Under the pieces are notes generated by a model, which did not search any database, was not told the DNA's origin, and worked only from the letters and a program-made list of their open reading frames with translations. Positions 1-64,000 of a stretch of DNA of 64,000 nt are shown piece by piece. The stretch comes from Bacteroidota bacterium (GTDB lineage Bacteria; Bacteroidota; Bacteroidia; Bacteroidales; UBA12077): assembly GCA_020444275.1 (NCBI GenBank), contig JAHLLG010000002.1, positions 124,001 through 188,000 on the forward strand, read 5' to 3'. Made by a program: the position numbers and the translations under genes. Position 1 is the stretch's first letter. The number at the start of each line of letters is the position of its first letter.

Positions 1-2280
1 CACAAAATTATGTAACCAGTTCTTCATAAAATACCATGCAACAGGCCAGGCAATAATATTTGAAATTAACACCAGCTTTAAAAATTCTTTATTCACTAAC
101 TGAATAATACTCGAAACCGAAGCTCCCATTACTTTGCGAATTCCAATCTCCTTGGTCTTCTGTTCTGCAGTAAATGAAGCTAATCCGAAAATTCCTAAAC
201 AGGCTATAGAAATAGCTAATATTGAAAAGACAATAAATAAAACAAAGAATCTTTTTTCATTACGATAGAGACTATCCAGGCTTTCTTCATAAAAAACCGG
301 ATTGAAATGACGGTCGGAGTTCATTTTGTTCCAGGTATCTTCAATATAACGTAAAGTTTCTTTCTGGTTATTTTTACCAATTTTAACCGAAACCCAATAT
401 CTCCAGTAGTTATCAATAAAATAAACAACAGGAACAATTTTATTATGTACCGATTCGAAATGAAAATCTTTCGCAACTCCCACAATTTGACCTTTCCTTG
501 GAATCCAATTGTCTGTTTCAGGATTAATCGTTTTCGTTTCAAACGTTTTACCAACAGCATTTTCCCACCCAAATTCTTTCATTGCTGCCTCGTTAATAAT
601 GAATGTTGAGGTTTCATCTTCGCTCATATCTTTCGAAAAACTTCTTCCTTCTACTATTTTATTTCCAAGGGTTTTAAAAAAGTCGTAATCAACCGTAACA
701 ATTTTTATCGATTTATTCTCACTATCCACGTTTTCAGCTTTATACGATAAATTACTTGTTAATTTATTGGTAGGTCTTTTGTTTGAGGCTGTTACCGAAA
801 CGATATTGGGGTTTTGTAATAACTCTTGTTTAAAGGTTTTATATTTTTCATTGCTTGGGCTCCTAAATATTACAATATTTGAAGGATTTATTCCCAGAGG
901 TTTATTTTGCATGTAATGCCACTGAAGAAATACAACTAAGGTTGAAATGATTAATGTTATGGAAATAGCAAACTGAAATACAACTAAAACTTTTCGCATT
1001 AAAGAGTTTGAGCTGGAAAATTTCTTTCTTTCTTTAAGTACTTTTAATGGTTTAAAGGAGCTTAAATAGAAAGCGGGATAGCTTCCGGAAAGAATTCCAA
1101 TAAGCAATGCAACTACAACTGTTAATAGAATAATCCAAGGATTATTTACCCACTCTATATTAATTTCTTTGCCTGCCAGTTGATTAAAAGTAGGTAGAAG
1201 TAAATCTGAAAGAGCGATGGATATCCATATGGCAATAAATGAAATCAGAACAGCTTCGCCTGTAAATTGAAATATTAAATGCTGTCTTTTAGCTCCTAAT
1301 ATTTTACGTATACCAACTTCCATTGACCTTTTGGAAGATCTGGCCGTTGCAAGGTTCATATAATTGATAGTAGCAATTACAAGAATAAATGTGGCAATAA
1401 TCGAGAAGATAATAACATTTCTCATGCTTCCGTTGGGTTCAAATTCATAACGAGTATTCGACTGAAGATGAATATCATATAAAGGCTGAAAAAGTAAATC
1501 TCCATTTTGAACTCTCGGGCTTTCTTCTCCAAACACATGCACAAAATAGTCTTTCGATGCTTGTTGTATTGATTCAATAGAAACATTTGCAGGTAATAAT
1601 ATATAAGAGTATTGCGATGTTTCACCCCAGTTTTCAAGAACCATTTCGTTGTACATATATTTTCCGGTTTCCATTGAGGCCATAATATTCAAATGAAAAT
1701 GTGCATTTTTAGGCATGTCTTTTATAACTCCTGTAATGCGAATTTGAACGCGTCCGGTTTCACTGAAAACTTCAAGTTCTTTATCAATTGGATTTGAATC
1801 GCCAAAGTATTTTTTTGCTGTCGATTGCGTTATTACAGCTGTAAAAGGTTCTTTTAAAGCTGTTTCCTGATCTCCCATTAACCAATCATACGTAAAAACA
1901 TTAAAAAAATCGTTATCAACCAAAGATATACCGTCTTCGTAAAATTTGTTTTCTCCATATTGTAAGTAAAAAGCACTCGATCGGCTAATTCGTACAAACG
2001 ATTCTATCTGGGTAAAATAGTTTTCAAATGCCTCTTTAAACCTATACTCTGTAACAGGAAAATCAACAACATCTCCCGATGGCATTTTATAACTATAACC
2101 AACACGGTAAATACGATCTCCTTTTTCGTGGAACTTATCGTAACTCAATTCATCAATTACATAAAAAGTAATTAACAGACATGCAGTTAGTCCTATGGTT
2201 AATCCTAATAGATTGATTGCAAAGTATCCTTTTTGTCTTATCAGGTTTCGTACAGCTACAATTAAATAGTTCTTGATCAT
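1..2280 (-). CDS. FtsX/MacB-type ABC transporter permease (3' end cut by window edge)
   Basis: Seen: an open frame from ATG at 2280 runs without a stop to base 1 (760 codons), so the C-terminus lies outside the window. The protein begins with a hydrophobic anchor (about residues 20-42), then a large extracytoplasmic domain, a cluster of membrane segments near 290-420, a second extracytoplasmic domain and a final membrane cluster ending at the edge. The repeated phrase GIRK(I/V)(L/M)GA occurs after each domain, as in the duplicated FtsX/MacB_PCD permeases of about 790-800 residues common in Bacteroidota. The partner ATPase is not in the window. Inference: an efflux or lipoprotein-handling permease controlled by the divergent NtrC/kinase pair through the sigma-54-like promoter at 2331-2346. 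Confidence 0.9.
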   Translation of the reverse strand, partial: MIKNYLIVAVRNLIRQKGYFAINLLGLTIGLTACLLITFYVIDELSYDKFHEKGDRIYRVGYSYKMPSGDVVDFPVTEYRFKEAFENYFTQIESFVRISRSSAFYLQYGENKFYEDGISLVDNDFFNVFTYDWLMGDQETALKEPFTAVITQSTAKKYFGDSNPIDKELEVFSETGRVQIRITGVIKDMPKNAHFHLNIMASMETGKYMYNEMVLENWGETSQYSYILLPANVSIESIQQASKDYFVHVFGEESPRVQNGDLLFQPLYDIHLQSNTRYEFEPNGSMRNVIIFSIIATFILVIATINYMNLATARSSKRSMEVGIRKILGAKRQHLIFQFTGEAVLISFIAIWISIALSDLLLPTFNQLAGKEINIEWVNNPWIILLTVVVALLIGILSGSYPAFYLSSFKPLKVLKERKKFSSSNSLMRKVLVVFQFAISITLIISTLVVFLQWHYMQNKPLGINPSNIVIFRSPSNEKYKTFKQELLQNPNIVSVTASNKRPTNKLTSNLSYKAENVDSENKSIKIVTVDYDFFKTLGNKIVEGRSFSKDMSEDETSTFIINEAAMKEFGWENAVGKTFETKTINPETDNWIPRKGQIVGVAKDFHFESVHNKIVPVVYFIDNYWRYWVSVKIGKNNQKETLRYIEDTWNKMNSDRHFNPVFYEESLDSLYRNEKRFFVLFIVFSILAISIACLGIFGLASFTAEQKTKEIGIRKVMGASVSSIIQLVNKEFLKLVLISNIIAWPVAWYFMKNWLHNFV

Positions 2281-2330
2281 GATATGTTAAATTTAATATT
2301 TATTATTCAAAATTTATCTGTTTGATGAAG

Positions 2331-2346
2331 GTCAATGGTTGTGCCA
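2331..2346 (-). promoter_or_regulatory. Sigma-54 (RpoN) type promoter for the ABC permease
   Basis: On the minus strand the bases read TGGCAC-N5-TTGA, matching the sigma-54 consensus TGGCAC-N5-TTGC except for the last base. The -24 and -12 elements have the correct spacing, and transcription would start near 2320, about 40 bases before the permease ATG. The NtrC-family activator encoded next door is the obvious partner. The mismatch at the -12 C is the main weakness. Confidence 0.65.
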
Positions 2347-2402
2347 TAGTTGTAAAGTTCAGATATTGAGTATTTAAAAGAAATATATAATCTTGTTGAT
2401 GA

Positions 2403-2437
2403 GTAAATTTTACAATGTTATGTGTAAATTTTACACA
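2403..2437. promoter_or_regulatory. Two phased palindromes, likely binding sites of the NtrC-type activator
   Basis: The core GTAAATTTTAC occurs at 2403-2413 and again at 2424-2434. The second copy sits in a longer palindrome, TGTGTAAA-T-TTTACACA (2421-2437). Centre-to-centre distance is 21 bp, two helical turns, so two dimers would lie on the same DNA face. They are about 75-105 bp upstream of the sigma-54-like promoter at 2331-2346, the usual range for enhancer sites, and 35-69 bp before the activator gene itself, which also suggests autoregulation. Confidence 0.65.
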
Positions 2438-2471
2438 TTTATTTGTAGCTTTGATAAAATCTTAAATAAAT

Positions 2472-3842
2472 ATGCAAAAAACAGGTAAGTTATTAGTTGT
2501 TGATGATAATGAGGAGATCTTAATCGCAGTTGAGATGCTCCTAAATCCATACTTTCAGAAAATTGTTACCTCTAAAAACCCGAATACACTTCCTTCGATG
2601 CTTTCTAAGGAGCTTTATGATGTAATTATACTGGATATGAATTTTAAGGCTGGAATAAATACAGGTAACGAAGGAATATATTGGTTAAATCAGATTTTAC
2701 AAGTTGATCCGGAAGCAGTAGTTGTTTTTATTACTGCTTATGGTGATATGGAACTTGCCGTTAAAGCTATTCGTGAGGGAGCAACCGATTTTATTCCAAA
2801 ACCCTGGGACGATGAGAAATTTATTACAACCATTCAAAATGCATATCAATTAAGAAAATCAAAAAAGGAAATCACCACATTAAGAGATAAGCAAAAGCAT
2901 TTATTAGGTGATATTTTTAAACAGTTTCCAGAGATCATTGGCCAGTCAAAGCCGATGGAAGAAGTGTTTAGTACTATTACAAAGGTAGCCAAAACAGATG
3001 CTAATGTATTAATTACCGGAGAAAATGGCACGGGAAAAGAGCTTATTGCTCGCGAAGTACATAAAAAATCAAATCGGGCAGATGAAGTCTTTGTTACCGT
3101 TGATATCTCTGCCTTGCCCGATTCTCTATTTGAAAGTGAATTGTTTGGATTTGTTAAAGGTGCTTTTACCGATGCAAAAACAGATAAACCAGGTCGGTTT
3201 GAAATTGCAGAAGGTGGCACGCTGTTTTTAGACGAGATTGGGAATCTTTCGCTAACAGCACAATCAAAACTGTTAACTGTATTGCAGAACAGGGAGATAA
3301 ACCGTTTGGGAGCAACCTATAAAATTCCCATTGATGTGAGATTGGTTTGTGCTACAAATAAAAATTTAACTGAGATGGTAACTAAAGGTGAATTTCGAGA
3401 AGATTTACTATACCGGATAAACACTATTCAAATTGAGTTACCTCCACTACGGGATCGAAAAGAGGATATTCCTTTGCTTATTGATTTTTTTAAAAGGAAA
3501 TACGAAACCAAATACGATAAGGCAAATTTCAAAATTCAGGATTCAGCATTAAAAAAGCTTCATGAATATCATTGGCCCGGAAATATCAGAGAATTACAAC
3601 ATGCTGTAGAAAAAGCTGTCATATTAAGTGATGATGATTATTTATCAGTCAGCAATTTCGGATTTGAAAAGAGGAAAGATCACCTTCTGTCGGCAGAATC
3701 GCTGGATTTAAATGAAAATGAGAAAATATTAATTCAAAAGGCCATTGATAAACATAAGGGGAATTATTCTCTGGCAGCACAGGAATTAGGGGTGTCCCGG
3801 AAAACATTGTACAATAAAATCAAGAAGTATGAAATCGGATAA
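2472..3842 (+). CDS. NtrC-family sigma-54-dependent response regulator
   Basis: 456 residues in the classic order: receiver domain 1-125 (acidic pair D11/D12, phospho-acceptor D55, conserved K110), sigma-54 AAA+ domain about 152-385 (Walker A GENGTGKE at 183-190, Walker B GTLFLDE at 250-256) and a C-terminal Fis-type helix-turn-helix (about 425-456). The sigma-54 contact loop reads GAFTDA at 230-235 rather than GAFTGA, a conservative variant. The histidine kinase gene overlaps its end by 14 bases, so the two are one operon. It probably activates the divergent ABC permease and perhaps itself through the phased palindromes at 2403-2437. Confidence 0.93.
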   Translation: MQKTGKLLVVDDNEEILIAVEMLLNPYFQKIVTSKNPNTLPSMLSKELYDVIILDMNFKAGINTGNEGIYWLNQILQVDPEAVVVFITAYGDMELAVKAIREGATDFIPKPWDDEKFITTIQNAYQLRKSKKEITTLRDKQKHLLGDIFKQFPEIIGQSKPMEEVFSTITKVAKTDANVLITGENGTGKELIAREVHKKSNRADEVFVTVDISALPDSLFESELFGFVKGAFTDAKTDKPGRFEIAEGGTLFLDEIGNLSLTAQSKLLTVLQNREINRLGATYKIPIDVRLVCATNKNLTEMVTKGEFREDLLYRINTIQIELPPLRDRKEDIPLLIDFFKRKYETKYDKANFKIQDSALKKLHEYHWPGNIRELQHAVEKAVILSDDDYLSVSNFGFEKRKDHLLSAESLDLNENEKILIQKAIDKHKGNYSLAAQELGVSRKTLYNKIKKYEIG

Positions 3843-5142
3843 GTTTAGCCTAAAATTATTTATATACTTGGTTGTTTTATCGGCATCGGGTTTCGCGTTT
3901 TTTTGGTCGTTTAGCTCAAGTCAGCTAATTATTACAAGATTGGTTTTTGCACTTACTTTTATTTTGTTTTTTATATTTATGCTTCGTTATATTAACAGAA
4001 CCAACCGCGATTTAGTGCAGTTTTTAGAATCCATCCAATATCTCGATAATGTTTCATCAGGTGGTACTTCGTCCGATTTGTCCTTTGAGCAGTTGCATAG
4101 CACGTATCATAAAATTACCGATCAGCTTAAAAAGGCCTGGATAGAGAAAGAACAGGAACATCAATATTTTCAGTATACTCTGGAAAATATAGCTGTAGGA
4201 GTTTTAAGTTTTAAAGAAAACGGGAAAATCGAATTATTTAATAAAACAGCTAAAGATCTGCTTGGAGTAGATAAACTGGAAAATATAAGAGATCTGGATA
4301 CTATTGGCGACAAATTAATCAGTCTTAAACCCAATGAAAGTAAATTGATAAAACAAGATACTTCCATTGATCAGTTAACTATTCTGGCTAAAGCTTCTAA
4401 TTTAAAAATAGGTATAGAAAAACTCAAGTTAGTAACACTACAAGATATAAAAACCCAGCTTGAACAAAGCGAGTTGGAGGCATGGCAAAAACTTATTAAG
4501 GTGTTAACACATGAAATGATGAACTCTGTAACTCCAATAAAATCATTAACATATAGCATGCAAAAAATGCTTAACGCAGATGATGAGCAGGAGATAAAAA
4601 ATGAAAATCTGGAAAAAGGATTACAAGCAATTGAAAAGAGGAGCAAAGGATTACTCGATTTTGTAGAATCGTACAAAAATTTAACACAGATACAAAAGCC
4701 AAGTTACCAAAGAGTTCTAGTTCGAAAACTGGTAGATCATATTCATCAACTGTTTAAAGAAGAGTTTGAAAACCAAAATATTCAGTTTAAAAGCAAAATA
4801 TCAGATGACTTATCTGTTATTGCTGATGAAAAACTCATCTCACAAGTTATCATTAATTTAATTCAGAATTCCATGAAAGCTTTTGTTAACCAGTCTGATA
4901 AAATAATTGAAATTAAAGCTGTTTATCCGACTAATAAAAAGCTAATTATTTCTATACGAGATAATGGCGATGGAATTGACCCCGAAATTATGGATAAAAT
5001 ATTTGTACCGTTCTTTTCGACACGAGAGCAAGGATCTGGAATTGGTTTATCGTTTGCACGACAAGTAATGGTTTTGCACAATGGAAGAATTGATGTAAAA
5101 TCTATAAAAGGAGAGGGCACGGAGTTTGCACTTACCTTTTAA
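3829..5142 (+). CDS. Sensor histidine kinase, partner of the NtrC-type regulator
   Basis: 437 residues. Two membrane segments (about 8-28 and 33-53) with almost no loop between them, so there is no periplasmic sensing domain; then a PAS-like region (about 112-200), a dimerisation/phospho-acceptor helix with H228 in THEMMNS, and an ATPase domain with N-box (NLIQNS), G1 (DNGDGI) and G2 (GSGIGL) motifs. This is the NtrB-like/HisKA layout usually paired with sigma-54 regulators in Bacteroidota. The short hairpin-like membrane anchor suggests it senses a membrane or cytoplasmic cue rather than a soluble external ligand (inference). Confidence 0.92.
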   Translation: MKSDKFSLKLFIYLVVLSASGFAFFWSFSSSQLIITRLVFALTFILFFIFMLRYINRTNRDLVQFLESIQYLDNVSSGGTSSDLSFEQLHSTYHKITDQLKKAWIEKEQEHQYFQYTLENIAVGVLSFKENGKIELFNKTAKDLLGVDKLENIRDLDTIGDKLISLKPNESKLIKQDTSIDQLTILAKASNLKIGIEKLKLVTLQDIKTQLEQSELEAWQKLIKVLTHEMMNSVTPIKSLTYSMQKMLNADDEQEIKNENLEKGLQAIEKRSKGLLDFVESYKNLTQIQKPSYQRVLVRKLVDHIHQLFKEEFENQNIQFKSKISDDLSVIADEKLISQVIINLIQNSMKAFVNQSDKIIEIKAVYPTNKKLIISIRDNGDGIDPEIMDKIFVPFFSTREQGSGIGLSFARQVMVLHNGRIDVKSIKGEGTEFALTF

Positions 5143-5182
5143 AAATAAATAGTAATTTAGTTAAAATGTAGTACATATAATA

Positions 5183-5212
5183 TTGTTAAATACAATGCAA
5201 TAACTATATTTG
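5183..5212 (+). promoter_or_regulatory. Bacteroidota housekeeping promoter for a short RNA
   Basis: TTG at 5183-5185, a 19-base spacer, and TATATTTG at 5205-5212 fit the -33/-7 pattern TTTG-N19-TAnnTTTG of Bacteroidota primary sigma factor promoters. No coding sequence follows on this strand; the next element is the terminator at 5296-5325. The HU gene promoter at 49526-49556 has the same spacing and the same -7 octamer. Confidence 0.6.
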
Positions 5213-5216
5213 CATC

Positions 5217-5325
5217 CCCAAAAGATATTTAATTTAAAAGAGTCGCCACGCAGGGTACGTCTAGTACGTGGATGAAAGTTCCACCGGCTTCTAAGGCCCG
5301 GGAAAGTCCCGGGCTTCTATTTTAT
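5217..5325 (+). ncRNA. Candidate small structured RNA (about 108 nt), unknown family
   Basis: A short stretch lies between a good promoter (5183-5212) and a strong terminator (5296-5325) with no plausible reading frame. It is visibly richer in G+C than the flanking intergenic DNA. A stem CCAC/GTGG continues, after a five-base bulge, into GTAC/GTAC around positions 5246-5274, and a short TGGA/TTCCA pairing follows it. It does not contain the signal-recognition-particle, 6S or tmRNA signatures I would expect. It could also be an independently transcribed tail of the kinase operon. Confidence 0.5.
5296..5325 (+). terminator. Intrinsic terminator of the small RNA
   Basis: Stem GCCCGGGA / TCCCGGGC around a three-base loop (5296-5314), followed by a T-rich tract to 5329. 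The T tract lies only on the + strand side. The last codon of the minus-strand gene (stop at 5317-5319) sits within this tract, so the hairpin also lies just past that gene's end. Confidence 0.8.
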
Positions 5326-6426
5326 TTTTCCTGATAAATGATCAATCAGTTCATCATGAACAGAAATATATTCTTTCATAAGATTGGCTGTTAAACAAGA
5401 GTGTACCGGGACAATTGCAACTAAATCGCCAATCATTATTTTATCTAATATTTCTTCTGAAACCTTTAAGGTGCCATGTTCTTGAGAAAGTTTTACAAGA
5501 TAATTAGGTTCTTCTATATCTTGCCAACCTTTTTTATCCAACTGAATGAGCTTACCGTAAACTTTTTGGTCATTAATTGTGATAAAATCCTTTGAAAAGT
5601 GTACTGCTCCGCCATGAATAATTATTTCTTTTCGCTGCGGATGCTTAGCTACCACAGGACAAGCCATAACTGCCGCTACCTGGTCAAATGTGCAAGAGCC
5701 AATATGCAACTGCATTAAATCATAAAAAACGAAATTGCCGGGTCTTATCTCATCAATTCCGGGGAAATCATTGGCAATACTGTTCGATGGTGTATCGCCA
5801 ATACTAATGATTAAATCTGGATATTTTTCGATATACTGATTTCGCAGTAATGCTAATTTGTGCATGGAATCCTTGTGAATATCAAGAACTTCATTTGCAT
5901 TTTTTGCCTGGTAGGTATGGCCTGCATGAGTTAGGAAACCTTTAAATTTTAATTTATCCGATTGATCGGCATGGTTTAAGATATTATCTATTGTACGAAA
6001 AATATCAAAGGTAATTCCTGTTCTGCCATATCCGGTGTCAATCTTGATAAAAAATCCAACTTCGAACAGGAGTTTCTTATTAAGATAATCGACAGCTTCG
6101 GTATTTTCTATAGTTATATTTAACTGAACTTCTTCGGCTAATTCGTTTAATAAATCTATTTCACGAATATTAGCAGGAAAAGCAATGGTGATATCTTTCC
6201 AGTCGTCGTTGGCGAAATAAGAAGCCATCTGAACTGATGAAACAGTTATTTTATTTACACCCATTTTCTTAAACCAATGGCCAATAGTTCTTGATTGATG
6301 TGTTTTAAAGTGTGGTCTGAAAATTACATGCTGTTTTTTCGCCTTTTCTGTCATTAGACGAATATTATTTACGCATTTTTTTTTATCAACCAACAGTGTG
6401 GGAGAGGTTATTTGGTTTAGATTCAT
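5317..6426 (-). CDS. PLP-dependent D-serine dehydratase/D-threonine aldolase-like enzyme
   Basis: 369 residues of the alanine-racemase-fold III family that includes eukaryotic-type D-serine dehydratase (DSD1) and low-specificity D-threonine aldolase. Seen: the PLP lysine in FRPHFKTH (K41), a TIR-type barrel, HGGAVHFSKD, and the C-terminal PVHSCLTANLM, which matches the His-x-Cys metal site of this family. Expected activity is removal or cleavage of D-hydroxy amino acids; the exact substrate cannot be read from sequence. It stands alone on the minus strand, 29 bases downstream of an FMN reductase gene that may share its transcript. Confidence 0.85.
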   Translation of the reverse strand: MNLNQITSPTLLVDKKKCVNNIRLMTEKAKKQHVIFRPHFKTHQSRTIGHWFKKMGVNKITVSSVQMASYFANDDWKDITIAFPANIREIDLLNELAEEVQLNITIENTEAVDYLNKKLLFEVGFFIKIDTGYGRTGITFDIFRTIDNILNHADQSDKLKFKGFLTHAGHTYQAKNANEVLDIHKDSMHKLALLRNQYIEKYPDLIISIGDTPSNSIANDFPGIDEIRPGNFVFYDLMQLHIGSCTFDQVAAVMACPVVAKHPQRKEIIIHGGAVHFSKDFITINDQKVYGKLIQLDKKGWQDIEEPNYLVKLSQEHGTLKVSEEILDKIMIGDLVAIVPVHSCLTANLMKEYISVHDELIDHLSGKIK

Positions 6427-6455
6427 CTTTTCTTAATTTTTTTCAAAGATAAGAA

Positions 6456-7034
6456 TTAATAAGGAATACCTTTATTTCTTGCTTCTTTTAAAGCCCGAAT
6501 ATACCACATAAATTCATCAAGAAATCGTTTGGATCTCTCCTCATAAAACGAGTTGGTTGTATTTCCGGCATCATCAAAAGAATTTTGAACCTGGGCAATT
6601 GGAAACATTGATGATATACTTGGTGTACCAAGTTCAGCAAGTATTGCTCGCAAGTGAACAGCAGCACGAACACCACCATAATTACCAGCTGAATAGGAAA
6701 CAATTGCGCTTGGTTTAAAAAAATATTCTCTTTGAAAATGATCAAGTAAATTCTTAAGTGCAGGAGGTATACTATGATTATACTCACCACTAATCAGCAA
6801 GAAACCATCCGATTGTTCCAGAACTTTTGAAATGGCTTCCATCTGGTCTGGTGCTTCACCTGGTTCATACTCCTTATGCATCTTATCTAATAATGGTAAA
6901 TTTGATTTTAACGGGTCAATTAGCGTATAGTCAACATCTAAATCTTTCAGTTTTTTTTGAAAAAATAGTGCTGCTTTAATTCCCTGTCTTTCAGTGCGTA
7001 CAGAGCCGTATATAATGCTTACATGTAATTTCAT
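6456..7034 (-). CDS. NADPH-dependent FMN reductase-like flavodoxin-fold protein
   Basis: 192 residues. N-terminal beta strand followed by GSVRTERQG (phosphate-binding loop for FMN), then SGEYNHSIPPALKNLLD, the typical second FMN-contact segment of the NADPH-dependent FMN reductase (PF03358) family, with a YSAGNYGG loop near residue 115. Likely a soluble flavin or quinone reductase. The start at 7034 is favoured because the first strand (LHVSIIYGS) begins immediately after it. The gene for a PLP enzyme follows after 29 bases. Confidence 0.87.
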   Translation of the reverse strand: MKLHVSIIYGSVRTERQGIKAALFFQKKLKDLDVDYTLIDPLKSNLPLLDKMHKEYEPGEAPDQMEAISKVLEQSDGFLLISGEYNHSIPPALKNLLDHFQREYFFKPSAIVSYSAGNYGGVRAAVHLRAILAELGTPSISSMFPIAQVQNSFDDAGNTTNSFYEERSKRFLDEFMWYIRALKEARNKGIPY

Positions 7035-7357
7035 ACTAAATAAGTTTGTTTATAAAATGAACATTTAAAAACATGTATTGTTTAAATACTTCGGATAGAG
7101 GATAGTCATTAAGATATATGCTCACTATTATCAAAATCTCTTTTGCTAAAAAAAATAGTACAACAGCAAGATAAAGTTTTAGGTGTTTGTTAGGGTAATT
7201 ATGATATTTAAAAATTGCTGTTGTAGTTGAGCATCTCTCGGTCTGACGAAATAAGTTGACAAAGGTTGATGATTGATTAATTTATTTTGAGGTTATTGTA
7301 AGATGGAAAGATTGAGAGATGTTTTAGCTCACAAGGGTACTGCCCTTGTGAGTTTTT
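7035..7357 (+). ncRNA. Candidate structured RNA in a 321-base gap, ending in a perfect terminator
   Basis: No gene fits here, but the + strand ends in a strong terminator (7328-7357) that serves no visible gene. Upstream of it lie an 11-bp perfect inverted repeat (7159-7169 with 7215-7225) and an 8-bp long-range pairing (7232-7239 with 7314-7321) that would enclose the region just before the terminator. A possible -7 element TAAGTTTG is at 7041-7048 without a clear -33 box, so the 5' end is uncertain. It might instead be regulatory DNA or a 3' antisense element of the convergent CNNM gene. Confidence 0.4.
7328..7357 (+). terminator. Intrinsic terminator with 10-bp perfect stem
   Basis: CTCACAAGGG / CCCTTGTGAG (7328-7337 with 7343-7352) and a run of five T followed by ATTT. 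The T run is only on the + strand side, so it terminates rightward transcripts; the hairpin also lies directly behind the stop codon of the leftward CNNM gene. Confidence 0.8.
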
Positions 7358-8399
7358 ATTTAATATCTAATCGTCGCGCTTTTCTTTCCCACACTTTTTT
7401 TGCTAGTACCTGCATATCTTCAACGCTATCGAATTCATCCATAATTTCTGCTCCAAGCAAGGTTTCAATAATGTCTTCCATGGTAACAATGCCAACCATT
7501 TCGCCATATTCGCCAACCACCATTGCAATGTGCTCTTTTTCTTCAATTAATTTATAGAATAGCTTGATAATAGGCATTTGTTCGTTTACAACTTTTATTT
7601 CCCTTCGTAAACTTTCCAGTTTTTTGTCATGCTTATTATCAATCATGTATTGTAATATGTCATCTTTGAGCACATAACCTGTAATATCTTCAATATCGTT
7701 ATTAAAAATAGGAATTCGGGAAAAACGGATTTTATCTTCTCGCTTAATAAAATCTTTAATTGTTGTTCTTTGTTCTGCAGCAAACACAACCGTTCGGGGG
7801 GTCAATATTGATTTTACTTCTATTTTATTAAATACCATCAGATTGAGTAATATCTTGGACTCTTCTTTTCTAAAAATGCCTTCTTTAACTCCAATCTCGG
7901 CCATGGCATGAAACTCTGAACGGCTTAAAACACTTGACTCTTTATTTTTACTTAATATCTTGGTAATTATTTTACTTAACCATATTATCGGGTATAAAGG
8001 TGAGTAGATCATTATGGTTAACATTGAAGCTGCAAAGGGTGCTAATTGTTTCCAGTAGTTTGCTCCAAGAGTTTTCGGAATTATTTCGGAAAAGAACAGA
8101 ATAATCAGTGTAAGTATTGCTGATGCAATGCTTACGAATTCGTTTCCCCAGATAATCTGTACCTGTCCGCCTACGCCGGCAGCACCAATAGTATGTGCAA
8201 ACGTATTTAGTGTTAATATAGCAGCTAAAGGTAAATCAATATGGTCTTTGTATTTTTGTAGTCTTAATGCATATTTTTTATTCTCACGAACTTTTGATGC
8301 TACAAATGTTGGTGTAATACTTAATAAAACTGCCTCTAAAACTGAACATAAGAACGAAAAGAACAATGCTACTACAAGATATGTAATTAATAATCCCAT
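7356..8399 (-). CDS. CNNM/DUF21 membrane protein with CBS pair
   Basis: 347 residues. The N-terminal half (about 1-145) is hydrophobic and matches the DUF21/CNNM transmembrane domain; two CBS motifs follow (about 195-315), including the phrase VGEYGEMVGIVTMEDIIE typical of the second CBS. The C-terminal CorC/HlyC domain of longer relatives is absent. Members are linked to Mg2+/Co2+ export. It sits 24 bases downstream of nadD in the same direction and probably belongs to the yicC-gmk-nadD transcript. Confidence 0.88.
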   Translation of the reverse strand: MGLLITYLVVALFFSFLCSVLEAVLLSITPTFVASKVRENKKYALRLQKYKDHIDLPLAAILTLNTFAHTIGAAGVGGQVQIIWGNEFVSIASAILTLIILFFSEIIPKTLGANYWKQLAPFAASMLTIMIYSPLYPIIWLSKIITKILSKNKESSVLSRSEFHAMAEIGVKEGIFRKEESKILLNLMVFNKIEVKSILTPRTVVFAAEQRTTIKDFIKREDKIRFSRIPIFNNDIEDITGYVLKDDILQYMIDNKHDKKLESLRREIKVVNEQMPIIKLFYKLIEEKEHIAMVVGEYGEMVGIVTMEDIIETLLGAEIMDEFDSVEDMQVLAKKVWERKARRLDIK

Positions 8400-8423
8400 T
8401 ACTTCTAATTATAATTTATCAAT

Positions 8424-8999
8424 TTAGTTTGTATAAAGATTCATTTTTAAAATGTAATCGTACACTTTATCCGGAACGAAATAACGTATATCTTTTTTTT
8501 CTTTTATGGCATTACGTATAAAACTTGATGATATTTCCATTTGAGGTGCATTAATTAACGAAATGCTTTCATGATTTTCGTATTTGCCCAAGTAAAAACC
8601 GGGGCGTGGATAAATATAAAGTTTATAGTTTTTAAGGATTTCCTCGTAATTTTTCCATTTATGAAACGACTGAAAATTATCAGTTCCGGCAATTAAAACA
8701 AATTGGTGATTTGGATTTTTTTCAGACAAATAGGTTAACGTATCAATGGTGAAACTTGGTTTAGGCATGCTAAACTCAATATTCGATGGTTTTATTCGTA
8801 TATCATCACCTACAGCTAACTCTACCATCTTATACCTGTCAAACTCGTTCAGTAAGGTTTTCTTTTTCTTTAAAGGGTTATGCGGACTTATAATAAGCCA
8901 TATTTCATCCAAATCGCTAAATTCAACCATATAATTGGCAATGGCTAAATGACCTATGTGAATTGGGTTAAAGGAACCAAAAAAGAGTCCAACCTTCAT
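8424..8999 (-). CDS. nadD: Nicotinate-nucleotide adenylyltransferase
   Basis: 191 residues from ATG at 8999, chosen because the family-conserved strand and nucleotide motif GSFNPIHIGH begin within ten residues; an earlier TTG at 9026 would add nine residues and overlap gmk. The C-terminal SSSFIRNAI matches the second adenylyltransferase motif. It converts nicotinate mononucleotide to deamido-NAD in NAD synthesis. It lies four bases after gmk and upstream of the CNNM gene. Confidence 0.93.
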   Translation of the reverse strand: MKVGLFFGSFNPIHIGHLAIANYMVEFSDLDEIWLIISPHNPLKKKKTLLNEFDRYKMVELAVGDDIRIKPSNIEFSMPKPSFTIDTLTYLSEKNPNHQFVLIAGTDNFQSFHKWKNYEEILKNYKLYIYPRPGFYLGKYENHESISLINAPQMEISSSFIRNAIKEKKDIRYFVPDKVYDYILKMNLYTN

Positions 9000-9003
9000 A
9001 ACT

Positions 9004-9576
9004 TTACTTTTGAATAAAACGTTCAATTAATTTTGCTGATTGCTCAATAGCATCTTCGAGCTTATCATTGATAACAATCACATCGAACTGATCTGAATAA
9101 CTTAACTCTTGTTGTGCTTTTTCAATTCTTGTTTTAATATCTTCGGAACTATCAGTTGATCTTGTGATGAGTCTTTTTTCCAGTTCTTCAATACTTGGAG
9201 GCATTACAAAAATGGCTAATGCTCTGTCTGCATATTGTTTTTTAATATTTAAACCTCCAACAACATCAACATCAAAAATAACGTGTTTCCCCTGCGACCA
9301 TATTCTTTCCAACTCGCTTTTTAAGGTACCATAATAACGGTTTTCATACACTTCTTCCCATTCAACAAATTCGTTATGAGCAATTTTTTCTTGAAAGGTT
9401 TCAGCACTAAGAAAATAGTAATCCTTGCCGTTAACTTCGTTTGTGCGTTTTGGTCGACTGGTAGCCGAAATTGAAAATTCCAGGTTCGAATAGTTTTCAA
9501 GCAAGCTTCTTACAATGGTTGTTTTGCCTGATCCTGAAGGAGCCGAAAAAATAAATAATTTACCTTCTTTACTCAT
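9004..9576 (-). CDS. gmk: Guanylate kinase
   Basis: 190 residues with the P-loop [10 protein letters not shown] near the start, the GMP-binding segment [19 protein letters not shown] and the lid region [14 protein letters not shown]. Phosphorylates GMP to GDP. Length is normal. It is one base after yicC, a gene pairing seen in many bacteria, and four bases before nadD. Confidence 0.96.
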
Positions 9577-9577
9577 T

Positions 9578-10450
9578 TTATAAGATATTAAGCATTTGCT
9601 CTTTTATTTTTTCTAGTTCGTCTTTCATTAACACAACCAGCTTTTGTATATCAGAATCATTCGCTTTAGAACCAATAGTATTAATTTCGCGACCAATTTC
9701 CTGGCTGATAAATCCTAACTTTTTACCGTTGGATTCAGGTTCATTAAGCATCTCAACAAAATAGTTACAATGATTTGTAAGACGCACCTTTTCTTCTGTG
9801 ATATCTAATTTTTCAAGGTAGTAAATTAATTCTTGTTCAAATCTGTTTTTATCAAAATCTTTTTCATCAACAACTTTATTTAAACTCTCTTTTATTCTTT
9901 CTTTAATTTTTTCCGTTCGCTTCTTTTCGTAAGGATCAATTTTGTTTTTTGTTGTTTCAATAATATGAATTCGATTTTCGATATCTTCTTTTAAGTATTT
10001 TCCTTCCTGATTTCTAAACTGATCTAACTGATTCAGTGCTTCGTTAATTGTTTCGGTAATTTCTTCCCAATCGTTTTCATCAATTTCGTCACGCTCGGTA
10101 TTTAAAGTATCAGGCATCCGGATAGCCATTTGCAACAATTGCTCATTCTCAAGCCCCAGATCAGTAGCTAATGTTTTTAATTGGTTTATATAACTTTTAA
10201 CCACACTTGAATTAATTGTGGTTGCTCTGTTATCATCTGTGATCTCATAATAGAGTACAAACTCAACTTTTCCTCTCAATAATTTTTTCGAAACAATATT
10301 TCTGATTTCCAATTCTTTTTCTCGATAGATTCCCGGTATTTTGGTGTATAGGTCAAAGTTTTTACTATTCAGAGATTTTACTTCTACAATAACTTTTCGA
10401 TCTTTTAATACACATTCGGCTTTTCCATAGCCGGTCATAGATTTTATCAT
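9578..10450 (-). CDS. YicC-family endoribonuclease
   Basis: 290 residues beginning [12 protein letters not shown], the conserved YicC N-terminus, and ending in the DUF1732 region ([20 protein letters not shown]). The E. coli family member has been described as an endoribonuclease acting on small RNAs. First gene of the leftward group yicC-gmk-nadD-CNNM. Interestingly it faces away from the large RNA locus at 10822-11436, which starts 370 bases upstream of it on the other strand. Confidence 0.92.
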
Positions 10451-10808
10451 AGTATCCTATTCAAATTGTTGTATTTAAAGGCAAAGGTAAGAAAAATAGT
10501 TTATTAGTTATGAGTTCATTGTTTTGAGTTTTTGCTTAAAGCAAACATATTTTATCGGTTTGGGGTTTTTAAATGATAAAAATGCGTTTTAATAAAAAAT
10601 TAACAACTCATTTTTGCGATAAACTTGTTAATAACAGAAGATTATTAAACTTTTTTAATTGTTAATATCCCGATATTCAAATTAAAAATTTTATATAAAA
10701 ACTAAATATATTAAGGGATTGCTGAAATTAACAAATTGTTAAAAACCTTGGTTAATAACAAGTTAACTAATACATGCTGAAAAATTTTAAGGAAATATAA
10801 TCTCGTCG
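10451..10808. other. AT-rich gap with repeated GTTAA/TTAAC words
   Basis: No gene is seen in this stretch between yicC and the RNA promoter. From about 10600 to 10775 the word GTTAA or its complement occurs at least seven times, mostly as GTTAATAAC, TTAACAA or AGTTAACTA, in an otherwise A/T-dominated background. This looks like a cluster of protein-binding sites or a bent upstream region of the RNA promoter; no protein can be assigned. Confidence 0.4.
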
Positions 10809-10816
10809 TATATTTG
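10786..10816 (+). promoter_or_regulatory. Promoter of the large structured RNA
   Basis: TATATTTG at 10809-10816 is a perfect -7 octamer, identical to those before the HU gene and the 5217 small RNA. At 19 bases upstream the -33 element is TTTA rather than TTTG. Transcription would begin near 10822. Confidence 0.5.
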
Positions 10817-11022
10817 TTTTATCAGGTGAGAGATAAAAGGTTGCTCAAAAGAGTAAGGAGAAGAAGAAGATACTTAGTTGTATTTTTAACTGATCATCCA
10901 GTTCGAAAGAATTGCTTACTCCAAGAGCCGAAGTTCAAATCCTAAAGACTCGTTCCGAAAGATTTGATCAATCTCGAGAAAACGCCTAGCGTTCTTTAAC
11001 AGATTGAGCAGTAAGCAGCAAA

Positions 11023-11202
11023 ATGAACAAGAATTTTACGAGCAATCGTATAAGTTGGTCCATGAAGCTGAAACCGAAACATGATCTTCGGATTATAGAA
11101 AGGTTTGCAAAAGTTGAAACTAGCACAAACATAGTTTATACAGCGATTTATTCTGCAAAGAATACTGAAATGCTTAAACAAATTTGTGAAAAGTCAATTT
11201 GA
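11023..11202 (+). CDS. Possible 59-residue small protein inside the large RNA
   Basis: An ATG at 11023 opens 59 codons to TGA at 11200-11202. The peptide is basic, starts MNKNFTSNRISW and ends LKQICEKSI, with no signal or membrane segment. Codon choice resembles the neighbours. Against it: the upstream ribosome-binding sequence is weak, at least four stable-looking hairpins (two with GCAA loops) fall within the frame, and the opposite strand is also open over much of it. It may be translated, or be chance in a structured RNA. Confidence 0.25.
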   Translation: MNKNFTSNRISWSMKLKPKHDLRIIERFAKVETSTNIVYTAIYSAKNTEMLKQICEKSI

Positions 11203-11393
11203 TGTCTTACGAAATGCACTTCGTTCGTGAAGTTATACTGTAAAGTTTAACCAGCGAACAGCCTAACAATCAGACCTTAGTTGGAATGATTGAAAGGCTC
11301 AGGGCCTGCAGCAAAAGATAATCTCTTAAGTTGTTGTGCCAACCATAATAACAGTAATCTGATACAAAGGAAAACTTCGGTTTTTCTATTGTA

Positions 11394-11436
11394 AAAGGGA
11401 ATTAATCAACTCGATTAGTTCCCTTTACTGTTTTTT
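11394..11436 (+). terminator. Intrinsic terminator of the large RNA
   Basis: AAAGGGAATTAATC (11394-11407) pairs with GATTAGTTCCCTTT (11413-11426), 14 bp with one G-T wobble and a five-base loop, followed after four bases by six T. It sits 18 bases from the stop codon of the convergent MATE gene and may stop both transcripts. Confidence 0.85.
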
Positions 11437-11453
11437 ATAGGTATGATTATGAT

Positions 11454-12782
11454 TTAGATCACAGCTTTCTTTTTCCAGTTGCCGGTTAGGTAGTAGGAAT
11501 AAGCCAGTATTAAACCGACAAACCATCCTAATGGCATCGACCACCAAATACCAACTTCGCCAAAATGTTTTGATAAGAACCAGGCACTTGGTATACGAAT
11601 AACCCAAAGAGATATTAATGAAAAGAACATTGGGATGAGTGTGTCTCCAGCACCACGCATAACACCAGATATAGTAAACATTGCTGAGAACACAACATAA
11701 AATCCACCAACAATTAGCAAATATTCTCTACCTATTCGAATTACATCAGCATCGTTGGTAAATAAATTCATCAGAAAACTACTTCCGATTAATATAAAAG
11801 TTGACATTACAATGGATACTCCGGAAGACATCTTCAATGTAGAAATAAATCCGGTTCTGACGCGTTCCATTTTTTTGGCTCCTATATTCTGTCCAACAAA
11901 TGTGCTTAATGCGGCACCAAAATTCATTGCCGGGAGTGTTGCTAATGAGCCTATTCGCATTACTACGGAGTAGGCTGCAATTACATTAGTGCCAAAAGTA
12001 TTTACGATACTAATTAATGCGGTCATACCAATAGCAACAAATGTTTGCTGGATTCCAGTTGGTAATCCAATTCGGATGCTTTTTTTGAAAATACTTTTAT
12101 CAAAAATTAAATTGATAAAAGAAAACTGAATAATTTTATGCGTTTTATTTAGATAAATAATGGCTGTGATAAAAGCACCTGCTTGAGCTAAAACTGTAGC
12201 AATAGCCACACCGGCAATTCCCCATTTAAAAACTAATACAAAAAGAAGATCGAATCCAATATTAAAAAAGGTTGATATGATTAAAAAATACAATGGTGTT
12301 TTTGAATCACCTAAACCTCTTAGAATTGCACTAGTTCCATTAAATCCAAACGATACAATTACGCCTCCGATAAAGATATTAAAATATGTTTTAGCTTGGG
12401 GAATAATTTCTTCAGGTAATTGTAATAACCTAAATATATCTTCACTAAAAATGATACCTACAATACTTATGAAGATTGATGCAAAAAACAGAAAGATAAA
12501 AAGTGTATCAATGGTTCTCTTTACTTTTTCGATTTCTTTAGCACCAAAGTATTGCGAAATAACAATTGTACTTCCCGATGCAATACCAATGATTAATGAA
12601 AGAAAGGCAAATATTATAGGGAAGGATGCTCCAACAGCTGCAAGTGCTTCTTTGCCAATAAAATTTCCTACAATTATGCTATCTACAATATTATAAAGTT
12701 GCTGAAATATATTTCCGAATAACATCGGAAGCGCAAACTTTAAAATTAATTTCCCTTCTTTTCCTTCTGTTAAATCTCTCAT
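11454..12782 (-). CDS. MATE-family multidrug exporter
   Basis: 442 residues with twelve hydrophobic segments. The N-terminus (PMLFGNIFQQLYNIVDSIIVGNFIG) and the repeated FNGTSAILRGLGDSKTP / FTISGVMRGAGDTLIPM motifs, one in each half, are signatures of the MATE (MatE) family of Na+ or H+ coupled exporters. Full length. It is followed at once by the terminator shared with the large RNA locus and preceded by kynureninase with an 89-base gap. Confidence 0.93.
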   Translation of the reverse strand: MRDLTEGKEGKLILKFALPMLFGNIFQQLYNIVDSIIVGNFIGKEALAAVGASFPIIFAFLSLIIGIASGSTIVISQYFGAKEIEKVKRTIDTLFIFLFFASIFISIVGIIFSEDIFRLLQLPEEIIPQAKTYFNIFIGGVIVSFGFNGTSAILRGLGDSKTPLYFLIISTFFNIGFDLLFVLVFKWGIAGVAIATVLAQAGAFITAIIYLNKTHKIIQFSFINLIFDKSIFKKSIRIGLPTGIQQTFVAIGMTALISIVNTFGTNVIAAYSVVMRIGSLATLPAMNFGAALSTFVGQNIGAKKMERVRTGFISTLKMSSGVSIVMSTFILIGSSFLMNLFTNDADVIRIGREYLLIVGGFYVVFSAMFTISGVMRGAGDTLIPMFFSLISLWVIRIPSAWFLSKHFGEVGIWWSMPLGWFVGLILAYSYYLTGNWKKKAVI

Positions 12783-12871
12783 TGAAAATTTTTAGGACAT
12801 GCAAAGCTGATTAAATTTAATTTATAATCAAAATTTAAATACTAATGTGACTACTTAAATAGAATAAAACA

Positions 12872-14149
12872 TTAGGTTACATCATCTTTTTGATCAGAAA
12901 ATTTTAGATAATAGGTTTTAACAATGATGTTTTTTAATTGTTTAACGGCTTCGTATATTTCTGTATAAGTTGTATAAAGAGGCGTAATTCCAAAACGGAT
13001 ATTATCCGGTTCTCTAAAATCAGGAATAATAACTTTACTTTCTATGTTAGGATCAATTAGAGCTTTACAAATTCTATACGCTTCGGGATGTTTCAATGAA
13101 ATATGTGAACCTCTTTTTTTGGCATTTTTAGGTGTTCCCAGTTTGTATCCTAATGGTGCTAATTCTTGTTCAAACAAATCAATAAAATAATTAATTTGTT
13201 CTACACTTTTTGTGCGAATATTTTTCATTTTTGCATTTAGCAAAATATCAACAGCAGGTTCAATAGCAGATAGCGATAACATAGGTGGTGTGCCTGCCAG
13301 AAATTTTCGAATTCCTTCAGCAGGACGGTATTGCAATCCAAACTCAAATGGATTGTGTTCACCAAACCAGCCCCAGATAGGTTGTTGTAGTTTTTCTTGT
13401 AAATCTTTTCTTACATAGAGAAAAGCTAATGATCCGGGTCCACCGTTTAGATATTTATAGGTACAACCAATAGCTAAATCAGCATTCCATTGATTCAGTT
13501 CCAAAGGCACAGCGCCAACTGCATGACTTAAATCCCATAAAGTTAATGCATTATGGCCATGTGCCAACTGTGTTACTTTTTGCATGTCATACATAAAAGC
13601 ACTTTTAAAAACTACATGAGATAAAGTGACCAAAGCAGTATTTTTGTTGATCTGGTTTTTTAGCTCAGCCATAGATACAGAAATTCCATCAGTTGATTTA
13701 GCAAGATTTAGTTTATGTTTATTACCAAACATTTCAATTAATCCTTGTAGCAAATAAATGTCTGAAGGAAAATTTAACTCATCACTAACAATTTCGGTTT
13801 TCTCATTTTGTAGTTTTAGTGCTCCATACGCCAGTTTAAACAGATTTACAGATGTTGAATCTGTAATAATGACCTCATCGGGTTGTGCACCAATTAGTTT
13901 AGCAATTTTAGCAGATATTTCTTGAGAACGTGTATACCATCCTTGATTCCAGCTGCGTATCAGTTGATTTCCCCACTCGTTATGAATAACATCATTAATT
14001 TTATCAGGAGTTTCAGTAGGTAAAGCACCCAAAGAATTTCCATCTAAATAAATTAAGTTAGGGTCATCCAATTTGAACTGAGATCTATATTTTTTTAATG
14101 GATCATTTTGATCCATTTGCTGTGCATACTGTTCAGAAAAAATATTCAT
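12872..14149 (-). CDS. kynU: Kynureninase
   Basis: 425 residues, fold-type I PLP enzyme. Seen: YLDGNSLG near residue 34, SWNQGWYTRS, TDSTSVNLFK and the PLP lysine K232 in GCTYKYLNGGPGS, all kynureninase hallmarks. It cleaves kynurenine or 3-hydroxykynurenine to anthranilate or 3-hydroxyanthranilate. No tryptophan dioxygenase or formamidase gene is near, so it may act on imported kynurenine or feed quinolinate synthesis (inference). Its start lies one base after the GDSL lipoprotein gene, so the two are translationally linked. Confidence 0.94.
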   Translation of the reverse strand: MNIFSEQYAQQMDQNDPLKKYRSQFKLDDPNLIYLDGNSLGALPTETPDKINDVIHNEWGNQLIRSWNQGWYTRSQEISAKIAKLIGAQPDEVIITDSTSVNLFKLAYGALKLQNEKTEIVSDELNFPSDIYLLQGLIEMFGNKHKLNLAKSTDGISVSMAELKNQINKNTALVTLSHVVFKSAFMYDMQKVTQLAHGHNALTLWDLSHAVGAVPLELNQWNADLAIGCTYKYLNGGPGSLAFLYVRKDLQEKLQQPIWGWFGEHNPFEFGLQYRPAEGIRKFLAGTPPMLSLSAIEPAVDILLNAKMKNIRTKSVEQINYFIDLFEQELAPLGYKLGTPKNAKKRGSHISLKHPEAYRICKALIDPNIESKVIIPDFREPDNIRFGITPLYTTYTEIYEAVKQLKNIIVKTYYLKFSDQKDDVT

Positions 14150-14150
14150 A

Positions 14151-14840
14151 TTATTCCTCTTTTGTTAAGATTGACAATGCTTTTGGTAAGATTTCTTGTA
14201 CCCATAAAGCATACATTTTAGCTGAAGGATGAAGTCCGTCTTCGGCAAGTAAAGTTGAATCAGTTTTAGTTTTGCGCGATATATCCGTTATATTAACATA
14301 TTGAACTCCTAGTTTCGTACTCTCTTCCAAATTCACTGTATTGAAAACCTCAATCTCTTTGGAAATGGTTGCAGCATCTCTTTCTTTGGCAAATGGAGTT
14401 ACACTCCAGTCTGGAATTGAAATAACTATCACTTTATTTTGATCATTACCGGCAAACTTGATAGACTTGTTAAGTAATTGATTAAATTCTTTTCTGTAAT
14501 TCTCTATACTACGACCGCGATACTGGTTGTTTACTCCAATCAGTAATGTTACTAAATCGTATTGATCTAATACTTTAGAAGTATCAATTCCTATAGATAG
14601 TTCATCTGTTGTCCAACCTGTTTTTGCTATGATTTGCGGTTCGGAAATGCTAATATTATTTTGTTTTAATGAATTTGCCAGTTGAATTGGGAAGCTTTCT
14701 TTCGTTGGAATACTTTGACCAATTGTATATGAGTCACCTAGTGCTAAATAGGAATATGATTTATTTTTCATTGTGTTGTTATTACAAGCAATTCCAAATA
14801 TAGAAATAATGCTAATATAAATCAGAATATTACATTTCAT
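14151..14840 (-). CDS. SGNH/GDSL-family esterase lipoprotein
   Basis: 229 residues. Signal peptide with lipobox FGIAC (C19 lipidated). The mature protein has block I LALGDSYT (nucleophile S37), block III GVNNQYRG and the C-terminal DGLHPS (catalytic Asp and His), the complete SGNH hydrolase set. Expected to remove acyl groups at the cell envelope; substrate unknown. It is upstream of kynU by one base and 62 bases downstream of a DsbA-like gene. Confidence 0.88.
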   Translation of the reverse strand: MKCNILIYISIISIFGIACNNNTMKNKSYSYLALGDSYTIGQSIPTKESFPIQLANSLKQNNISISEPQIIAKTGWTTDELSIGIDTSKVLDQYDLVTLLIGVNNQYRGRSIENYRKEFNQLLNKSIKFAGNDQNKVIVISIPDWSVTPFAKERDAATISKEIEVFNTVNLEESTKLGVQYVNITDISRKTKTDSTLLAEDGLHPSAKMYALWVQEILPKALSILTKEE

Positions 14841-14902
14841 AGGATAGATTTAAGAATCAGACAAATATTGATAAAGAAAGTAAAATCAATGTAATTCTCA
14901 GA

Positions 14903-15592
14903 TTAGTCGCAGGACTCATTTTCTAATTCAGACCAAATAATTTCCTTAATCTTTGCATATCGACGGTTTCCTACTAACTTAGTGTCATTAATGAAAATTG
15001 TTGGTGTAGCATGAATACCGGCATTACGGATACTAATGGTAGTTTTGAGTAATCTATTCTCTATGGTGTTATTTTTCAGATAATTATCCAAAGCACCGCC
15101 AGCTGCAGTTAAATCCACAATAGAATTTCTTATTACCACTGTATCTAAATCTGGATAGTGAGCATTCATTTGGTCGAGATAAGAATCAAAAACCCCATTT
15201 TCATAAGCATAATATGCACATTTTGTTGCATATAGAGATTCCTCTTTAGAAGAATGTACCAGATATCTTATGACCAATTTTACGGCACCATTATCAATAA
15301 ATTCATCTTTTAATCGATTATAGTTCTTCTCAAAAAAATCATTACAAGCTGAGCAATCAAAACGGGAATATAGGAATATTGTAACTGGTGCATCAAAATC
15401 TCCTATAACAATATCAGAATTATTAATAGTATTTAGATTTTCAATTCTTTTGTCTATCATAACTTCATAAACAAACTTATTTGTATTGTATACCTTACGA
15501 TCTAGTTTATTTAATTTTAAAACGATAAAAATGACCAATATTAGAATAAGATTTATTTCAATTATAAGAAGTGTTTTTGTGAAATTTTTCAT
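14903..15592 (-). CDS. Membrane-anchored DsbA-like thioredoxin-fold protein
   Basis: 229 residues with one N-terminal membrane anchor (about 7-27) and a thioredoxin_4/DsbA fold: active site CSAC (C80, C83) after FLYSRFD, an inserted helical region with a further Cys, and a cis-proline loop HATPTIFIN. It is likely an envelope thiol oxidoreductase. Its start overlaps the stop of the upstream gene (ATGA), showing tight coupling. Its last residues are ESCD, ending like the small lipoprotein at 17176-17445 (ASCD), which may be coincidence. Confidence 0.82.
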   Translation of the reverse strand: MKNFTKTLLIIEINLILILVIFIVLKLNKLDRKVYNTNKFVYEVMIDKRIENLNTINNSDIVIGDFDAPVTIFLYSRFDCSACNDFFEKNYNRLKDEFIDNGAVKLVIRYLVHSSKEESLYATKCAYYAYENGVFDSYLDQMNAHYPDLDTVVIRNSIVDLTAAGGALDNYLKNNTIENRLLKTTISIRNAGIHATPTIFINDTKLVGNRRYAKIKEIIWSELENESCD

Positions 15593-16212
15593 CTGTTTCT
15601 TTGGGGATTAACGATTAAGTTTTCGATTGTAATATCTGATTTCTTTATTTTATTAATCAAATTAATAAGGAGGTTTGATATTTTTTTATTTATAGTTTCA
15701 TCTTTGTTATGATGGTTTATATTTAATGATAATACCTGCCCATAATTGTTTTTTATTGATACCTTAATACCTCTGGGTTCAATTTTCATAAAAGTCTTTT
15801 GTGTTTCTTGAAATGGCAGGTTACTTATTTGTTTATCTATTATATCTAATAACTCAAAAGATAACAATGCAACACTATCATCATTAAATGAGTTCACCAT
15901 TTGGGTATTAAATTGTGAGATAATGCAGGTTACACTATCTTGTCTGATAATTAAAGCTTCTTTTTCATTATTATATCTGTATTCAAAAAATATTACCGTA
16001 ATGTTTGATCTGTCAAATTTTTTTTCGAAAAGAAATAAGTTGTTACGCTTAATATCTGAGTAAGATAATACTTTTGGTTGAACGTTTTTTTTTATTGACT
16101 TCTGAATCTCTTTTTCCGATTCGTATTGATTCTTAAGTATAACAAGAACAGTAATTATTGCAATAATTATAATAAAAAGAATTGTTTTTCCATTAAAAGT
16201 TTTTTTGTCCAT
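15589..16212 (-). CDS. Unknown membrane-anchored protein
   Basis: 207 residues, not recognised. One N-terminal membrane segment (about 10-26) followed by a lysine/glutamate-rich stretch and an extracytoplasmic domain with alternating strands (ITVIFFEYRY, ALIIRQDSVT) and a basic, asparagine-rich C-terminus. There are no lipobox, repeats or metal motifs. It overlaps the DsbA-like gene by four bases and follows the sulfotransferase by 18 bases, so it is probably part of one functional unit with them. Confidence 0.65.
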   Translation of the reverse strand: MDKKTFNGKTILFIIIIAIITVLVILKNQYESEKEIQKSIKKNVQPKVLSYSDIKRNNLFLFEKKFDRSNITVIFFEYRYNNEKEALIIRQDSVTCIISQFNTQMVNSFNDDSVALLSFELLDIIDKQISNLPFQETQKTFMKIEPRGIKVSIKNNYGQVLSLNINHHNKDETINKKISNLLINLINKIKKSDITIENLIVNPQRNR

Positions 16213-16230
16213 AAAACATTGGTTTTTGTT

Positions 16231-17115
16231 TTACTTGTTAACTTTTTTTAATAATGGCTCTATCATTTTATTGTAGTGCTTTGTAAATTCTTCCTTTTGT
16301 TTATTATTAAACAATTTTTCACCTTCTCCTGCTTTTCCCTTTCTAATAAATTGATCAAATATTTTTTTGTCTTCTGGTGGTTGATCTCCAAACATTTGTT
16401 CGTTTCGTTTCATATAGTCAAAACTACTGTATTTAATTGCTCTGTCTATCGCTTCTTCGCTAGGTGTTAATTGGCAGAATTCAATTATTTTATCAATCTC
16501 TCTGCGTTTGTTTTTTAATAAATCTTCATAACAGATGTAAAGTACGGGTAGTTTTTTCTTATTTCTAAACCATCCTTGGGTGTGTTTAAACCAAAACTTT
16601 GTTTTCAGACTTTTTTTAATGAAACTATCAAATTTCAGATCACTATGATTATAATTTTTTTGCTGATGATATAGAGATGTCAGCACATCCATTCCGTTTC
16701 GGTATACATATATTATTCTACCTTTAGTATTCTTCGAAAAATCCTTATAATAATCGTGGGTCTTAATTAAGCGAGGCGAAGGTAACTCAATAGGTTTCTG
16801 TTTTCTGAATGATGCATTTCGTATCCATGGCGAAACTTCATAAATGTGTTTAAAATTCATCTTACCATCGGTGGTAAGTTGATAAAGTATCATTTGCATA
16901 AGCGTGGTGCCTGACTTAGGATAAGATGCAATATAAATGTCGTCATCGCGCTCACCAAAAATCATTTTATATTGCTCAAAGCGCAACTTGTCTGCCTGTT
17001 TTGCAAATTTACTTGCAAATCTGCTTATTACTTTAAAAATTTTTAAAAGTATATTGGATAAAGCTCCATAACCAATGTATTCTATATTCTTTTCTATATT
17101 CTTTTCTGTATTCAT
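16231..17115 (-). CDS. PAPS-dependent sulfotransferase
   Basis: 294 residues of the Sulfotransfer_1 family. Seen: 5'-phosphosulfate loop YPKSGTT (65-71), catalytic-type His in IKTH (H120), the 3'-phosphate motif YRNGMDVLTSLYH (137-150; R139 and S147), and RKGKAGEG near the C-terminus equivalent to the RKGxxG motif of cytosolic sulfotransferases. It moves sulfate from PAPS to a hydroxyl or amine. No sulfate activation genes are near. The gene follows a small lipoprotein gene and a terminator, and precedes the unknown and DsbA-like genes. Substrate unknown; could be a small molecule, a lipid or a tyrosine. Confidence 0.88.
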   Translation of the reverse strand: MNTEKNIEKNIEYIGYGALSNILLKIFKVISRFASKFAKQADKLRFEQYKMIFGERDDDIYIASYPKSGTTLMQMILYQLTTDGKMNFKHIYEVSPWIRNASFRKQKPIELPSPRLIKTHDYYKDFSKNTKGRIIYVYRNGMDVLTSLYHQQKNYNHSDLKFDSFIKKSLKTKFWFKHTQGWFRNKKKLPVLYICYEDLLKNKRREIDKIIEFCQLTPSEEAIDRAIKYSSFDYMKRNEQMFGDQPPEDKKIFDQFIRKGKAGEGEKLFNNKQKEEFTKHYNKMIEPLLKKVNK

Positions 17116-17125
17116 TTTTAGAATA

Positions 17126-17166
17126 ATAAAAAAGACTGCTCATTAGCTTAATTTATGAACAGTCTT
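17126..17166 (-). terminator. Terminator/attenuator between the lipoprotein and sulfotransferase genes
   Basis: On the minus strand AAGACTGTTCAT pairs with ATGAGCAGTCTT (17155-17166 with 17132-17143), 12 bp with wobble, followed by a run of six T. It begins ten bases after the lipoprotein stop. It should give a short abundant lipoprotein mRNA with limited read-through into the sulfotransferase group. Confidence 0.75.
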
Positions 17167-17175
17167 GAGATGTTT

Positions 17176-17445
17176 TTAATCACATGAAGCACCTTCTTCA
17201 ATAGCCATAGCTTTTACTGCTGCCCAGTTATCGAAATAGTCATTCCAATTGTCAGTTTCAGTTACTCCATTAACAGTATAAGTTAATGTGCCGTCATCAC
17301 AGGCTACATAAGTGTAAGTAACCGAATCATAAGTCTCAGTTAAAGTACAGCATTCCTTGTCATCATCATCACTACAAGAGCTGGAGCCTACAAGTACTGC
17401 AATGGCTCCAAATAGCATTGCCATTAATTTAAGTGTTTTTTTCAT
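17176..17445 (-). CDS. Small Cys- and Tyr-containing lipoprotein
   Basis: 89 residues. Signal peptide with lipobox GSSSC (C24), then an acidic linker SDDDDKE and a short mature domain with four further cysteines (C32, C33, C49, C88) and five tyrosines, several in acidic surroundings (for example NDYFDNW around Y70). No family recognised. It is terminated separately from the downstream sulfotransferase, unknown and DsbA-like genes. The layout resembles a substrate followed by modifying enzymes, but it could simply be an independent small lipoprotein. Confidence 0.75.
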   Translation of the reverse strand: MKKTLKLMAMLFGAIAVLVGSSSCSDDDDKECCTLTETYDSVTYTYVACDDGTLTYTVNGVTETDNWNDYFDNWAAVKAMAIEEGASCD

Positions 17446-17848
17446 AAAAAATTGTTAGTTAGTTTTGCCTACTCTAAATGCTTTTCGGCTTACCGCAACC
17501 TGCTCTATTATAGTTCAGGATTTAAATATTTCACAGTCTTTTTTGTGTCGTTTTATTCTTCTGTATCAAGCTATTTGCAGCTACAAATAATAAAAAAATA
17601 CATTACTACTTCTTAAAAATAGTGTAAATAGATTAAAATCCAAATAAATCTAAATCTTGATAGAAAGATTCAATGTAAGAATTAATACATCATGTTAATC
17701 CAAAATCTTACAAATGAGTTTTTTACTTGTCTATAATTTTTTGCAACCACTGTATTTTTTGTTGTAATTATTTTTTAGTGCGGATTATGTATATGTATTA
17801 AAGAAAAAAGCCCCGAATAAATTCGAGGCTTTGTAAATAATTATTTGT
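17446..17848. other. 403-base gap between the small lipoprotein and tryptophanase genes
   Basis: AT-rich. It must contain the promoter of the lipoprotein gene (minus strand), but no clear TAnnTTTG box was found there. The stretch 17477-17515 is richer in G+C and could form a small hairpin in the lipoprotein leader. The right end carries the tryptophanase terminator. Nothing else is recognised. Confidence 0.4.
17804..17829 (-). terminator. Intrinsic terminator of tryptophanase
   Basis: On the minus strand GCCTCGAA pairs with TTCGGGGC (17810-17829, one G-T wobble), followed by six T and then CTTT. It starts 20 bases after the tnaA stop codon. Confidence 0.85.
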
Positions 17849-19225
17849 TTATGCTTTGTCGAGCTCCACAGTAAAGTGTCTCATTATTGGGGCTTCATCA
17901 ATAATTTTGAATCCTTTCGTTATTTGATCTCTTCGGTCGAAAACATTTTTTAGAGCAACCGCAATAACATCCATGTGATTATTGGTATAAACTCTTCTTG
18001 GAATTGCTAACCTAAGCAATTCAAGAGCAGGATAACGATTCTCGCGTGTTTCCGGATCACGGTCAGCTAGTAGTGTTCCTATTTCAACACCTCTTATCCC
18101 AGCTTCAAGGTATAATTCTACTGCTAATGTTTGTGCTATATACTGTTCTTTTGGAACATTTGGCAAGAATTTTTTAGCATTCACAAATATAGCATGTCCA
18201 CCATAAGGTTTTTGAACTGGAATTCCATAATCTGTAAGTTTTTGACCTAAATAGGCCACTTGCTTAATCCTGGTATCGAGATAATCGAATTCAGTTCCTT
18301 CATCTAAACCTTGCGCTAGTGCATTCATGTCTCTACCCGACATTCCACCATAAGTAATAAATCCTTCGAAAACAATGTTAAATACAGTTGCCTTTTTAAA
18401 GGTTTCTTTACTTTTTAATGCAATAAAACCTCCCATATTCACAATAGCATCTTTCTTACTACTCATGGTCATTCCATCAGCATATGAGAACATCTCCTTC
18501 ACAATCTCTTTGATGGTTTTATTTTCGTATCCTTTTTCGCGTTGTTTGATGAAATATGCATTTTCAGCAAATCGAGCAGAATCGTAATAAATAGGAATAT
18601 TATATTTATCAGCAATTGCTCGTATTCCTTTCATGTTTTCTATAGAAACCGGTTGCCCTCCGGAAGAGTTACAGGTTACTGTTAAAACTATAAAAGGTAT
18701 TTTTTCAGGGGTGTGCTCTTTGATTGTATTTTCAAGTTTAGTTAAATCCACATTTCCTTTAAAAGGATGCTCAACTTCGGTATCGAAAGCTTCGTCAATT
18801 GTGCAGTCTACGGCTTTTGCCTTACGAAATTCGATGTGTCCTTTTGTAGTATCGAAATGCGAGTTCCCCGGAATAATATCACCTTCTTTAACTGTTGCAG
18901 AGAATAATACATTTTCTGCAGCTCTACCCTGGTGAGTTGGAAGAAAATAGTCAAATCCCAGTAATTCCTTTACTTTATCCTTTAATTTATGATAAGATGA
19001 TGCTCCGGCATAACTTTCGTCGCCAAGCATCATTGCCGACCATTGTTTGTCGCTCATTGCGCCGGTTCCTGAATCGGTTAACAGATCGATAAATACTTGT
19101 TCGCTTTTTAAATTAAATAAATTATATTTTGCTTCTTTAATCCATTTCTCGCGTTCTTCACGAGTGCTTTTTTTAATGGTTTCAACCATCTTAATTTTAT
19201 ATGATTCTGCAAATGGAAGTTCCAT
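17849..19225 (-). CDS. tnaA: Tryptophanase (tryptophan indole-lyase)
   Basis: 458 residues. Matches the beta-eliminating lyase family throughout: LLTDSGTGAMSD, PTHQGRAAEN, DSARFAENAYFIKQRE and the PLP lysine K258 in SSKKDAIVNMGG. The substrate region reads GIRGVEIGTLL; tyrosine phenol-lyases have an arginine (ERG) at the position of Ile in VEIG, so tryptophanase is preferred over tyrosine phenol-lyase. It produces indole, pyruvate and ammonia. It stands alone with its own terminator; a 5' leader of about 180 bases is likely. Confidence 0.92.
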   Translation of the reverse strand: MELPFAESYKIKMVETIKKSTREEREKWIKEAKYNLFNLKSEQVFIDLLTDSGTGAMSDKQWSAMMLGDESYAGASSYHKLKDKVKELLGFDYFLPTHQGRAAENVLFSATVKEGDIIPGNSHFDTTKGHIEFRKAKAVDCTIDEAFDTEVEHPFKGNVDLTKLENTIKEHTPEKIPFIVLTVTCNSSGGQPVSIENMKGIRAIADKYNIPIYYDSARFAENAYFIKQREKGYENKTIKEIVKEMFSYADGMTMSSKKDAIVNMGGFIALKSKETFKKATVFNIVFEGFITYGGMSGRDMNALAQGLDEGTEFDYLDTRIKQVAYLGQKLTDYGIPVQKPYGGHAIFVNAKKFLPNVPKEQYIAQTLAVELYLEAGIRGVEIGTLLADRDPETRENRYPALELLRLAIPRRVYTNNHMDVIAVALKNVFDRRDQITKGFKIIDEAPIMRHFTVELDKA

Positions 19226-19409
19226 GATATATTTGTTTTATGATTTTAAAATATGTGTTAATTGAAAATAGATAATAGATAATGTACTCTATGAAAATAG
19301 AGTTACTAGAAGTGAAAAGAATCTCTCTTCTTAATGTTCAGGTAAACATTCTTTGCTGAAAATAATATGTTTTTTGATATCTTCATTCAGCAGACTTTTT
19401 ATTCAGATA

Positions 19410-19417
19410 CAAATATA
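19410..19417 (-). promoter_or_regulatory. Possible -7 element of the tryptophanase promoter
   Basis: Minus strand TATATTTG, identical to the -7 octamers of the HU and small RNA promoters. The -33 element at the right distance is poor. If used, the transcript has about 178 untranslated bases, containing a hairpin ACTCTA/TAGAGT near 19281-19298. The leader shows no Trp-coding leader peptide. Confidence 0.4.
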
Positions 19418-19509
19418 CAAGATTCTAAAATAATTGCATAAAATTAAATATTTTTGTGCAGGGTTAATAATAATACATCTTACATAATTTTCTAAAAATC
19501 AATATTCTA

Positions 19510-21210
19510 ATGCAATATAAAGCTTTTTTAATCATTTTATTTACATGGTTTAGCTTCATTGTAAATGCTCAAACTGAAAAAACAGATTCTACAAATACAA
19601 TAAAAACAAATGAAATTGATTCGATTAGTATTGATTCATTGCATGTTAAGGATACGATTTCAATAGTAAAAAGACCAGATATTATACCGGTGCTTCAAAC
19701 CGATAGTGTTACAGCACATATTGATTCTACAGAATTATTACTTATTGAAGAAGTTGTTGCAGATTCTACAGAAATGCCTGATTCTGAAAAGTTAGCTGTT
19801 AAATCATACGAGCAGGTAATGGATTTTATCAGCGATTCCTTATTTTTTGAGCAGGCAGATACAGTTTACTACATTATGCACAATCTCAATCAACTTTTAT
19901 CTTCCGATACAATAATTGCTAATGATACTACAAAGCAAGCAATTTACAGTTTAATGGAATATTCGAAAAAAGTGAATATCGATAGTGTGATTAATTATCT
20001 GAATACTAAGATTAAAAAAGATTCAGTAATAGATTATTCCGATTCTACAATAAGAATATACCGCGATTCTCTATTCAATGCGGTTCGCTTTTTAATTGAA
20101 AGTGTACCCGAGGATTCAGTTTACTTTTACTTTAAGAACATGGATCGTGATTCTGTACTCTTTTATACGGCACAAGATGAAATCGATTCTGTTCGGTTAA
20201 ATTTGTATGATAACAGGGGCGAGGAAGCGGTTTTATGGATCGAGAAATCTGATATTGATGTTTTTAATCTTTATTTGGAAGATGGTATTTATATTGAAAA
20301 AGCAAGGCAGCAAAAGGTTGTAGATCCACGATTAGATGCCGGCTTTGAATTTCCAGAATTGAAAAAAGTTACTATACCAAACAAAATATTACCCATCTGG
20401 GATTTTGAAGGCTCAGCCGATATTAAGTTTAATCAGGGGTATGTTTCGGAATCATGGGCAGAAGGTGGTGAAAGTAGTATATCCACATTATCTATTTTAA
20501 AATATAGTGCAGATTACTCGTATGGAAAGATGCGAAATTTAGACACTGATGTAGAATATCGATTAGGCTATTTAAAAGCCGGAGATAACGAAATGCAAAA
20601 GAATGACGACAAATTTGAACTAAATGTAAAATATGGTAAACAGGCTTTTAATAATTGGTATTATAGTGGATTGTTAAACTTTAAAACGCAGTTTTTTGAG
20701 GGAAAAGAGTATGTTAACGATAGTACTGTGAATATTGTTTCTGAATTTTTATCTCCGGCGTATGTTGTATTTTCGCTAGGTTTGGATTATAAACCCACCA
20801 ACAAATTAACAGTACTTATTTCGCCTTTAACTTCAAAATTTACAATTGTAGCAGATACAGTATCATATGATCAAACCCGGTTTGGTTTAGATAAAGATGA
20901 AATGATCAGGAAGGAGCTTGGTGCTTATGTTAAAATAATTTCTAAATTAAAGTTTAGTAATAATATTAAGCTGGAAAACAAACTAAATTTCTTTACCAAT
21001 TACAGTAAAAATCCTCAAAACGTAGATGTTGACTGGGAATTGAATCTGGGTGTGCAATTAACGGATTACATCACAATGTCGGTAAATACGCATTTTATTT
21101 ATGATGATGATGTGGATATACCGGTATTTGAAGATGGAGTACAAGTTGGCATAACTAAAAAAGCCCAGTTTAAAGAACTCTTTGGAATAGGATTTACGTA
21201 CAGTTTTTAA
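19510..21210 (+). CDS. DUF3078 outer-membrane protein
   Basis: 566 residues. Signal peptide (cleavage after VNA, about residue 20). A long Asp/Ser/Thr-rich acidic region (20-270) with repeated DSV/DST units precedes the DUF3078 domain (about 300-566), which starts WDFEGSADIKFNQGYVSESWAEGGE and ends in a beta-barrel-like strand with terminal aromatic (GFTYSF). DUF3078 proteins are common in Bacteroidota and unassigned. The acidic repeat-like N-terminal region is unusually long. Its stop overlaps the convergent acyltransferase gene by four bases. Confidence 0.85.
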   Translation: MQYKAFLIILFTWFSFIVNAQTEKTDSTNTIKTNEIDSISIDSLHVKDTISIVKRPDIIPVLQTDSVTAHIDSTELLLIEEVVADSTEMPDSEKLAVKSYEQVMDFISDSLFFEQADTVYYIMHNLNQLLSSDTIIANDTTKQAIYSLMEYSKKVNIDSVINYLNTKIKKDSVIDYSDSTIRIYRDSLFNAVRFLIESVPEDSVYFYFKNMDRDSVLFYTAQDEIDSVRLNLYDNRGEEAVLWIEKSDIDVFNLYLEDGIYIEKARQQKVVDPRLDAGFEFPELKKVTIPNKILPIWDFEGSADIKFNQGYVSESWAEGGESSISTLSILKYSADYSYGKMRNLDTDVEYRLGYLKAGDNEMQKNDDKFELNVKYGKQAFNNWYYSGLLNFKTQFFEGKEYVNDSTVNIVSEFLSPAYVVFSLGLDYKPTNKLTVLISPLTSKFTIVADTVSYDQTRFGLDKDEMIRKELGAYVKIISKLKFSNNIKLENKLNFFTNYSKNPQNVDVDWELNLGVQLTDYITMSVNTHFIYDDDVDIPVFEDGVQVGITKKAQFKELFGIGFTYSF

Positions 21211-22091
21211 TCTTTTGGTATATCTACGCGTTTTCTTTTCCAGCGCTTATGTGACCATAGCCAGTCTTCCGGTTTTTTTCGAATAACTTCTTCAAGCCTA
21301 TTCATGTATGTTTTTGTAACCGCACCTTCTTCAAGCGTTGCAGGGTTTTCAAGTAACTTTTCTGCAGTAAGTTGATAATACCCGCGTTTAATGCGCTGTA
21401 TATCCAAATAAATTAAAGGATAGTTGTAATTTTTTGCGTATTTCTCGGGTCCGTGCAGGCATGCAGTATCCTGATTCATAAAATTAACCCAAATTGCTTT
21501 TTTTGTTGATGATGGACTCTGATCGGCAACTAATAAAAAAATACAGGTTTGATTTTTAAAATTTTCGAATGTTTCACTGGTCTTATAGATCGATTTTAAA
21601 AGTGTTCCGTTTTCGGCTCGTGTTCTTTTTACAAAATTGTCGATATATTTATTTGAGAGTGGTTTATAAATAGCAATAGCACGATGTTTTATTTGCAGAC
21701 TTCCTGCTAATGCTCCCCATTCCCAGTTGCCATAGTGTCCGGTTACACCTATAACACTTTGCCCTTGCTTATGATACTCATCTAAAATTTCAGGATTAAT
21801 AATTTTAAATCTCTTTTTAACCTGTTTTGTTGATATGGTAAATGTTTTAATACTTTCTACAATAATGTCGGTAAGGTTTCGGTATGTTTTTTTTGCAATT
21901 GAGTTTATCTCTTTCTTAGATTTTTCCGGAAATGATTTTTTTAAGTTCTGTATAACTACACTTTTCCTGTATTTAAATACACGATAAAATAAAAATGATA
22001 AGAAATCTGAAAAGGGGTAGAGTATCCAAAACGGAATAATAGCAATAAAATAAATAGAAGCTAGAAATATGATATAAACTAAGTACTGCAT
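21207..22091 (-). CDS. LpxL/HtrB-type lipid A acyltransferase
   Basis: 294 residues with an N-terminal membrane segment, the HX4(D/E)-type motif GHYGNWEWG (His-x4-Glu), and the basic C-terminal WLWSHKRWKRK seen at the end of LpxL/LpxM-type lysophospholipid acyltransferases. It adds a secondary acyl chain to the lipid A precursor at the inner membrane. Bacteroidota usually carry a single such enzyme, giving penta-acylated lipid A. Convergent with the DUF3078 gene. Confidence 0.9.
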   Translation of the reverse strand: MQYLVYIIFLASIYFIAIIPFWILYPFSDFLSFLFYRVFKYRKSVVIQNLKKSFPEKSKKEINSIAKKTYRNLTDIIVESIKTFTISTKQVKKRFKIINPEILDEYHKQGQSVIGVTGHYGNWEWGALAGSLQIKHRAIAIYKPLSNKYIDNFVKRTRAENGTLLKSIYKTSETFENFKNQTCIFLLVADQSPSSTKKAIWVNFMNQDTACLHGPEKYAKNYNYPLIYLDIQRIKRGYYQLTAEKLLENPATLEEGAVTKTYMNRLEEVIRKKPEDWLWSHKRWKRKRVDIPKD

Positions 22092-22135
22092 TTTTTAAGG
22101 AATTGGGCTGCGAATTTACTAAAAATGATTTAGAA

Positions 22136-23275
22136 CTAGTTAGTATTGTTTAATCGATCTACATATTTTTGAAGAAGAATTTGCTTATGTGCATCAGCTT
22201 TGAGTTGGCGCTCTTTATAATCAGATCGTGATTCGGAAGGTCTTTTAGGATCAAATAAATCGGATTGTTCAAGTTCTTGCTGATATTCATCTTTGAAATA
22301 GAAATTAACAAGAAGTTCGGGTTTTAGTTTCCACACCTTAATGGTTTTATCGCTCGAAGCACTTAAAATATATTTGTTATCGTTGCGAATGGCAACATCA
22401 TTTACCGGCATAGTATGTCCGACATAGGTATGGATTTCTTTACCACTCACAACATCCCAGAGTTTAACTGTGGCATCGTATGATCCGGAAACAAGAAGTT
22501 TGTCGTTCGAACTAAATTGAATACTCATCACGCTTCGTTCGTGGTTTGTTAAAACGTGAATAATATTCATTGTATTTAAATCCCATATTTTTATGGTTCC
22601 CTCACGTGAAGCACTGGCCAGATACTTGCCATTATGGCTAAATGCCAGCGCGTAAACATTTCCGCTATGTGCCGGGAAAGTATGTATTAATTCAAAATTA
22701 TCGAACGTGTAAATATCTATGTATCCATTTTGCGATCCACTGGCAATTAAATTTGTTGCTTTGGAATAAGCAGTGGCCATAACACTTTTTCTGTTATTCT
22801 CGAAAATATGTATGGTGCTGCCTTCTGCTACATCCCAGAGTCTGAAATCATTATCGAACGATCCGCTAACCATAAATTTTGCATCTGCTGATAAACCGAT
22901 TGACCACACGGCTGTTGTATGGCCGGATAAAGATTTTATATAAGTTCCGTCGTTTTGCCAAACATTTACAGTTTTATCCCCACCACTAAAGAACAGATCC
23001 CCAGCAGTTGAGTATTCAAGTTCATAAATCGTAGCGTAATGTCGTTGAATAGTTTTTACTGGCTCAAACGTTTCAAAATTCCAGAGGATGATCTTTTCAT
23101 CTTTCGAACCGCTAATGAACTGTTTCCCATCCGGACTAAAAGCAACAGAATGCACCTGGTCGGTATGTTCTTTTAAGGTTGTAACTAGTGATTCGTCTTC
23201 CTGCGCTAAAGTTTGGATAGTTACAAAAGCAAACAGGACCAGAAAAAAGTTTCTAAGTTTACCGGAATATATCAT
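22136..23275 (-). CDS. Exported WD40-repeat protein
   Basis: 379 residues. Signal peptide (about 1-24, ending QTLAQ), then seven WD40 repeats, each with the GH...V..(L/V).(F/L)S..(G/D)K...S.S.D..(I/V)(K/R)(L/I)W pattern, filling residues 35-315 as one complete propeller, and a charged C-terminal tail (320-379) rich in Glu, Lys and Arg. Probably an envelope scaffold. It follows a small membrane-associated gene with 17 bases between, suggesting co-transcription. No catalytic motif. Confidence 0.85.
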   Translation of the reverse strand: MIYSGKLRNFFLVLFAFVTIQTLAQEDESLVTTLKEHTDQVHSVAFSPDGKQFISGSKDEKIILWNFETFEPVKTIQRHYATIYELEYSTAGDLFFSGGDKTVNVWQNDGTYIKSLSGHTTAVWSIGLSADAKFMVSGSFDNDFRLWDVAEGSTIHIFENNRKSVMATAYSKATNLIASGSQNGYIDIYTFDNFELIHTFPAHSGNVYALAFSHNGKYLASASREGTIKIWDLNTMNIIHVLTNHERSVMSIQFSSNDKLLVSGSYDATVKLWDVVSGKEIHTYVGHTMPVNDVAIRNDNKYILSASSDKTIKVWKLKPELLVNFYFKDEYQQELEQSDLFDPKRPSESRSDYKERQLKADAHKQILLQKYVDRLNNTN

Positions 23276-23292
23276 AAAATTACATCTTGTAA

Positions 23293-23691
23293 TTATCTTC
23301 CTTTGTCGATGAAGTATTTGGCTACAATCATTCCGCAGGCCAATGTTCCTCCTACGGCTATTCCAAGATTTACACTGCTAGCACTATTGCTTGTAAAATT
23401 ATTAGGATCGTTTACCAGAATTAATGTAGCTGTTGCAACGGCTAATCCTCCTGCTACGTATAGCATTAAATTATCATTCTTTTTTCTGCGTCGCTTTAAA
23501 TACGCATAATCAATATCAGTTTGTGAGTTGAAGTTGATCACCTGATATTTAAATTGTTGATAATTGTTGTTGAGCTTAATTTCCGAAGTATTATTCGTGT
23601 TAAATAATAATGTGCTTGAACTGTTTGGTTCAATTGCAAATGAAAATTTAAATATTAGCAAACAAAATATAACGAATACAATCTTTCTCAT
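23293..23691 (-). CDS. Unknown exported protein with one membrane segment
   Basis: 132 residues from the ATG at 23691 (an in-frame ATG at 23706 would add five). Signal peptide MRKIVFVIFCLLIFKFSFA, a short polar region with Asn-rich stretches, a basic cluster KRRRKKN, then a hydrophobic segment (MLYVAGGLAVATATLILV) and a second small-residue-rich one near the C-terminus. Not recognised. It is upstream of the WD40 gene and probably in its operon. Confidence 0.6.
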   Translation of the reverse strand: MRKIVFVIFCLLIFKFSFAIEPNSSSTLLFNTNNTSEIKLNNNYQQFKYQVINFNSQTDIDYAYLKRRRKKNDNLMLYVAGGLAVATATLILVNDPNNFTSNSASSVNLGIAVGGTLACGMIVAKYFIDKGR

Positions 23692-23937
23692 TTTTTCTAA
23701 TCTCATTAATTGCAGCGAATACCTTATAAATCAAAACTACTATAAATAGCCTTAAAATACCAAATTTTAAAGATAATAATTATCAACTATTTACACATAT
23801 TGTCTTCATTAAATATGATGAGATGTTAATAAATGGTTTTGAAATGAATAAAAAAAATGATAAATGTTAAACAGTTATGTTATAAAATGAAATAACCTGA
23901 AGACTTTATGTTATGTTTTAAGTTTGTTAATTCTCCT

Positions 23938-24147
23938 TTATTGATCGATATTATTTACTTTTTTCCACCAAGTAAAAAACTCCTTATCGGAAATAATTTC
24001 TTCTCCAAACTGTTCCTGGTAAATATTTTTTTCTTTTTCGGTAATATGTCTTTTCTGAATATGATAATTCCAATCATTCCGCACCGGAATGTAATATCCG
24101 CTTAATAAATTGTGAGTTGGTTTAAAAAATATTTCTTGTGTTGACAT
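23938..24147 (-). CDS. Small unknown protein (69 residues)
   Basis: An isolated short gene with a normal ATG. The peptide is rich in aromatic and charged residues (HNLLSGYYIPVRNDWNYH; FFTWWKKV at the C-terminus), with no signal or membrane segment. No family is recognised. It is separated by more than 130 bases from both neighbours, so it has its own signals. Real coding status is likely from its composition but not certain. Confidence 0.5.
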   Translation of the reverse strand: MSTQEIFFKPTHNLLSGYYIPVRNDWNYHIQKRHITEKEKNIYQEQFGEEIISDKEFFTWWKKVNNIDQ

Positions 24148-24278
24148 AACAATTCGATTTTATTGGTTAAACAAAATCTGATGATATATAATTTGTAAGA
24201 TGATATTTACACAGTGTAACACAAAATATATACCAATATGCTATTGTTTAGGTTGTTATGACAAAATGTCGTGGATGA

Positions 24279-25172
24279 TTAAAACCAAATATCAATAATA
24301 AGTTCGGTAATAGTAAAAACTGCAAAAATTACACTGGCGATACCGTTGGTTGTAAAAAAAGCGACATTAACTCTGCTTAAATCATTTGGTTTTACAAGCG
24401 TATGTTGATAAAACAAAAGTCCAATAAAAATAGTTGAACCTATCCAGTAGATCAAACCAAATTCTCCCAAATAGCCAGCTGTAAGCGTAAGGAGAGCTGA
24501 TAAAACATGAAGTAATGTAGATGCATTTAATGCTCCTTTTTTACCAAAAAATACAGGAAACGATTTGAGCTCTTCTTCTTTGTCAAAATCTAAATCCTGT
24601 AAAGCATAGATAATATCAAAACCACTTACCCAAAGTAAAACAACGAATGAATAAAGAATAGGAATCAAAGCAAATTCTCCTGTAACTGCAAGATATGCGC
24701 CAATTGGAGCTAACGATAATCCTAAACCTAAAATTAAATGACACAACGCAGTAAATTTTTTGGTAACACTATATCCCAGTACAATTAACAATGCAATCGG
24801 CGATAATTTAAACGTTAAGCTATTAATAAAGTAGGTTGTAGCAATAAATAGTAATGAGTTAATAATAACAAACAAAAGAGCCGAATTTGCTTTGATAATA
24901 CCCGCAGGAATCTCGCGAATAGCAGTTCTGGGGTTTTTAATATCTATATTCCGATCGATAAAGCGATTAAAAGCCATTGCTGCATTTCGGGCAAAAACCA
25001 TACACAGGATTACAAATAAAAAGAGTTTCCAATCAAATTCTGCTTTGGCCTGCCCGTCCGGCAGGCGGGTTTGATGTAAAGCCAAAAAATAACCTATTAA
25101 AGCAAAAGGCATTGCAAAAATGGTATGGCTGAATTTTACTAGTGAAAGGTAGTTCTTTACTTTTTTTATCAT
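24279..25172 (-). CDS. UbiA-family prenyltransferase, probably the menaquinone (futalosine) enzyme
   Basis: 297 residues with about eight membrane segments. The first Asp motif is NRFIDRNIDIKNPR near residue 87 and the second is DIIYALQDLDFDKEEE near residue 190, both needed for Mg-prenyl diphosphate binding. With mqnA elsewhere in the window, the natural role is prenylation in the futalosine pathway to menaquinone (MqnP-like), since ubiquinone is not made in this phylum. Residues 35-44 (TRLPDGQAKA) are encoded by an in-frame palindromic repeat (25048-25066) placed in the first loop. Confidence 0.88.
   Translation of the reverse strand: MIKKVKNYLSLVKFSHTIFAMPFALIGYFLALHQTRLPDGQAKAEFDWKLFLFVILCMVFARNAAMAFNRFIDRNIDIKNPRTAIREIPAGIIKANSALLFVIINSLLFIATTYFINSLTFKLSPIALLIVLGYSVTKKFTALCHLILGLGLSLAPIGAYLAVTGEFALIPILYSFVVLLWVSGFDIIYALQDLDFDKEEELKSFPVFFGKKGALNASTLLHVLSALLTLTAGYLGEFGLIYWIGSTIFIGLLFYQHTLVKPNDLSRVNVAFFTTNGIASVIFAVFTITELIIDIWF
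25048..25066. repeat. REP-like palindrome inserted in the prenyltransferase gene
   Basis: GCCTGCC / GGCAGGC around a five-base loop CGTCC, strongly G+C-rich in an AT-rich gene. It is in frame and encodes part of LPDGQA in a loop where relatives have a shorter sequence (from memory of the family). A related core with one changed base pair is found before htpG (54315-54330). Confidence 0.65.
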
Positions 25173-25203
25173 TCCGAATTAATCTGTTATTAGCCTGTAT
25201 ATT

Positions 25204-25722
25204 CTACTCCAGCGATAATTGAATTAACTTTTCTTTGTAGATATCATAGTTTTCTTCATCAAAGCAAACAAAAAAAACGGTTTTTAGTTTTTTGTTTTCC
25301 TGTAAAAATTTATTCACTGTCCGAATTGCAATTCCTGCAGCCATTGTTTTCGGGAATCGGTAAACACCGGTGCTAATGTTAGGAAAGGCAATTGTGCTCA
25401 GCTTTTTCTTTACAGCAATTTGTAAACTATTTTTATAACAATTGGCTAATAATTCTGGTTCATTTTGTTCTCCACCATGCCAAACCGGTCCGACAGTGTG
25501 TATCACATATTTTGAAGGTAAAAGATATGAACGGGTTATTTTCGCTTGGCCGGTTTCACAACCATTTAATGATCGGCATTCTTCCAATAGTTCTGGTCCT
25601 GCGGCCCGGTGAATAGCGCCATCAACGCCACCTCCACCTAATAATGATTTGTTGGCAGCATTGACTATTGCATCCACTTCCATTTTCGTTATATCACCTT
25701 TTACCAGTTCTATTTGTGGCAT
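25204..25722 (-). CDS. Macrodomain protein (O-acetyl-ADP-ribose deacetylase type)
   Basis: 172 residues forming a single macrodomain. Seen: [30 protein letters not shown] (ligand-binding loop 1 with catalytic-type Asn/Asp) and [10 protein letters not shown] (loop 2), both strongly conserved in the YmdB/MacroD class. Removes ADP-ribose or acetyl groups from ADP-ribosylated targets. It lies one base downstream of pheT, so it is probably expressed with it. Confidence 0.93.
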
Positions 25723-25723
25723 A

Positions 25724-28159
25724 TTATCTTATTTGTGCGTTCAACTCTTTTTCAAAAACCTGTATAAATTTATTCATTATCTTATCAATCTGCTTATCGG
25801 TAAGTGTTTTATTTTCATCCTGTAAAATAAAACTTACCGCATACGATTTTTTATTCTCGCCTAACTGATCTCCCTCGAAAACATCAAACAGAGATACTTT
25901 TTTAAGCAGTTTCTTTTCTGTTTTTGTAGCAAGCTCTTGAATTTGTTTAAATGTAACCGATTTATCAAGCAATAAAGCTAAATCTCTTCTTACTTCAGGA
26001 TACTTTGGAATTTCGGTAAAGCGTATACTGCTCTTTGCCGATTGTTTAACCACATGGTCCCAATTGAACTCGGCATAATAAACCGGTGTATCAATATCAA
26101 AAGATTTTAAAATTTTCTTAGATAACGTACCGAAATAAACCAAATCTTTGGTGTTGTAAGAATAGTTTAATCCTTCGGATAATATATCGGACGAGTGATC
26201 ACTACTTTCTATTTTATTGGTATCAATGCCCAATTTTGTTAAAACATTTTCGATATATGATTTTAACATGAAGAATGTTGTAGGTTCTTGCTGTGTTGTC
26301 CAACTTTCGTCTGTTTTGTTTCCTGTTAAAAACAGAGCTAGATGTTTCTCCTGATCATATTTATTTAACGGATTTTCATCGTCTGTTTTATTTAGATAAT
26401 AGCAGTTTCCAAACTCGTAAAGTTTTAAATCAGGGTTTCTACGATTTCTGTTATACATTACCGATTCTAAACCACCAAAAAGTAAGGTTTGACGCATTAC
26501 ATTGAGGTCGTTACTTAGCGGATTATAAATCTTAACCAGATTATCGGGTGAATATTTTTCTAAACCATTGTAATAATCAGCTTTGGTTAGCGAGTTGCAC
26601 ATAATTTCATGAAAACCATTGGCCGATAGAATATCTGAAATAGTATTTTGTATTTGCTCTTTATCCGGTTTTTGAGAGTAAGATAAACTAGAATTTACAT
26701 GCTCTGATATTTCAACATTATTGTACCCGTAAATACGTAATACTTCTTCAATAACATCTGCTTCTCGTTGTACATCAACGCGGTAGGTTGGTACTTCGAG
26801 GCTAAACTTTTCATCATCTTCTTGAATGATTTTAATATCTAGCGATGCGAGAATGCTTTTAACCTGATCCTTTGCAATTTCTTTACCAATTAATCTTTTA
26901 AGATTTCTGAAGGTAAGATCCACTTTGTAATCCTGAACAGGTTCCGGATAAACATCAACAATTTCCGATGAAATTTCTCCGCCTGCTAACTCTTTTATTA
27001 GTAATGCTGCTCTTTTTAAAGCATAAACCGTAATATTTGGATCAGAACCACGCTCAAAACGGAACGAAGCATCTGTGTGTAAATCGTGTCGTTTAGCTGT
27101 TTTTCGAACATAAACCGGGTTAAAATGAGCACTTTCAATAAAAACATTTTTTGTCCTTTCGGTAACGCCCGATTTAATTCCTCCAAAAACACCTGCAATA
27201 CACATGGCATCTTTTATATTGCAAATCATTAAATCTTCCGATGAAAGTTTTCTTTCTTGCTCATCGAGCGTAATAAAAGGGGTTCCTTCGGATAATGTTT
27301 TAATAATTACTTTGTTCCCTTCAATTTTATCTGCATCGAAAAAGTGCAACGGCTGGCCCGTTTCATGCAACACAAAGTTTGAAATATCTACTAAATTATT
27401 AATAGGATTTAAGCCAATAGCTTTTAACCTGTTTTGCAACCATTCTGGTGATTGGCCAACTTTTACATTCGTAACCGTAACACCAGTATATCTCGGGCAT
27501 GCTTTTTTATCTTCAATTTCAATATCAATATGTAAGTTTGTATTATCTACTTTAAAATCTTCAACAGAAGGTTTAATTAGGTTTGTTTTTAAAAATGCTG
27601 CCAAATCTCTGGCCGTTCCAATATGAGAAGCACCATCAATTCGATTTGGTGTCAATCCAATTTCAAAAACAGTATCTTTCTCTATTTTAAAGTATTCTCG
27701 TGCAGGCATTCCAACCTGAGCACTGTCGTCAAGAACCATAATACCATCATGCGAGGTTCCCAGTCCGATTTCATCTTCGGCACAAATCATTCCTTCTGAA
27801 GGTTCGCCGCGCATCTTAGCTTTTTTAATCTTAAAACTTTCATCGCCGGAGTAAAGTGTTGTTCCTACAGTTGCAACAACTACTTTTTGTCCTTCGGCAA
27901 CATTCGGTGCTCCGCAAACAATTGGCAATTCATTTCCGGTTCCTACATCAACTGTTGTAACAGATAGTTTATCGGCATTAGGATGCTTTTTGCATGACGT
28001 AACTTTTCCAATAACTAATCCTTCTAACCCTCCTTTTACACTTTCAAACTCTTCAACTCCTTCAACTTCTAATCCTGTATCGGTTAATATTTCAGCGATT
28101 TGATTAACCGATAAATCTGTTTGAATATAATCTTTAAGCCAATTGTATGAAATCTTCAT
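25724..28159 (-). CDS. pheT: Phenylalanyl-tRNA synthetase beta subunit
   Basis: 811 residues, the full bacterial length. Order: N-terminal domain, EMAP/OB tRNA-binding domain (about 42-150; [19 protein letters not shown]), B3/B4 editing domain (about 210-390; RYTGVTV), B5 domain (about 405-475), catalytic-like core and C-terminal anticodon-binding FDX-ACB domain (about 718-811; [16 protein letters not shown]). The pheS alpha subunit is not in the window, so the two genes are separated, as in several Bacteroidota. Confidence 0.97.
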
Positions 28160-28315
28160 TATTTAACTGTTTTATCTTATACATTTATAACGAAATGCAA
28201 AAATATAAAAAATTGGGCAGGAAATCGTAATTGATTGGTTAGAATAAGTTGTGGTCAGGTTTTAATAATTCAAAACTATTGGTAACTTTAAACACAAACT
28301 TTAATTATTAGTATT

Positions 28316-29043
28316 ATGTTACCAGACTCATCTTATTTATTGGAAAGAACAGAAATAAAATTACCATTAATAGCATTTTATGATGCTCCGGAAACAAAGT
28401 TGTTTGAACCAACAATTAAACCAAATAAACAAGGCCATGCTTGCATGTACTCCTTTTACAAAAAATGGTTAAAAGGCGAAACTGTAATTCTTACCAGGGA
28501 TAATTTTGGATGTGGCGGAGCTGCTAATCATCTTTTTAATCAACCGATGCGATCACATGAGGAGTTTGTTTCTTTTTTGGCTGATGACGAAGGATTAAAA
28601 GCAAATCATGAATTAATGGACGAGTGGGTAAATGCCTCACAATCTTACAAGCCTGAACATGATATATTTTATACGGTCCTCTAAAAGCAGAAGTTTATGA
28701 CTATGCAAAAACAATAACTTTTTTGGTTAATCCCGACCAGTTAAGTATGCTTATGATTGGAGCGCAATATTATGCTAAAACAACTGATCCTGAACCTGTA
28801 ATAGCACCTTTTGGTTCGGGTTGTATGCAATCTGTTTCGTTATTTAAAAATTTGGATGTGCCACAGGCCATTATAGGAGCAACTGATATGGCCATGAGAA
28901 AATTTCTGCCACCTGAAATACTGGCTTTTACGGTTACAAAACCCATGTTCGCAAATCTTTGTAAACTGGATAAAAACAGCTTTTTAGAGAAAGGATTTAT
29001 AAAGCAGCTAAAGAAAGTAAGAGGGAAAAATAGTAGTAGTTAG
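28316..29043 (+). pseudogene. DUF169-family gene broken by a frameshift near 28673
   Basis: Two frames together make one DUF169 protein. The first (28316-28684) carries the N-terminal half with the conserved FGCGGAANHLF; after PEHDIFYT the frame ends at TAA. Switching by -1 near 28673 gives GPLKAEVYDYAKTITFLVNPDQLS and runs on to 29043 with the conserved FGSGC. A single missing base around 28670-28676 explains it. No slippery heptamer is visible. It is either a real recent lesion or a sequencing error. Function of the family is unassigned. Confidence 0.8.
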
Positions 29044-29071
29044 AAAAAATGAATCAACAAGTTTTATAACA

Positions 29072-29503
29072 TTAACTGCTTACTGCTTTAAATATACATG
29101 CATTGCCATTCCACAGAGTTTCTTCAATAAAAAGTTCATAGGAAGGATTCATGGCTTTTAATAAACTTTTTAATGGATTTATACAATAGATGCGGCAAGG
29201 TGCAGTTGTCTGCATTTTTTTTGCCAGTGCACATAGGAGGCATCTTTCGCCTGTTGCCTTAAATTCATCCGTATTTTCCTTTACATCCCACTGAATACAA
29301 CCAAATAATTCAGAAAATTTTTCAAACAACTCTTTAGGAGTGCTAATATTCAATTGGTTTAATTGAGCAGGTGCGGTTAAACTTTGCTGAATGCGTTTGT
29401 TTTCTGTTACCTGATCAAGAATGCCGGCTTTATGAAATTCTTTTACTGCATCTGCCATTACCGATGCATAGAATAATTGTAATGTTTTAAGATTATTTTC
29501 CAT
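29072..29503 (-). CDS. Cysteine-rich unknown protein
   Basis: 143 residues, soluble. Six cysteines, five of them in the C-terminal half: C88-x2-C91-x11-C103-x3-C107 and C136, a layout suited to metal or Fe-S binding, near the motif AMNPSYELFIEETLWNGNAC. It resembles small proteins of the L-2-amino-thiazoline-4-carboxylate-hydrolase-like/C-rich group, but I cannot assign it. It converges on the DUF169 gene and diverges from the LuxR regulator, which may control it. Confidence 0.6.
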   Translation of the reverse strand: MENNLKTLQLFYASVMADAVKEFHKAGILDQVTENKRIQQSLTAPAQLNQLNISTPKELFEKFSELFGCIQWDVKENTDEFKATGERCLLCALAKKMQTTAPCRIYCINPLKSLLKAMNPSYELFIEETLWNGNACIFKAVSS

Positions 29504-29579
29504 AATTTTAATGTTTTGTTTTGATACAAATGTCGGATTTACAGTAATATTGTAAAATAGTGATCAATCATCATTTTTT

Positions 29580-30356
29580 ATGTCACGAGAAGTTCAACAA
29601 TTAATTCAAGATTATCAGAAGTATTTGGCAACCTTAACGTGCAGTGCCGATGAATCTGATTATAATTCTTTTAATAAGACCAAAGAGTTGCTTTTACGAA
29701 TTGCTGAAGTTGAAAATAGTGCATTAGCTGTATATGATATTAACAAAAGGAATTATGCGCTGGTTAAAACTAAATTCGATAATCAGCTTTTATATCCAAT
29801 GAATGAGGCATATAAAAAAGGACCTGAGTATTTTCTAAACCTGATGCCTGTAGAAGATTTAAAATTTACATTAGATACCATGAAGAGAGGAATGGAGTTT
29901 CTTCATGATTTAGCCGCCCAAGCTAGAAAAGAGTACAAATTAATATTCGAATTCAGACTTTCGGATCCGGCAGGAAATCTGTTTCGATTTATACAACAAT
30001 GTGTAGTTTTGGAACAGGACAGAAATGGCAAAATATGGTTAGTTCTTATACTGAATGATTTAATTCCAAATCGCGCTTCAGATGACTTGCTGTTTCGAAA
30101 ATTGATTCATATCCCAACAGGTAAAATTTGCCTGTTTCATGATGATACAGAAAAGAGCTCCAGTAAATTGCTTTCTCAAAGAGAGATGGAGGTATTAGGT
30201 TTGCTATCACAGGGATTACAAAGTAAGGAAATTTCTGATAAACTCTTTATAAGTGTGAATACGGTGAACAATCACAGGCAAAAGATTATCGAAAAAATGA
30301 AAGTGGAAAATACACACGAAGCTATTGTTTATGCAAAACAAATAGGGATAATATAA
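29580..30356 (+). CDS. LuxR-type transcriptional regulator with a PAS-like sensor
   Basis: 258 residues. The N-terminal 180 residues resemble a PAS-like sensing region (ALAVYDINKRNYALV..., LIFEFRLSDPAGNLFRFIQQCVVLEQDRNGKIWLVLIL). The C-terminal 65 residues are a LuxR-type helix-turn-helix (LSQREMEVLGLLSQGLQSKEISDKLFISVNTVNNHRQKI). No receiver domain. Divergent from the Cys-rich gene with a 76-base gap; it probably controls that gene and perhaps the DUF169 gene (inference). Confidence 0.87.
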   Translation: MSREVQQLIQDYQKYLATLTCSADESDYNSFNKTKELLLRIAEVENSALAVYDINKRNYALVKTKFDNQLLYPMNEAYKKGPEYFLNLMPVEDLKFTLDTMKRGMEFLHDLAAQARKEYKLIFEFRLSDPAGNLFRFIQQCVVLEQDRNGKIWLVLILNDLIPNRASDDLLFRKLIHIPTGKICLFHDDTEKSSSKLLSQREMEVLGLLSQGLQSKEISDKLFISVNTVNNHRQKIIEKMKVENTHEAIVYAKQIGII

Positions 30357-30382
30357 ATTATGGAATCTTCAAGAGATTTAGG

Positions 30383-30390
30383 TATCTTTG
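30383..30390 (+). promoter_or_regulatory. -7 promoter element of the surE operon
   Basis: TATCTTTG fits the TAnnTTTG consensus and lies 26 bases before the surE ATG, after the LuxR gene stop; a ribosome-binding GGAGAAG follows. The -33 element is weak. Confidence 0.45.
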
Positions 30391-30416
30391 TTCATTAATT
30401 TATTGGAGAAGAAAAG

Positions 30417-31190
30417 ATGAGTAAACCGTTAATTTTAGTAACAAACGATGATGGAATAAATGCCAAAGGAATTGGTGCGTTGATGGACATTGTCAAACCT
30501 TTAGGCGAAGTAGTTGTTATGGCGCCATTTCATGGTAACTCAGGTATGTCTCATGCAATAACAGTTAAGGTTCCTTTACGGTATAAAAAGTTGCGCGAAG
30601 AGGAAAATTTAGTGGTTTATGGTTGTAATGGAACTCCGGTTGATTGTGTGAAGTTGGCCGTAAGTGAGGTGCTGCACAGAAAACCTGATGTTCTGGTTTC
30701 TGGCATTAATCATGGATCTAATGCATCGATAAGTATAATATATTCGGGAACAATGGGAGCTGTTATTGAGGGTTGTGTGAATGAAATACAATCGGTTGGT
30801 TTTTCATTGCTCGATTATGCGAGCGATGCTGATTTTTCGCAAATTGTGGATCATGGTAGAAAAATTGTTTCTAATGTTATTGAAAATGGTTTGCCGGAAG
30901 AAACATGTCTGAATGTGAATTTTCCCGCCGTAAAAAAAGAAGAGATAAAAGGAGTAAAGCTTTGTCGCCAGGCAAAAGGAATGTGGAAAGAAGAGTTCGA
31001 TAAACGCATTGATCCACGCAGTGGCGAATATTTTTGGCTTACCGGATATTTTGAAAACCGTGAAAATGGTTCGACCGATACAGATGAATGGGCACTGAGT
31101 AATAATTATATTTCCATTGTTCCGGTTGAAGTAGATTTTACGGCTTATGATAAAATGAATCACTTTAAAAAGTGGAATTATGAAATCTAA
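30417..31190 (+). CDS. surE: 5'/3'-nucleotidase SurE
   Basis: 257 residues. The metal site is visible: VTNDDG (8-13), the conserved NSGMSHAIT loop (about 41-49) and SGINHGSNA (about 93-101). It dephosphorylates nucleoside monophosphates. First gene of surE-orf97-lpxB; the next gene starts inside its last codons (overlap 11 bases). Confidence 0.95.
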   Translation: MSKPLILVTNDDGINAKGIGALMDIVKPLGEVVVMAPFHGNSGMSHAITVKVPLRYKKLREEENLVVYGCNGTPVDCVKLAVSEVLHRKPDVLVSGINHGSNASISIIYSGTMGAVIEGCVNEIQSVGFSLLDYASDADFSQIVDHGRKIVSNVIENGLPEETCLNVNFPAVKKEEIKGVKLCRQAKGMWKEEFDKRIDPRSGEYFWLTGYFENRENGSTDTDEWALSNNYISIVPVEVDFTAYDKMNHFKKWNYEI

Positions 31191-31473
31191 ATATGATAAA
31201 CTTCAGCTGGGATTAATTCTGGGAATTCTGGCTCCTGTTTTAACGATGGTAATTATTTATTTTGCCAAGTTTACCAATTATCACTTTTCAGAATTAATTG
31301 ATTTCTTAGTAAAAAAGAAGGTATTTACCAAAATTGTAAGTTTGTGTGTTATTCCCAACCTTGCACTTTTTTTCTTCTTTCTGAATAAATACCTGTACAA
31401 ATCGGCAAGAGGTGTATTATTAGCAACCATTCTATTTGCCATATTTGTTTTCGTAACCAAATTTGTTTTATAA
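31180..31473 (+). CDS. Small three-helix membrane protein between surE and lpxB
   Basis: 97 residues with three membrane segments (about 9-29, 46-65 and 75-95) joined by short basic loops. No enzymatic motif. It overlaps surE by 11 bases and ends directly before the lpxB ATG, so expression is tightly coupled. Equivalent small membrane genes sit at this position in related Bacteroidota (from memory). A helper role in envelope biogenesis is possible but unproven. Confidence 0.75.
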   Translation: MKSKYDKLQLGLILGILAPVLTMVIIYFAKFTNYHFSELIDFLVKKKVFTKIVSLCVIPNLALFFFFLNKYLYKSARGVLLATILFAIFVFVTKFVL

Positions 31474-32595
31474 ATGAAATATTACATAATTGCAGGCGAA
31501 GCTTCCGGCGATTTGCATGGATCAAACCTGATGAAAGGATTAAAAATGGTTGACTCCGAAGCCGATTTTCGATTTTGGGGTGGCGATTTAATGCAAAAAC
31601 AAGGTGGTAAATTGGTTAAGCATTATAAAGAAACTGCAATTATGGGATTTGCCGAGGTTTTAATGAATTTAGGCAAGATCAAAGGATTTTTTAAAGAGTG
31701 TAAAGCAGATATTACATCATACCAACCCGATGTATTAATATTAATTGATTATCCCGGATTTAACCTTCGCATGGCAGAATTTGCCAAAGCGATTGGATTG
31801 AAAACGTACTACTATATTTCGCCAAAAATTTGGGCATGGAAAGAGTCCAGAATCAAAAAAATCAAGGCATTTGTCGATAAAATGTTTGTGATTTTTCCGT
31901 TTGAGGTAGATTACTTCAAAAAGCATAATTACCCGGTTGATTACGCAGGAAACCCACTCTTGGATGCTGTACAGGAGAAGATCGATGAAAAAGGTAGTTT
32001 CGAAGATTTTATTAGACTAAATAACCTGGAGAATAAACCGGTAATTGGAATTCTTGCCGGTAGCAGAAAACAGGAAATTGATAGAAATCTGGGAATTATG
32101 TTAGAAATAATTCCTCACTATAAAGATTATCAGTTTGTAATTGCTGCGGCACCTTCCATTGAGCCGGATTATTATACCAGGTTTGTAGAAGGACATAATG
32201 TAAAAGTAGTTTTTAACCAAACGTACGAAACGCTAAAGCATTCTACGGCTGCATTGGTAACATCAGGTACGGCAACATTGGAAACGGCTCTGTTTAATGT
32301 CCCGCAGGTTGTTTGTTATCGTGCCGGAAACCTTTCTTATTTTATTGCTAAGCAATTTGTTAAACTCGAATACATTTCCTTAGTGAACCTAATCATGGAT
32401 TCCGAGGTGGTTAAAGAACTAATACAATTTGATATGAATCCAAAAATGGTTAAGAAGGAATTGGATAAAGTACTTTTTGATACATCCAATAGAGAACGCA
32501 TGTTAAATGATTATCAAAGACTTAGGGAAGTGTTGGGAGGTACAGGAGCATCAGAACGTGTAGCAAAATTGATTTTTGATTATCTTAAAAGCTAA
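31474..32595 (+). CDS. lpxB: Lipid-A-disaccharide synthase
   Basis: 373 residues, GT19 glycosyltransferase. Seen: the N-terminal IAGEASGDLHGSNLM signature, the membrane-associating PKIWAWKESR segment and the donor-binding LAGSRKQEIDRNLG / TSGTATLETAL motifs. It joins UDP-2,3-diacylglucosamine to lipid X. Starts immediately after the preceding membrane-protein stop. Its end overlaps the convergent DUF2807 gene by four bases. Confidence 0.96.
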   Translation: MKYYIIAGEASGDLHGSNLMKGLKMVDSEADFRFWGGDLMQKQGGKLVKHYKETAIMGFAEVLMNLGKIKGFFKECKADITSYQPDVLILIDYPGFNLRMAEFAKAIGLKTYYYISPKIWAWKESRIKKIKAFVDKMFVIFPFEVDYFKKHNYPVDYAGNPLLDAVQEKIDEKGSFEDFIRLNNLENKPVIGILAGSRKQEIDRNLGIMLEIIPHYKDYQFVIAAAPSIEPDYYTRFVEGHNVKVVFNQTYETLKHSTAALVTSGTATLETALFNVPQVVCYRAGNLSYFIAKQFVKLEYISLVNLIMDSEVVKELIQFDMNPKMVKKELDKVLFDTSNRERMLNDYQRLREVLGGTGASERVAKLIFDYLKS

Positions 32596-33314
32596 TCTAG
32601 CTTTATGAGTTGTTCTTTTGCTCTTTCATTAACATATTCAATAGTTTCGGGCGTACCTTTATAGAAAACATTACCATCTCTTAAAATTTCTGCATTTATA
32701 GATTCTTTACTATAGATAAAGCAATCTCCCATGGTTTCAGATTTTACAATAACGTGGTTTGCTTTATATTCCTGCGCATTAATAGTGTATGATGCCCGTG
32801 CCCAAAATTTAAATGTATCGGTATTTCCCTGGATTGAAAAAGTGCCTCCTGAAGTGCCTGAATTTACAACGTAACAGTAATGGCTATTTAGCAATATATT
32901 CATCTCTGAATAATCATCAATAGCGAGAAAATAGATGTATGGTGAGAACAGGGTATCCAGACAAGAAACTTTGCACGGTGCTCTTAATTCAAATCGTTGC
33001 AGGGTATCAATAGAAATGTAGAGTTTAATTCTATCGTAATCTCTTGACCATCGAGCAGAATTGGAGTTGTTAATGGTTAGGTTTTTATCATTATCAAGTG
33101 TGAATTGTAAATTAGGAATAAGATTACTTCCACCTTCAACCTTAATTTTACATAGGGTATCCTGCAAAAGAAATATTTCAAAAATGTCTTCAACATAAAT
33201 GCGGTCGAACTCATTAATCTCAATATCTTTTGTTATAATATCTCCAGCATTAAACAGCGCATCATCGCACGATAAAACAGAAAATAAAAGCACTATGTAA
33301 ATCCAGTTTTTCAT
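32592..33314 (-). CDS. DUF2807 (head GIN domain) lipoprotein
   Basis: 240 residues with lipobox SVLSC (C16). The mature part is a parallel beta-helix-like putative auto-transporter adhesin head (GIN) domain, seen as repeating strands such as FDRIYVEDIFEIFLLQ, RIKLYISIDTL and FSIQGNTDTFKFWARAS. The family is abundant in Bacteroidota and unassigned. It has several extra cysteines (C52 etc.). It is separated by 51 bases from the PagL-like gene upstream and may share its transcript. Confidence 0.82.
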   Translation of the reverse strand: MKNWIYIVLLFSVLSCDDALFNAGDIITKDIEINEFDRIYVEDIFEIFLLQDTLCKIKVEGGSNLIPNLQFTLDNDKNLTINNSNSARWSRDYDRIKLYISIDTLQRFELRAPCKVSCLDTLFSPYIYFLAIDDYSEMNILLNSHYCYVVNSGTSGGTFSIQGNTDTFKFWARASYTINAQEYKANHVIVKSETMGDCFIYSKESINAEILRDGNVFYKGTPETIEYVNERAKEQLIKLD

Positions 33315-33365
33315 TAAATTCTAATTATAGCATTGTGATCATATAATCATTTTACCTTTTAATCA

Positions 33366-34466
33366 TTAAAAAACATAACCAATTCCCCATTCAATAAAGC
33401 TTGCCTTGGCCCAGTGCGATTTTAACGTATAATTAATTACAAAGTTATTGAACCTGTAGCGTAAACCAATCCGGCTATATATTGGTGCCAGCACTTCAAC
33501 AGGCGCATAAATATATCCTCCAACATTAATTACCATCGAAATATTACCTAAAACGATATCATGACCGGCATGTAAGCCAACTTGATATAGATCAGTATTT
33601 ATAATATCAGCTTTATCATTATGATCAGAAAACTGCCTGTTTGTTCCATCAAAAAAGATGTCAGTTCCTATATTCCATCTTCCTTTAAGTGAATAGTTCC
33701 GATTAAAATCGAAAATTAACGAAGAGGCATAATAGTATCCCGGCTGATATCTCGATTTTGTCTTTATGCCTCCGGCATATATTAGCGTATATTCATTTTT
33801 TTTATTTATATCCGGTAACTCAACCTGATTAGCTTCAGGAGGGAGGTTTAGTTCATAAAATAATCCAACCGAACCGGATAATATGTTTAAACCTTTATTG
33901 GGAGATGTTATTTTTCCGTTTGACATATGTGTAAAACGAACACTATTCATTAATGATAATCTTTTTGATAGCGGAATCCTGGATTGCAAACTAAAGTCGA
34001 GGAAAATATTAAATTTAGAACCAATGGCCAGATTCTGAGGGTTTTCGCTAATGTCGAAAGTTTCTGTAATATAAGATGCACCAAAGGCAAATTGCCAGCT
34101 TACATTTGCTTTGTTAGATTGGCCTAAAACTGGAACTTTTACATAGGTGTATAAAGCATTTGCATAACCAAACACTTCATTGTTACCCAGGTTCGATCTA
34201 TAGTAACCTAAACCATAATAAGGGTATCGATACAGTTGATTCCAATAATTTTTTCCATAGGTTGGTTTGGTTATTTTGATATCGAAGGTGCGTATATGAT
34301 CTTCCAAAGTATATTCAATAGATTTATGGTGTGGCATTACAAAACCATAACCAATATCCGTTTCTATTCCAAAACCATCAGATGTTAAACTAGAAAAAAG
34401 TTGACTCTTTGCATGATAAGATGACAACAGAACAATGAAAAGAATGATATATCGTTTTAGTTTCAT
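33366..34466 (-). CDS. PagL-like lipid A 3-O-deacylase/acyloxyacyl hydrolase
   Basis: 366 residues, longer than classic PagL (about 170), with a signal peptide ending near SQ. Residues about 25-205 fit the acyloxyacyl hydrolase (PF09411) barrel, with the catalytic His-Ser in RFTHMSNGKITSPNKGLN. The remaining C-terminal part (220-366) is an additional strand-rich domain ending in an outer-membrane-type aromatic residue (GYVF). It likely trims an acyl chain of lipid A at the outer membrane. Confidence 0.82.
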   Translation of the reverse strand: MKLKRYIILFIVLLSSYHAKSQLFSSLTSDGFGIETDIGYGFVMPHHKSIEYTLEDHIRTFDIKITKPTYGKNYWNQLYRYPYYGLGYYRSNLGNNEVFGYANALYTYVKVPVLGQSNKANVSWQFAFGASYITETFDISENPQNLAIGSKFNIFLDFSLQSRIPLSKRLSLMNSVRFTHMSNGKITSPNKGLNILSGSVGLFYELNLPPEANQVELPDINKKNEYTLIYAGGIKTKSRYQPGYYYASSLIFDFNRNYSLKGRWNIGTDIFFDGTNRQFSDHNDKADIINTDLYQVGLHAGHDIVLGNISMVINVGGYIYAPVEVLAPIYSRIGLRYRFNNFVINYTLKSHWAKASFIEWGIGYVF

Positions 34467-34558
34467 TTAATGGATTTGGAAAATGAAATACAAAATTAAC
34501 ACTTGATTTTGATTAAAAAATTTAAAAGCTAAATTTGTGTTCAAATAAAGGAAAAATC

Positions 34559-35290
34559 ATGTATACGCTTTTAAAAAAAGAAATTAGCGGGTTTTTTAGC
34601 ACTCTTACAGGTTACATTGTAATCATTGTATTTTTGATTATAAACAGTCTTTTTATGTGGGTATTTTCTGGCGCTAACAATGTATTAGACGCCGGATATG
34701 CAACTCTTGATACATTGTTTACTATTGCTCCCTGGGTGTTTCTGTTTTTAGCGCCTGCAGTAACTATGCGCATGTTTGCTGACGAAAAAAGATCGGGAAC
34801 AATGGAGCTTTTGCTTACACGTCCGTTATCAGATTTTCAGATCATTTTTGCAAAATATCTGGCAGGATTAGTTCTTGTATTGTTCTCTTTGTTACCAACG
34901 CTTATCTATTTTTATTCAGTTTATCAATTGGGAAATCCTGTTGGAAATATTGATACGGGAGGAACCTGGGGTTCATACATCGGACTGTTTTTTCTTGCTG
35001 CTATTTATGTAGCTATTGGAGTTTTAGCCTCTTCGTTTACAGAAAATCAGATTGTTGCATTTATTATTGGAGTGCTTCTAAGTTTTATGCTTTATATCGG
35101 ATTCGATTATCTGAGCGAATTGTTAATTTTTAAAAACATCGATGGTTTTATTATAAATCTGGGAATAAACGAACACTATAAATCAATGAGCCGCGGTGTG
35201 ATTGATAGCCGGGATATGATTTATTTTATTAGTGCAATTGCTTTTTTTCTTTTAATTACCAAAACCATATTGCAGAGTCGAAAATGGTAA
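34559..35290 (+). CDS. gldF: ABC transporter permease, GldF-type
   Basis: 243 residues from ATG 34559, preceded by AAAGGA eight bases upstream; an upstream TTG is less likely. Six membrane segments, with MRMFADEKRSGTMELLLTRPL in the first cytoplasmic loop, typical of ABC-2/GldF permeases. It is coupled to gldG by a seven-base overlap. In gliding Bacteroidota GldA-GldF-GldG form an ABC transporter; the ATPase GldA is not in this window. Confidence 0.88.
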   Translation: MYTLLKKEISGFFSTLTGYIVIIVFLIINSLFMWVFSGANNVLDAGYATLDTLFTIAPWVFLFLAPAVTMRMFADEKRSGTMELLLTRPLSDFQIIFAKYLAGLVLVLFSLLPTLIYFYSVYQLGNPVGNIDTGGTWGSYIGLFFLAAIYVAIGVLASSFTENQIVAFIIGVLLSFMLYIGFDYLSELLIFKNIDGFIINLGINEHYKSMSRGVIDSRDMIYFISAIAFFLLITKTILQSRKW

Positions 35291-36999
35291 AACCGGAAAA
35301 AATGAAGAAAAACCTAAAAAGTCAGAATATTGTTCAGCTAATTATCGCTCTTCTGATAATACTGCTTGTTAATTATATTTCATCCAATACCTATTTTCGT
35401 TTAGATCTTACATCTGATAAACGATATACATTATCAGAAGCGACACATGAGGTGCTGGATTCATTGGATGATATTGTGTATGTGAAAATTTATCTGGATG
35501 GCGATATGCCCATTGGTTTTCAACGAATGCAAAAATCGATCTATGAATTAATGGATGAATTCCGGGTTATTGCAGGAAGTAATATTCAATATCAGTTTAT
35601 AAATCCTTCGGAATCTAGCAGTGAGTCTGAAAGAAATGCCATGTATCAGGAACTGTATGAGCGGGGCTTAAATCCAACCAATGTAAAAGATCGCGATGAA
35701 GAAGGTGGCGTGGCTGAAAAGATGCTATTTCCGGGAGCCATAATTACATATAAAGAAAAAGAAACGCCTGTTAATTTACTGGTAAATAATCCTGCATTTT
35801 CGGCAGAGCAAAATTTGAATAACTCAATTCAGGCACTGGAATATGAATTTGTTGACGCTATTCGAAAAATTACAACGAAGAAAAGAAAACGAATTGCTTT
35901 TATTGAGGGGCAGGGCGAACTGGATGAATATTACACGGGTGATATCACAAGAGCTTTAAATGAATATTATGACATAGACCGCGTTACGATAAAAGAGTAT
36001 GTTAATATCCTGGAACTTTATGATGCGATTATTATAGCTGGTCCAACACAGGAATATACCGAAAAAAGCAAGTTTATTGTCGATCAGTATATTATGAACG
36101 GAGGTAAGGTGTTATGGTTCTTAGAGTCAGTAAAAGTGAGTATGGATAGCTTATCGACACGCAGTTCTACCTTTGCTTTAATGAACGATGTAAATCTCCG
36201 TGATCAACTTTTCAAGTATGGAGTTCGTGTTAATCCAAATGTTATTCAGGATGTGCAGTGTGCTGTAATTCCTGTGAATACAGCCGTAAGGGGTTCTCAG
36301 CCTAAATTTGCTCCGGCACCATGGTTATATTTTCCTTTGTTGGTTGCTCCGGATAATAATCCCATTACCAAAAACTTAAATATGATTAAGGCAGAGTTTC
36401 CGAGTGTTATTGATCTGGTTGGAAATTCAGAAATTCATAAAAAGGTTATTCTTTCATCATCTGCTAATTCAAGAGTTTTAAATGTCCCATTGCTCGTGAG
36501 CTTGCAGGAAGTGAAGGAACAATTAGATCCTCGCATGTTTAATCAACCTGGTAATCCTATTGCAGTAGTTCTTGAAGGTAGTTTCGAATCGGTATTTAAA
36601 AACCGGTTAATAAATCAATACCTGAATGGACAGCAACTGGAGTTTAAAGAAAAGAGCGAACCAACCAAAATGATTGTAGTTTCTGATGCTGACATCATTC
36701 GCAATGATATTCGCAGAAGAGCAGACGGTATATTTATTACACCACTTGGTTATGATCGGTATACCAAGCAAACATATGGTAATAAAGAATTTGTGATGAA
36801 TGCTGTTCATTATTTAATTGATGAAAGTGGTATACTCGATATTCGTTCGCGAGAATTTAAACTCAGATTACTCGATAAATCTAAAATTCTGGAAGAACGA
36901 ACCAAATGGAAACTTATAAATGTTGTTTTTCCTGTAGTATTTATACTGATTTTTGCAGTCCTAGTATCATATTTGCGAAAGAAAAAGTACACAGGATAA
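35284..36999 (+). CDS. gldG: GldG-type ABC transporter accessory protein
   Basis: 571 residues (ATG 35284; a second Met at 35302 gives 565). One N-terminal membrane segment (about 17-35), a large periplasmic GldG domain (PF09822) containing the start TLSEATHEVLDSLDD and IAFIEGQGELDEYYTGDI, and one C-terminal membrane segment (about 545-565). It is the partner of GldF. A DUF4340 gene follows in the same direction, an arrangement repeated in many genomes with this transporter. Confidence 0.88.
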   Translation: MVKPEKMKKNLKSQNIVQLIIALLIILLVNYISSNTYFRLDLTSDKRYTLSEATHEVLDSLDDIVYVKIYLDGDMPIGFQRMQKSIYELMDEFRVIAGSNIQYQFINPSESSSESERNAMYQELYERGLNPTNVKDRDEEGGVAEKMLFPGAIITYKEKETPVNLLVNNPAFSAEQNLNNSIQALEYEFVDAIRKITTKKRKRIAFIEGQGELDEYYTGDITRALNEYYDIDRVTIKEYVNILELYDAIIIAGPTQEYTEKSKFIVDQYIMNGGKVLWFLESVKVSMDSLSTRSSTFALMNDVNLRDQLFKYGVRVNPNVIQDVQCAVIPVNTAVRGSQPKFAPAPWLYFPLLVAPDNNPITKNLNMIKAEFPSVIDLVGNSEIHKKVILSSSANSRVLNVPLLVSLQEVKEQLDPRMFNQPGNPIAVVLEGSFESVFKNRLINQYLNGQQLEFKEKSEPTKMIVVSDADIIRNDIRRRADGIFITPLGYDRYTKQTYGNKEFVMNAVHYLIDESGILDIRSREFKLRLLDKSKILEERTKWKLINVVFPVVFILIFAVLVSYLRKKKYTG

Positions 37000-37037
37000 T
37001 CAGCGATGAATCAGTTAACAAATGTATGCATAACAAC

Positions 37038-38027
37038 ATGAAAAACTTGAAACTTTATCTCATTCTGGCTGTTTTAATTATAATAGCAGGAATATTCTAT
37101 TTTTCAAACAATAAGGGAACGCTAAATCTTCGTGTTGCCGACTTTTCTGTTGATCAATACCAGGATATTACAAAAATAGAGATTATTTCACCTCAAGAAA
37201 AGTTAAAACTTGAATTAACAAATAACCAGTGGAAAGTTAACGACAAATATTGGGCAACAGAAAAATATGTTAAGAATCTGCTTTTAGCTTTAAACAGGTT
37301 AACGATTTTATCACCGGTTTCAAAAGCTGAAAAGGAGCAGGTGGCTTCTATTTTAAAAGCCGATGGAATGCTTGTAAAAGTGTATAAAAACAGAAGAACG
37401 GTTAAAGAATTTTATGTGAGCAAACCTTCAATGAATCAGGAGAAGACCTATATGATGATGAAAAAATCATCAGAACCATTTATTGTTAGTATTCCGGCTT
37501 TTAGAGGATTATTGGCAGATCTTTTTATAACGGACGAAAACTACTGGCGTAACAAAACCATTTTTGATTACGAACCGCAAAATATTAAAAGTATAAGAGT
37601 CGAATATCCAGAAGAGCAGATAAAATCCTTTCAGGTTAACAATTACAATGATGGAACGTTTGCCGTTCAAAATCTTGTTGAAACGAAATTTATTGAAGAT
37701 TTTGATGTAGAAAAAGTAGCACGATATTTTACCTATTATCAGCGAATTGTTTTTGAAGATGTGGTTCGTGATTTATCACAAGGTAAAATTGATTCTGTAT
37801 TAAAAGCAACACCATATTGTATTATTACAGTTAAAGATGATTCAGACGAGGAGAATAAGATTACTATTTACCGCAAGCCATCCGAAAAAAAATACGATGA
37901 GTTCGGGCAGGAGCTAAAATTTGATTACGACAGAGCATACGCTTCATTTAATCAGAATAAAGAATTAATCATCATTCAATATTATATTTTTGATCCTTTA
38001 TTCAAAGAAATTGATTATTTTCGCTAA
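37038..38027 (+). CDS. DUF4340 protein, GldFG partner
   Basis: 329 residues from ATG 37038, where the N-terminal membrane anchor (MKNLKLYLILAVLIIIAGIF) starts; the upstream part of the frame overlaps gldG and is not coding. The rest is a strand-rich extracytoplasmic DUF4340 repeat domain (ITKIEIISPQEKLKLELTNNQWKV). DUF4340 proteins accompany GldF/GldG-like transporters. A tiny 11-codon frame (37006-37041) just before it overlaps the start, maybe for coupling. Confidence 0.82.
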   Translation: MKNLKLYLILAVLIIIAGIFYFSNNKGTLNLRVADFSVDQYQDITKIEIISPQEKLKLELTNNQWKVNDKYWATEKYVKNLLLALNRLTILSPVSKAEKEQVASILKADGMLVKVYKNRRTVKEFYVSKPSMNQEKTYMMMKKSSEPFIVSIPAFRGLLADLFITDENYWRNKTIFDYEPQNIKSIRVEYPEEQIKSFQVNNYNDGTFAVQNLVETKFIEDFDVEKVARYFTYYQRIVFEDVVRDLSQGKIDSVLKATPYCIITVKDDSDEENKITIYRKPSEKKYDEFGQELKFDYDRAYASFNQNKELIIIQYYIFDPLFKEIDYFR

Positions 38028-38139
38028 CAATAAATTCACGCAGCCTTATTGGCTACTTGATTTTTTTTTCGTATTATTGATAATTGAATTAGAGAAAGAT
38101 TAGATAATTGAAATCATTAAAATTTTAAACTAGATACAG

Positions 38140-39270
38140 ATGAAGTTTGTTATTTCCAGTACAGAATTATTAAGTCATCTGCAGGCAATTAGCAGGGTGA
38201 TTAGTAATAAAAACACATTGCCTATTCTTGATAATTTTCTATTTCAGTTGGCCGAAAACGAACTGAAAATTACGGCTTCGGATTTAGAAACTACCTTAAT
38301 TACAACCATTCAGTTGGAAAATGCAACAGACGAAGGTAGTATTGCTATTCCTGCCAGGATATTAACGGATACTTTAAAAGAGTTTCCTGATCAGCCATTA
38401 ACTTTTGATATTAATAACGAAACATTTGGTGTTGTGATAACCACCGAAAATGGTAAGTATAATATTGTTGGACAAAATGGTGAAGATTTCCCGCAACTGC
38501 CGGTAATCAAAGATGATCAAAAAACATCGATCCAGCTGGGTGCCGATGTATTACTAAGCGGTATAACAAAAACTTTATTTGCTACAGCCGATGATGAATT
38601 ACGTCCGGTGATGAATGGTGTATTTATCGAACTGAGTCCCGATAATATGACATTTGTAGCTTCCGATGCACATAAGTTGGTTCGCTACAGAAGATTAGAT
38701 GTTAAAGCTGAACAAGAATCATCGTTTATCTTACCAAAAAAACCTGCTTCGTTATTAAAAGCAATTCTTCCAAAAGAAGAAAACGAGGTAATGGTAGAGT
38801 TTGACGATAAAAATGCATTTTTCACCTTATCAAATTATAAGTTAGTTTCCCGATTGGTTGAAGGAAATTACCCAAGTTACAATTCAGTAATTCCGACAAA
38901 TAATCCTAATAAACTTACGATTGACCGATTAGAACTATACAATGCATTGAAACGTGTAGCCTTATTCTCTAATCAGGCTAGTAATCTGGTAAAACTGGAA
39001 TTGAAAGGAAATCAGCTGAATGTTTCTGCACAGGATATCGATTTTTCAATTTCTGCAAACGAACGATTAAATTGTCAGTATGAAGGAGATGATATGGAAA
39101 TTGGATTTAAATCATCATTCTTGATTGAAATTTTATCCAATATTGCATCAACAGATGTATTGGTAGAACTTTCTGATCCATCGCGTGCCGGAATACTATT
39201 CCCTGCAGAAAAAGAGAACGACGATGAGGATGTATTGATGTTATTAATGCCAATGATGATTAATGCATAA
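38140..39270 (+). CDS. dnaN: DNA polymerase III beta sliding clamp
   Basis: 376 residues with the three repeated clamp domains and conserved segments (PARILTDTLKEFPDQP, ATDGHKL-like SDAHKLVRYR, KLELKGNQLNVSAQD). It is not adjacent to dnaA or recF here, so the usual origin cluster is broken up, as in many Bacteroidota. It ends before a strong terminator at 39292-39322. Confidence 0.96.
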   Translation: MKFVISSTELLSHLQAISRVISNKNTLPILDNFLFQLAENELKITASDLETTLITTIQLENATDEGSIAIPARILTDTLKEFPDQPLTFDINNETFGVVITTENGKYNIVGQNGEDFPQLPVIKDDQKTSIQLGADVLLSGITKTLFATADDELRPVMNGVFIELSPDNMTFVASDAHKLVRYRRLDVKAEQESSFILPKKPASLLKAILPKEENEVMVEFDDKNAFFTLSNYKLVSRLVEGNYPSYNSVIPTNNPNKLTIDRLELYNALKRVALFSNQASNLVKLELKGNQLNVSAQDIDFSISANERLNCQYEGDDMEIGFKSSFLIEILSNIASTDVLVELSDPSRAGILFPAEKENDDEDVLMLLMPMMINA

Positions 39271-39291
39271 AAAATAATAAATAGATAGATG

Positions 39292-39322
39292 AAAAGAGTT
39301 TCAAGCGAAACTCTTTTTTTTT
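39292..39322 (+). terminator. Intrinsic terminator of dnaN
   Basis: AAAAGAGTTTC / GAAACTCTTTT (11 bp) with AAGC loop, followed by a run of T to 39322. Confidence 0.9.
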
Positions 39323-39347
39323 CAGATAGAATGATAAAAACAGTATA

Positions 39348-40115
39348 ATGGAATTAGATTTAAAAAAACCAATTGTATTTTTCGATTTAGAAACAACCGG
39401 AATTGATATAGTAAACGATAGAATTGTTGAAATCTCCTTGCTTAAGGTGAATCAGGATGGAACAGAAGAGACCAGAACCATGAGAATAAACCCTGAAATG
39501 CCTATCCCGATTCAGTCAACCGCAGTGCACGGAATAACTGACGAAGATGTTATAAATGAACCAACATTTAATATTGTAGCAAAAGATATCGCTAAATTTA
39601 TTGAAGGTTGCGACCTTGGAGGATACAATTCGAATAAATTTGATATTCCATTACTGGCCGAGGAGTTTTTACGAGTTGGTGTAGATATTGATCTTAAAAA
39701 GCACCGCTTTGTTGATGTACAGGTTATTTTCCATAAAATGGAGCAACGTACATTAAGTGCGGCTTATAAGTTTTATTGCCAAAAGACTCTGGATGATGCG
39801 CATAGTGCCGAAGCAGATACAAAAGCTACCTATGAAATCCTTAAAGCACAATTAGATCGATACAACGACTTGCAAAATGATATTGATGAGATATCCAAAT
39901 TTTCGTCGCATAATAAAAATGTCGATTTTGCCGGACGAATTGTATTAAATGACAAAGGAGAAGAAGTTTTCAATTTTGGCAAATATAAGGGACAAACTGT
40001 TGAATCGGTTTTGGAGAAAGATCAGGGATATTTTGGTTGGATGTTGAATAGTGATTTCCCGTTGTATACCAAAAAGGTTTTAACAGCAATTAAATTAAGG
40101 AAGTTTAATTCATAA
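39348..40115 (+). CDS. DEDDh 3'-5' exonuclease with ExoX-like tail
   Basis: 255 residues. Exonuclease domain 8-170 with FFDLETTG (D13, E15), the Exo II region GGYNSNKFDIPLL and the Exo III DAHSAEADTKAT (His/Asp). The last 60 residues contain FGKYKGQTVESVLEKDQGYFGWML, a small domain found at the end of ExoX-type nucleases. Likely a proofreading or repair exonuclease (DnaQ-like epsilon). It lies after dnaN with its own start, so it may work with the clamp. Confidence 0.88.
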   Translation: MELDLKKPIVFFDLETTGIDIVNDRIVEISLLKVNQDGTEETRTMRINPEMPIPIQSTAVHGITDEDVINEPTFNIVAKDIAKFIEGCDLGGYNSNKFDIPLLAEEFLRVGVDIDLKKHRFVDVQVIFHKMEQRTLSAAYKFYCQKTLDDAHSAEADTKATYEILKAQLDRYNDLQNDIDEISKFSSHNKNVDFAGRIVLNDKGEEVFNFGKYKGQTVESVLEKDQGYFGWMLNSDFPLYTKKVLTAIKLRKFNS

Positions 40116-40120
40116 TGCCT

Positions 40121-40153
40121 AGATCTAGCAGGTTTTCAAAACCTGTTAGGTCT
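40121..40153. repeat. REP-like palindrome (33 bases)
   Basis: AGATCTAGCAGGTTTT-C-AAAACCTGTTAGGTCT, a 16+1+16 palindrome with two G-T-compatible mismatches. It lies in the short gap between the exonuclease stop and the FAH gene. Similar AACAGGTTTT palindromes are scattered in many Bacteroidota genomes (from memory). No T run, so it is not a typical terminator. Confidence 0.6.
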
Positions 40154-40162
40154 AATTAAAAA

Positions 40163-40777
40163 ATGAAAATAATAGCCATAGGTCGTAACTACATTGATCA
40201 TGCAAAAGAGCTAGATAATCCGGTTCCGAAAGAACCCATATTCTTTCTAATGCCTGATTCGGCACTGCTGCGCAATAATCAACCTTTTTTCTATCCCGAT
40301 TTTTCGCAAGATATTCATTACGAAGTAGAGATTGTTGTTAAATTAAACCGTTTAGGCAAGAATGTAGCAGCTAAATTTGCACATCGTTATTACAGTGAAA
40401 TAGGTATTGGAATTGATTTTACGGCACGTGATCTTCAAAAGAAATGCAAAGAAAAGGGATTACCCTGGGAAATATCCAAATGTTTCGATGGTGCTGCACC
40501 GATAAGTAACTTTATTGCTCTGGATAAGCTTGGTGGTGATATCAATAACATCAATTTTAGGTTAGAATTAAACGGCAAAATTGTCCAACAGGGAAATACC
40601 GGCGCAATGATTTTTAAGGTGGATGAATTAATTGAACATGTTACGCAATTTATGACGATAAAAATTGGTGACTTTTTATTTACTGGCACACCATCCGGAG
40701 TAGGACCGGTAAAAATAGGAGACAGGCTTACAGCCTATATCGAAGATCAGAAAATGCTCGATTTTGTGGTTAAATAA
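40163..40777 (+). CDS. Fumarylacetoacetate hydrolase family protein
   Basis: 204 residues, single FAH catalytic domain: IGRNYIDHAKEL, an E-x-E type metal site (HYEVEIVVKL), FTARDLQKKCKEKGLPWEISKCFDGAAP and the C-terminal LFTGTPSGVGPVKIGD. Members cleave acylpyruvates or decarboxylate oxaloacetate; which reaction applies cannot be told. It overlaps the convergent HD gene by eight bases. Confidence 0.92.
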   Translation: MKIIAIGRNYIDHAKELDNPVPKEPIFFLMPDSALLRNNQPFFYPDFSQDIHYEVEIVVKLNRLGKNVAAKFAHRYYSEIGIGIDFTARDLQKKCKEKGLPWEISKCFDGAAPISNFIALDKLGGDINNINFRLELNGKIVQQGNTGAMIFKVDELIEHVTQFMTIKIGDFLFTGTPSGVGPVKIGDRLTAYIEDQKMLDFVVK

Positions 40778-41426
40778 TTTCTTTTTTAAGATTCTCGAAA
40801 AAACGTTTTGTAATTAAATAGTTTTCTTTGTGCTTTTGGTATAAAGAAGAAAAAACTTTATAGGTTCTTTCAAAATTTGAAAAACGTTGAACGAGATTTT
40901 TTAGAACAAGGTCCGGAAGCTCATTTAAACTGTTTCCTCTTAAGAGATAAATCTCGGTATATCTTACCACACCGATATGGCCAAAAGCATCAAGATCATC
41001 TGCATTACAAATAATTGATAAAATATCATCTGGTGCTATGCTACTTAGAGTGTAGTCTTTATCATCATGTTTTTCTATGGCAGAAAGTATTTCGTTAAAA
41101 TTAGCTGGTTTTGTTAAGTTATGCTCTTCGAAATATTGAATACATATTTGCTTACTTTCCTCACCGTGATTTTCGTTGATGGTTTTCGTAAGACCTGTAT
41201 CATGAAAAAGACTTGCTATTAAGCAGGCTTCAACTTTAGCATAGGTTATTTCAAATCGATCAGAGATAGCAAATAAAATTTCTTTAGCAAATTGCCACAC
41301 TCTTAAATGATGCGTATGATCGTGCGAAGGTATCTGAACATTACCAAAAAGTTCACTGCAATAATTGAACAGCGGTGAAAGCCATATTTCTTCAGCACTA
41401 TGTATATGTTGTTGTAGTATATTCAC
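40770..41426 (-). CDS. HD-domain phosphohydrolase
   Basis: 218 residues, starting at GTG 41426 (no ATG is in frame nearby). The metal site is visible: HTHHLRVW (His), SLFHDTG (HD pair) and a C-terminal D in NADDLDAFG. It belongs to the broad HD hydrolase group (nucleotide or phosphate ester targets). Monocistronic on the minus strand. Confidence 0.85.
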   Translation of the reverse strand: MNILQQHIHSAEEIWLSPLFNYCSELFGNVQIPSHDHTHHLRVWQFAKEILFAISDRFEITYAKVEACLIASLFHDTGLTKTINENHGEESKQICIQYFEEHNLTKPANFNEILSAIEKHDDKDYTLSSIAPDDILSIICNADDLDAFGHIGVVRYTEIYLLRGNSLNELPDLVLKNLVQRFSNFERTYKVFSSLYQKHKENYLITKRFFENLKKEII

Positions 41427-41452
41427 ATCACAAAATTACAATGCTTATAAAA

Positions 41453-41487
41453 TAAAAAAGCAGAAAAGTGAACCTTTCTGCTTTTTC
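41453..41487 (-). terminator. Intrinsic terminator after the 84-residue DNA-binding gene
   Basis: AAAAAGCAGAAA pairs with TTTCTGCTTTTT (41455-41466 with 41475-41486), flanked by A and T runs on both sides so it can work in both directions. It separates the HD gene from the gene at 41505-41759. Confidence 0.75.
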
Positions 41488-41504
41488 AAGGAATTTTTTC
41501 GATC

Positions 41505-41759
41505 TTAATTTTTAGATACAGTTTCTTCAGTCATTTCAATAGCCATATCTAGTATTGTTGTATCATCAATTGTTACAATTCCTCCATCTGGACCCTGTCC
41601 AAAATGGATTCCAATCGATTCACCTTCTCGGTAGTTAGTACCTCCAAAGTAATTCCTTACAGTTTCCTCGTTCATGTTTAAGTTTTCGGCAATTCTTCTA
41701 ATTGCACCATGAGGTAACTGATCTTTAATTTTACGTAACTCGTTGAATGTTAATGTCAT
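41505..41759 (-). CDS. Small HTH DNA-binding protein conserved in Bacteroidota
   Basis: 84 residues. The N-terminal half is a helix-turn-helix (FNELRKIKDQLPHGAIRRIAENLNMNEETVRNYFGG); the C-terminal half holds GQGPDGGIVTIDDTTILDMA, typical of this small conserved family. Expected to be a nucleoid or local regulator. Function unassigned. Alone between terminator and GNAT gene. Confidence 0.75.
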   Translation of the reverse strand: MTLTFNELRKIKDQLPHGAIRRIAENLNMNEETVRNYFGGTNYREGESIGIHFGQGPDGGIVTIDDTTILDMAIEMTEETVSKN

Positions 41760-41863
41760 AACGCTTTGTTTTTTAAGTTAGACACGAACTATAAAATTAC
41801 AGATTATTAACCGTAGAAAAAAATTTAAAGAAGAATTATACAGGATTTTAATAAAATTTAACA

Positions 41864-42313
41864 CTAAAGTATTATGGAATCTAGGTTTCGTACAATATAT
41901 ACATCATAATCTCCTAAAAAATTGAACCCCAGGTTTTTATAAATGCTTATAGCTTTTGTGTTGGTTTTATGAACCTCCAATTTTATTTGGTAACCTTTTT
42001 CTTTAGCAAATTTTAATGATTCTTTAGTAAGTATTTTTCCAAATCCTTTGTTTTGATATAAAGTTTCAACTGCAATATGATGCAAATGAAGTCGACGTCC
42101 GTCAAAAGTCATCCAGGATGATCCAAATAATTTATTGGTTCTATTATCAATTAATACAATAAGTTTTCCTCCCAGTTCAATACTTTGTGCAATTATTTGT
42201 GCGTTATCACCTCGTTTAGTGCTTCCAACTCCTGTTACTTCCCAAAGCGCACTCAATTGATCAAAATCCTGATTCGAATAATCTCTAATTGTGTAATTAT
42301 CCATTTTCTTCAT
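41864..42313 (-). CDS. GNAT-family N-acetyltransferase
   Basis: 149 residues with the GNAT core: strands around GGKLIVLIDNRTNKLFGSSWM, the acetyl-CoA loop NKGFGKILTKESLKFA (Q/R-x-x-G-x-G/A type) and the C-terminal IYKNLGFN motif. The second Met (42304) may be the real start. It overlaps the NfeD-family gene by up to 17 bases, so both are co-expressed. Substrate unknown. Confidence 0.87.
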   Translation of the reverse strand: MKKMDNYTIRDYSNQDFDQLSALWEVTGVGSTKRGDNAQIIAQSIELGGKLIVLIDNRTNKLFGSSWMTFDGRRLHLHHIAVETLYQNKGFGKILTKESLKFAKEKGYQIKLEVHKTNTKAISIYKNLGFNFLGDYDVYIVRNLDSIIL

Positions 42314-43733
42314 CTTTTATTACATATACCTGGCCCGACCTGTAATCAATTACTTTTACTTTTTGTCCTTTTTCAATAAAGCCGATTTCAGATTTGGCAT
42401 CGTAGGTTTCATCATCGATTTCTACTTTACCACTTGGTCTTAAATTGGTGAATGCAACACCATTTTTACCAATTAATTCTTTCCATGAATTGTCTACACC
42501 AATATATCCTTCATCTTTTTGTTGAGTAGAATTTAATACAATCCATGAGAATGCATTGGAAGTTAATGCTTTTTTACTAAGATATATCGAGAGTACAAAG
42601 GATAAAAACATCGCAATGGCAACGATCATTAGTGATTTTAAAACTGTAGCAACAGCTTCAGCCGCATGAAATTCAAATTCAAAGATGATATTATCTACCA
42701 TACTTAAAACTAAGCCGGTAAGCGCGAGTACCAGACCACTTATACCTGCAATTCCAAATCCCGGAATAACAAAAATTTCAAGTATTATAAGAATGAGTCC
42801 TACAACAAAAAGAACCATTTCCCAGTTTTCGGCTAATCCTTCCAAATATAAAGGCGCAAAATATAAAATGGCTGCTAATACTGCAGCTCCTAAAGCAAAT
42901 CCAATACCCGGACTTTGTAATTCAAAATAAATTCCTCCAACAATAATCATGATCAGGATTCCCTGAATAGCAGGACTAACCAAAAAGCCTATAAATGTTT
43001 CAAGCTTTGTTGGTTCATATTTCGTAATTTCATAATTTTCTATTTCTGCATGTTCCAGTAACTCTTCAATATCGCCTACAATGGCTTCGCAATAACCATT
43101 TTTAACAGCTTCATTAGCAGTAAATGCAACAATTTTACCAGTATCTGTTACATTTTCAATGTAAATTCTGGGATCAACCATAGCTTCTGCAATTTCAGGA
43201 TCACGATGCCATCGTAACAGGGTATCGCCATTTTCTGTAATGATGGTATCTTTACCATGAGCTTCTGCAGTAGCTCTCATGGTAGCTCTCATATACGACT
43301 GGTATTTTTCCGGCATAACTTTCCCGGTTTGATCTACTACGGCAGCAGAACCAATCTGGGCACCTTTTTTCATATAAATCCGATCGGCAGCAATAGATAT
43401 CAACGCACCTGCCGAAGCGGCATTATTTACGATAAAAGCATAAACCGGTACCGGACTATTCAAAATTTTAGTCCGTATGGAATCCGCCATGTTAACCATT
43501 CCACCATATGTATTTACATTAATGATGATATACTCAGCGTTTAGCCTTTTGGCTTCTTCAAAACTTTTTTGAGTTAACCGCCACATGGCAGGCTCAATAT
43601 TTTGATTGATATCAAAAACAAACACTTTGGTTTTTGAAGTATCGGGGTGTATTCTGGTACTATCTTGGGCAATTCCATTGTGGGCACAAAGAATGACTGT
43701 AAATAATATAACAAGCGAGAGTAACTTTTTCAT
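42297..43733 (-). CDS. NfeD-family ClpP-like membrane serine protease
   Basis: 478 residues. Signal peptide (cleaved after about 22), a ClpP-class protease domain (35-235) with the serine S107 in NNAASAGAL and lysine K143 in PEKYQSY, matching the Ser-Lys dyad of archaeal NfeD1b, then five to six membrane segments (about 255-385) and a C-terminal OB-fold (about 410-478; NGVAFTNLRPSGKVEIDDETYD). Linked to membrane-protein quality control and lipid-raft-like stomatin partners in relatives; no stomatin gene is adjacent here. Confidence 0.92.
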   Translation of the reverse strand: MKKLLSLVILFTVILCAHNGIAQDSTRIHPDTSKTKVFVFDINQNIEPAMWRLTQKSFEEAKRLNAEYIIINVNTYGGMVNMADSIRTKILNSPVPVYAFIVNNAASAGALISIAADRIYMKKGAQIGSAAVVDQTGKVMPEKYQSYMRATMRATAEAHGKDTIITENGDTLLRWHRDPEIAEAMVDPRIYIENVTDTGKIVAFTANEAVKNGYCEAIVGDIEELLEHAEIENYEITKYEPTKLETFIGFLVSPAIQGILIMIIVGGIYFELQSPGIGFALGAAVLAAILYFAPLYLEGLAENWEMVLFVVGLILIILEIFVIPGFGIAGISGLVLALTGLVLSMVDNIIFEFEFHAAEAVATVLKSLMIVAIAMFLSFVLSIYLSKKALTSNAFSWIVLNSTQQKDEGYIGVDNSWKELIGKNGVAFTNLRPSGKVEIDDETYDAKSEIGFIEKGQKVKVIDYRSGQVYVIKDEENG

Positions 43734-43769
43734 TTTACTAAATTTATGTTTATGCTAATTTCGTAAATA

Positions 43770-44525
43770 TTAAGCAAATTCCTCGGCATACTTCAGAAAT
43801 AATTCTAATCCTTTTTTCTTTTCTTTATCAAGAGAGTAATCAATGTTCTTTTCAAAATATTCCTTTATATTAATGCGTTTTGGTAAAAAAGAAAAATCAA
43901 AGGTATTGATCATTTCATCAATATGATTAATTCCAAGCTGTAAGCTATTATTAAACTCTTCTTTAAAAGTATCTCCTAAAGATCGATTAGCAACCCATGC
44001 AGCAAAAACAAAAGGTAAACCTGTATTTTTTAACCACTCATCTGCTAAATCGTAAACAAATGAAAAATTGTTTTCTGATGCCAGTGCCTTATCACCAATA
44101 ATAACAGCAGCTTCGTTTTCTTGTATTCTATTCTCAAATCCTTCCGTTGTATTGGCCCATTTAACATCCAGATTCCAGAATTTCTTTGCTAGAATCCGGG
44201 TTAACATTACCGATGATCGTGAGTGATAATCGAGCAAAATCGTATCAATCTCAGTTAATGGTTTGTACGAGGCGAGGATTACTGAACGAACCGGACCTGA
44301 TGCTCCTATACAATAATCTGAAATAATTTCCGAGTGATTCAATTTGGGTATAACGGCTACAGGAATTAAACCTACATCAACCTGATTATCTAATAATTTC
44401 TGCGCGCAAACTGATGGAATATCTTTTGAAAGTTCTATATGATTTATAATGTTGCTATGTTCAATACCGTATATAAATGGATAGCTATTGGTATACGAAA
44501 CAGCTGATATTTTAATTTTCGACAT
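43770..44525 (-). CDS. mqnA: Chorismate dehydratase of the futalosine pathway
   Basis: 251 residues, MqnA/MqnD family, with the N-terminal ISAVSYTNSYPFIYGI and the central SGPVRSVILASYKPL and DYHSRSSVMLTRIL motifs, as in MqnA. It makes 3-(1-carboxyvinyl)oxybenzoate from chorismate, the first step to menaquinone by the futalosine route. The prenyltransferase gene at 24279-25172 is probably from the same pathway. A TATATTTG-like -7 element is at 44546-44553 on the minus strand. Confidence 0.9.
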   Translation of the reverse strand: MSKIKISAVSYTNSYPFIYGIEHSNIINHIELSKDIPSVCAQKLLDNQVDVGLIPVAVIPKLNHSEIISDYCIGASGPVRSVILASYKPLTEIDTILLDYHSRSSVMLTRILAKKFWNLDVKWANTTEGFENRIQENEAAVIIGDKALASENNFSFVYDLADEWLKNTGLPFVFAAWVANRSLGDTFKEEFNNSLQLGINHIDEMINTFDFSFLPKRINIKEYFEKNIDYSLDKEKKKGLELFLKYAEEFA

Positions 44526-44646
44526 GCTAATACAATTAGGTTAAACAAATATACAATTGATGCACTTATTATAATAGTAAAATAAATTGTTTTTGTTTAA
44601 TTTGCACTTGGATTTTTGTTACGTTTAATATTCTAAATAAAATACC

Positions 44647-45990
44647 ATGAGCTTAACTACCTTAACTGCAATATCTCCAATTGATGGACGTTATCGAAAT
44701 AAAGTTGACGAACTAGGCAAGTTCTTTTCCGAATTTGGTTTGATTCGATACCGGGTTTTGGTTGAAGTTGAATATTTCATTGCATTGTGTGAACTGCCCC
44801 TTCCGCAATTAAAGGATGTAGATAAGACGCTTTATAAGGAGTTAAGAGAGATTTATGATTCGTTTGATGCTATCGATGCTCAAAAAATAAAAGATATTGA
44901 AAGCGTAACAAATCATGATGTTAAAGCGGTTGAGTATTTTATTAAAGAGAAATTTGATGAATTAAAACTCGAAAAATATAAAGAGTTTATCCATTTCGGA
45001 TTAACATCTCAGGATGTAAATAATACAGCAACACCATATTCCATAAAGGATGCCATCGAAGGAGTGTATTATCCGGCTTTTAATGATTTAATTGAGAAAC
45101 TGAAAGCGTTGGTTAAAGAGTGGGCGAAAATGCCAATGCTGGCCCGAACTCACGGTCAACCTGCTTCACCAACTCGCTTGTGTAAAGAGATGCGAGTATT
45201 TATTGAAAGGCTTGAACGACAGTTTGAGCAATTAAAAGCAATACCATATTCTGCAAAATTTGGTGGAGCTACCGGTAATTTTAACGCACATCACGTAGCT
45301 TATCCGGATATTGACTGGAGAGCATTTGGGAACACGTTTGTGAATGATATATTGAAATTACATCGTTCGGAACCAACAACGCAAATTGAACACTACGATA
45401 ATCTGGCAGCTCTGTTTGATGCCATGAAACGTATCAACACAATCCTTATTGATTTGTCACGTGATTTCTGGAGTTACATCTCCATGAACTACTTTAAACA
45501 AAAAATTAAAAAGGGAGAAGTGGGATCATCCGCTATGCCACACAAAGTAAATCCCATCGATTTTGAGAATGCTGAAGGTAACCTGGGTATTGCAAGTGCA
45601 GTATTCGAGCATTTATCTATAAAATTACCTGTTTCAAGATTGCAGCGAGATTTAACGGATTCAACGGTACTGCGAAATGTGGGAGTTCCTGTTGCACATA
45701 CTATCATTGCTTTTAAGTCCTTGCTTAAAGGATTAGATAAAGTAGTAGTAAACGAAGATGCAATTAATCAGGACCTGGAAAATAATTGGGCTGTAGTGGC
45801 AGAAGCCATTCAAACTATACTCCGACGCGAAGGGTATCCAAAACCATACGAAGCGTTAAAAGATTTAACCAGAACAGGCGAAAAAATTACAAAAGAAAGT
45901 ATACATCAGTTTATCGATAATCTTAAACTAAATGATAAGGTTAAAGATGAATTAAGGCAAATTACTCCCTTCAATTATACCGGAATTTAG
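44647..45990 (+). CDS. purB: Adenylosuccinate lyase
   Basis: 447 residues of the fumarase/aspartase superfamily. The signature loop GSSAMPHKVNP, ARTHGQPASPTRLCKEM and GLTSQDVNNTATP are seen in the order expected for the shorter PurB branch. Acts twice in purine synthesis (SAICAR and adenylosuccinate). Full length; no operon partner except a following ABC exporter 65 bases downstream. Confidence 0.96.
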   Translation: MSLTTLTAISPIDGRYRNKVDELGKFFSEFGLIRYRVLVEVEYFIALCELPLPQLKDVDKTLYKELREIYDSFDAIDAQKIKDIESVTNHDVKAVEYFIKEKFDELKLEKYKEFIHFGLTSQDVNNTATPYSIKDAIEGVYYPAFNDLIEKLKALVKEWAKMPMLARTHGQPASPTRLCKEMRVFIERLERQFEQLKAIPYSAKFGGATGNFNAHHVAYPDIDWRAFGNTFVNDILKLHRSEPTTQIEHYDNLAALFDAMKRINTILIDLSRDFWSYISMNYFKQKIKKGEVGSSAMPHKVNPIDFENAEGNLGIASAVFEHLSIKLPVSRLQRDLTDSTVLRNVGVPVAHTIIAFKSLLKGLDKVVVNEDAINQDLENNWAVVAEAIQTILRREGYPKPYEALKDLTRTGEKITKESIHQFIDNLKLNDKVKDELRQITPFNYTGI

Positions 45991-46054
45991 GGCTTGACTC
46001 TGAAAATAGCTGAATTTATTTTACCTTTGGTTAAAACCGAAGGTTACTGCTTTT

Positions 46055-47878
46055 ATGAAGAATCTTATTTCCATACTTAAGTATTTGGTACCATATTGGT
46101 CAGTAGCCATTTTTAGTGTGGTGTGCAATCTTTTAGCTGCACTCTTTTCGGTGATATCATTTACCATGGTTATTCCTTTTTTAGGATTGCTTTTCTCAAC
46201 TCAACAGTTTGTCGAAAACAGTGTTCCGTTTCGGTTAACTGCAGAATCTGTTCAACACAATTTTAATTATTATTTGGGGCAGGTTGTGTACAACGAAGGA
46301 CAAGTAAAAGCTCTTCTATTTATAATTATTATTGTGTTGGTTTTTACCGTTCTTAAAAATATCTTCCTATATGTGGGTAAAGCAATGATTATTCATATTC
46401 GCACGAATGTTGTTCAAGATGTACGTAATGAATTAATGGATAAAATTCTGGATTTTGATCTAAGTTATTTTTCCGATCAGCGCAGAGGTGATATTATATC
46501 AAAAATGATAGTTGATGTAAAGGAAATAGAGGTTTCCATTATCTCATCATTGGAGATGTTGTTTAAAGATCCGGTATTAATTGTTGTTTATATGTATGTG
46601 CTTTTTGTGATGAGTGTTAAGCTTTCATTAATCGTAGTTATTTTATTTCCTGTTTCTGCAATAATAATCGGCCAAATTGGTAAAAACCTAAAGAAGGGAA
46701 CTTTTCGTGGTCAGGAACGCATAGGTGCTTTGGTGGGAATGCTGCAAGAAACACTTTCAGGTATTAAAATTGTTAAAGCCTTTAGTGCCGAAAAATATGT
46801 GAATGATCGGTTTAAGGAGCAGAATCGTAATTTTAGTAGTTTGTTTAGTAAAGTTTGGAGAAAAAGATCTCTGGCTAATCCTGTAAACGATATTATTGGA
46901 ACTGTATCGATTTTAATTATCATGTGGTTTGGTGGAAAAATGGTGCTTTCCGATAATGCAACCTTAACTTCCCAGGTATTTATCGGTTATCTGGCTGTTT
47001 TTACCCAGGTTATTTCTCCGGCAAAATCATTCTCCGGTGGATATTATAATGTATTAAAGGGATTAGCCTCTGTAGAAAGAATAAATTCCATATTAAATCA
47101 TCAGTATAAAATTGATGATACTGATGATGCAATTGATATAAAGGAGTTCAAAGAAAAGATTGAATTTCGTAATGTGCTATTTGGGTATGATGATGAAAAT
47201 CAAACCGTACTTGATAATATAAGCTTTACCATTGAAAAAGGCCAAACAGTGGCACTTGTCGGACAGTCAGGTTCCGGAAAATCTACAATTGTTGACTTGA
47301 TTCCTCGTTTTTACGATCCCCATTCTGGTGATGTTTTAATTGATGGTGTTTCGGTTAAAAGTTATCAGATTACTTTATTAAGAAACTTATTTGGTTATGT
47401 TAACCAGGAGCCGATTTTGTTCAACGACTCGATCTATAATAATTTATTATTTGGAAATTCAAATGCAACTGAGTTAGAAGTTAAAGAAGCTGCAAAAAGG
47501 GCTTTTGCACATGAATTTATTATGCAAAAGGAAAACGGATACCAAACCAACCTGGGTGAGGATGGAAGTAAATTATCCCTTGGTGAGAAACAGCGAATAA
47601 GTATTGCAAGGGCATTATTAAAAAATGCACCAATTATGATCCTGGATGAGGCAACATCTGCACTGGATTATGAATCGGAGCAATTGGTGCGAAAAGCGCT
47701 ACAAGAATTAATGAAGAATAGAACAACAATTATTATTGCACATCGATTATCAACTATAAAAAATGCCGATAAAATAGTGGTTATCGATCAGGGAAAAATT
47801 GTAGAGCAGGGAACACACGATCAATTGATGGCATTAAATGGTAAATACAAACAGATGACAGAATTTGAACTTTTATAA
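46055..47878 (+). CDS. ABC-type exporter of the MsbA/lipid-flippase class
   Basis: 607 residues with six membrane helices (about 1-325) and a nucleotide-binding domain with Walker A GQSGSGKST, Q-loop, signature LSLGEKQRISIARALL, Walker B IMILDEATSALD and His-switch IIIAHRLST. A homodimeric half-transporter. The lpx gene neighbourhood elsewhere in the window and the sequence class suggest lipid or lipopolysaccharide export (inference). It abuts mnmA without a gap. Confidence 0.9.
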   Translation: MKNLISILKYLVPYWSVAIFSVVCNLLAALFSVISFTMVIPFLGLLFSTQQFVENSVPFRLTAESVQHNFNYYLGQVVYNEGQVKALLFIIIIVLVFTVLKNIFLYVGKAMIIHIRTNVVQDVRNELMDKILDFDLSYFSDQRRGDIISKMIVDVKEIEVSIISSLEMLFKDPVLIVVYMYVLFVMSVKLSLIVVILFPVSAIIIGQIGKNLKKGTFRGQERIGALVGMLQETLSGIKIVKAFSAEKYVNDRFKEQNRNFSSLFSKVWRKRSLANPVNDIIGTVSILIIMWFGGKMVLSDNATLTSQVFIGYLAVFTQVISPAKSFSGGYYNVLKGLASVERINSILNHQYKIDDTDDAIDIKEFKEKIEFRNVLFGYDDENQTVLDNISFTIEKGQTVALVGQSGSGKSTIVDLIPRFYDPHSGDVLIDGVSVKSYQITLLRNLFGYVNQEPILFNDSIYNNLLFGNSNATELEVKEAAKRAFAHEFIMQKENGYQTNLGEDGSKLSLGEKQRISIARALLKNAPIMILDEATSALDYESEQLVRKALQELMKNRTTIIIAHRLSTIKNADKIVVIDQGKIVEQGTHDQLMALNGKYKQMTEFELL

Positions 47879-48928
47879 ATGAAAAAAAAAGTTGTAATTG
47901 GCTTAAGTGGTGGTTTGGATAGTACAATGGCTGCGTTATTTTTAAAAGAACGCGGCTTTGATGTTTATGGACTGCACTTTTCTTTCATGGAAGAGAAATA
48001 CTCTGATAATTTAAGTTGGTTATCAGGACATCTAAAAATTCCGGTTTCTATAGTTGATATTTCCGATGATTTTAATGTAGTAAAAGATCATTTTGTCAAT
48101 GAATATCTTAAAGGACGAACGCCCAGTCCATGTACGTTTTGTAACAGGATTATGAAGTGGAAAAAGTTGATTGAGTTCGCAGATAACAATGCTATTGATT
48201 TTATTGCTAGTGGTCATTATATAAGGAAAGTAGAAAAGGATGGATTTTGGTTCTTAAAAAAAGGGAAAGATGTAGTTAAGGATCAATCGTATTTTCTTTG
48301 GGAGCTAAATTCCAAGACCATAAAGCGAATGATAAATCCGCTGGGTGATTATACTAAAGAGGAAGTGAGACAAATAGCTGCCAATTATGGTTTTAAACGA
48401 CTGGCAAAACAAAAAGAAAGTATGGGAGTCTGTTTTTTGCAAAACAGAGATTATCGAACATTTATTCAAAAGAACTATCCTGAAAAGATTAATGGTATAA
48501 AACCAGGAAAAGTAAGAAATTTAGATGGAGATATTATAGGTTCGCACCAGGGATATATTTATTATACTATTGGACAAAAGAGGGGAATGAATCTTAAAAT
48601 GAAGGATGCTGCTTATGTTATCCATATCGATGCTGAAAAAAATGAGTTGGTTGTTGCGCCCAAATTTCTTCTAAATAAAAGCAATATTCAATTAAGTTCT
48701 ATTCATATGATCAATCCAAAGCTTTTAAAAATAAATGATGAAATAGAAATTAATGTAAGAGGATATGGATTAAACCCTGAGGAACCGGCGATTGTAAAAA
48801 AGATAGATTCCAATTCAATGGAGTTGGAATTACAACAACCAGCCTGGGCGATTGCTCCGGGGCAACCGGTTGTTTTTTACGATAATGATATAGTACTTGG
48901 AGGAGGAATTGCTGAAAAAAGCTGGTAA
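47879..48928 (+). CDS. mnmA: tRNA 2-thiouridylase MnmA-type
   Basis: 349 residues. PP-loop GLSGGLDST (8-16), the catalytic Cys in PCTFCNRIMKW (C88), and the second Cys in ESMGVCFL, followed by the C-terminal beta-barrel domains (KPGKVRNLDGDIIGSHQG). It puts sulfur on U34 of tRNAs. PCTFCN and SMGVC differ slightly from the canonical DVLCN and STGIC, so it may be the second paralogue found in many Bacteroidota. It starts directly after the ABC exporter stop. Confidence 0.88.
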   Translation: MKKKVVIGLSGGLDSTMAALFLKERGFDVYGLHFSFMEEKYSDNLSWLSGHLKIPVSIVDISDDFNVVKDHFVNEYLKGRTPSPCTFCNRIMKWKKLIEFADNNAIDFIASGHYIRKVEKDGFWFLKKGKDVVKDQSYFLWELNSKTIKRMINPLGDYTKEEVRQIAANYGFKRLAKQKESMGVCFLQNRDYRTFIQKNYPEKINGIKPGKVRNLDGDIIGSHQGYIYYTIGQKRGMNLKMKDAAYVIHIDAEKNELVVAPKFLLNKSNIQLSSIHMINPKLLKINDEIEINVRGYGLNPEEPAIVKKIDSNSMELELQQPAWAIAPGQPVVFYDNDIVLGGGIAEKSW

Positions 48929-48977
48929 TAAAAAAAGCAACCCGATTAGGTTGCTTTCAGTTCTTTGGCGGAGAAAG
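48927..48977. repeat. Copy 1 of the tRNA-Ser 3' end plus terminator direct repeat
   Basis: Fifty-one bases closely matching 49206-49255: A7-GCAACC-CGATTA-GGTTGC followed by TTGGCGGAGAAAG, the last 11 bases of a tRNA-Ser 3' end with its CCA. The rest of a tRNA is missing here, so it is a remnant. Hairpin GCAACC/GGTTGC still could terminate mnmA. Confidence 0.65.
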
Positions 48978-49243
48978 TGCCGAATTTGCTTGCAAATTCG
49001 TGCATCCACGAAAATCAAAAGATTTTCGGGAAGGGATTACTCGCAATGTTGGTAATTGAATGATTTAGTTTCTATATTATTTCTTTTGATTATAAATTGA
49101 GGTTTATATTGAGTATCATAGTTGCTCGTGAAGGCTTCGCCGTTCGAACCCCGGCCAAGGCTTCGGTTCTCATCCCTTTACTTTTTAATACCTTAAAGGG
49201 GATTAAATAAAAAAAGCAACCTGATTAGGCTGCTTTTACTTTT
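48929..49243. other. 315-base gap with hairpins between mnmA and tRNA-Ser
   Basis: No gene. Next to the remnant repeat are two perfect inverted repeats: CGAATTTGC-TT-GCAAATTCG (48981-49000) and CGAAAATC-AAAA-GATTTTCG (49009-49028). Near 49130-49165 the word AAGGCTTCG occurs twice around a GTTCGAACC piece that resembles a tRNA T-loop. This looks like the eroded trace of duplicated tRNA DNA or of an element once inserted at the tRNA. Confidence 0.45.
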
Positions 49244-49255
49244 TGGCGGAGAAAG
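49206..49255. repeat. Copy 2 of the direct repeat, containing the real tRNA 3' end
   Basis: Near-identical to 48927-48977. It covers the tRNA-Ser 3' end (GGCGGAGAAA on + strand) and the terminator stem AGCAGCC/GGTTGCT with T run on the minus strand (49209-49234). Confidence 0.65.
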
Positions 49256-49331
49256 AGGGATTCGAACCCCCGGTACCTTGCGGTACAACGGTTTTCAAGA
49301 CCGCCGCATTCGACCACTCTGCCATTTCTCC
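49244..49331 (-). tRNA. tRNA-Ser (anticodon UGA)
   Basis: Minus strand. Acceptor GGAGAAA/TTTCTCC, discriminator G, encoded CCA, anticodon loop CTTGAAA (anticodon TGA) on a CGGT/ACCG stem, long variable arm (GTACCGCAAGGTAC) and T arm GGGGG-TTCGAAT-CCCTC. The long variable arm and anticodon fix it as Ser. Total 88 bases with CCA. A terminator follows at 49209-49234. Confidence 0.97.
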
Positions 49332-49525
49332 GTCGGCAAAAGTATATTAAATTTTTATTTGAGCAAAATTTTACCAAAAAATCTTTAAAGAAAATTTTTA
49401 TAGTCGTTTAACCTACTGAGAACGCTTTTTTTATGAGATTTTACTTTAAAACAATCATTTTTACCCATAATTATTAACAAAATGTACAATTTTATTAATA
49501 TTTCATGAATTTTTTTTGCTTAAGA

Positions 49526-49556
49526 TTTGCTAAACACTAGAAATAGTCTATATTTG
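49526..49556 (+). promoter_or_regulatory. Promoter of the HU gene
   Basis: TTTG at 49526-49529, 19-base spacer, TATATTTG at 49549-49556: a full match to the Bacteroidota primary promoter. The leader before the ATG is about 48 bases. Confidence 0.8.
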
Positions 49557-49608
49557 TATGTAGAAGATAAAAAAATAAATATTTTACTAACCCTAAAAAT
49601 TTTTTATT

Positions 49609-49881
49609 ATGAACAAAGCAGAATTAATTGATGCAATTGCTGGAGGAGCTAACTTAACAAAAGCTGATGCTAAAAAAGCTTTAGACGCTTTCATTAAAAG
49701 TACTACTGATTCACTAAAAAAAGGTGATAGAGTTGCTTTAGTTGGATTCGGATCTTTCTCAGTAGCTAAAAGAAATGCTAGAACTGGTAGAAACCCACAA
49801 ACTGGAAAACCAATCACTATTAAAGCTAAAAACGTTGTTAAATTTAAAGCTGGTAGCGATTTAGCAGACGCTGTTCAATAA
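49609..49881 (+). CDS. hup: HU-family DNA-binding protein
   Basis: 90 residues, the standard HU size, beginning [11 protein letters not shown] and with the arm sequence [22 protein letters not shown]. Codon use is restricted to common AT-ending codons, as expected for a highly expressed gene. Strong promoter and terminator frame it. Confidence 0.97.
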
Positions 49882-49901
49882 AAATATTAAAATATTTTAG
49901 T

Positions 49902-49935
49902 AGGGAGTACAATCAAAAAAGTACTCCCTTTTTTT
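49902..49935 (+). terminator. Intrinsic terminator of the HU gene
   Basis: AGGGAGTAC / GTACTCCCT (49902-49910 with 49921-49929), 10-base A-rich loop, T run to 49935. Confidence 0.9.
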
Positions 49936-49955
49936 ATGGTAAATTTAACGTGTAT

Positions 49956-50633
49956 ATGAAGAAAGAACTTATTGAATATTTAAAACCATTTGTGACCGAA
50001 GCCAGATTGGAAATATTCGATAAGGTGATAGGTTACAGAACACGTTATATAACAGTAGCGCTGGAAGATATTTACCAATCGCAAAATGCCAGTGCGGTAT
50101 TAAGAACATCCGACTGTTTTGGAATTCAGGATGTTCATGTTATTGAAAACAAAAATACATATAAAATAAATCCTGACGTTGCACTCGGCTCTTCCAAGTG
50201 GTTAAATATTATTAAATATAACAAATCAGAAAACAATACACTGGAAGCAATTGCATCATTAAAAAAGCAAGGATATAGGATTGTTGCCACTACACCTCAT
50301 AAAAATGACGTTGATTTGGATAATTTTAATTTACAAAAGGGCAAGGTAGCATTGTTTTTTGGAACTGAACTTAATGGTTTATCAGATATTGCTATTCAAA
50401 ATGCCGATGAATATTTAAAAATTCCGATGTTTGGATTCACAGAAAGCTTTAATATTTCAGTTTCGGCAGCAATTATATTGCATCATTTAACGTTGAAGCT
50501 TCGATCCTCAAATATCAATTGGCAACTTTCAAATGAAGAAATAGATGAGCTTAAATTGAACTGGTTAAAACAAACAATTAAAAAATCTGATCTCATCATT
50601 GAAAAGTTTTTATCTAAGAATACGAACATTTAA
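49956..50633 (+). CDS. SpoU/TrmH-family RNA methyltransferase
   Basis: 225 residues from ATG 49956 (GTG at 49950 is two codons earlier and less likely). SpoU motifs: QNASAVLRTSDCFGIQDVHVIE (motif 1), GKVALFFGTELNGLSD (motif 2) and IPMFGFTESFNISVSAAII (motif 3), the order typical of TrmH (2'-O-methylation of G18 in tRNA). The C-terminal extension (about 180-225) fits TrmH. Follows the HU terminator by 20 bases. Confidence 0.85.
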   Translation: MKKELIEYLKPFVTEARLEIFDKVIGYRTRYITVALEDIYQSQNASAVLRTSDCFGIQDVHVIENKNTYKINPDVALGSSKWLNIIKYNKSENNTLEAIASLKKQGYRIVATTPHKNDVDLDNFNLQKGKVALFFGTELNGLSDIAIQNADEYLKIPMFGFTESFNISVSAAIILHHLTLKLRSSNINWQLSNEEIDELKLNWLKQTIKKSDLIIEKFLSKNTNI

Positions 50634-50728
50634 TCATAGTTTTTCGTATCTTAATGTAAATTTTTTACTCTAAATGATTTCGAATCTAACTTTTATTTTT
50701 CTATTTTTGAGATATTAAGACATATAGT

Positions 50729-51433
50729 ATGAATTGTATTATAATTGATGATGATGCTCTCTCGAGGCGAGTAGTAGAAGAATTTATAACTCGAACTGAT
50801 TTTTTAGATCTTACGAATTCTTTTCCTAATGCTGTTGAAGCAATTAATATCCTTGACAAACAGGATGAAGAAATAGATCTGATATTTCTTGATATTGAAA
50901 TGCCTGAAATGGATGGTATTGATTTTCTGAATACCTTAAAAAAATTACCACAGGTAATCATTGTTTCTTCAAAAGAAAAATATGCTTTAGAAGCTTTTGA
51001 TTATGATGTAACGGATTATCTGTTAAAACCTGTTACTTATGGTCGTTTTTACAAAGCCGTTTTAAAGGCCAAAAATATTTACGAATCAAGAAGTAAAAAG
51101 GATACTGACGAAATATTTATTAAAAAGAACTCGGCATTGGTTCAGTTAAAGTACAATGATATTTTATGGGTTGAAGCTTTAGAAAACTATGTAATCGTAA
51201 ATTCTTATAATGAAAAATTTACCATTCATTTTACCATGAAATCTATCGAAAGCCAGTTGCCTGTTAATCAGTTTAAAAGAGTGCATCGTTCATACATTGT
51301 TAACTTACGAAAAATAAACAGAATTGAAGATAACTCAATTTACATTAAGAGTAACGATGGTATAAAAGCAATACCTATTGGAAAAGCTTATAAGGATAAA
51401 TTTATGGGCGATATAAATTTGATGGGTAAATAA
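50729..51433 (+). CDS. LytTR-type response regulator
   Basis: 234 residues. Receiver domain (1-118; acidic D7-D9, phospho-acceptor D55 in FLDIEMPE, K97-type KP in LLKPVT) and a LytTR DNA-binding domain (135-232; WVEALENYVIV, FKRVHRSYIVNLRKINRI). No histidine kinase is adjacent, so its input comes from a distant sensor. Terminated at 51464-51485. Confidence 0.92.
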   Translation: MNCIIIDDDALSRRVVEEFITRTDFLDLTNSFPNAVEAINILDKQDEEIDLIFLDIEMPEMDGIDFLNTLKKLPQVIIVSSKEKYALEAFDYDVTDYLLKPVTYGRFYKAVLKAKNIYESRSKKDTDEIFIKKNSALVQLKYNDILWVEALENYVIVNSYNEKFTIHFTMKSIESQLPVNQFKRVHRSYIVNLRKINRIEDNSIYIKSNDGIKAIPIGKAYKDKFMGDINLMGK

Positions 51434-51463
51434 TTAATCAGTTCTGATATATTGATTAATTTT

Positions 51464-51485
51464 GGGGTTTTTAACCCCTTTTTTT
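51464..51485 (+). terminator. Intrinsic terminator of the LytTR regulator
   Basis: GGGGTT / AACCCC with TTT loop, followed by seven T; it lies between the regulator stop and the aminotransferase ATG at 51504. Confidence 0.8.
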
Positions 51486-51503
51486 ATATTTAAAAATCAC
51501 ATT

Positions 51504-52694
51504 ATGATATCGCAACGACAACTCTTTTTGCAACATGTAGGACAAACCTCAGATTTTCCATTACAGCTTGAAATTGATCGAGCCGAAGGAATTTATATGT
51601 TCGATAGAGATGGCAAATCGTATATCGATTTAATTTCAGGAGTATCGGTAAGTAACCTGGGGCATCTACACCCACAAGTTGTTCAGGCAGTTAAAGAGCA
51701 ATCAGGAAAATATATGCATTTAATGGTATATGGAGAATATATTCAGTCACCACAAGTAGAATATGCCAGGTTATTATCTGATTTTCTGCCGGAAAAACTA
51801 AACTCTGTATATTTTGTAAACTCGGGTAGCGAAGCTATTGAAGGTGCATTGAAGTTGGCAAAGCGATATACAGGACGTTCAGAAATTGTTGCGTTTAATA
51901 ATGCATATCATGGAAGTACGCACGGTGCATTAAGTGTAATGGGTAACGAGGAATTTAAAAATGCTTTTCGACCATTATTACCACAGGTAAAATTTATTCA
52001 GTTTAATAAAGAAAAAGAACTGGAATTAATAACAGAAAGAACTGCTTGTGTATTGGTTGAAACCGTGCAGGGAGAGGCAGGAATAAGAGTACCTCAGGAC
52101 AATTACCTGCAGAAACTAAGAAAACGTTGTGATCAAGTTGGTGCTCTTTTAATATTGGATGAGATTCAAACAGGATTCGGAAGAACCGGGAATTTATTCG
52201 GATTTCAGGAATTTAATGTGGAGCCTGATATCTTTACAATAGCTAAAGGTATGGGAGGTGGAATGCCAATTGGTGCGTTTGTTTCTTCTAATGAAATTAT
52301 GTCGAGTTTTAAAACTAATCCTATACTAGGTCATATTACTACTTTTGGAGGACATCCGGTTTCATGTGCGGCAGCTCTTGCTTCGCTGAAAGTATTAACA
52401 TCACAAAATATTATTGCGGATGTGAAACGAAAAGGAGAGTTGTTTAGAAAAAAACTAAACCATTCGGAAATAAAAGAAATTAGAGGTATTGGTTTATTCA
52501 TGGCAGTTGAACTAACAAATTTTGATCAGGTAAAAAAAGTTATTGATATTGCTGTTGAAAAAGGGCTGGTAACAGACTGGTTTTTATTTCATGATAGTGC
52601 ATTTAGAATTGCACCTCCACTTATTATTACTGATCAGGAGATCGAGAAAGCATGTGAAATTTTAAATGAATCTATTGAGCTTTCGATAAAATAA
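51504..52694 (+). CDS. Class III aminotransferase
   Basis: 396 residues from ATG 51504 (an earlier TTG lies within the terminator). PLP enzyme with VNSGSEAIEGALKLAKRYTGR, ILDEIQTGFGRTG and the PLP lysine in IAKGMGGGMPIGAFV. Members include acetylornithine, ornithine and 4-aminobutyrate aminotransferases; the substrate is uncertain. No arginine genes are near, so an ornithine/GABA-type or generic role is as likely. Confidence 0.9.
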   Translation: MISQRQLFLQHVGQTSDFPLQLEIDRAEGIYMFDRDGKSYIDLISGVSVSNLGHLHPQVVQAVKEQSGKYMHLMVYGEYIQSPQVEYARLLSDFLPEKLNSVYFVNSGSEAIEGALKLAKRYTGRSEIVAFNNAYHGSTHGALSVMGNEEFKNAFRPLLPQVKFIQFNKEKELELITERTACVLVETVQGEAGIRVPQDNYLQKLRKRCDQVGALLILDEIQTGFGRTGNLFGFQEFNVEPDIFTIAKGMGGGMPIGAFVSSNEIMSSFKTNPILGHITTFGGHPVSCAAALASLKVLTSQNIIADVKRKGELFRKKLNHSEIKEIRGIGLFMAVELTNFDQVKKVIDIAVEKGLVTDWFLFHDSAFRIAPPLIITDQEIEKACEILNESIELSIK

Positions 52695-52743
52695 ATGGAG
52701 GATATTGAAGTTAAAGTTAAAAAAAAGAGATAAGGTATACTAG

Positions 52744-53589
52744 ATGAAGTTAAAGCAATTATCAGCACTTTTTATAATTACAATATTTGCCTTTAAGGTT
52801 AATTTTGTTAAAGCAGGTACTCAAAATCTTCAAAATTGTGAAGATTCATTACAATACTATTTTAGCATGTTGGTTGATGAAACGAATGATGAACGGAAAA
52901 TAGCGATTAACAATAAAATTTTATTCTGCTTTAAAGAAGCAATTAAAACTGACGATTCTTTCTATTATCCGTTTTTTAATTTGAAACATGTGGGGATTAT
53001 AGCTTCCGATGATGATAAGCTTCGAATTATTACATGGAATATACCATTTAGCGATAGAACCCATCAATACTTCGGGTTCATTCAATATAAGAAAAACCGA
53101 AGAACCTACCAGTGGTATGCGCTAAATGATCAATCAGACGAAATAAAAAAGCCAGAAATGGCAATTCTGAATCATAAAAATTGGTATGGAGCACTTTATT
53201 ATCAGATTATTACAAATAAATATAGAGGAAATACTTACTATACGATTTTAGGAGCAGATTTAAACAATCTTTTAACCAAAAAGAAGATTGTTGAGATTCT
53301 GTATTTTAATAATCAAGATTTACCGGTATTTGGGAAGCAGGTTTTTAAAAATAAAGCAATACCTGTAAACCGCGTAATATTTGAGTTCAGTGCGCAAACG
53401 CATATGACTTTAACCTACGATGAAGCAAAAGAAATGATTGTTTTTGATCATTTATCACCTTCCCGTCCAAGCTTAAAAGATCAGTATGAATTTTATGGTC
53501 CTGACTTTTCGTATGATGGCTTTAAGTTTGAAAACGGAATTTGGAATTTATATCCCGACATTGATGTGCGTGATAATAATATTGAATAA
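52744..53589 (+). CDS. Unknown exported protein
   Basis: 281 residues with a signal peptide (about 1-24, ending VKAG). The mature protein shows repeated aromatic strands (RIITWNIPFSD, QYFGFIQYKKNRRTYQWYALND, NWYGALYYQII, YTILGADLNN), suggesting a beta-rich secreted or envelope protein; the last 45 residues carry VFDHLSPSRPSLKDQYEFYGPDFSYDGF. Common in Bacteroidota but without assigned function. Same direction as the receiver-like gene that follows. Confidence 0.7.
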   Translation: MKLKQLSALFIITIFAFKVNFVKAGTQNLQNCEDSLQYYFSMLVDETNDERKIAINNKILFCFKEAIKTDDSFYYPFFNLKHVGIIASDDDKLRIITWNIPFSDRTHQYFGFIQYKKNRRTYQWYALNDQSDEIKKPEMAILNHKNWYGALYYQIITNKYRGNTYYTILGADLNNLLTKKKIVEILYFNNQDLPVFGKQVFKNKAIPVNRVIFEFSAQTHMTLTYDEAKEMIVFDHLSPSRPSLKDQYEFYGPDFSYDGFKFENGIWNLYPDIDVRDNNIE

Positions 53590-53651
53590 TACGCACTATG
53601 CTATTGACATGTAAAGGTTATTGCAGTAAATTTAGCAGATAAAACTACAAC

Positions 53652-54197
53652 ATGGCGAATAGAATATCAAAACATAATACACATGTTATTTTTATCGATA
53701 ACGACGATTCTTATATTCGCGATGTATTAGCCAGGTTCGAAGAAGTTAATGATTACAATATTAAAATCTATTCAAGAAGTAAAGAGTTCTTCGAAGATTT
53801 TATGCATGTAAGCAAGTTTAAAAACGAGATTTATATTATTTTTCTTTCAACAAACCTGGAGCTCGATGAAAACAACAACCAAGTCGATGTGATTGATACA
53901 CTCAAAAGAATCAAGGAAATTCATCCGTATGCCGAAGTTGTTTTATATTCCGATAACGATGATATAAATATTGTATCATCAGCATTTCATTATGGCGCTT
54001 ATACCTTTATTAAGAAAAATGAAAATATAATATTGCGAATAGAAAATAATATTAAAGGAATAATGAGTCAAAAGAACTTTTTATTTCAGAAAGAGGCCAG
54101 TCGAAAATTTACCCGCATATTCTTCACGTTTCTAATCGGACTAATTATATCAATAATTGTTTTATATATGGTATTTCCTCATTGGTTCCTGTCTTAA
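53652..54197 (+). CDS. Membrane-tethered receiver-like protein lacking the phospho-Asp
   Basis: 181 residues. Residues 8-130 follow the receiver fold: HVIFIDNDDSYIRDVL (acidic residues D16-D19), hydrophobic strand IYIIFLSTN where Ser66 sits at the position normally held by the phosphorylated Asp, LYSDND at strand 4, and FIKKNENI with conserved Lys121. A positively charged linker then leads to one C-terminal membrane helix (about 155-178), so the domain faces the cytoplasm. No output or kinase domain. Non-phosphorylatable anchor for a signalling partner (inference). Confidence 0.75.
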   Translation: MANRISKHNTHVIFIDNDDSYIRDVLARFEEVNDYNIKIYSRSKEFFEDFMHVSKFKNEIYIIFLSTNLELDENNNQVDVIDTLKRIKEIHPYAEVVLYSDNDDINIVSSAFHYGAYTFIKKNENIILRIENNIKGIMSQKNFLFQKEASRKFTRIFFTFLIGLIISIIVLYMVFPHWFLS

Positions 54198-54314
54198 CCG
54201 GAAATTTTTTCATTGTATAGTTTATCTTTTTTACATTCTGCTGTCTATTTGTCAGTATATTAATTATGGCATATATATTGAAAAGTGGCACATGTAAAAT
54301 TGATGTTAAACTTA

Positions 54315-54330
54315 CCTGTCAGTAGACAGG
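54315..54330. repeat. Palindrome just upstream of htpG
   Basis: CCTGTC-AGTA-GACAGG, ending 17 bases before the htpG ATG (54348). It differs by one compensating base pair from the CCTGCC/GGCAGG core in the prenyltransferase gene. As RNA, the hairpin would be close to the ribosome-binding region and could affect htpG translation. Confidence 0.55.
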
Positions 54331-54347
54331 CTAAAAATGATATAAAA

Positions 54348-56396
54348 ATGCAAAAAGGTAAAATAGGCGTAACTACAGAAAACATCTTTCCGATAATCAA
54401 AAAGTTTCTGTATTCCGATCATGAGATATTTTTAAGAGAATTGGTTTCTAATGCTGTTGATGCAACACAGAAAGTAAAAAAGTTGGCATCTTTAGGCGAT
54501 TATAAAGGTGAGCTCGGTGATTTAACCATTAATATTTCGTTAGATCCGAAGAAAAAAACGCTTACGGTTAGCGATAAGGGTATTGGTATGACCGAAGAAG
54601 AAATTGATAAGTATATTAATCAGATTGCATTTTCAAGTGCCGAAGAGTTTATCAATAAGTTTAAGGATCAGACTACAATTATTGGAAAGTTTGGATTAGG
54701 ATTTTATTCAGCTTTTATGGTTTCGAAAAAAGTTGAAATTGTAACTAAATCATATAAAGAAGATGCTAAGGCTATTAAGTGGTCGTGCGATGGAAGTCCT
54801 GAATATAAAATTGAAGAAACCGATAAAAAAGAACGTGGAACAGACATTATTCTGCATATCGATGATGAATCCAAAGAGTTTGCTGAAGAAAAGCGAATTA
54901 ACGATCTATTAAATAAGTATTGTCGGTTCTTACCAATTGAAATTGCTTTTGGTAAACAAAAAGAGTGGAAAGATGGTAAAGAGGTTGAAACCGGCAAGCC
55001 AAATATTATTAATGATACCAATCCGTTATGGACACAAACTCCTTCGGAATTAAAAGATGAAGATTATAAAAACTTTTACAATAAACTTTATCCGTTTAAC
55101 GAAGAACCGTTATTCCATATTCACTTAAATGTGGATTATCCGTTTAATTTAACGGGAATTTTATATTTCCCTAAACTGAAGAATAATGTTGAGGTTCAGA
55201 AAAATAAAATTCAACTATATGCCAATCAGGTTTTTGTAACCGATTCGGTTGAAGGAATTGTTCCGGAATTTTTAACATTGTTACATGGAGTTTTAGATTC
55301 GCCTGATATTCCATTAAATGTTTCGCGCAGTTACTTACAAAGCGATTCGAATGTTAAGAAAATTTCAAATCACATTTTAAAGAAAGTAGCAGACCGTTTA
55401 GATGAGATCTTTAAAAACGATCGCGAACAATTTGAGAAAAAGTGGGACGATCTTAAAGTATTTATCGAATATGGAATGTTAACCGAGGAGAAATTCTATG
55501 AGAAAGCTGAGAAATTCTCATTATTCAAAAATACAGATGGTAAATACTTTACCTTCGAAGAGTACGAGAAAGTAATTAAAGAAAATCAGACGGATAAAGA
55601 TAAAACTCTGGTTTATTTATATGCAACAGATAAAGACAAACAATACACGTTCATTGAGAATGCAAAGGCTAAAGGTTATGATGTGCTGCTAATGGATGGT
55701 CAGTTAGATACGCACTTTATAAATCATATCGAGCAAAAGCTTACCGGTGCTAGATTTATGCGTGTTGATGCCGATGTTGTTGATAAACTAATCAAAAAAG
55801 ATGATGTAGAAGATTCTAAATTATCGGCAGAAGAGAAGGATCAGTTAACACATATGTTCGAGAGTCAACTTCCAAAGAGTGCGACATTTACCGTGGCCTT
55901 CGAGGATTTAAAAGAGACTGATGAACCGGTTATAATCACGCAATCAGAGTTTATGCGACGAATGAAAGATATGGCTGCGATGGGTGGCGGTGGAATGAAC
56001 TTTTATGGCGATTTGCCCGATAGTTACAATGTTGTGCTGAACTCAAATCATCGGTTAATTGAGAAGGTTATTGAGCAAAAAGATAAGAAGGTAGGAGCTA
56101 AAGTTGCCAAAGTTCTTGAAGAACTAAAACCACTTGAAGAAGAGAAAGCGAGCCTGGAAAAAGCTAAAGAAGGTAAAAAGGAAGAAGAAATTAACCAGGA
56201 AGAAAAAGATAAATTGACAGATGTTGAAAAGAAAATTGATGAGGTAAAAGGTAAGAAGAAAGAAATTCTTTCAAAGTATGGTTCGGAAAACAAATATGTT
56301 AAGCAACTTATTGATTTAGCGCTTCTTGCAAACAATATGCTTCAGGGTGAAGACCTAACAAAATTTGTAAAACGAAGTGTTGATTTAATAAAATAA
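54348..56396 (+). CDS. htpG: Molecular chaperone HtpG (Hsp90)
   Basis: 682 residues from ATG 54348, which begins MQKGKIGVTTENIFPIIKKF as in the family; an upstream GTG would run through the palindrome. The ATP domain shows ELVSNAVDA, VSDKGIGM and GKFGLGFYSAF. The C-terminal part contains a strongly charged Lys/Glu segment (about residues 600-650) longer than in the E. coli protein (624 residues). Ends in a terminator at 56420-56448. Confidence 0.96.
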   Translation: MQKGKIGVTTENIFPIIKKFLYSDHEIFLRELVSNAVDATQKVKKLASLGDYKGELGDLTINISLDPKKKTLTVSDKGIGMTEEEIDKYINQIAFSSAEEFINKFKDQTTIIGKFGLGFYSAFMVSKKVEIVTKSYKEDAKAIKWSCDGSPEYKIEETDKKERGTDIILHIDDESKEFAEEKRINDLLNKYCRFLPIEIAFGKQKEWKDGKEVETGKPNIINDTNPLWTQTPSELKDEDYKNFYNKLYPFNEEPLFHIHLNVDYPFNLTGILYFPKLKNNVEVQKNKIQLYANQVFVTDSVEGIVPEFLTLLHGVLDSPDIPLNVSRSYLQSDSNVKKISNHILKKVADRLDEIFKNDREQFEKKWDDLKVFIEYGMLTEEKFYEKAEKFSLFKNTDGKYFTFEEYEKVIKENQTDKDKTLVYLYATDKDKQYTFIENAKAKGYDVLLMDGQLDTHFINHIEQKLTGARFMRVDADVVDKLIKKDDVEDSKLSAEEKDQLTHMFESQLPKSATFTVAFEDLKETDEPVIITQSEFMRRMKDMAAMGGGGMNFYGDLPDSYNVVLNSNHRLIEKVIEQKDKKVGAKVAKVLEELKPLEEEKASLEKAKEGKKEEEINQEEKDKLTDVEKKIDEVKGKKKEILSKYGSENKYVKQLIDLALLANNMLQGEDLTKFVKRSVDLIK

Positions 56397-56419
56397 CAGT
56401 ATATAAATTGTATAAGGAG

Positions 56420-56448
56420 GCCTGCCAGATACTTGGCAGGCTTTTTTT
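56420..56448 (+). terminator. Intrinsic terminator of htpG
   Basis: GCCTGCCA / TGGCAGGC around GATACT, with seven T. Its core is CCTGCC/GGCAGG, the same as the REP-like palindromes. Confidence 0.9.
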
Positions 56449-56485
56449 ATTGTTTATTTTTGTAACTTAGATTTAAAAATAAGTA

Positions 56486-57229
56486 ATGCATTACAAATTC
56501 AGAGTATCTATTTTTATTGTAGGATTAATAACTTTGATCTTACCAGATACTTTGTGTGCCCAAAATCCAACTGACCCACAAATATTTGCTTATAATGTTA
56601 GAAAAAGTCCAACGGTTGGATTAAAAGGAGGAGTATTACTTTCAACTATTACTGGTGATGATGCCATTGATGAGTTTGCCAAACGGATTGGACCACAAAT
56701 TGGTATTACAGGGGCGTTGTATTTTCATCCTAAATTATCGATACGAGGAGAGTTAAATTATGAGGCGAAAGGGGGTAAGTTTGCGAATAATGATATGAAA
56801 ATGAATTTAAATTATGCAAGCTTACCCATATACCTAAAGTTTAATTTTATACGCGATCCTGAAATCTATATATATGGTGGTGGGTATGCATCATATCTAA
56901 TATCTGCAAAAACTACCGGAACATATGAAATTATTATCGAGGAAGATTTTGTCAGTGAATCTATCGATGAAGATATTTCTGCAAACCTGAATAAATTGGA
57001 TGCAGGAATATTGGCAGGGTTCGGCGTTCAGGGAAGGTTTAACAGGAATCTTGATATTTTTATAGATTTTAGATATACCCAGGGGTTTATTAATCTCGAT
57101 AACGGCACAGCCGATATTAGATATAACTTTAATTACGATGAGTTCTGGCCCGAACAAGAATTAGACAAACCTAAGAATAAGTCATTTATGCTTACCACAG
57201 GGTTTATAATATACTTGATTCCGCGTTAA
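56486..57229 (+). CDS. Outer-membrane beta-barrel protein (PorT-like)
   Basis: 247 residues. Signal peptide (about 1-26, ending CAQ). The rest has the alternating strands of small Bacteroidota barrels: VGLKGGVLLSTITGDD, GPQIGITGALYFHPKLSIRGELNYEAKG, LPIYLKFNF, DIFIDFRYTQGF and a terminal strand LTTGFIIYLIPR. Such proteins are often called porin-family/PorT-like, without proven function. Stop codon touches the convergent CAT-like gene with no gap. Confidence 0.8.
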   Translation: MHYKFRVSIFIVGLITLILPDTLCAQNPTDPQIFAYNVRKSPTVGLKGGVLLSTITGDDAIDEFAKRIGPQIGITGALYFHPKLSIRGELNYEAKGGKFANNDMKMNLNYASLPIYLKFNFIRDPEIYIYGGGYASYLISAKTTGTYEIIIEEDFVSESIDEDISANLNKLDAGILAGFGVQGRFNRNLDIFIDFRYTQGFINLDNGTADIRYNFNYDEFWPEQELDKPKNKSFMLTTGFIIYLIPR

Positions 57230-57862
57230 TTAATCATTATTAAGTAGTTCCTGAAATAGGTCAAGATATTTACCGGCATGCGATCCGTCCATTAATCCAT
57301 GATGACCATTAATGGCAATATTCATGATCTTTTTACCTCCTGATTCTTCATATTTTCCAAAGGTGATTTTAGGTACACTGTCTTTATACTTAAAATTGCG
57401 GGCATGTGTTAAACCGGTTATTTTAAACCATGGCACCGAAGAGTAGTGTATAGTATCTTTTCGAGCTGTATTCGAGTCTACACCTAGTCCTTTTATTTGT
57501 TTTACGCGTTTTTCTTCTTTTTGTACAACTGAACAGAAGGTCTGTAAATCTTCATGGTACTCAATAAAAGACATGGCATACAAACCAACGGCATTGTTCA
57601 GAGTTGCCGAAGCATGAATCTTATCATAGCATACAACCTGGTCATCTTCAATTCGTAAACGAAAACTTTCTAACGAATTGACAGCTTTTAACGATTTATG
57701 CAAATAAAAATGAAAAAACGGAATGCCTAAATCTTTTGATTTTTGGTAAGCTTTTGTACAATCAACTTCGCTTACAACTCCCCAAAAAGGCTCATCAAAA
57801 TCTTTAAACCATTCAAAGTGTTCTTTTCGTTGCCAGTTATTGATATCTATTATCTTTTTCAT
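57230..57862 (-). CDS. Chloramphenicol-acetyltransferase-like acyltransferase
   Basis: 210 residues, full length for CAT (about 210-220). The catalytic His lies in INGHHGLMDGSHAGKYLDLFQ near residue 185, and HWKR-like N-terminal and SVPWF segments are present. In Bacteroidota such proteins may be acyltransferases with other substrates, so resistance to chloramphenicol is not implied. First stop touches the neighbour; the HAD gene lies one base upstream. Confidence 0.82.
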   Translation of the reverse strand: MKKIIDINNWQRKEHFEWFKDFDEPFWGVVSEVDCTKAYQKSKDLGIPFFHFYLHKSLKAVNSLESFRLRIEDDQVVCYDKIHASATLNNAVGLYAMSFIEYHEDLQTFCSVVQKEEKRVKQIKGLGVDSNTARKDTIHYSSVPWFKITGLTHARNFKYKDSVPKITFGKYEESGGKKIMNIAINGHHGLMDGSHAGKYLDLFQELLNND

Positions 57863-57863
57863 G

Positions 57864-58559
57864 TTAAAACAGGCCTATGATTTCTTCTATTGATTTTACC
57901 TCGGTGTAATTACCGTTATGAATATTCTCCGGATGCACACTTTCGTGTTCCCAAACCGTATGGAAAGGAATATAAATTGCTGTGCCTCCAATGTTCAGTA
58001 CAGGCAGAATATCTGATTTTAAAGAGTTACCAATCATAACAAACTCTTCCGGTTTTATCTCCAGGTGCTTTAAAAGTTTTTGGTAATCAGAATCGTTTTT
58101 ATTACTCATAATCTCGATGTGATGAAAATACTTTTCGATCCCTGATTTTTGCAGTTTTCGCTCCTGATCGAGCAGGTCTCCCTTGGTGGCAACAATCAAC
58201 TTATAGTTTTTTTGAGTAAGATCCCGAAGCACTTTCTCAACCCCGTCCAATAAAATTACAGGCTTATTTAGTTGTTGCTTTCCTAACTCAATAATCTTTT
58301 CAATAACCTGCACAGGTACGTTTTTTTTACTAATTTTTATTGCTGATTCGATTAATGAAAGCATAAAGGCTTTTACTCCATAACCATACAGTTCAATATT
58401 ATTCACTTCTGTTTGGAACAGAATTTTAGAAGATTCTTTCTCAGGCAGATAATCTTGTAATAATTCGCAGAATTCTGCTTCCAGTTCTTTAAAATAAGGT
58501 TCGTTTACCCACAATGTATCATCAGCATCGAACCCGATAACTTTACTATTTCTAAACAT
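57864..58559 (-). CDS. HAD-family hydrolase
   Basis: 231 residues. Motif I GFDADDTLW (D10 nucleophile, D12), motif II VATKG, motif III Lys and motif IV MIGNSLKSDILP are all present. A phosphatase of the HAD superfamily (YfnB/phosphoglycolate type) with unknown substrate. It lies one base before the CAT-like gene. Confidence 0.88.
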   Translation of the reverse strand: MFRNSKVIGFDADDTLWVNEPYFKELEAEFCELLQDYLPEKESSKILFQTEVNNIELYGYGVKAFMLSLIESAIKISKKNVPVQVIEKIIELGKQQLNKPVILLDGVEKVLRDLTQKNYKLIVATKGDLLDQERKLQKSGIEKYFHHIEIMSNKNDSDYQKLLKHLEIKPEEFVMIGNSLKSDILPVLNIGGTAIYIPFHTVWEHESVHPENIHNGNYTEVKSIEEIIGLF

Positions 58560-58608
58560 AATTTTTTTAATAGGATTTACTTGACTAAAAAAGGTTTAAT
58601 CCTTACAA

Positions 58609-59130
58609 TTAGTATAATTGCTTAACTTCTTTTTTTAATGTATCTAAAGCCAGACTCGTTGGAGCCTTTTCCTGTTTCATTAACTCTTCAAGAATAAGTT
58701 TGCTCAGTTCAATGGCCGGAGCATCCGGTTTTATTTGTATTGCAGCATTGTTGATCAGTTGAATAATTTGTGTTCTCGAATTTTTAATGATTTCCCAGGT
58801 CTGAGGTGTAATATAAACTTGCTGCGAAACATTATGATCGAATTCTGCTCGAATCGTGCTTAGTAATTCTGACTGAAGTTGTTTTGCTGTCATTTTTGGC
58901 TTACTTACACGCATTACTAAAGATTCCGGTGAAACTCTTTCCAGAAGCAATGCTAATCGCTCATAAGCTTGCAAACGAACCGGCGTTACCAATTGTTGAT
59001 TTTTGGTTACAATTTCGAAATTCCTTCTGTGCTGATCGTTTTTTACCATCTGTTTAATAATTATTACAGCAGCTATCAATACAACAATTGCCGGGATAGT
59101 ATATTTTAATATTTCTAAAATTTCATTCAT
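58609..59130 (-). CDS. Membrane-anchored unknown protein conserved in Bacteroidota
   Basis: 173 residues. One N-terminal membrane segment (about 10-28) and a helical cytoplasmic part with RRNFEIVTKNQQLVTPVRLQAYERLALLLERVSPESL and a long alpha-helical tail. Orthologues are widely kept in the group (from memory), suggesting a core role, but function is unknown. Single gene 49 bases upstream of the HAD gene. Confidence 0.7.
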   Translation of the reverse strand: MNEILEILKYTIPAIVVLIAAVIIIKQMVKNDQHRRNFEIVTKNQQLVTPVRLQAYERLALLLERVSPESLVMRVSKPKMTAKQLQSELLSTIRAEFDHNVSQQVYITPQTWEIIKNSRTQIIQLINNAAIQIKPDAPAIELSKLILEELMKQEKAPTSLALDTLKKEVKQLY

Positions 59131-59313
59131 AGTAAGGGTGTTTATGGTTTTGCGAGTAAATTAAGGTACCTTGTTTTACAACACAAATTAATACTTTTAT
59201 TTATTTTATCTTTACAAAAAGAAAAAGGTAGTAACTTTTAACCAGATCAAATTTAAAAAAAATAAAACATATTGGTTGATGTATCAGCATTAACCTTTTT
59301 AATTTTTTAGATT

Positions 59314-60510
59314 ATGGAGAATATTTCACAAAGAGTAGCCAGTTTAGCAGTATCTCAAACATTGGCAATGAGTCAAAAAAGTCGCGATTTGCAAGCACAA
59401 GGTGTTGATGTTATCAATTTAAGTGTGGGTGAGCCCGATTTTAATACACCACAGCATATTAAAGATGCAGCCATAAAGGCAATAAATGATAATTACAGTC
59501 ACTATTCACCTGTACCAGGATATCCGGCGTTGTTAAAAGCAATTTCTAATAAACTCAAAAGAGAGAATAACCTGGATTATGGAACAGATCAGATAATTGT
59601 TTCGAATGGAGCAAAACATTCACTGGCAAATGTTATTTTATCGCTGGTAAATAAAGGTGATGAGGTTATTGTGCCGGCCCCATATTGGGTGAGTTATGTG
59701 GAGTTGGTAAAACTTGCCGAAGGTAAAAATGTAGTTATTGAAACTTCTATTGATTCCGATTTTAAAATAACACCAGAACAGTTGAAGCAGGCAATTACTC
59801 CAAAAACAAAAGCCATGTTTTTATGCTCGCCTTCAAATCCGACAGGTAGTTTGTATTCCAAAGAAGAGCTAAAAACATTAGCTGATGTGGTTGCAAATAG
59901 CGGAGTGGATATGTATATATTATCAGATGAAATTTACGAACACATTAACTTTGTGGGTAAGCACGAAAGTATTGCCCAGTTTGATCACATTAGAGACCGT
60001 GTAATAATAATTAATGGTGTTTCGAAAGGATATGCCATGACTGGTTGGCGTATTGGGTATATTGCTGCTCCAAAGTGGATAGCAAAAGCGTGTAACAAGA
60101 TTCAGGGACAGTTAACATCGGGAGCTTCATCAATATCACAAATGGCTTCTGTGGCTGCCCTAAATACCGAAAGCAACAGTATTACAGAAATGGTTACTGC
60201 ATTTAAACGCCGCAGAGATCTTGTTGTTAAATTGGCACGCGAGATAGAAGGATTTAAAGTGAATACACCTGGTGGAGCGTTTTATTTGTTCCCTGAAGTA
60301 AAATCGTATTTTGGTAAGTCGGATGGTACAACAACCATTCAGAATGCTACTGATTTGGCATTGTATATTTTAGAAAAAGCACATGTAGCAACTGTTACGG
60401 GAGAAGCCTTTGGTTCACCTGATTACCTCAGATTTTCGTATGCTACATCGGACGAAATGCTGGTTGAGGCTATGAAGCGAATGAAAGATGCACTTGCGAA
60501 ATTAATATAG
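59314..60510 (+). CDS. Class I aminotransferase (aspartate-type)
   Basis: 398 residues, fold-type I PLP enzyme: NLSVGEPDFNTP, SNGAKHSLANVI, CSPSNPTGSLYS, the PLP lysine in NGVSKGYAMTGWRIGY and LRFSYATS at the end. Best fits the aspartate aminotransferase Ib class. Single gene with a terminator at 60520-60546. Confidence 0.93.
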   Translation: MENISQRVASLAVSQTLAMSQKSRDLQAQGVDVINLSVGEPDFNTPQHIKDAAIKAINDNYSHYSPVPGYPALLKAISNKLKRENNLDYGTDQIIVSNGAKHSLANVILSLVNKGDEVIVPAPYWVSYVELVKLAEGKNVVIETSIDSDFKITPEQLKQAITPKTKAMFLCSPSNPTGSLYSKEELKTLADVVANSGVDMYILSDEIYEHINFVGKHESIAQFDHIRDRVIIINGVSKGYAMTGWRIGYIAAPKWIAKACNKIQGQLTSGASSISQMASVAALNTESNSITEMVTAFKRRRDLVVKLAREIEGFKVNTPGGAFYLFPEVKSYFGKSDGTTTIQNATDLALYILEKAHVATVTGEAFGSPDYLRFSYATSDEMLVEAMKRMKDALAKLI

Positions 60511-60519
60511 TAAAATTAG

Positions 60520-60545
60520 AGCCGGTTAATACCGGCTTTCTTTTT
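60520..60545 (+). terminator. Intrinsic terminator of the aminotransferase
   Basis: AGCCGGT / ACCGGCT with TAAT loop (60520-60537), followed by TTCTTTTT. The convergent PP2C gene stop is at 60544. Confidence 0.85.
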
Positions 60546-62388
60546 AATCATTTTTTTCGATGTACTTACAAACTGTAGCGTAAAGTTCTTTTATATTAAT
60601 AGGTTTTGATATGTAATCGTCGCATCCGGCTTTAAAGCTCTTTTCTTTTTCTGATGACATGGTGAATGCAGTTTGTACAATAATAGGAATGTTTTTATCG
60701 ATGTGTTTGATTTGAGTTGTAGCTTCTATACCATCCATAATTGGCATCCTGATATCCATTAAAATAACATCAATGTCAGGATTGTTTTTAAAACACCTTA
60801 TGGCATCTTTACCATTTTCAGCATGGATAATTTCCGCATTTGTTTTTTCAAGAGCTTTCTTTAATAACAATACGTTTGCTTCATCATCTTCAGCTATAAG
60901 TATTGTTTTTCCTGCCCAGTCGTAATCTAATTTGGATTTTACCTCTTTTTTACCAAAAGCAATTTTAAATCCAATTACTAGTATATCGTCAAGTTGTTTA
61001 CGATCGCCTTTCCAATCTTCAAAAACCTTTTCAACAACTATTCGCTGGTCGTACATCGATTTTGAATAATTTTCAATTAGCAGTTTTTTAAAGTTGTTGG
61101 ATAAAAACTTTCTTCCATCTTCACCACCAAACTGATCAATAAAACCATCAGAAAAGATATAGATCAGGTCATTGTCTTTAAGTGTAATCACGTGATTTTG
61201 AAAGGATTCCTTGGCTCTTCGGTGTATGCCAATTGGCATGCGATCAGCTTTAGTTTCATTTAGTTGACCGTCTCGTATTAAATACAGCGGATTGTTTGCT
61301 CCTGCATATTCCAGTTCCTTTTTTTCATGATTAATGATACAAAGTGCTATGTCCAAACCATCACGGCTTTCACCTGCCGAGCCCGTTTGTCGCAAGGAAC
61401 TGATAATATGAACTCGCAGCTCGTTAAGAATCTCATTGGCATGAATGTTAGGATTTTTATTTACGATTTCATTTAAAAAAGTTATTCCTAACATGCTCAT
61501 TAATGCCCCGGGAACGCCGTGTCCTGTGCAGTCGGCTGCAGCTATGTATATTTTATCATCGGATTGTTTAATCCAGTAAAAATCTCCACTAACAATATCA
61601 CGAGGTTTGTAAAAAATAAAATGTTCAGCAAGTAAATGTTGGATAAAACGATTTGGAGGAAGAACTGCTGATTGTATACGTTTAGCATATAAAATACTAT
61701 CCTCAATTTTTTTATTTTGTTTCTGTACAAGGTCGTGTTGTTTCTTAATTTTATGTTTTTGCTCGGCAATCTTATCACCTTGCTTCATAATAAAATTAAG
61801 ATCTTCTTCCATCAACGCTTTTTGTTTGGCCATATCTTCTTTCTCAACAGCAAGTCTATCTCTATCTTTTTGTATTTTAGTTCTTTGACTGGTGATTACA
61901 TCGCCCTGTTTTATGTAGAAATCAGCTTCCTTTTCAAGATCAGAAATCTTTTTATCTTGTTGTTCTATTTTACTTGTAAGTTCCTCAATTTTTTGTTTTA
62001 TGGTGCTTATATCGTATGCCAGAACAATAAAACCAAGAATTTCATTTTTTTCAGATTTCAGTTCTGATACTTTTGCACCAAAATAATAGATTTCAGTTTC
62101 ATTGGGTATACTAAATTCAAATTCCTGGTTAATGCTTGTTTCTTTAATTTTATTGAGGTTTTTTTCAAGTTTTAGATTAAAGTCTTTACTAATAGAAACT
62201 TCAGAGTAGTGTTTGCGAAGAATTGAATTAGGTTCCAGATCAATAATATTATGGCTGCCAGGAAATTTAGCATCAATATACATTCCATTATCATCTAATA
62301 TGAACAAAAAGTCGGGTAGTGAAGAAAGCGATTTATATAAGTACTCTTTATTTTTTTCTAAATTTATATCGAATTCATTTATAGCCAT
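60544..62388 (-). CDS. PAS-PP2C (SpoIIE-type) phosphatase with C-terminal receiver
   Basis: 614 residues. Order: PAS domain (15-130), a long coiled coil (130-235; repeated K/E/Q heptads), a PP2C/SpoIIE phosphatase (255-465; AADCTGHGVPGALMSMLG, FSDGFIDQFGGEDG), and a C-terminal receiver (485-612; acidic start ILIAEDDE, phospho-acceptor in ILMDIRMP, KP in YISKPI). The output is a Ser/Thr phosphatase whose receiver could be controlled by a separate kinase. Adjacent to a CheY-like gene (6-base gap) and a SiaC gene. Confidence 0.9.
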   Translation of the reverse strand: MAINEFDINLEKNKEYLYKSLSSLPDFLFILDDNGMYIDAKFPGSHNIIDLEPNSILRKHYSEVSISKDFNLKLEKNLNKIKETSINQEFEFSIPNETEIYYFGAKVSELKSEKNEILGFIVLAYDISTIKQKIEELTSKIEQQDKKISDLEKEADFYIKQGDVITSQRTKIQKDRDRLAVEKEDMAKQKALMEEDLNFIMKQGDKIAEQKHKIKKQHDLVQKQNKKIEDSILYAKRIQSAVLPPNRFIQHLLAEHFIFYKPRDIVSGDFYWIKQSDDKIYIAAADCTGHGVPGALMSMLGITFLNEIVNKNPNIHANEILNELRVHIISSLRQTGSAGESRDGLDIALCIINHEKKELEYAGANNPLYLIRDGQLNETKADRMPIGIHRRAKESFQNHVITLKDNDLIYIFSDGFIDQFGGEDGRKFLSNNFKKLLIENYSKSMYDQRIVVEKVFEDWKGDRKQLDDILVIGFKIAFGKKEVKSKLDYDWAGKTILIAEDDEANVLLLKKALEKTNAEIIHAENGKDAIRCFKNNPDIDVILMDIRMPIMDGIEATTQIKHIDKNIPIIVQTAFTMSSEKEKSFKAGCDDYISKPINIKELYATVCKYIEKND

Positions 62389-62394
62389 ATTTTT

Positions 62395-62766
62395 TTAATT
62401 AATTAGAATCTTTTTTACAACATCTAAAACTTTGTTAACATCAATTGGTTTCAATAACAGATCTCTGGCACCACTATCAATAGCTTTTTGCCATAAGGTT
62501 TCTTCGTTTTTAGCTGTAACAAATACTACAGGGATTTGTTTTGTTTCGTAATTTCCCTGAAGCTGTTTTAAGACTGTAAAACCATCGAGATTTGGCATCA
62601 TGATATCTAATAAGACAAGATCGGGTTTTTCGTTGGTTATTAATTTTAAAGCTTCTTGACCGCTAAAGGCGATAGAAGTTTTATAACCTTCGCTTTCCAG
62701 GATACTTTGTAAAAGAAAGTTGTTGGTATTCGAATCGTCAACAATGAGTACTTCTTTCTTTATCAT
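62395..62766 (-). CDS. Single-domain CheY-like response regulator
   Basis: 123 residues, receiver domain only: VDDSNTNNFLL, phospho-acceptor D54 in LLDIMMPNLDG, FVTAKN and LLKPID. No output domain. It sits between SiaC and the PP2C gene and ends six bases before the latter, so it probably carries phosphate signals into that module. Confidence 0.9.
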   Translation of the reverse strand: MIKKEVLIVDDSNTNNFLLQSILESEGYKTSIAFSGQEALKLITNEKPDLVLLDIMMPNLDGFTVLKQLQGNYETKQIPVVFVTAKNEETLWQKAIDSGARDLLLKPIDVNKVLDVVKKILIN

Positions 62767-62883
62767 ATTTTAGTTATTTATATAAAATATATGCAATTGC
62801 TGTTATTGATATTGAAACAACAATCTTTTTTCATAAGCGAATACTTTTATGATCTTGTTTACCTCAGCGAGGTTTTATACGAA

Positions 62884-63252
62884 TTATAACTCTTCGTATT
62901 CAATATATTTGAAGGGTATACCTATAATAGATTCAAAATACTGGCCAGATTCAAGTACATCTAAATCACCTTCTTCATAGAACCAATTTACAAGAATATT
63001 ATTGTTCTCGGGGTTATTTTCCAAGAGTCTTAGCATTTCCAAAATAAATTTGGATGAACTGGTATTAAAATATTCAAGTTTAATATCAACACGAATTTCG
63101 CCTGCTGTAAACTCTTTGGTCCAGTCAAGTAATGGTTTGAAAAATTTTGCTGCGTCTTCTGGTATCGAACGCCCCTCAATTTTTAACACGCCATTTGTAC
63201 TTAATGCAACGGAAGGAGTTTTTTCTGTTTCCTTTATTATTAAATCTTTCAT
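62884..63252 (-). CDS. SiaC-like (DUF1987) regulatory phosphoprotein
   Basis: 122 residues from ATG 63252 (an upstream TTG is unlikely). Matches the SiaC/DUF1987 family through IEGRSIPEDAAKFFKPLLDW and the phospho-site loop KLEYFNTSSSKFILEML, where the Thr corresponds to T68 of Pseudomonas SiaC. In that system a PP2C phosphatase (SiaA) and a kinase (SiaB) switch SiaC. The PP2C is present nearby; a kinase of the DUF6272 type was not seen. Confidence 0.85.
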   Translation of the reverse strand: MKDLIIKETEKTPSVALSTNGVLKIEGRSIPEDAAKFFKPLLDWTKEFTAGEIRVDIKLEYFNTSSSKFILEMLRLLENNPENNNILVNWFYEEGDLDVLESGQYFESIIGIPFKYIEYEEL

Positions 63253-63468
63253 ATTCAAAATATCCTAGTCTATAAGTTTAACCCAATTTATGAAATTTCT
63301 TGTAAAAAAAGCAAAAATCAATTACTAATTTACAACTTATTTGTAAATAATTGCAAAAAGATTGATTGAATGTTCAATTTTATACATAATTATGCAATTT
63401 TTGTAAAGTAATCAAACCAAAATAATGATACTTTTGTTCTAATTTTGTTGCAGAAAAAACAGTTTTAG

Positions 63469-64000
63469 ATGAAAAAGTCTTTTAATAAAAAATATATAGT
63501 CATTCCAATTGTATTGGTTTCCCTTCTTGGTGTTTTAATTGTTGTTAAATTATACAAGAAAATTTACAGCGCAAATGTTAGGAAGCCAGCAAGTTACTTA
63601 TATATTCCAACCGGTTCAACGTTTAATGATGTTATCGAGATTTTAAAGCGCGATAGTTTATTAATTAATATCGATTCCTTTACTTGGTTAGCCGAAAAAA
63701 AGAACTATCCTAATCATGTTTATCCCGGAAGGTATAGGTTAGATAGTTTGATGAATAATGATGCGTTAATTGATAAATTGCGTTCAGGATATCAGGATCC
63801 GGTGAAAGTGATTTTTAACAGTGTACGAACCAGAGAACAGCTTGCCGGAAAAATCTCAAAGCAAATTGAGGCGGATTCTTCAAGTCTGGTTAATTGGTTT
63901 TATAACGATTCGTTAATTGAGAATTATGGCTTAAATCAGGAAACGTTTACATCCATTTTTTTACCAAATACATATGAGTTTTGGTGGAATACATCTGCTA
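63469..64000 (+). CDS. mltG: Endolytic murein transglycosylase MltG (cut by window edge)
   Basis: 177 codons before the edge. N-terminal membrane anchor (about 10-27), then a LysM-like region starting IPTGSTFNDVIEIL and the beginning of the YceG/MltG domain (TREQLAGKI, LPNTYEFWWNT). Expected to cut nascent peptidoglycan strands; about half the protein (usual length near 340) is missing. -7 elements TACTTTTG and TAATTTTG lie 22-40 bases upstream of the ATG. Confidence 0.92.
   Translation, partial: MKKSFNKKYIVIPIVLVSLLGVLIVVKLYKKIYSANVRKPASYLYIPTGSTFNDVIEILKRDSLLINIDSFTWLAEKKNYPNHVYPGRYRLDSLMNNDALIDKLRSGYQDPVKVIFNSVRTREQLAGKISKQIEADSSSLVNWFYNDSLIENYGLNQETFTSIFLPNTYEFWWNTSA

Follow-up and report, generated by a model that had tools for sequence, protein, structure and literature searches.

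A large structured RNA of Bacteroidia with candidate DnaA sites upstream of its promoter

A 64,000-nucleotide (nt) stretch of Bacteroidota DNA, hereafter the window, contains a locus that most likely encodes a structured RNA acting in trans, with its expression under DnaA-like control of the initiator type. To the full reading, judged from sequence, that the locus is a large, self-contained, structured noncoding RNA gene of a family outside Rfam 15, and that this RNA acts in trans, is subject to initiator-type control and travels as a relocating cassette, we assign a probability of about 0.72. The RNA gene occupies 10822–11436 (plus strand), 615 nt from the first base of its closing helix to the end of its T run, and lies in the gap between yicC (9578–10450, minus strand; Pfam YicC-like) and a MATE transporter gene (11454–12782, minus strand). 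As expected of a free-standing RNA gene, it has its own −7 box (TATATTTG) at the front and ends in an intrinsic terminator. A preliminary description of this DNA had reported the −7 box, GCAA- and UUCG-capped hairpins, a 14-bp terminator stem with a T run, and a transcript richer in G+C than the AT-rich DNA around it. All of these elements are present in the sequence, and the G+C content of the RNA is 35.8%, as against 22.1% in 10451–10821 (yicC, 30.7%; MATE gene, 33.6%; whole window, 33.0%).

Results

Architecture of the RNA

The two ends of the RNA are joined by a closing helix, P1, in which the 5′ strand UCAGGU (10822–10827; plus strand, as for all elements that follow) pairs with AUCUGA at 11357–11362. 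Two near-invariant motifs adjoin this helix, GAGAGAUAAAA on the 5′ side (10828–10838; GAGNGAUAAAA in the form typical of the family) and AUAAUAACAGUA on the 3′ side (11345–11356), so that inside P1 of the window copy GAGAGAUAAAA faces AUAAUAACAGUA. A second helix, P2, is formed by GGUU (10839–10842) and its partner AACC (11341–11344). Then comes a 5′ domain (10843–10928; helices 3–7 of the covariation analysis) that is closed by GCUC/GAGC and contains three inner helices (10851–10856/10915–10920, 10857–10863/10890–10895 and 10869–10873/10880–10884), a hairpin at 10899–10914 and a conserved loop, CUUARNUG. The long-range helix GAAGU/ACUUC (10930–10934/11218–11222; covariation helices 8–12) spans an interior, 10935–11217, that varies in length between homologues and is nearly missing from the two shortest copies (334 and 341 nt).

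The 3′ part of the RNA is a series of hairpins. The first (11223–11259) shows strong covariation, with 8 of 8 inner pairs changed on both sides, and the same count was obtained for the second (11261–11298), which has an internal loop between paired arms; the third (11303–11340; helices 17–18) is closed by 11303–11307/11336–11340. Between P1 and the terminator lies a UUCG-capped hairpin (11363–11393; helix 19), and two other hairpins in the RNA are GCAA-capped (ACGA-GCAA-UCGU and UUCU-GCAA-AGAA). The intrinsic terminator (11394–11436) consists of a 14-bp stem, 11394–11407/11413–11426, followed by ACTGTTTTTT at 11427–11436, and 9 of the 14 stem pairs are changed on both sides among homologues.

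The fold is far more stable than expected from composition, with an energy of −169.6 kcal/mol compared with −127.3 (sd 6.0) for 20 dinucleotide shuffles, none of which was as low (z −7.0). Since the opposite strand also folds with a z of −5.3, folding energy alone cannot choose the strand; the case for the plus strand rests on the promoter, the terminator and the pair changes.

Base pairing is maintained by compensatory change

The start, the end and the helices of the RNA are kept in homologues. Counted on a tree of 33 of the 34 full-length rows (one near-identical row was left out, here and in the G-test below), 123 compensatory branch events fall on 112 consensus pairs, with at least one event in 64 pairs, at least two in 34 and at least three in 19. 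By comparison, sliding the 3′ partners by 1–4 columns left 2–14 events, and 200 random re-pairings averaged 6.75 and never exceeded 15. With a second, independent counter and all 34 rows, 89.9% of cells were paired, as against 26.9–42.6% in slid alignments, and cells with double changes numbered 538, compared with a shuffle mean of 205 and 94–135 on sliding; none of 500 shuffles reached the real alignment on any of five measures. The structure tested in these 112-pair and 34-row counts came from the same alignment, a circularity that is avoided by testing the structure predicted from the window sequence alone, for which 70.2% of cells were paired in the 27 rows from outside the genus (31.5–43.9% when slid). 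A stricter pairwise G-test, with a tree-based null that permutes substitutions, found none of 144,453 column pairs at E < 0.05; we think that this test has little power or an over-heavy null tail, but it still gave no support for covariation. The helices of the RNA show compensatory changes far above the controls, the G-test alone dissenting. Taken together, the covariation shows a family architecture made up of P1, GAGNGAUAAAA facing AUAAUAACNGUA, the 5′ domain, the variable interior, the 3′ hairpins and the terminator.

The preliminary description had left a choice between a new large RNA class and an mRNA with a strongly structured leader and tail. The former holds up, there being covariation and no match in Rfam (see below); the latter does not, because frames are interrupted and are not shared between homologues. 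In particular, the seven copies from the genus (622–636 nt) have no long frame in common, and their longest stop-free runs, of at most 101 codons on the plus strand and 104 on the minus strand, lie in a frame that varies from copy to copy.

Distribution within the order and the class

BLAST located copies in 7 of the 20 genomes of the genus, our own included, the six others being 72–77% identical to the window copy; among ten high-quality genus genomes, three carry the RNA. The 13 genus genomes without a copy include two that are rated 100% complete, and the RNA is therefore dispensable. Two models were run against 393 order genomes: R1, a covariance model built on the 3′ part of the RNA, matched eight, and R2, built on the 5′ domain, matched 19 at E ≤ 1e-4, 11 of them strongly (E < 1e-13) and 8 weakly. 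On reading, all 8 weak matches proved to be wider relatives with both RNA ends. Fifteen of the 19 carriers hold a single copy and four (G094, G197, G288 and G394) hold two. The two copies of G288 (L117) lie close to each other on one strand, as do those of G094 (C28:14999–16628), and each of the tandem copies of G288 has a separate box palindrome before it (the second was used in one alignment, A7, only). The second copy of G197 (L118:621–1149), a divergent one, was located through its upstream palindrome and confirmed by both models, and the two copies of G394 (L045 and L046) are diverged and on different contigs.

A degenerate DNA pattern of the 3′ end, which draws on part of AUAAUAACAGUA, matched 30 contigs among 84,980 species, and the titles of these contigs name Bacteroidales, Prolixibacteraceae, Bacteroidetes or Bacteroidota without exception. 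(Note that part of these matches are genomes already found by the other search routes.) The 5′ motif lies 237–530 nt upstream in 29 of the 30; the remaining match, L087, whose retrieved sequence extends only about 240 nt upstream, was left out. Full-length copies (n = 34) measure 334–630 nt. Searches of phage, plasmid and viral collections returned no copy of the RNA, and a search of viral contigs for the YicC protein returned no match.

A scan of 395 genomes of the class with R2 gave weak matches in 47 genomes at E ≤ 0.1. Twelve of these loci were read, and both RNA ends were recognized in ten (not in L146 or L152). These ten relatives start with a close form of UACCAAGUGAGNGAUAAAAGG; their 3′ part carries AAUAACNRYA (in some, GAACNGYA) followed by the P1 partner and, where the stretch extends far enough, by a hairpin and terminator, and many of them, not all, have a TAnnTTTG-type box before the RNA. 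Among 19 wider members from this and other orders, 7 of the 8 weak order-scan matches included, all six P1 positions pair in 18 and five of six in the other, the 3′ partner having been taken as the best-pairing motif match, a choice that favours pairing. The P1 strands of these members are 199–623 nt apart. (L184 was left out of this pairing test and of the box counts for wider relatives given below.) A phylum-wide scan with a 5′ pattern, one mismatch allowed, matched 12 of 395 genomes, and four of these matches have a fitting 3′ end, namely our own genome and three of one genus; the other eight we take to be chance.

The RNA occupies different places in related genomes

The preliminary description had proposed aligning the corresponding gaps next to the MATE and yicC genes. 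Apart from G013, homologues are not to be found there: the other 13 genus relatives measured have no RNA in that gap, and copies lie elsewhere. The gap is 1006 and 1019 nt long in the two genus genomes that have the RNA there (our own and G013) and 81–262 nt in 11 relatives that do not. Gaps lacking the RNA also differ in length: in G017 and G010 the gap is 606 and 636 nt long, the latter being the maximum, with other content in which neither model finds the RNA. (A further match to YicC, diverged and of 53% identity, occurs in the genus genome G001, at C76:2889–3761, L240.) G012 and G016 carry their copy in another place, with a DUF4097 gene on one side and an alkaline phosphatase gene on the other (gaps of 934 and 903 nt); the corresponding gap measures 56–113 nt in eight other genus genomes. 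(The yicC–MATE comparison was made without G004, G006, G011, G015 and G019, and the phosphatase-gap comparison without G006.) The joint occurrence of array, promoter, RNA and terminator at different genome places in one genus, together with the absence of the RNA from the matching gaps of relatives, suggests relocation as one cassette that contains no open reading frame (ORF).

Such behaviour recalls miniature elements of the MITE type, which are non-autonomous mobile repeats, short and ORF-less, found at different sites. The locus could on this account be a selfish element, its RNA and array serving their own movement or replication and rendering the cell no service. The changes of place within the genus and the RNA-free matching gaps would fit this, as would the patchy presence (19 of 393 order genomes), the presence of two copies in each of G094, G197, G288 and G394 (adjacent ones in G288) and the lack of any partner gene conserved over all copies. 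Several features, however, set the locus apart from MITEs or speak against a selfish element. The insert ends (10441–10660 and 11401–11500) have no direct or inverted 9-mer in common, and so show no terminal inverted repeats or target-site duplication of at least that length; a carrier genome usually has one copy (a single match in 15 of 19, two in 4); the unit contains a long structured RNA; and the phage, plasmid and viral collections searched hold no copy. Moreover, in other lineages the RNA has recurrent neighbours, with an enolase-type gene upstream in 12 loci, a UbiD-type gene downstream in 13 and both in 11 (names from a Pfam scan of one member per protein cluster), and the retention of the place after the enolase-type gene in 12 loci suggests long residence. 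We regard the selfish-element account as unlikely, though it is the strongest of the competing ones.

A DnaA-box-like array precedes the promoter

The box at 10809–10816 (plus strand), TATATTTG, is of the TAnnTTTG form, which we take to be the −7 promoter type, and transcription is predicted to start at about 10820–10823. The 22 bases that precede the RNA contain TAnnTTTG in 31 of 33 copies and TAnnTTTA in the other 2. Further upstream (10725–10772, plus strand) lies an array of boxes that is DnaA-box-like and, in the window copy, degenerate: an imperfect palindrome, ATTAACAAATTGTTAAAAAC (10727–10746), then GGTTAATAAC (10750–10759), then AAGTTAACTAATA. Each of the 33 upstream stretches compared (33/33) has a form of GTTATTAACAATTGTTAATAAC followed by at least one further half-site, about 45–100 nt before the RNA. 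A strict pattern for the core of the palindrome is found in 31 of the 33 copies; one of the other two has a TTATCAACA variant and one has half of the palindrome only. The palindrome of the window copy has more than 3 mismatches.

TTATTAACA occurs 30 times in the 33 upstream stretches, compared with 0.42 times in shuffles. The exact DnaA box, TTATCCACA, is found in none of the 33 copies of the narrow family, where TTATTAACA stands in its place, and occurs six times in 4 of 18 wider loci, compared with 0.01 in shuffles. A further element, TTATNNACA, is enriched in both sets (40 versus 3.1 in the 33 narrow loci; 20 versus 1.1 in the 18 wider ones). In seven carrier genomes from outside the genus, a search for the palindrome with up to 3 mismatches returned 13 sites, 11 of which lie before a copy of the RNA, and a reversed control pattern returned a single match, in G402. 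Genus genomes have the palindrome also in gaps without the RNA. Three such sites are in our own genome, G000 (C10:129423–129444, C3:18520–18541 and C8:14638–14659; L109, L107 and L108), where R1 finds no RNA, and one RNA-less palindrome gap lies, by eye, between ispE-like and dnaB-like genes, a pairing that recurs in G003, G007 and G013. The form of the boxes suggests DnaA as the putative binder of the array. DnaA, according to the accessible part of PMC11317965, also acts as a transcription regulator.

Boxes of this kind might instead mean that the locus is at heart a DNA-level replication element, an origin or a DnaA-titration site, with the RNA secondary. In favour of this, the DnaA-type boxes lie in AT-rich DNA directly upstream of the RNA, and the first 22 kb of the window show a dip in G+C skew, to −0.013, with positive values on both sides. 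This dip is only local; the lasting change in the sign of the skew is near 0.8 Mb (23 sampled pieces of the 1.28-Mb contig), and we therefore dropped an origin as the main reading. In addition, compensatory changes keep the pairing of the RNA along its whole length, and genomes may hold two copies of the locus or none. We consider a primarily DNA-level role improbable.

The RNA has no constant downstream gene and belongs to no Rfam family

Neighbouring genes differ between copies, and no partner gene is conserved across all of them. A cis-acting leader of the next gene, such as a riboswitch or attenuator, is a reading to which we give hardly any weight: 13 loci do have a same-strand downstream protein of one family (UbiD by Pfam, one member scanned), but in 9 of the 29 copies for which a downstream ORF is listed (the window copy and 8 others) the nearest one is encoded on the opposite strand, the cassette changes neighbours within the genus, and the terminator is conserved. 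We reject a cis-regulatory leader on account of this exchange of neighbours and the lack of a conserved same-strand downstream gene overall.

The comparison with Rfam called for in the preliminary description was made with Rfam 15 and gave no family match. At gathering score, no family matched the RNA in the window or the RNA in 36 further loci (6 from the genus, 16 further and 14 wider, of which L146 holds no recognizable copy), and permissive scans of four members, the window copy included, at E ≤ 5 gave chance-level matches to unrelated families only; the models of GOLLD and ROOL are absent from the matches of the window RNA at both thresholds. The only RNA in the window that reaches the Rfam gathering score is a tRNA-Ser (TGA anticodon; 49244–49331, minus strand). 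Identity with tmRNA or RNase P RNA was considered and rejected, as this genome has its tmRNA at C10:354078–354474 (174.9 bits) and its RNase P RNA at C9:764693–765031 (188.6 bits). That the RNA is a divergent member of a known large class (RNase P, tmRNA, OLE, GOLLD, ROOL, or a group I or II intron), which its similar size, joined ends and many hairpins might suggest, is highly improbable given these Rfam results and the presence elsewhere of the genome's own RNase P and tmRNA genes. No published description of the RNA was found in the open literature, including the accessible parts of PMC2864571, PMC8040213 and PMC12286853 (subscription papers and supplements lie outside this body of text). 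The RNA is new as a class, under the loose and pre-existing heading of 'large structured bacterial RNA'.

Discussion

The findings presented here argue for a large structured RNA that works apart from its neighbouring genes. Few RNAs of several hundred bases show structure conserved to this degree, and among those whose role is understood several are catalysts or parts of core machinery. In the mechanism that we propose, the RNA would be transcribed from its own promoter, end at its own terminator and act in trans, as a ribonucleoprotein scaffold or an RNA-only particle, and not via a neighbouring gene. The DnaA-type boxes, some 45–100 nt upstream of the start, may let DnaA, or another protein that binds the same sites, set transcription, and the level of the RNA would therefore follow replication status. 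The cassette would relocate, and be gained and lost.

The family is patchily distributed in several families of one order and in other orders of the class, and its two ends are kept at separations of about 200 to more than 600 bases. The combination of such an RNA with an initiator-type box array raises the possibility of a link between replication control and noncoding RNA. A more far-reaching proposal, which we put forward tentatively and think rather doubtful as a whole, is that a DnaA-box array and a large structured RNA make up, across the Bacteroidia, one relocating ORF-less cassette, a replication-coupled RNA device with fixed ends and a freely evolving interior that either feeds back on initiation or yields an RNA-only particle whose production follows the cell cycle.

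Several known systems resemble parts of the locus. GOLLD, ROOL and OLE, too, are bacterial RNAs several hundred nt long; covariation supports their elaborate structures, their functions are poorly understood, and GOLLD, like the present family, has one conserved and one less conserved region, as set out in the accessible part of PMC12286853. The RNA described here matches none of their Rfam models, and its two conserved ends enclose a variable interior. According to the same part of that source, ROOL and GOLLD genes belong to phages and prophages and often lie close to tRNA islands; by contrast, our RNA sits between chromosomal genes, was absent from the viral, phage and plasmid collections searched, and is 38 kb from the sole tRNA gene of the window. 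From the same phylum, 6S-flavo, Bacteroidales-1 and Flavo-1 (RF01685, RF01693 and RF01705 in Rfam) are structured RNAs that also came from comparative genomics, in a 2010 survey (PMC2864571, accessible part), and none of the three matched at the RNA loci scanned. Finally, promoters controlled by DnaA through closely spaced DnaA boxes (PMC11317965, accessible part) have rows of boxes beside the promoter, as does the locus studied here, where, unlike in those known cases, the sites are candidate DnaA sites and the unit that they would control is a structured RNA.
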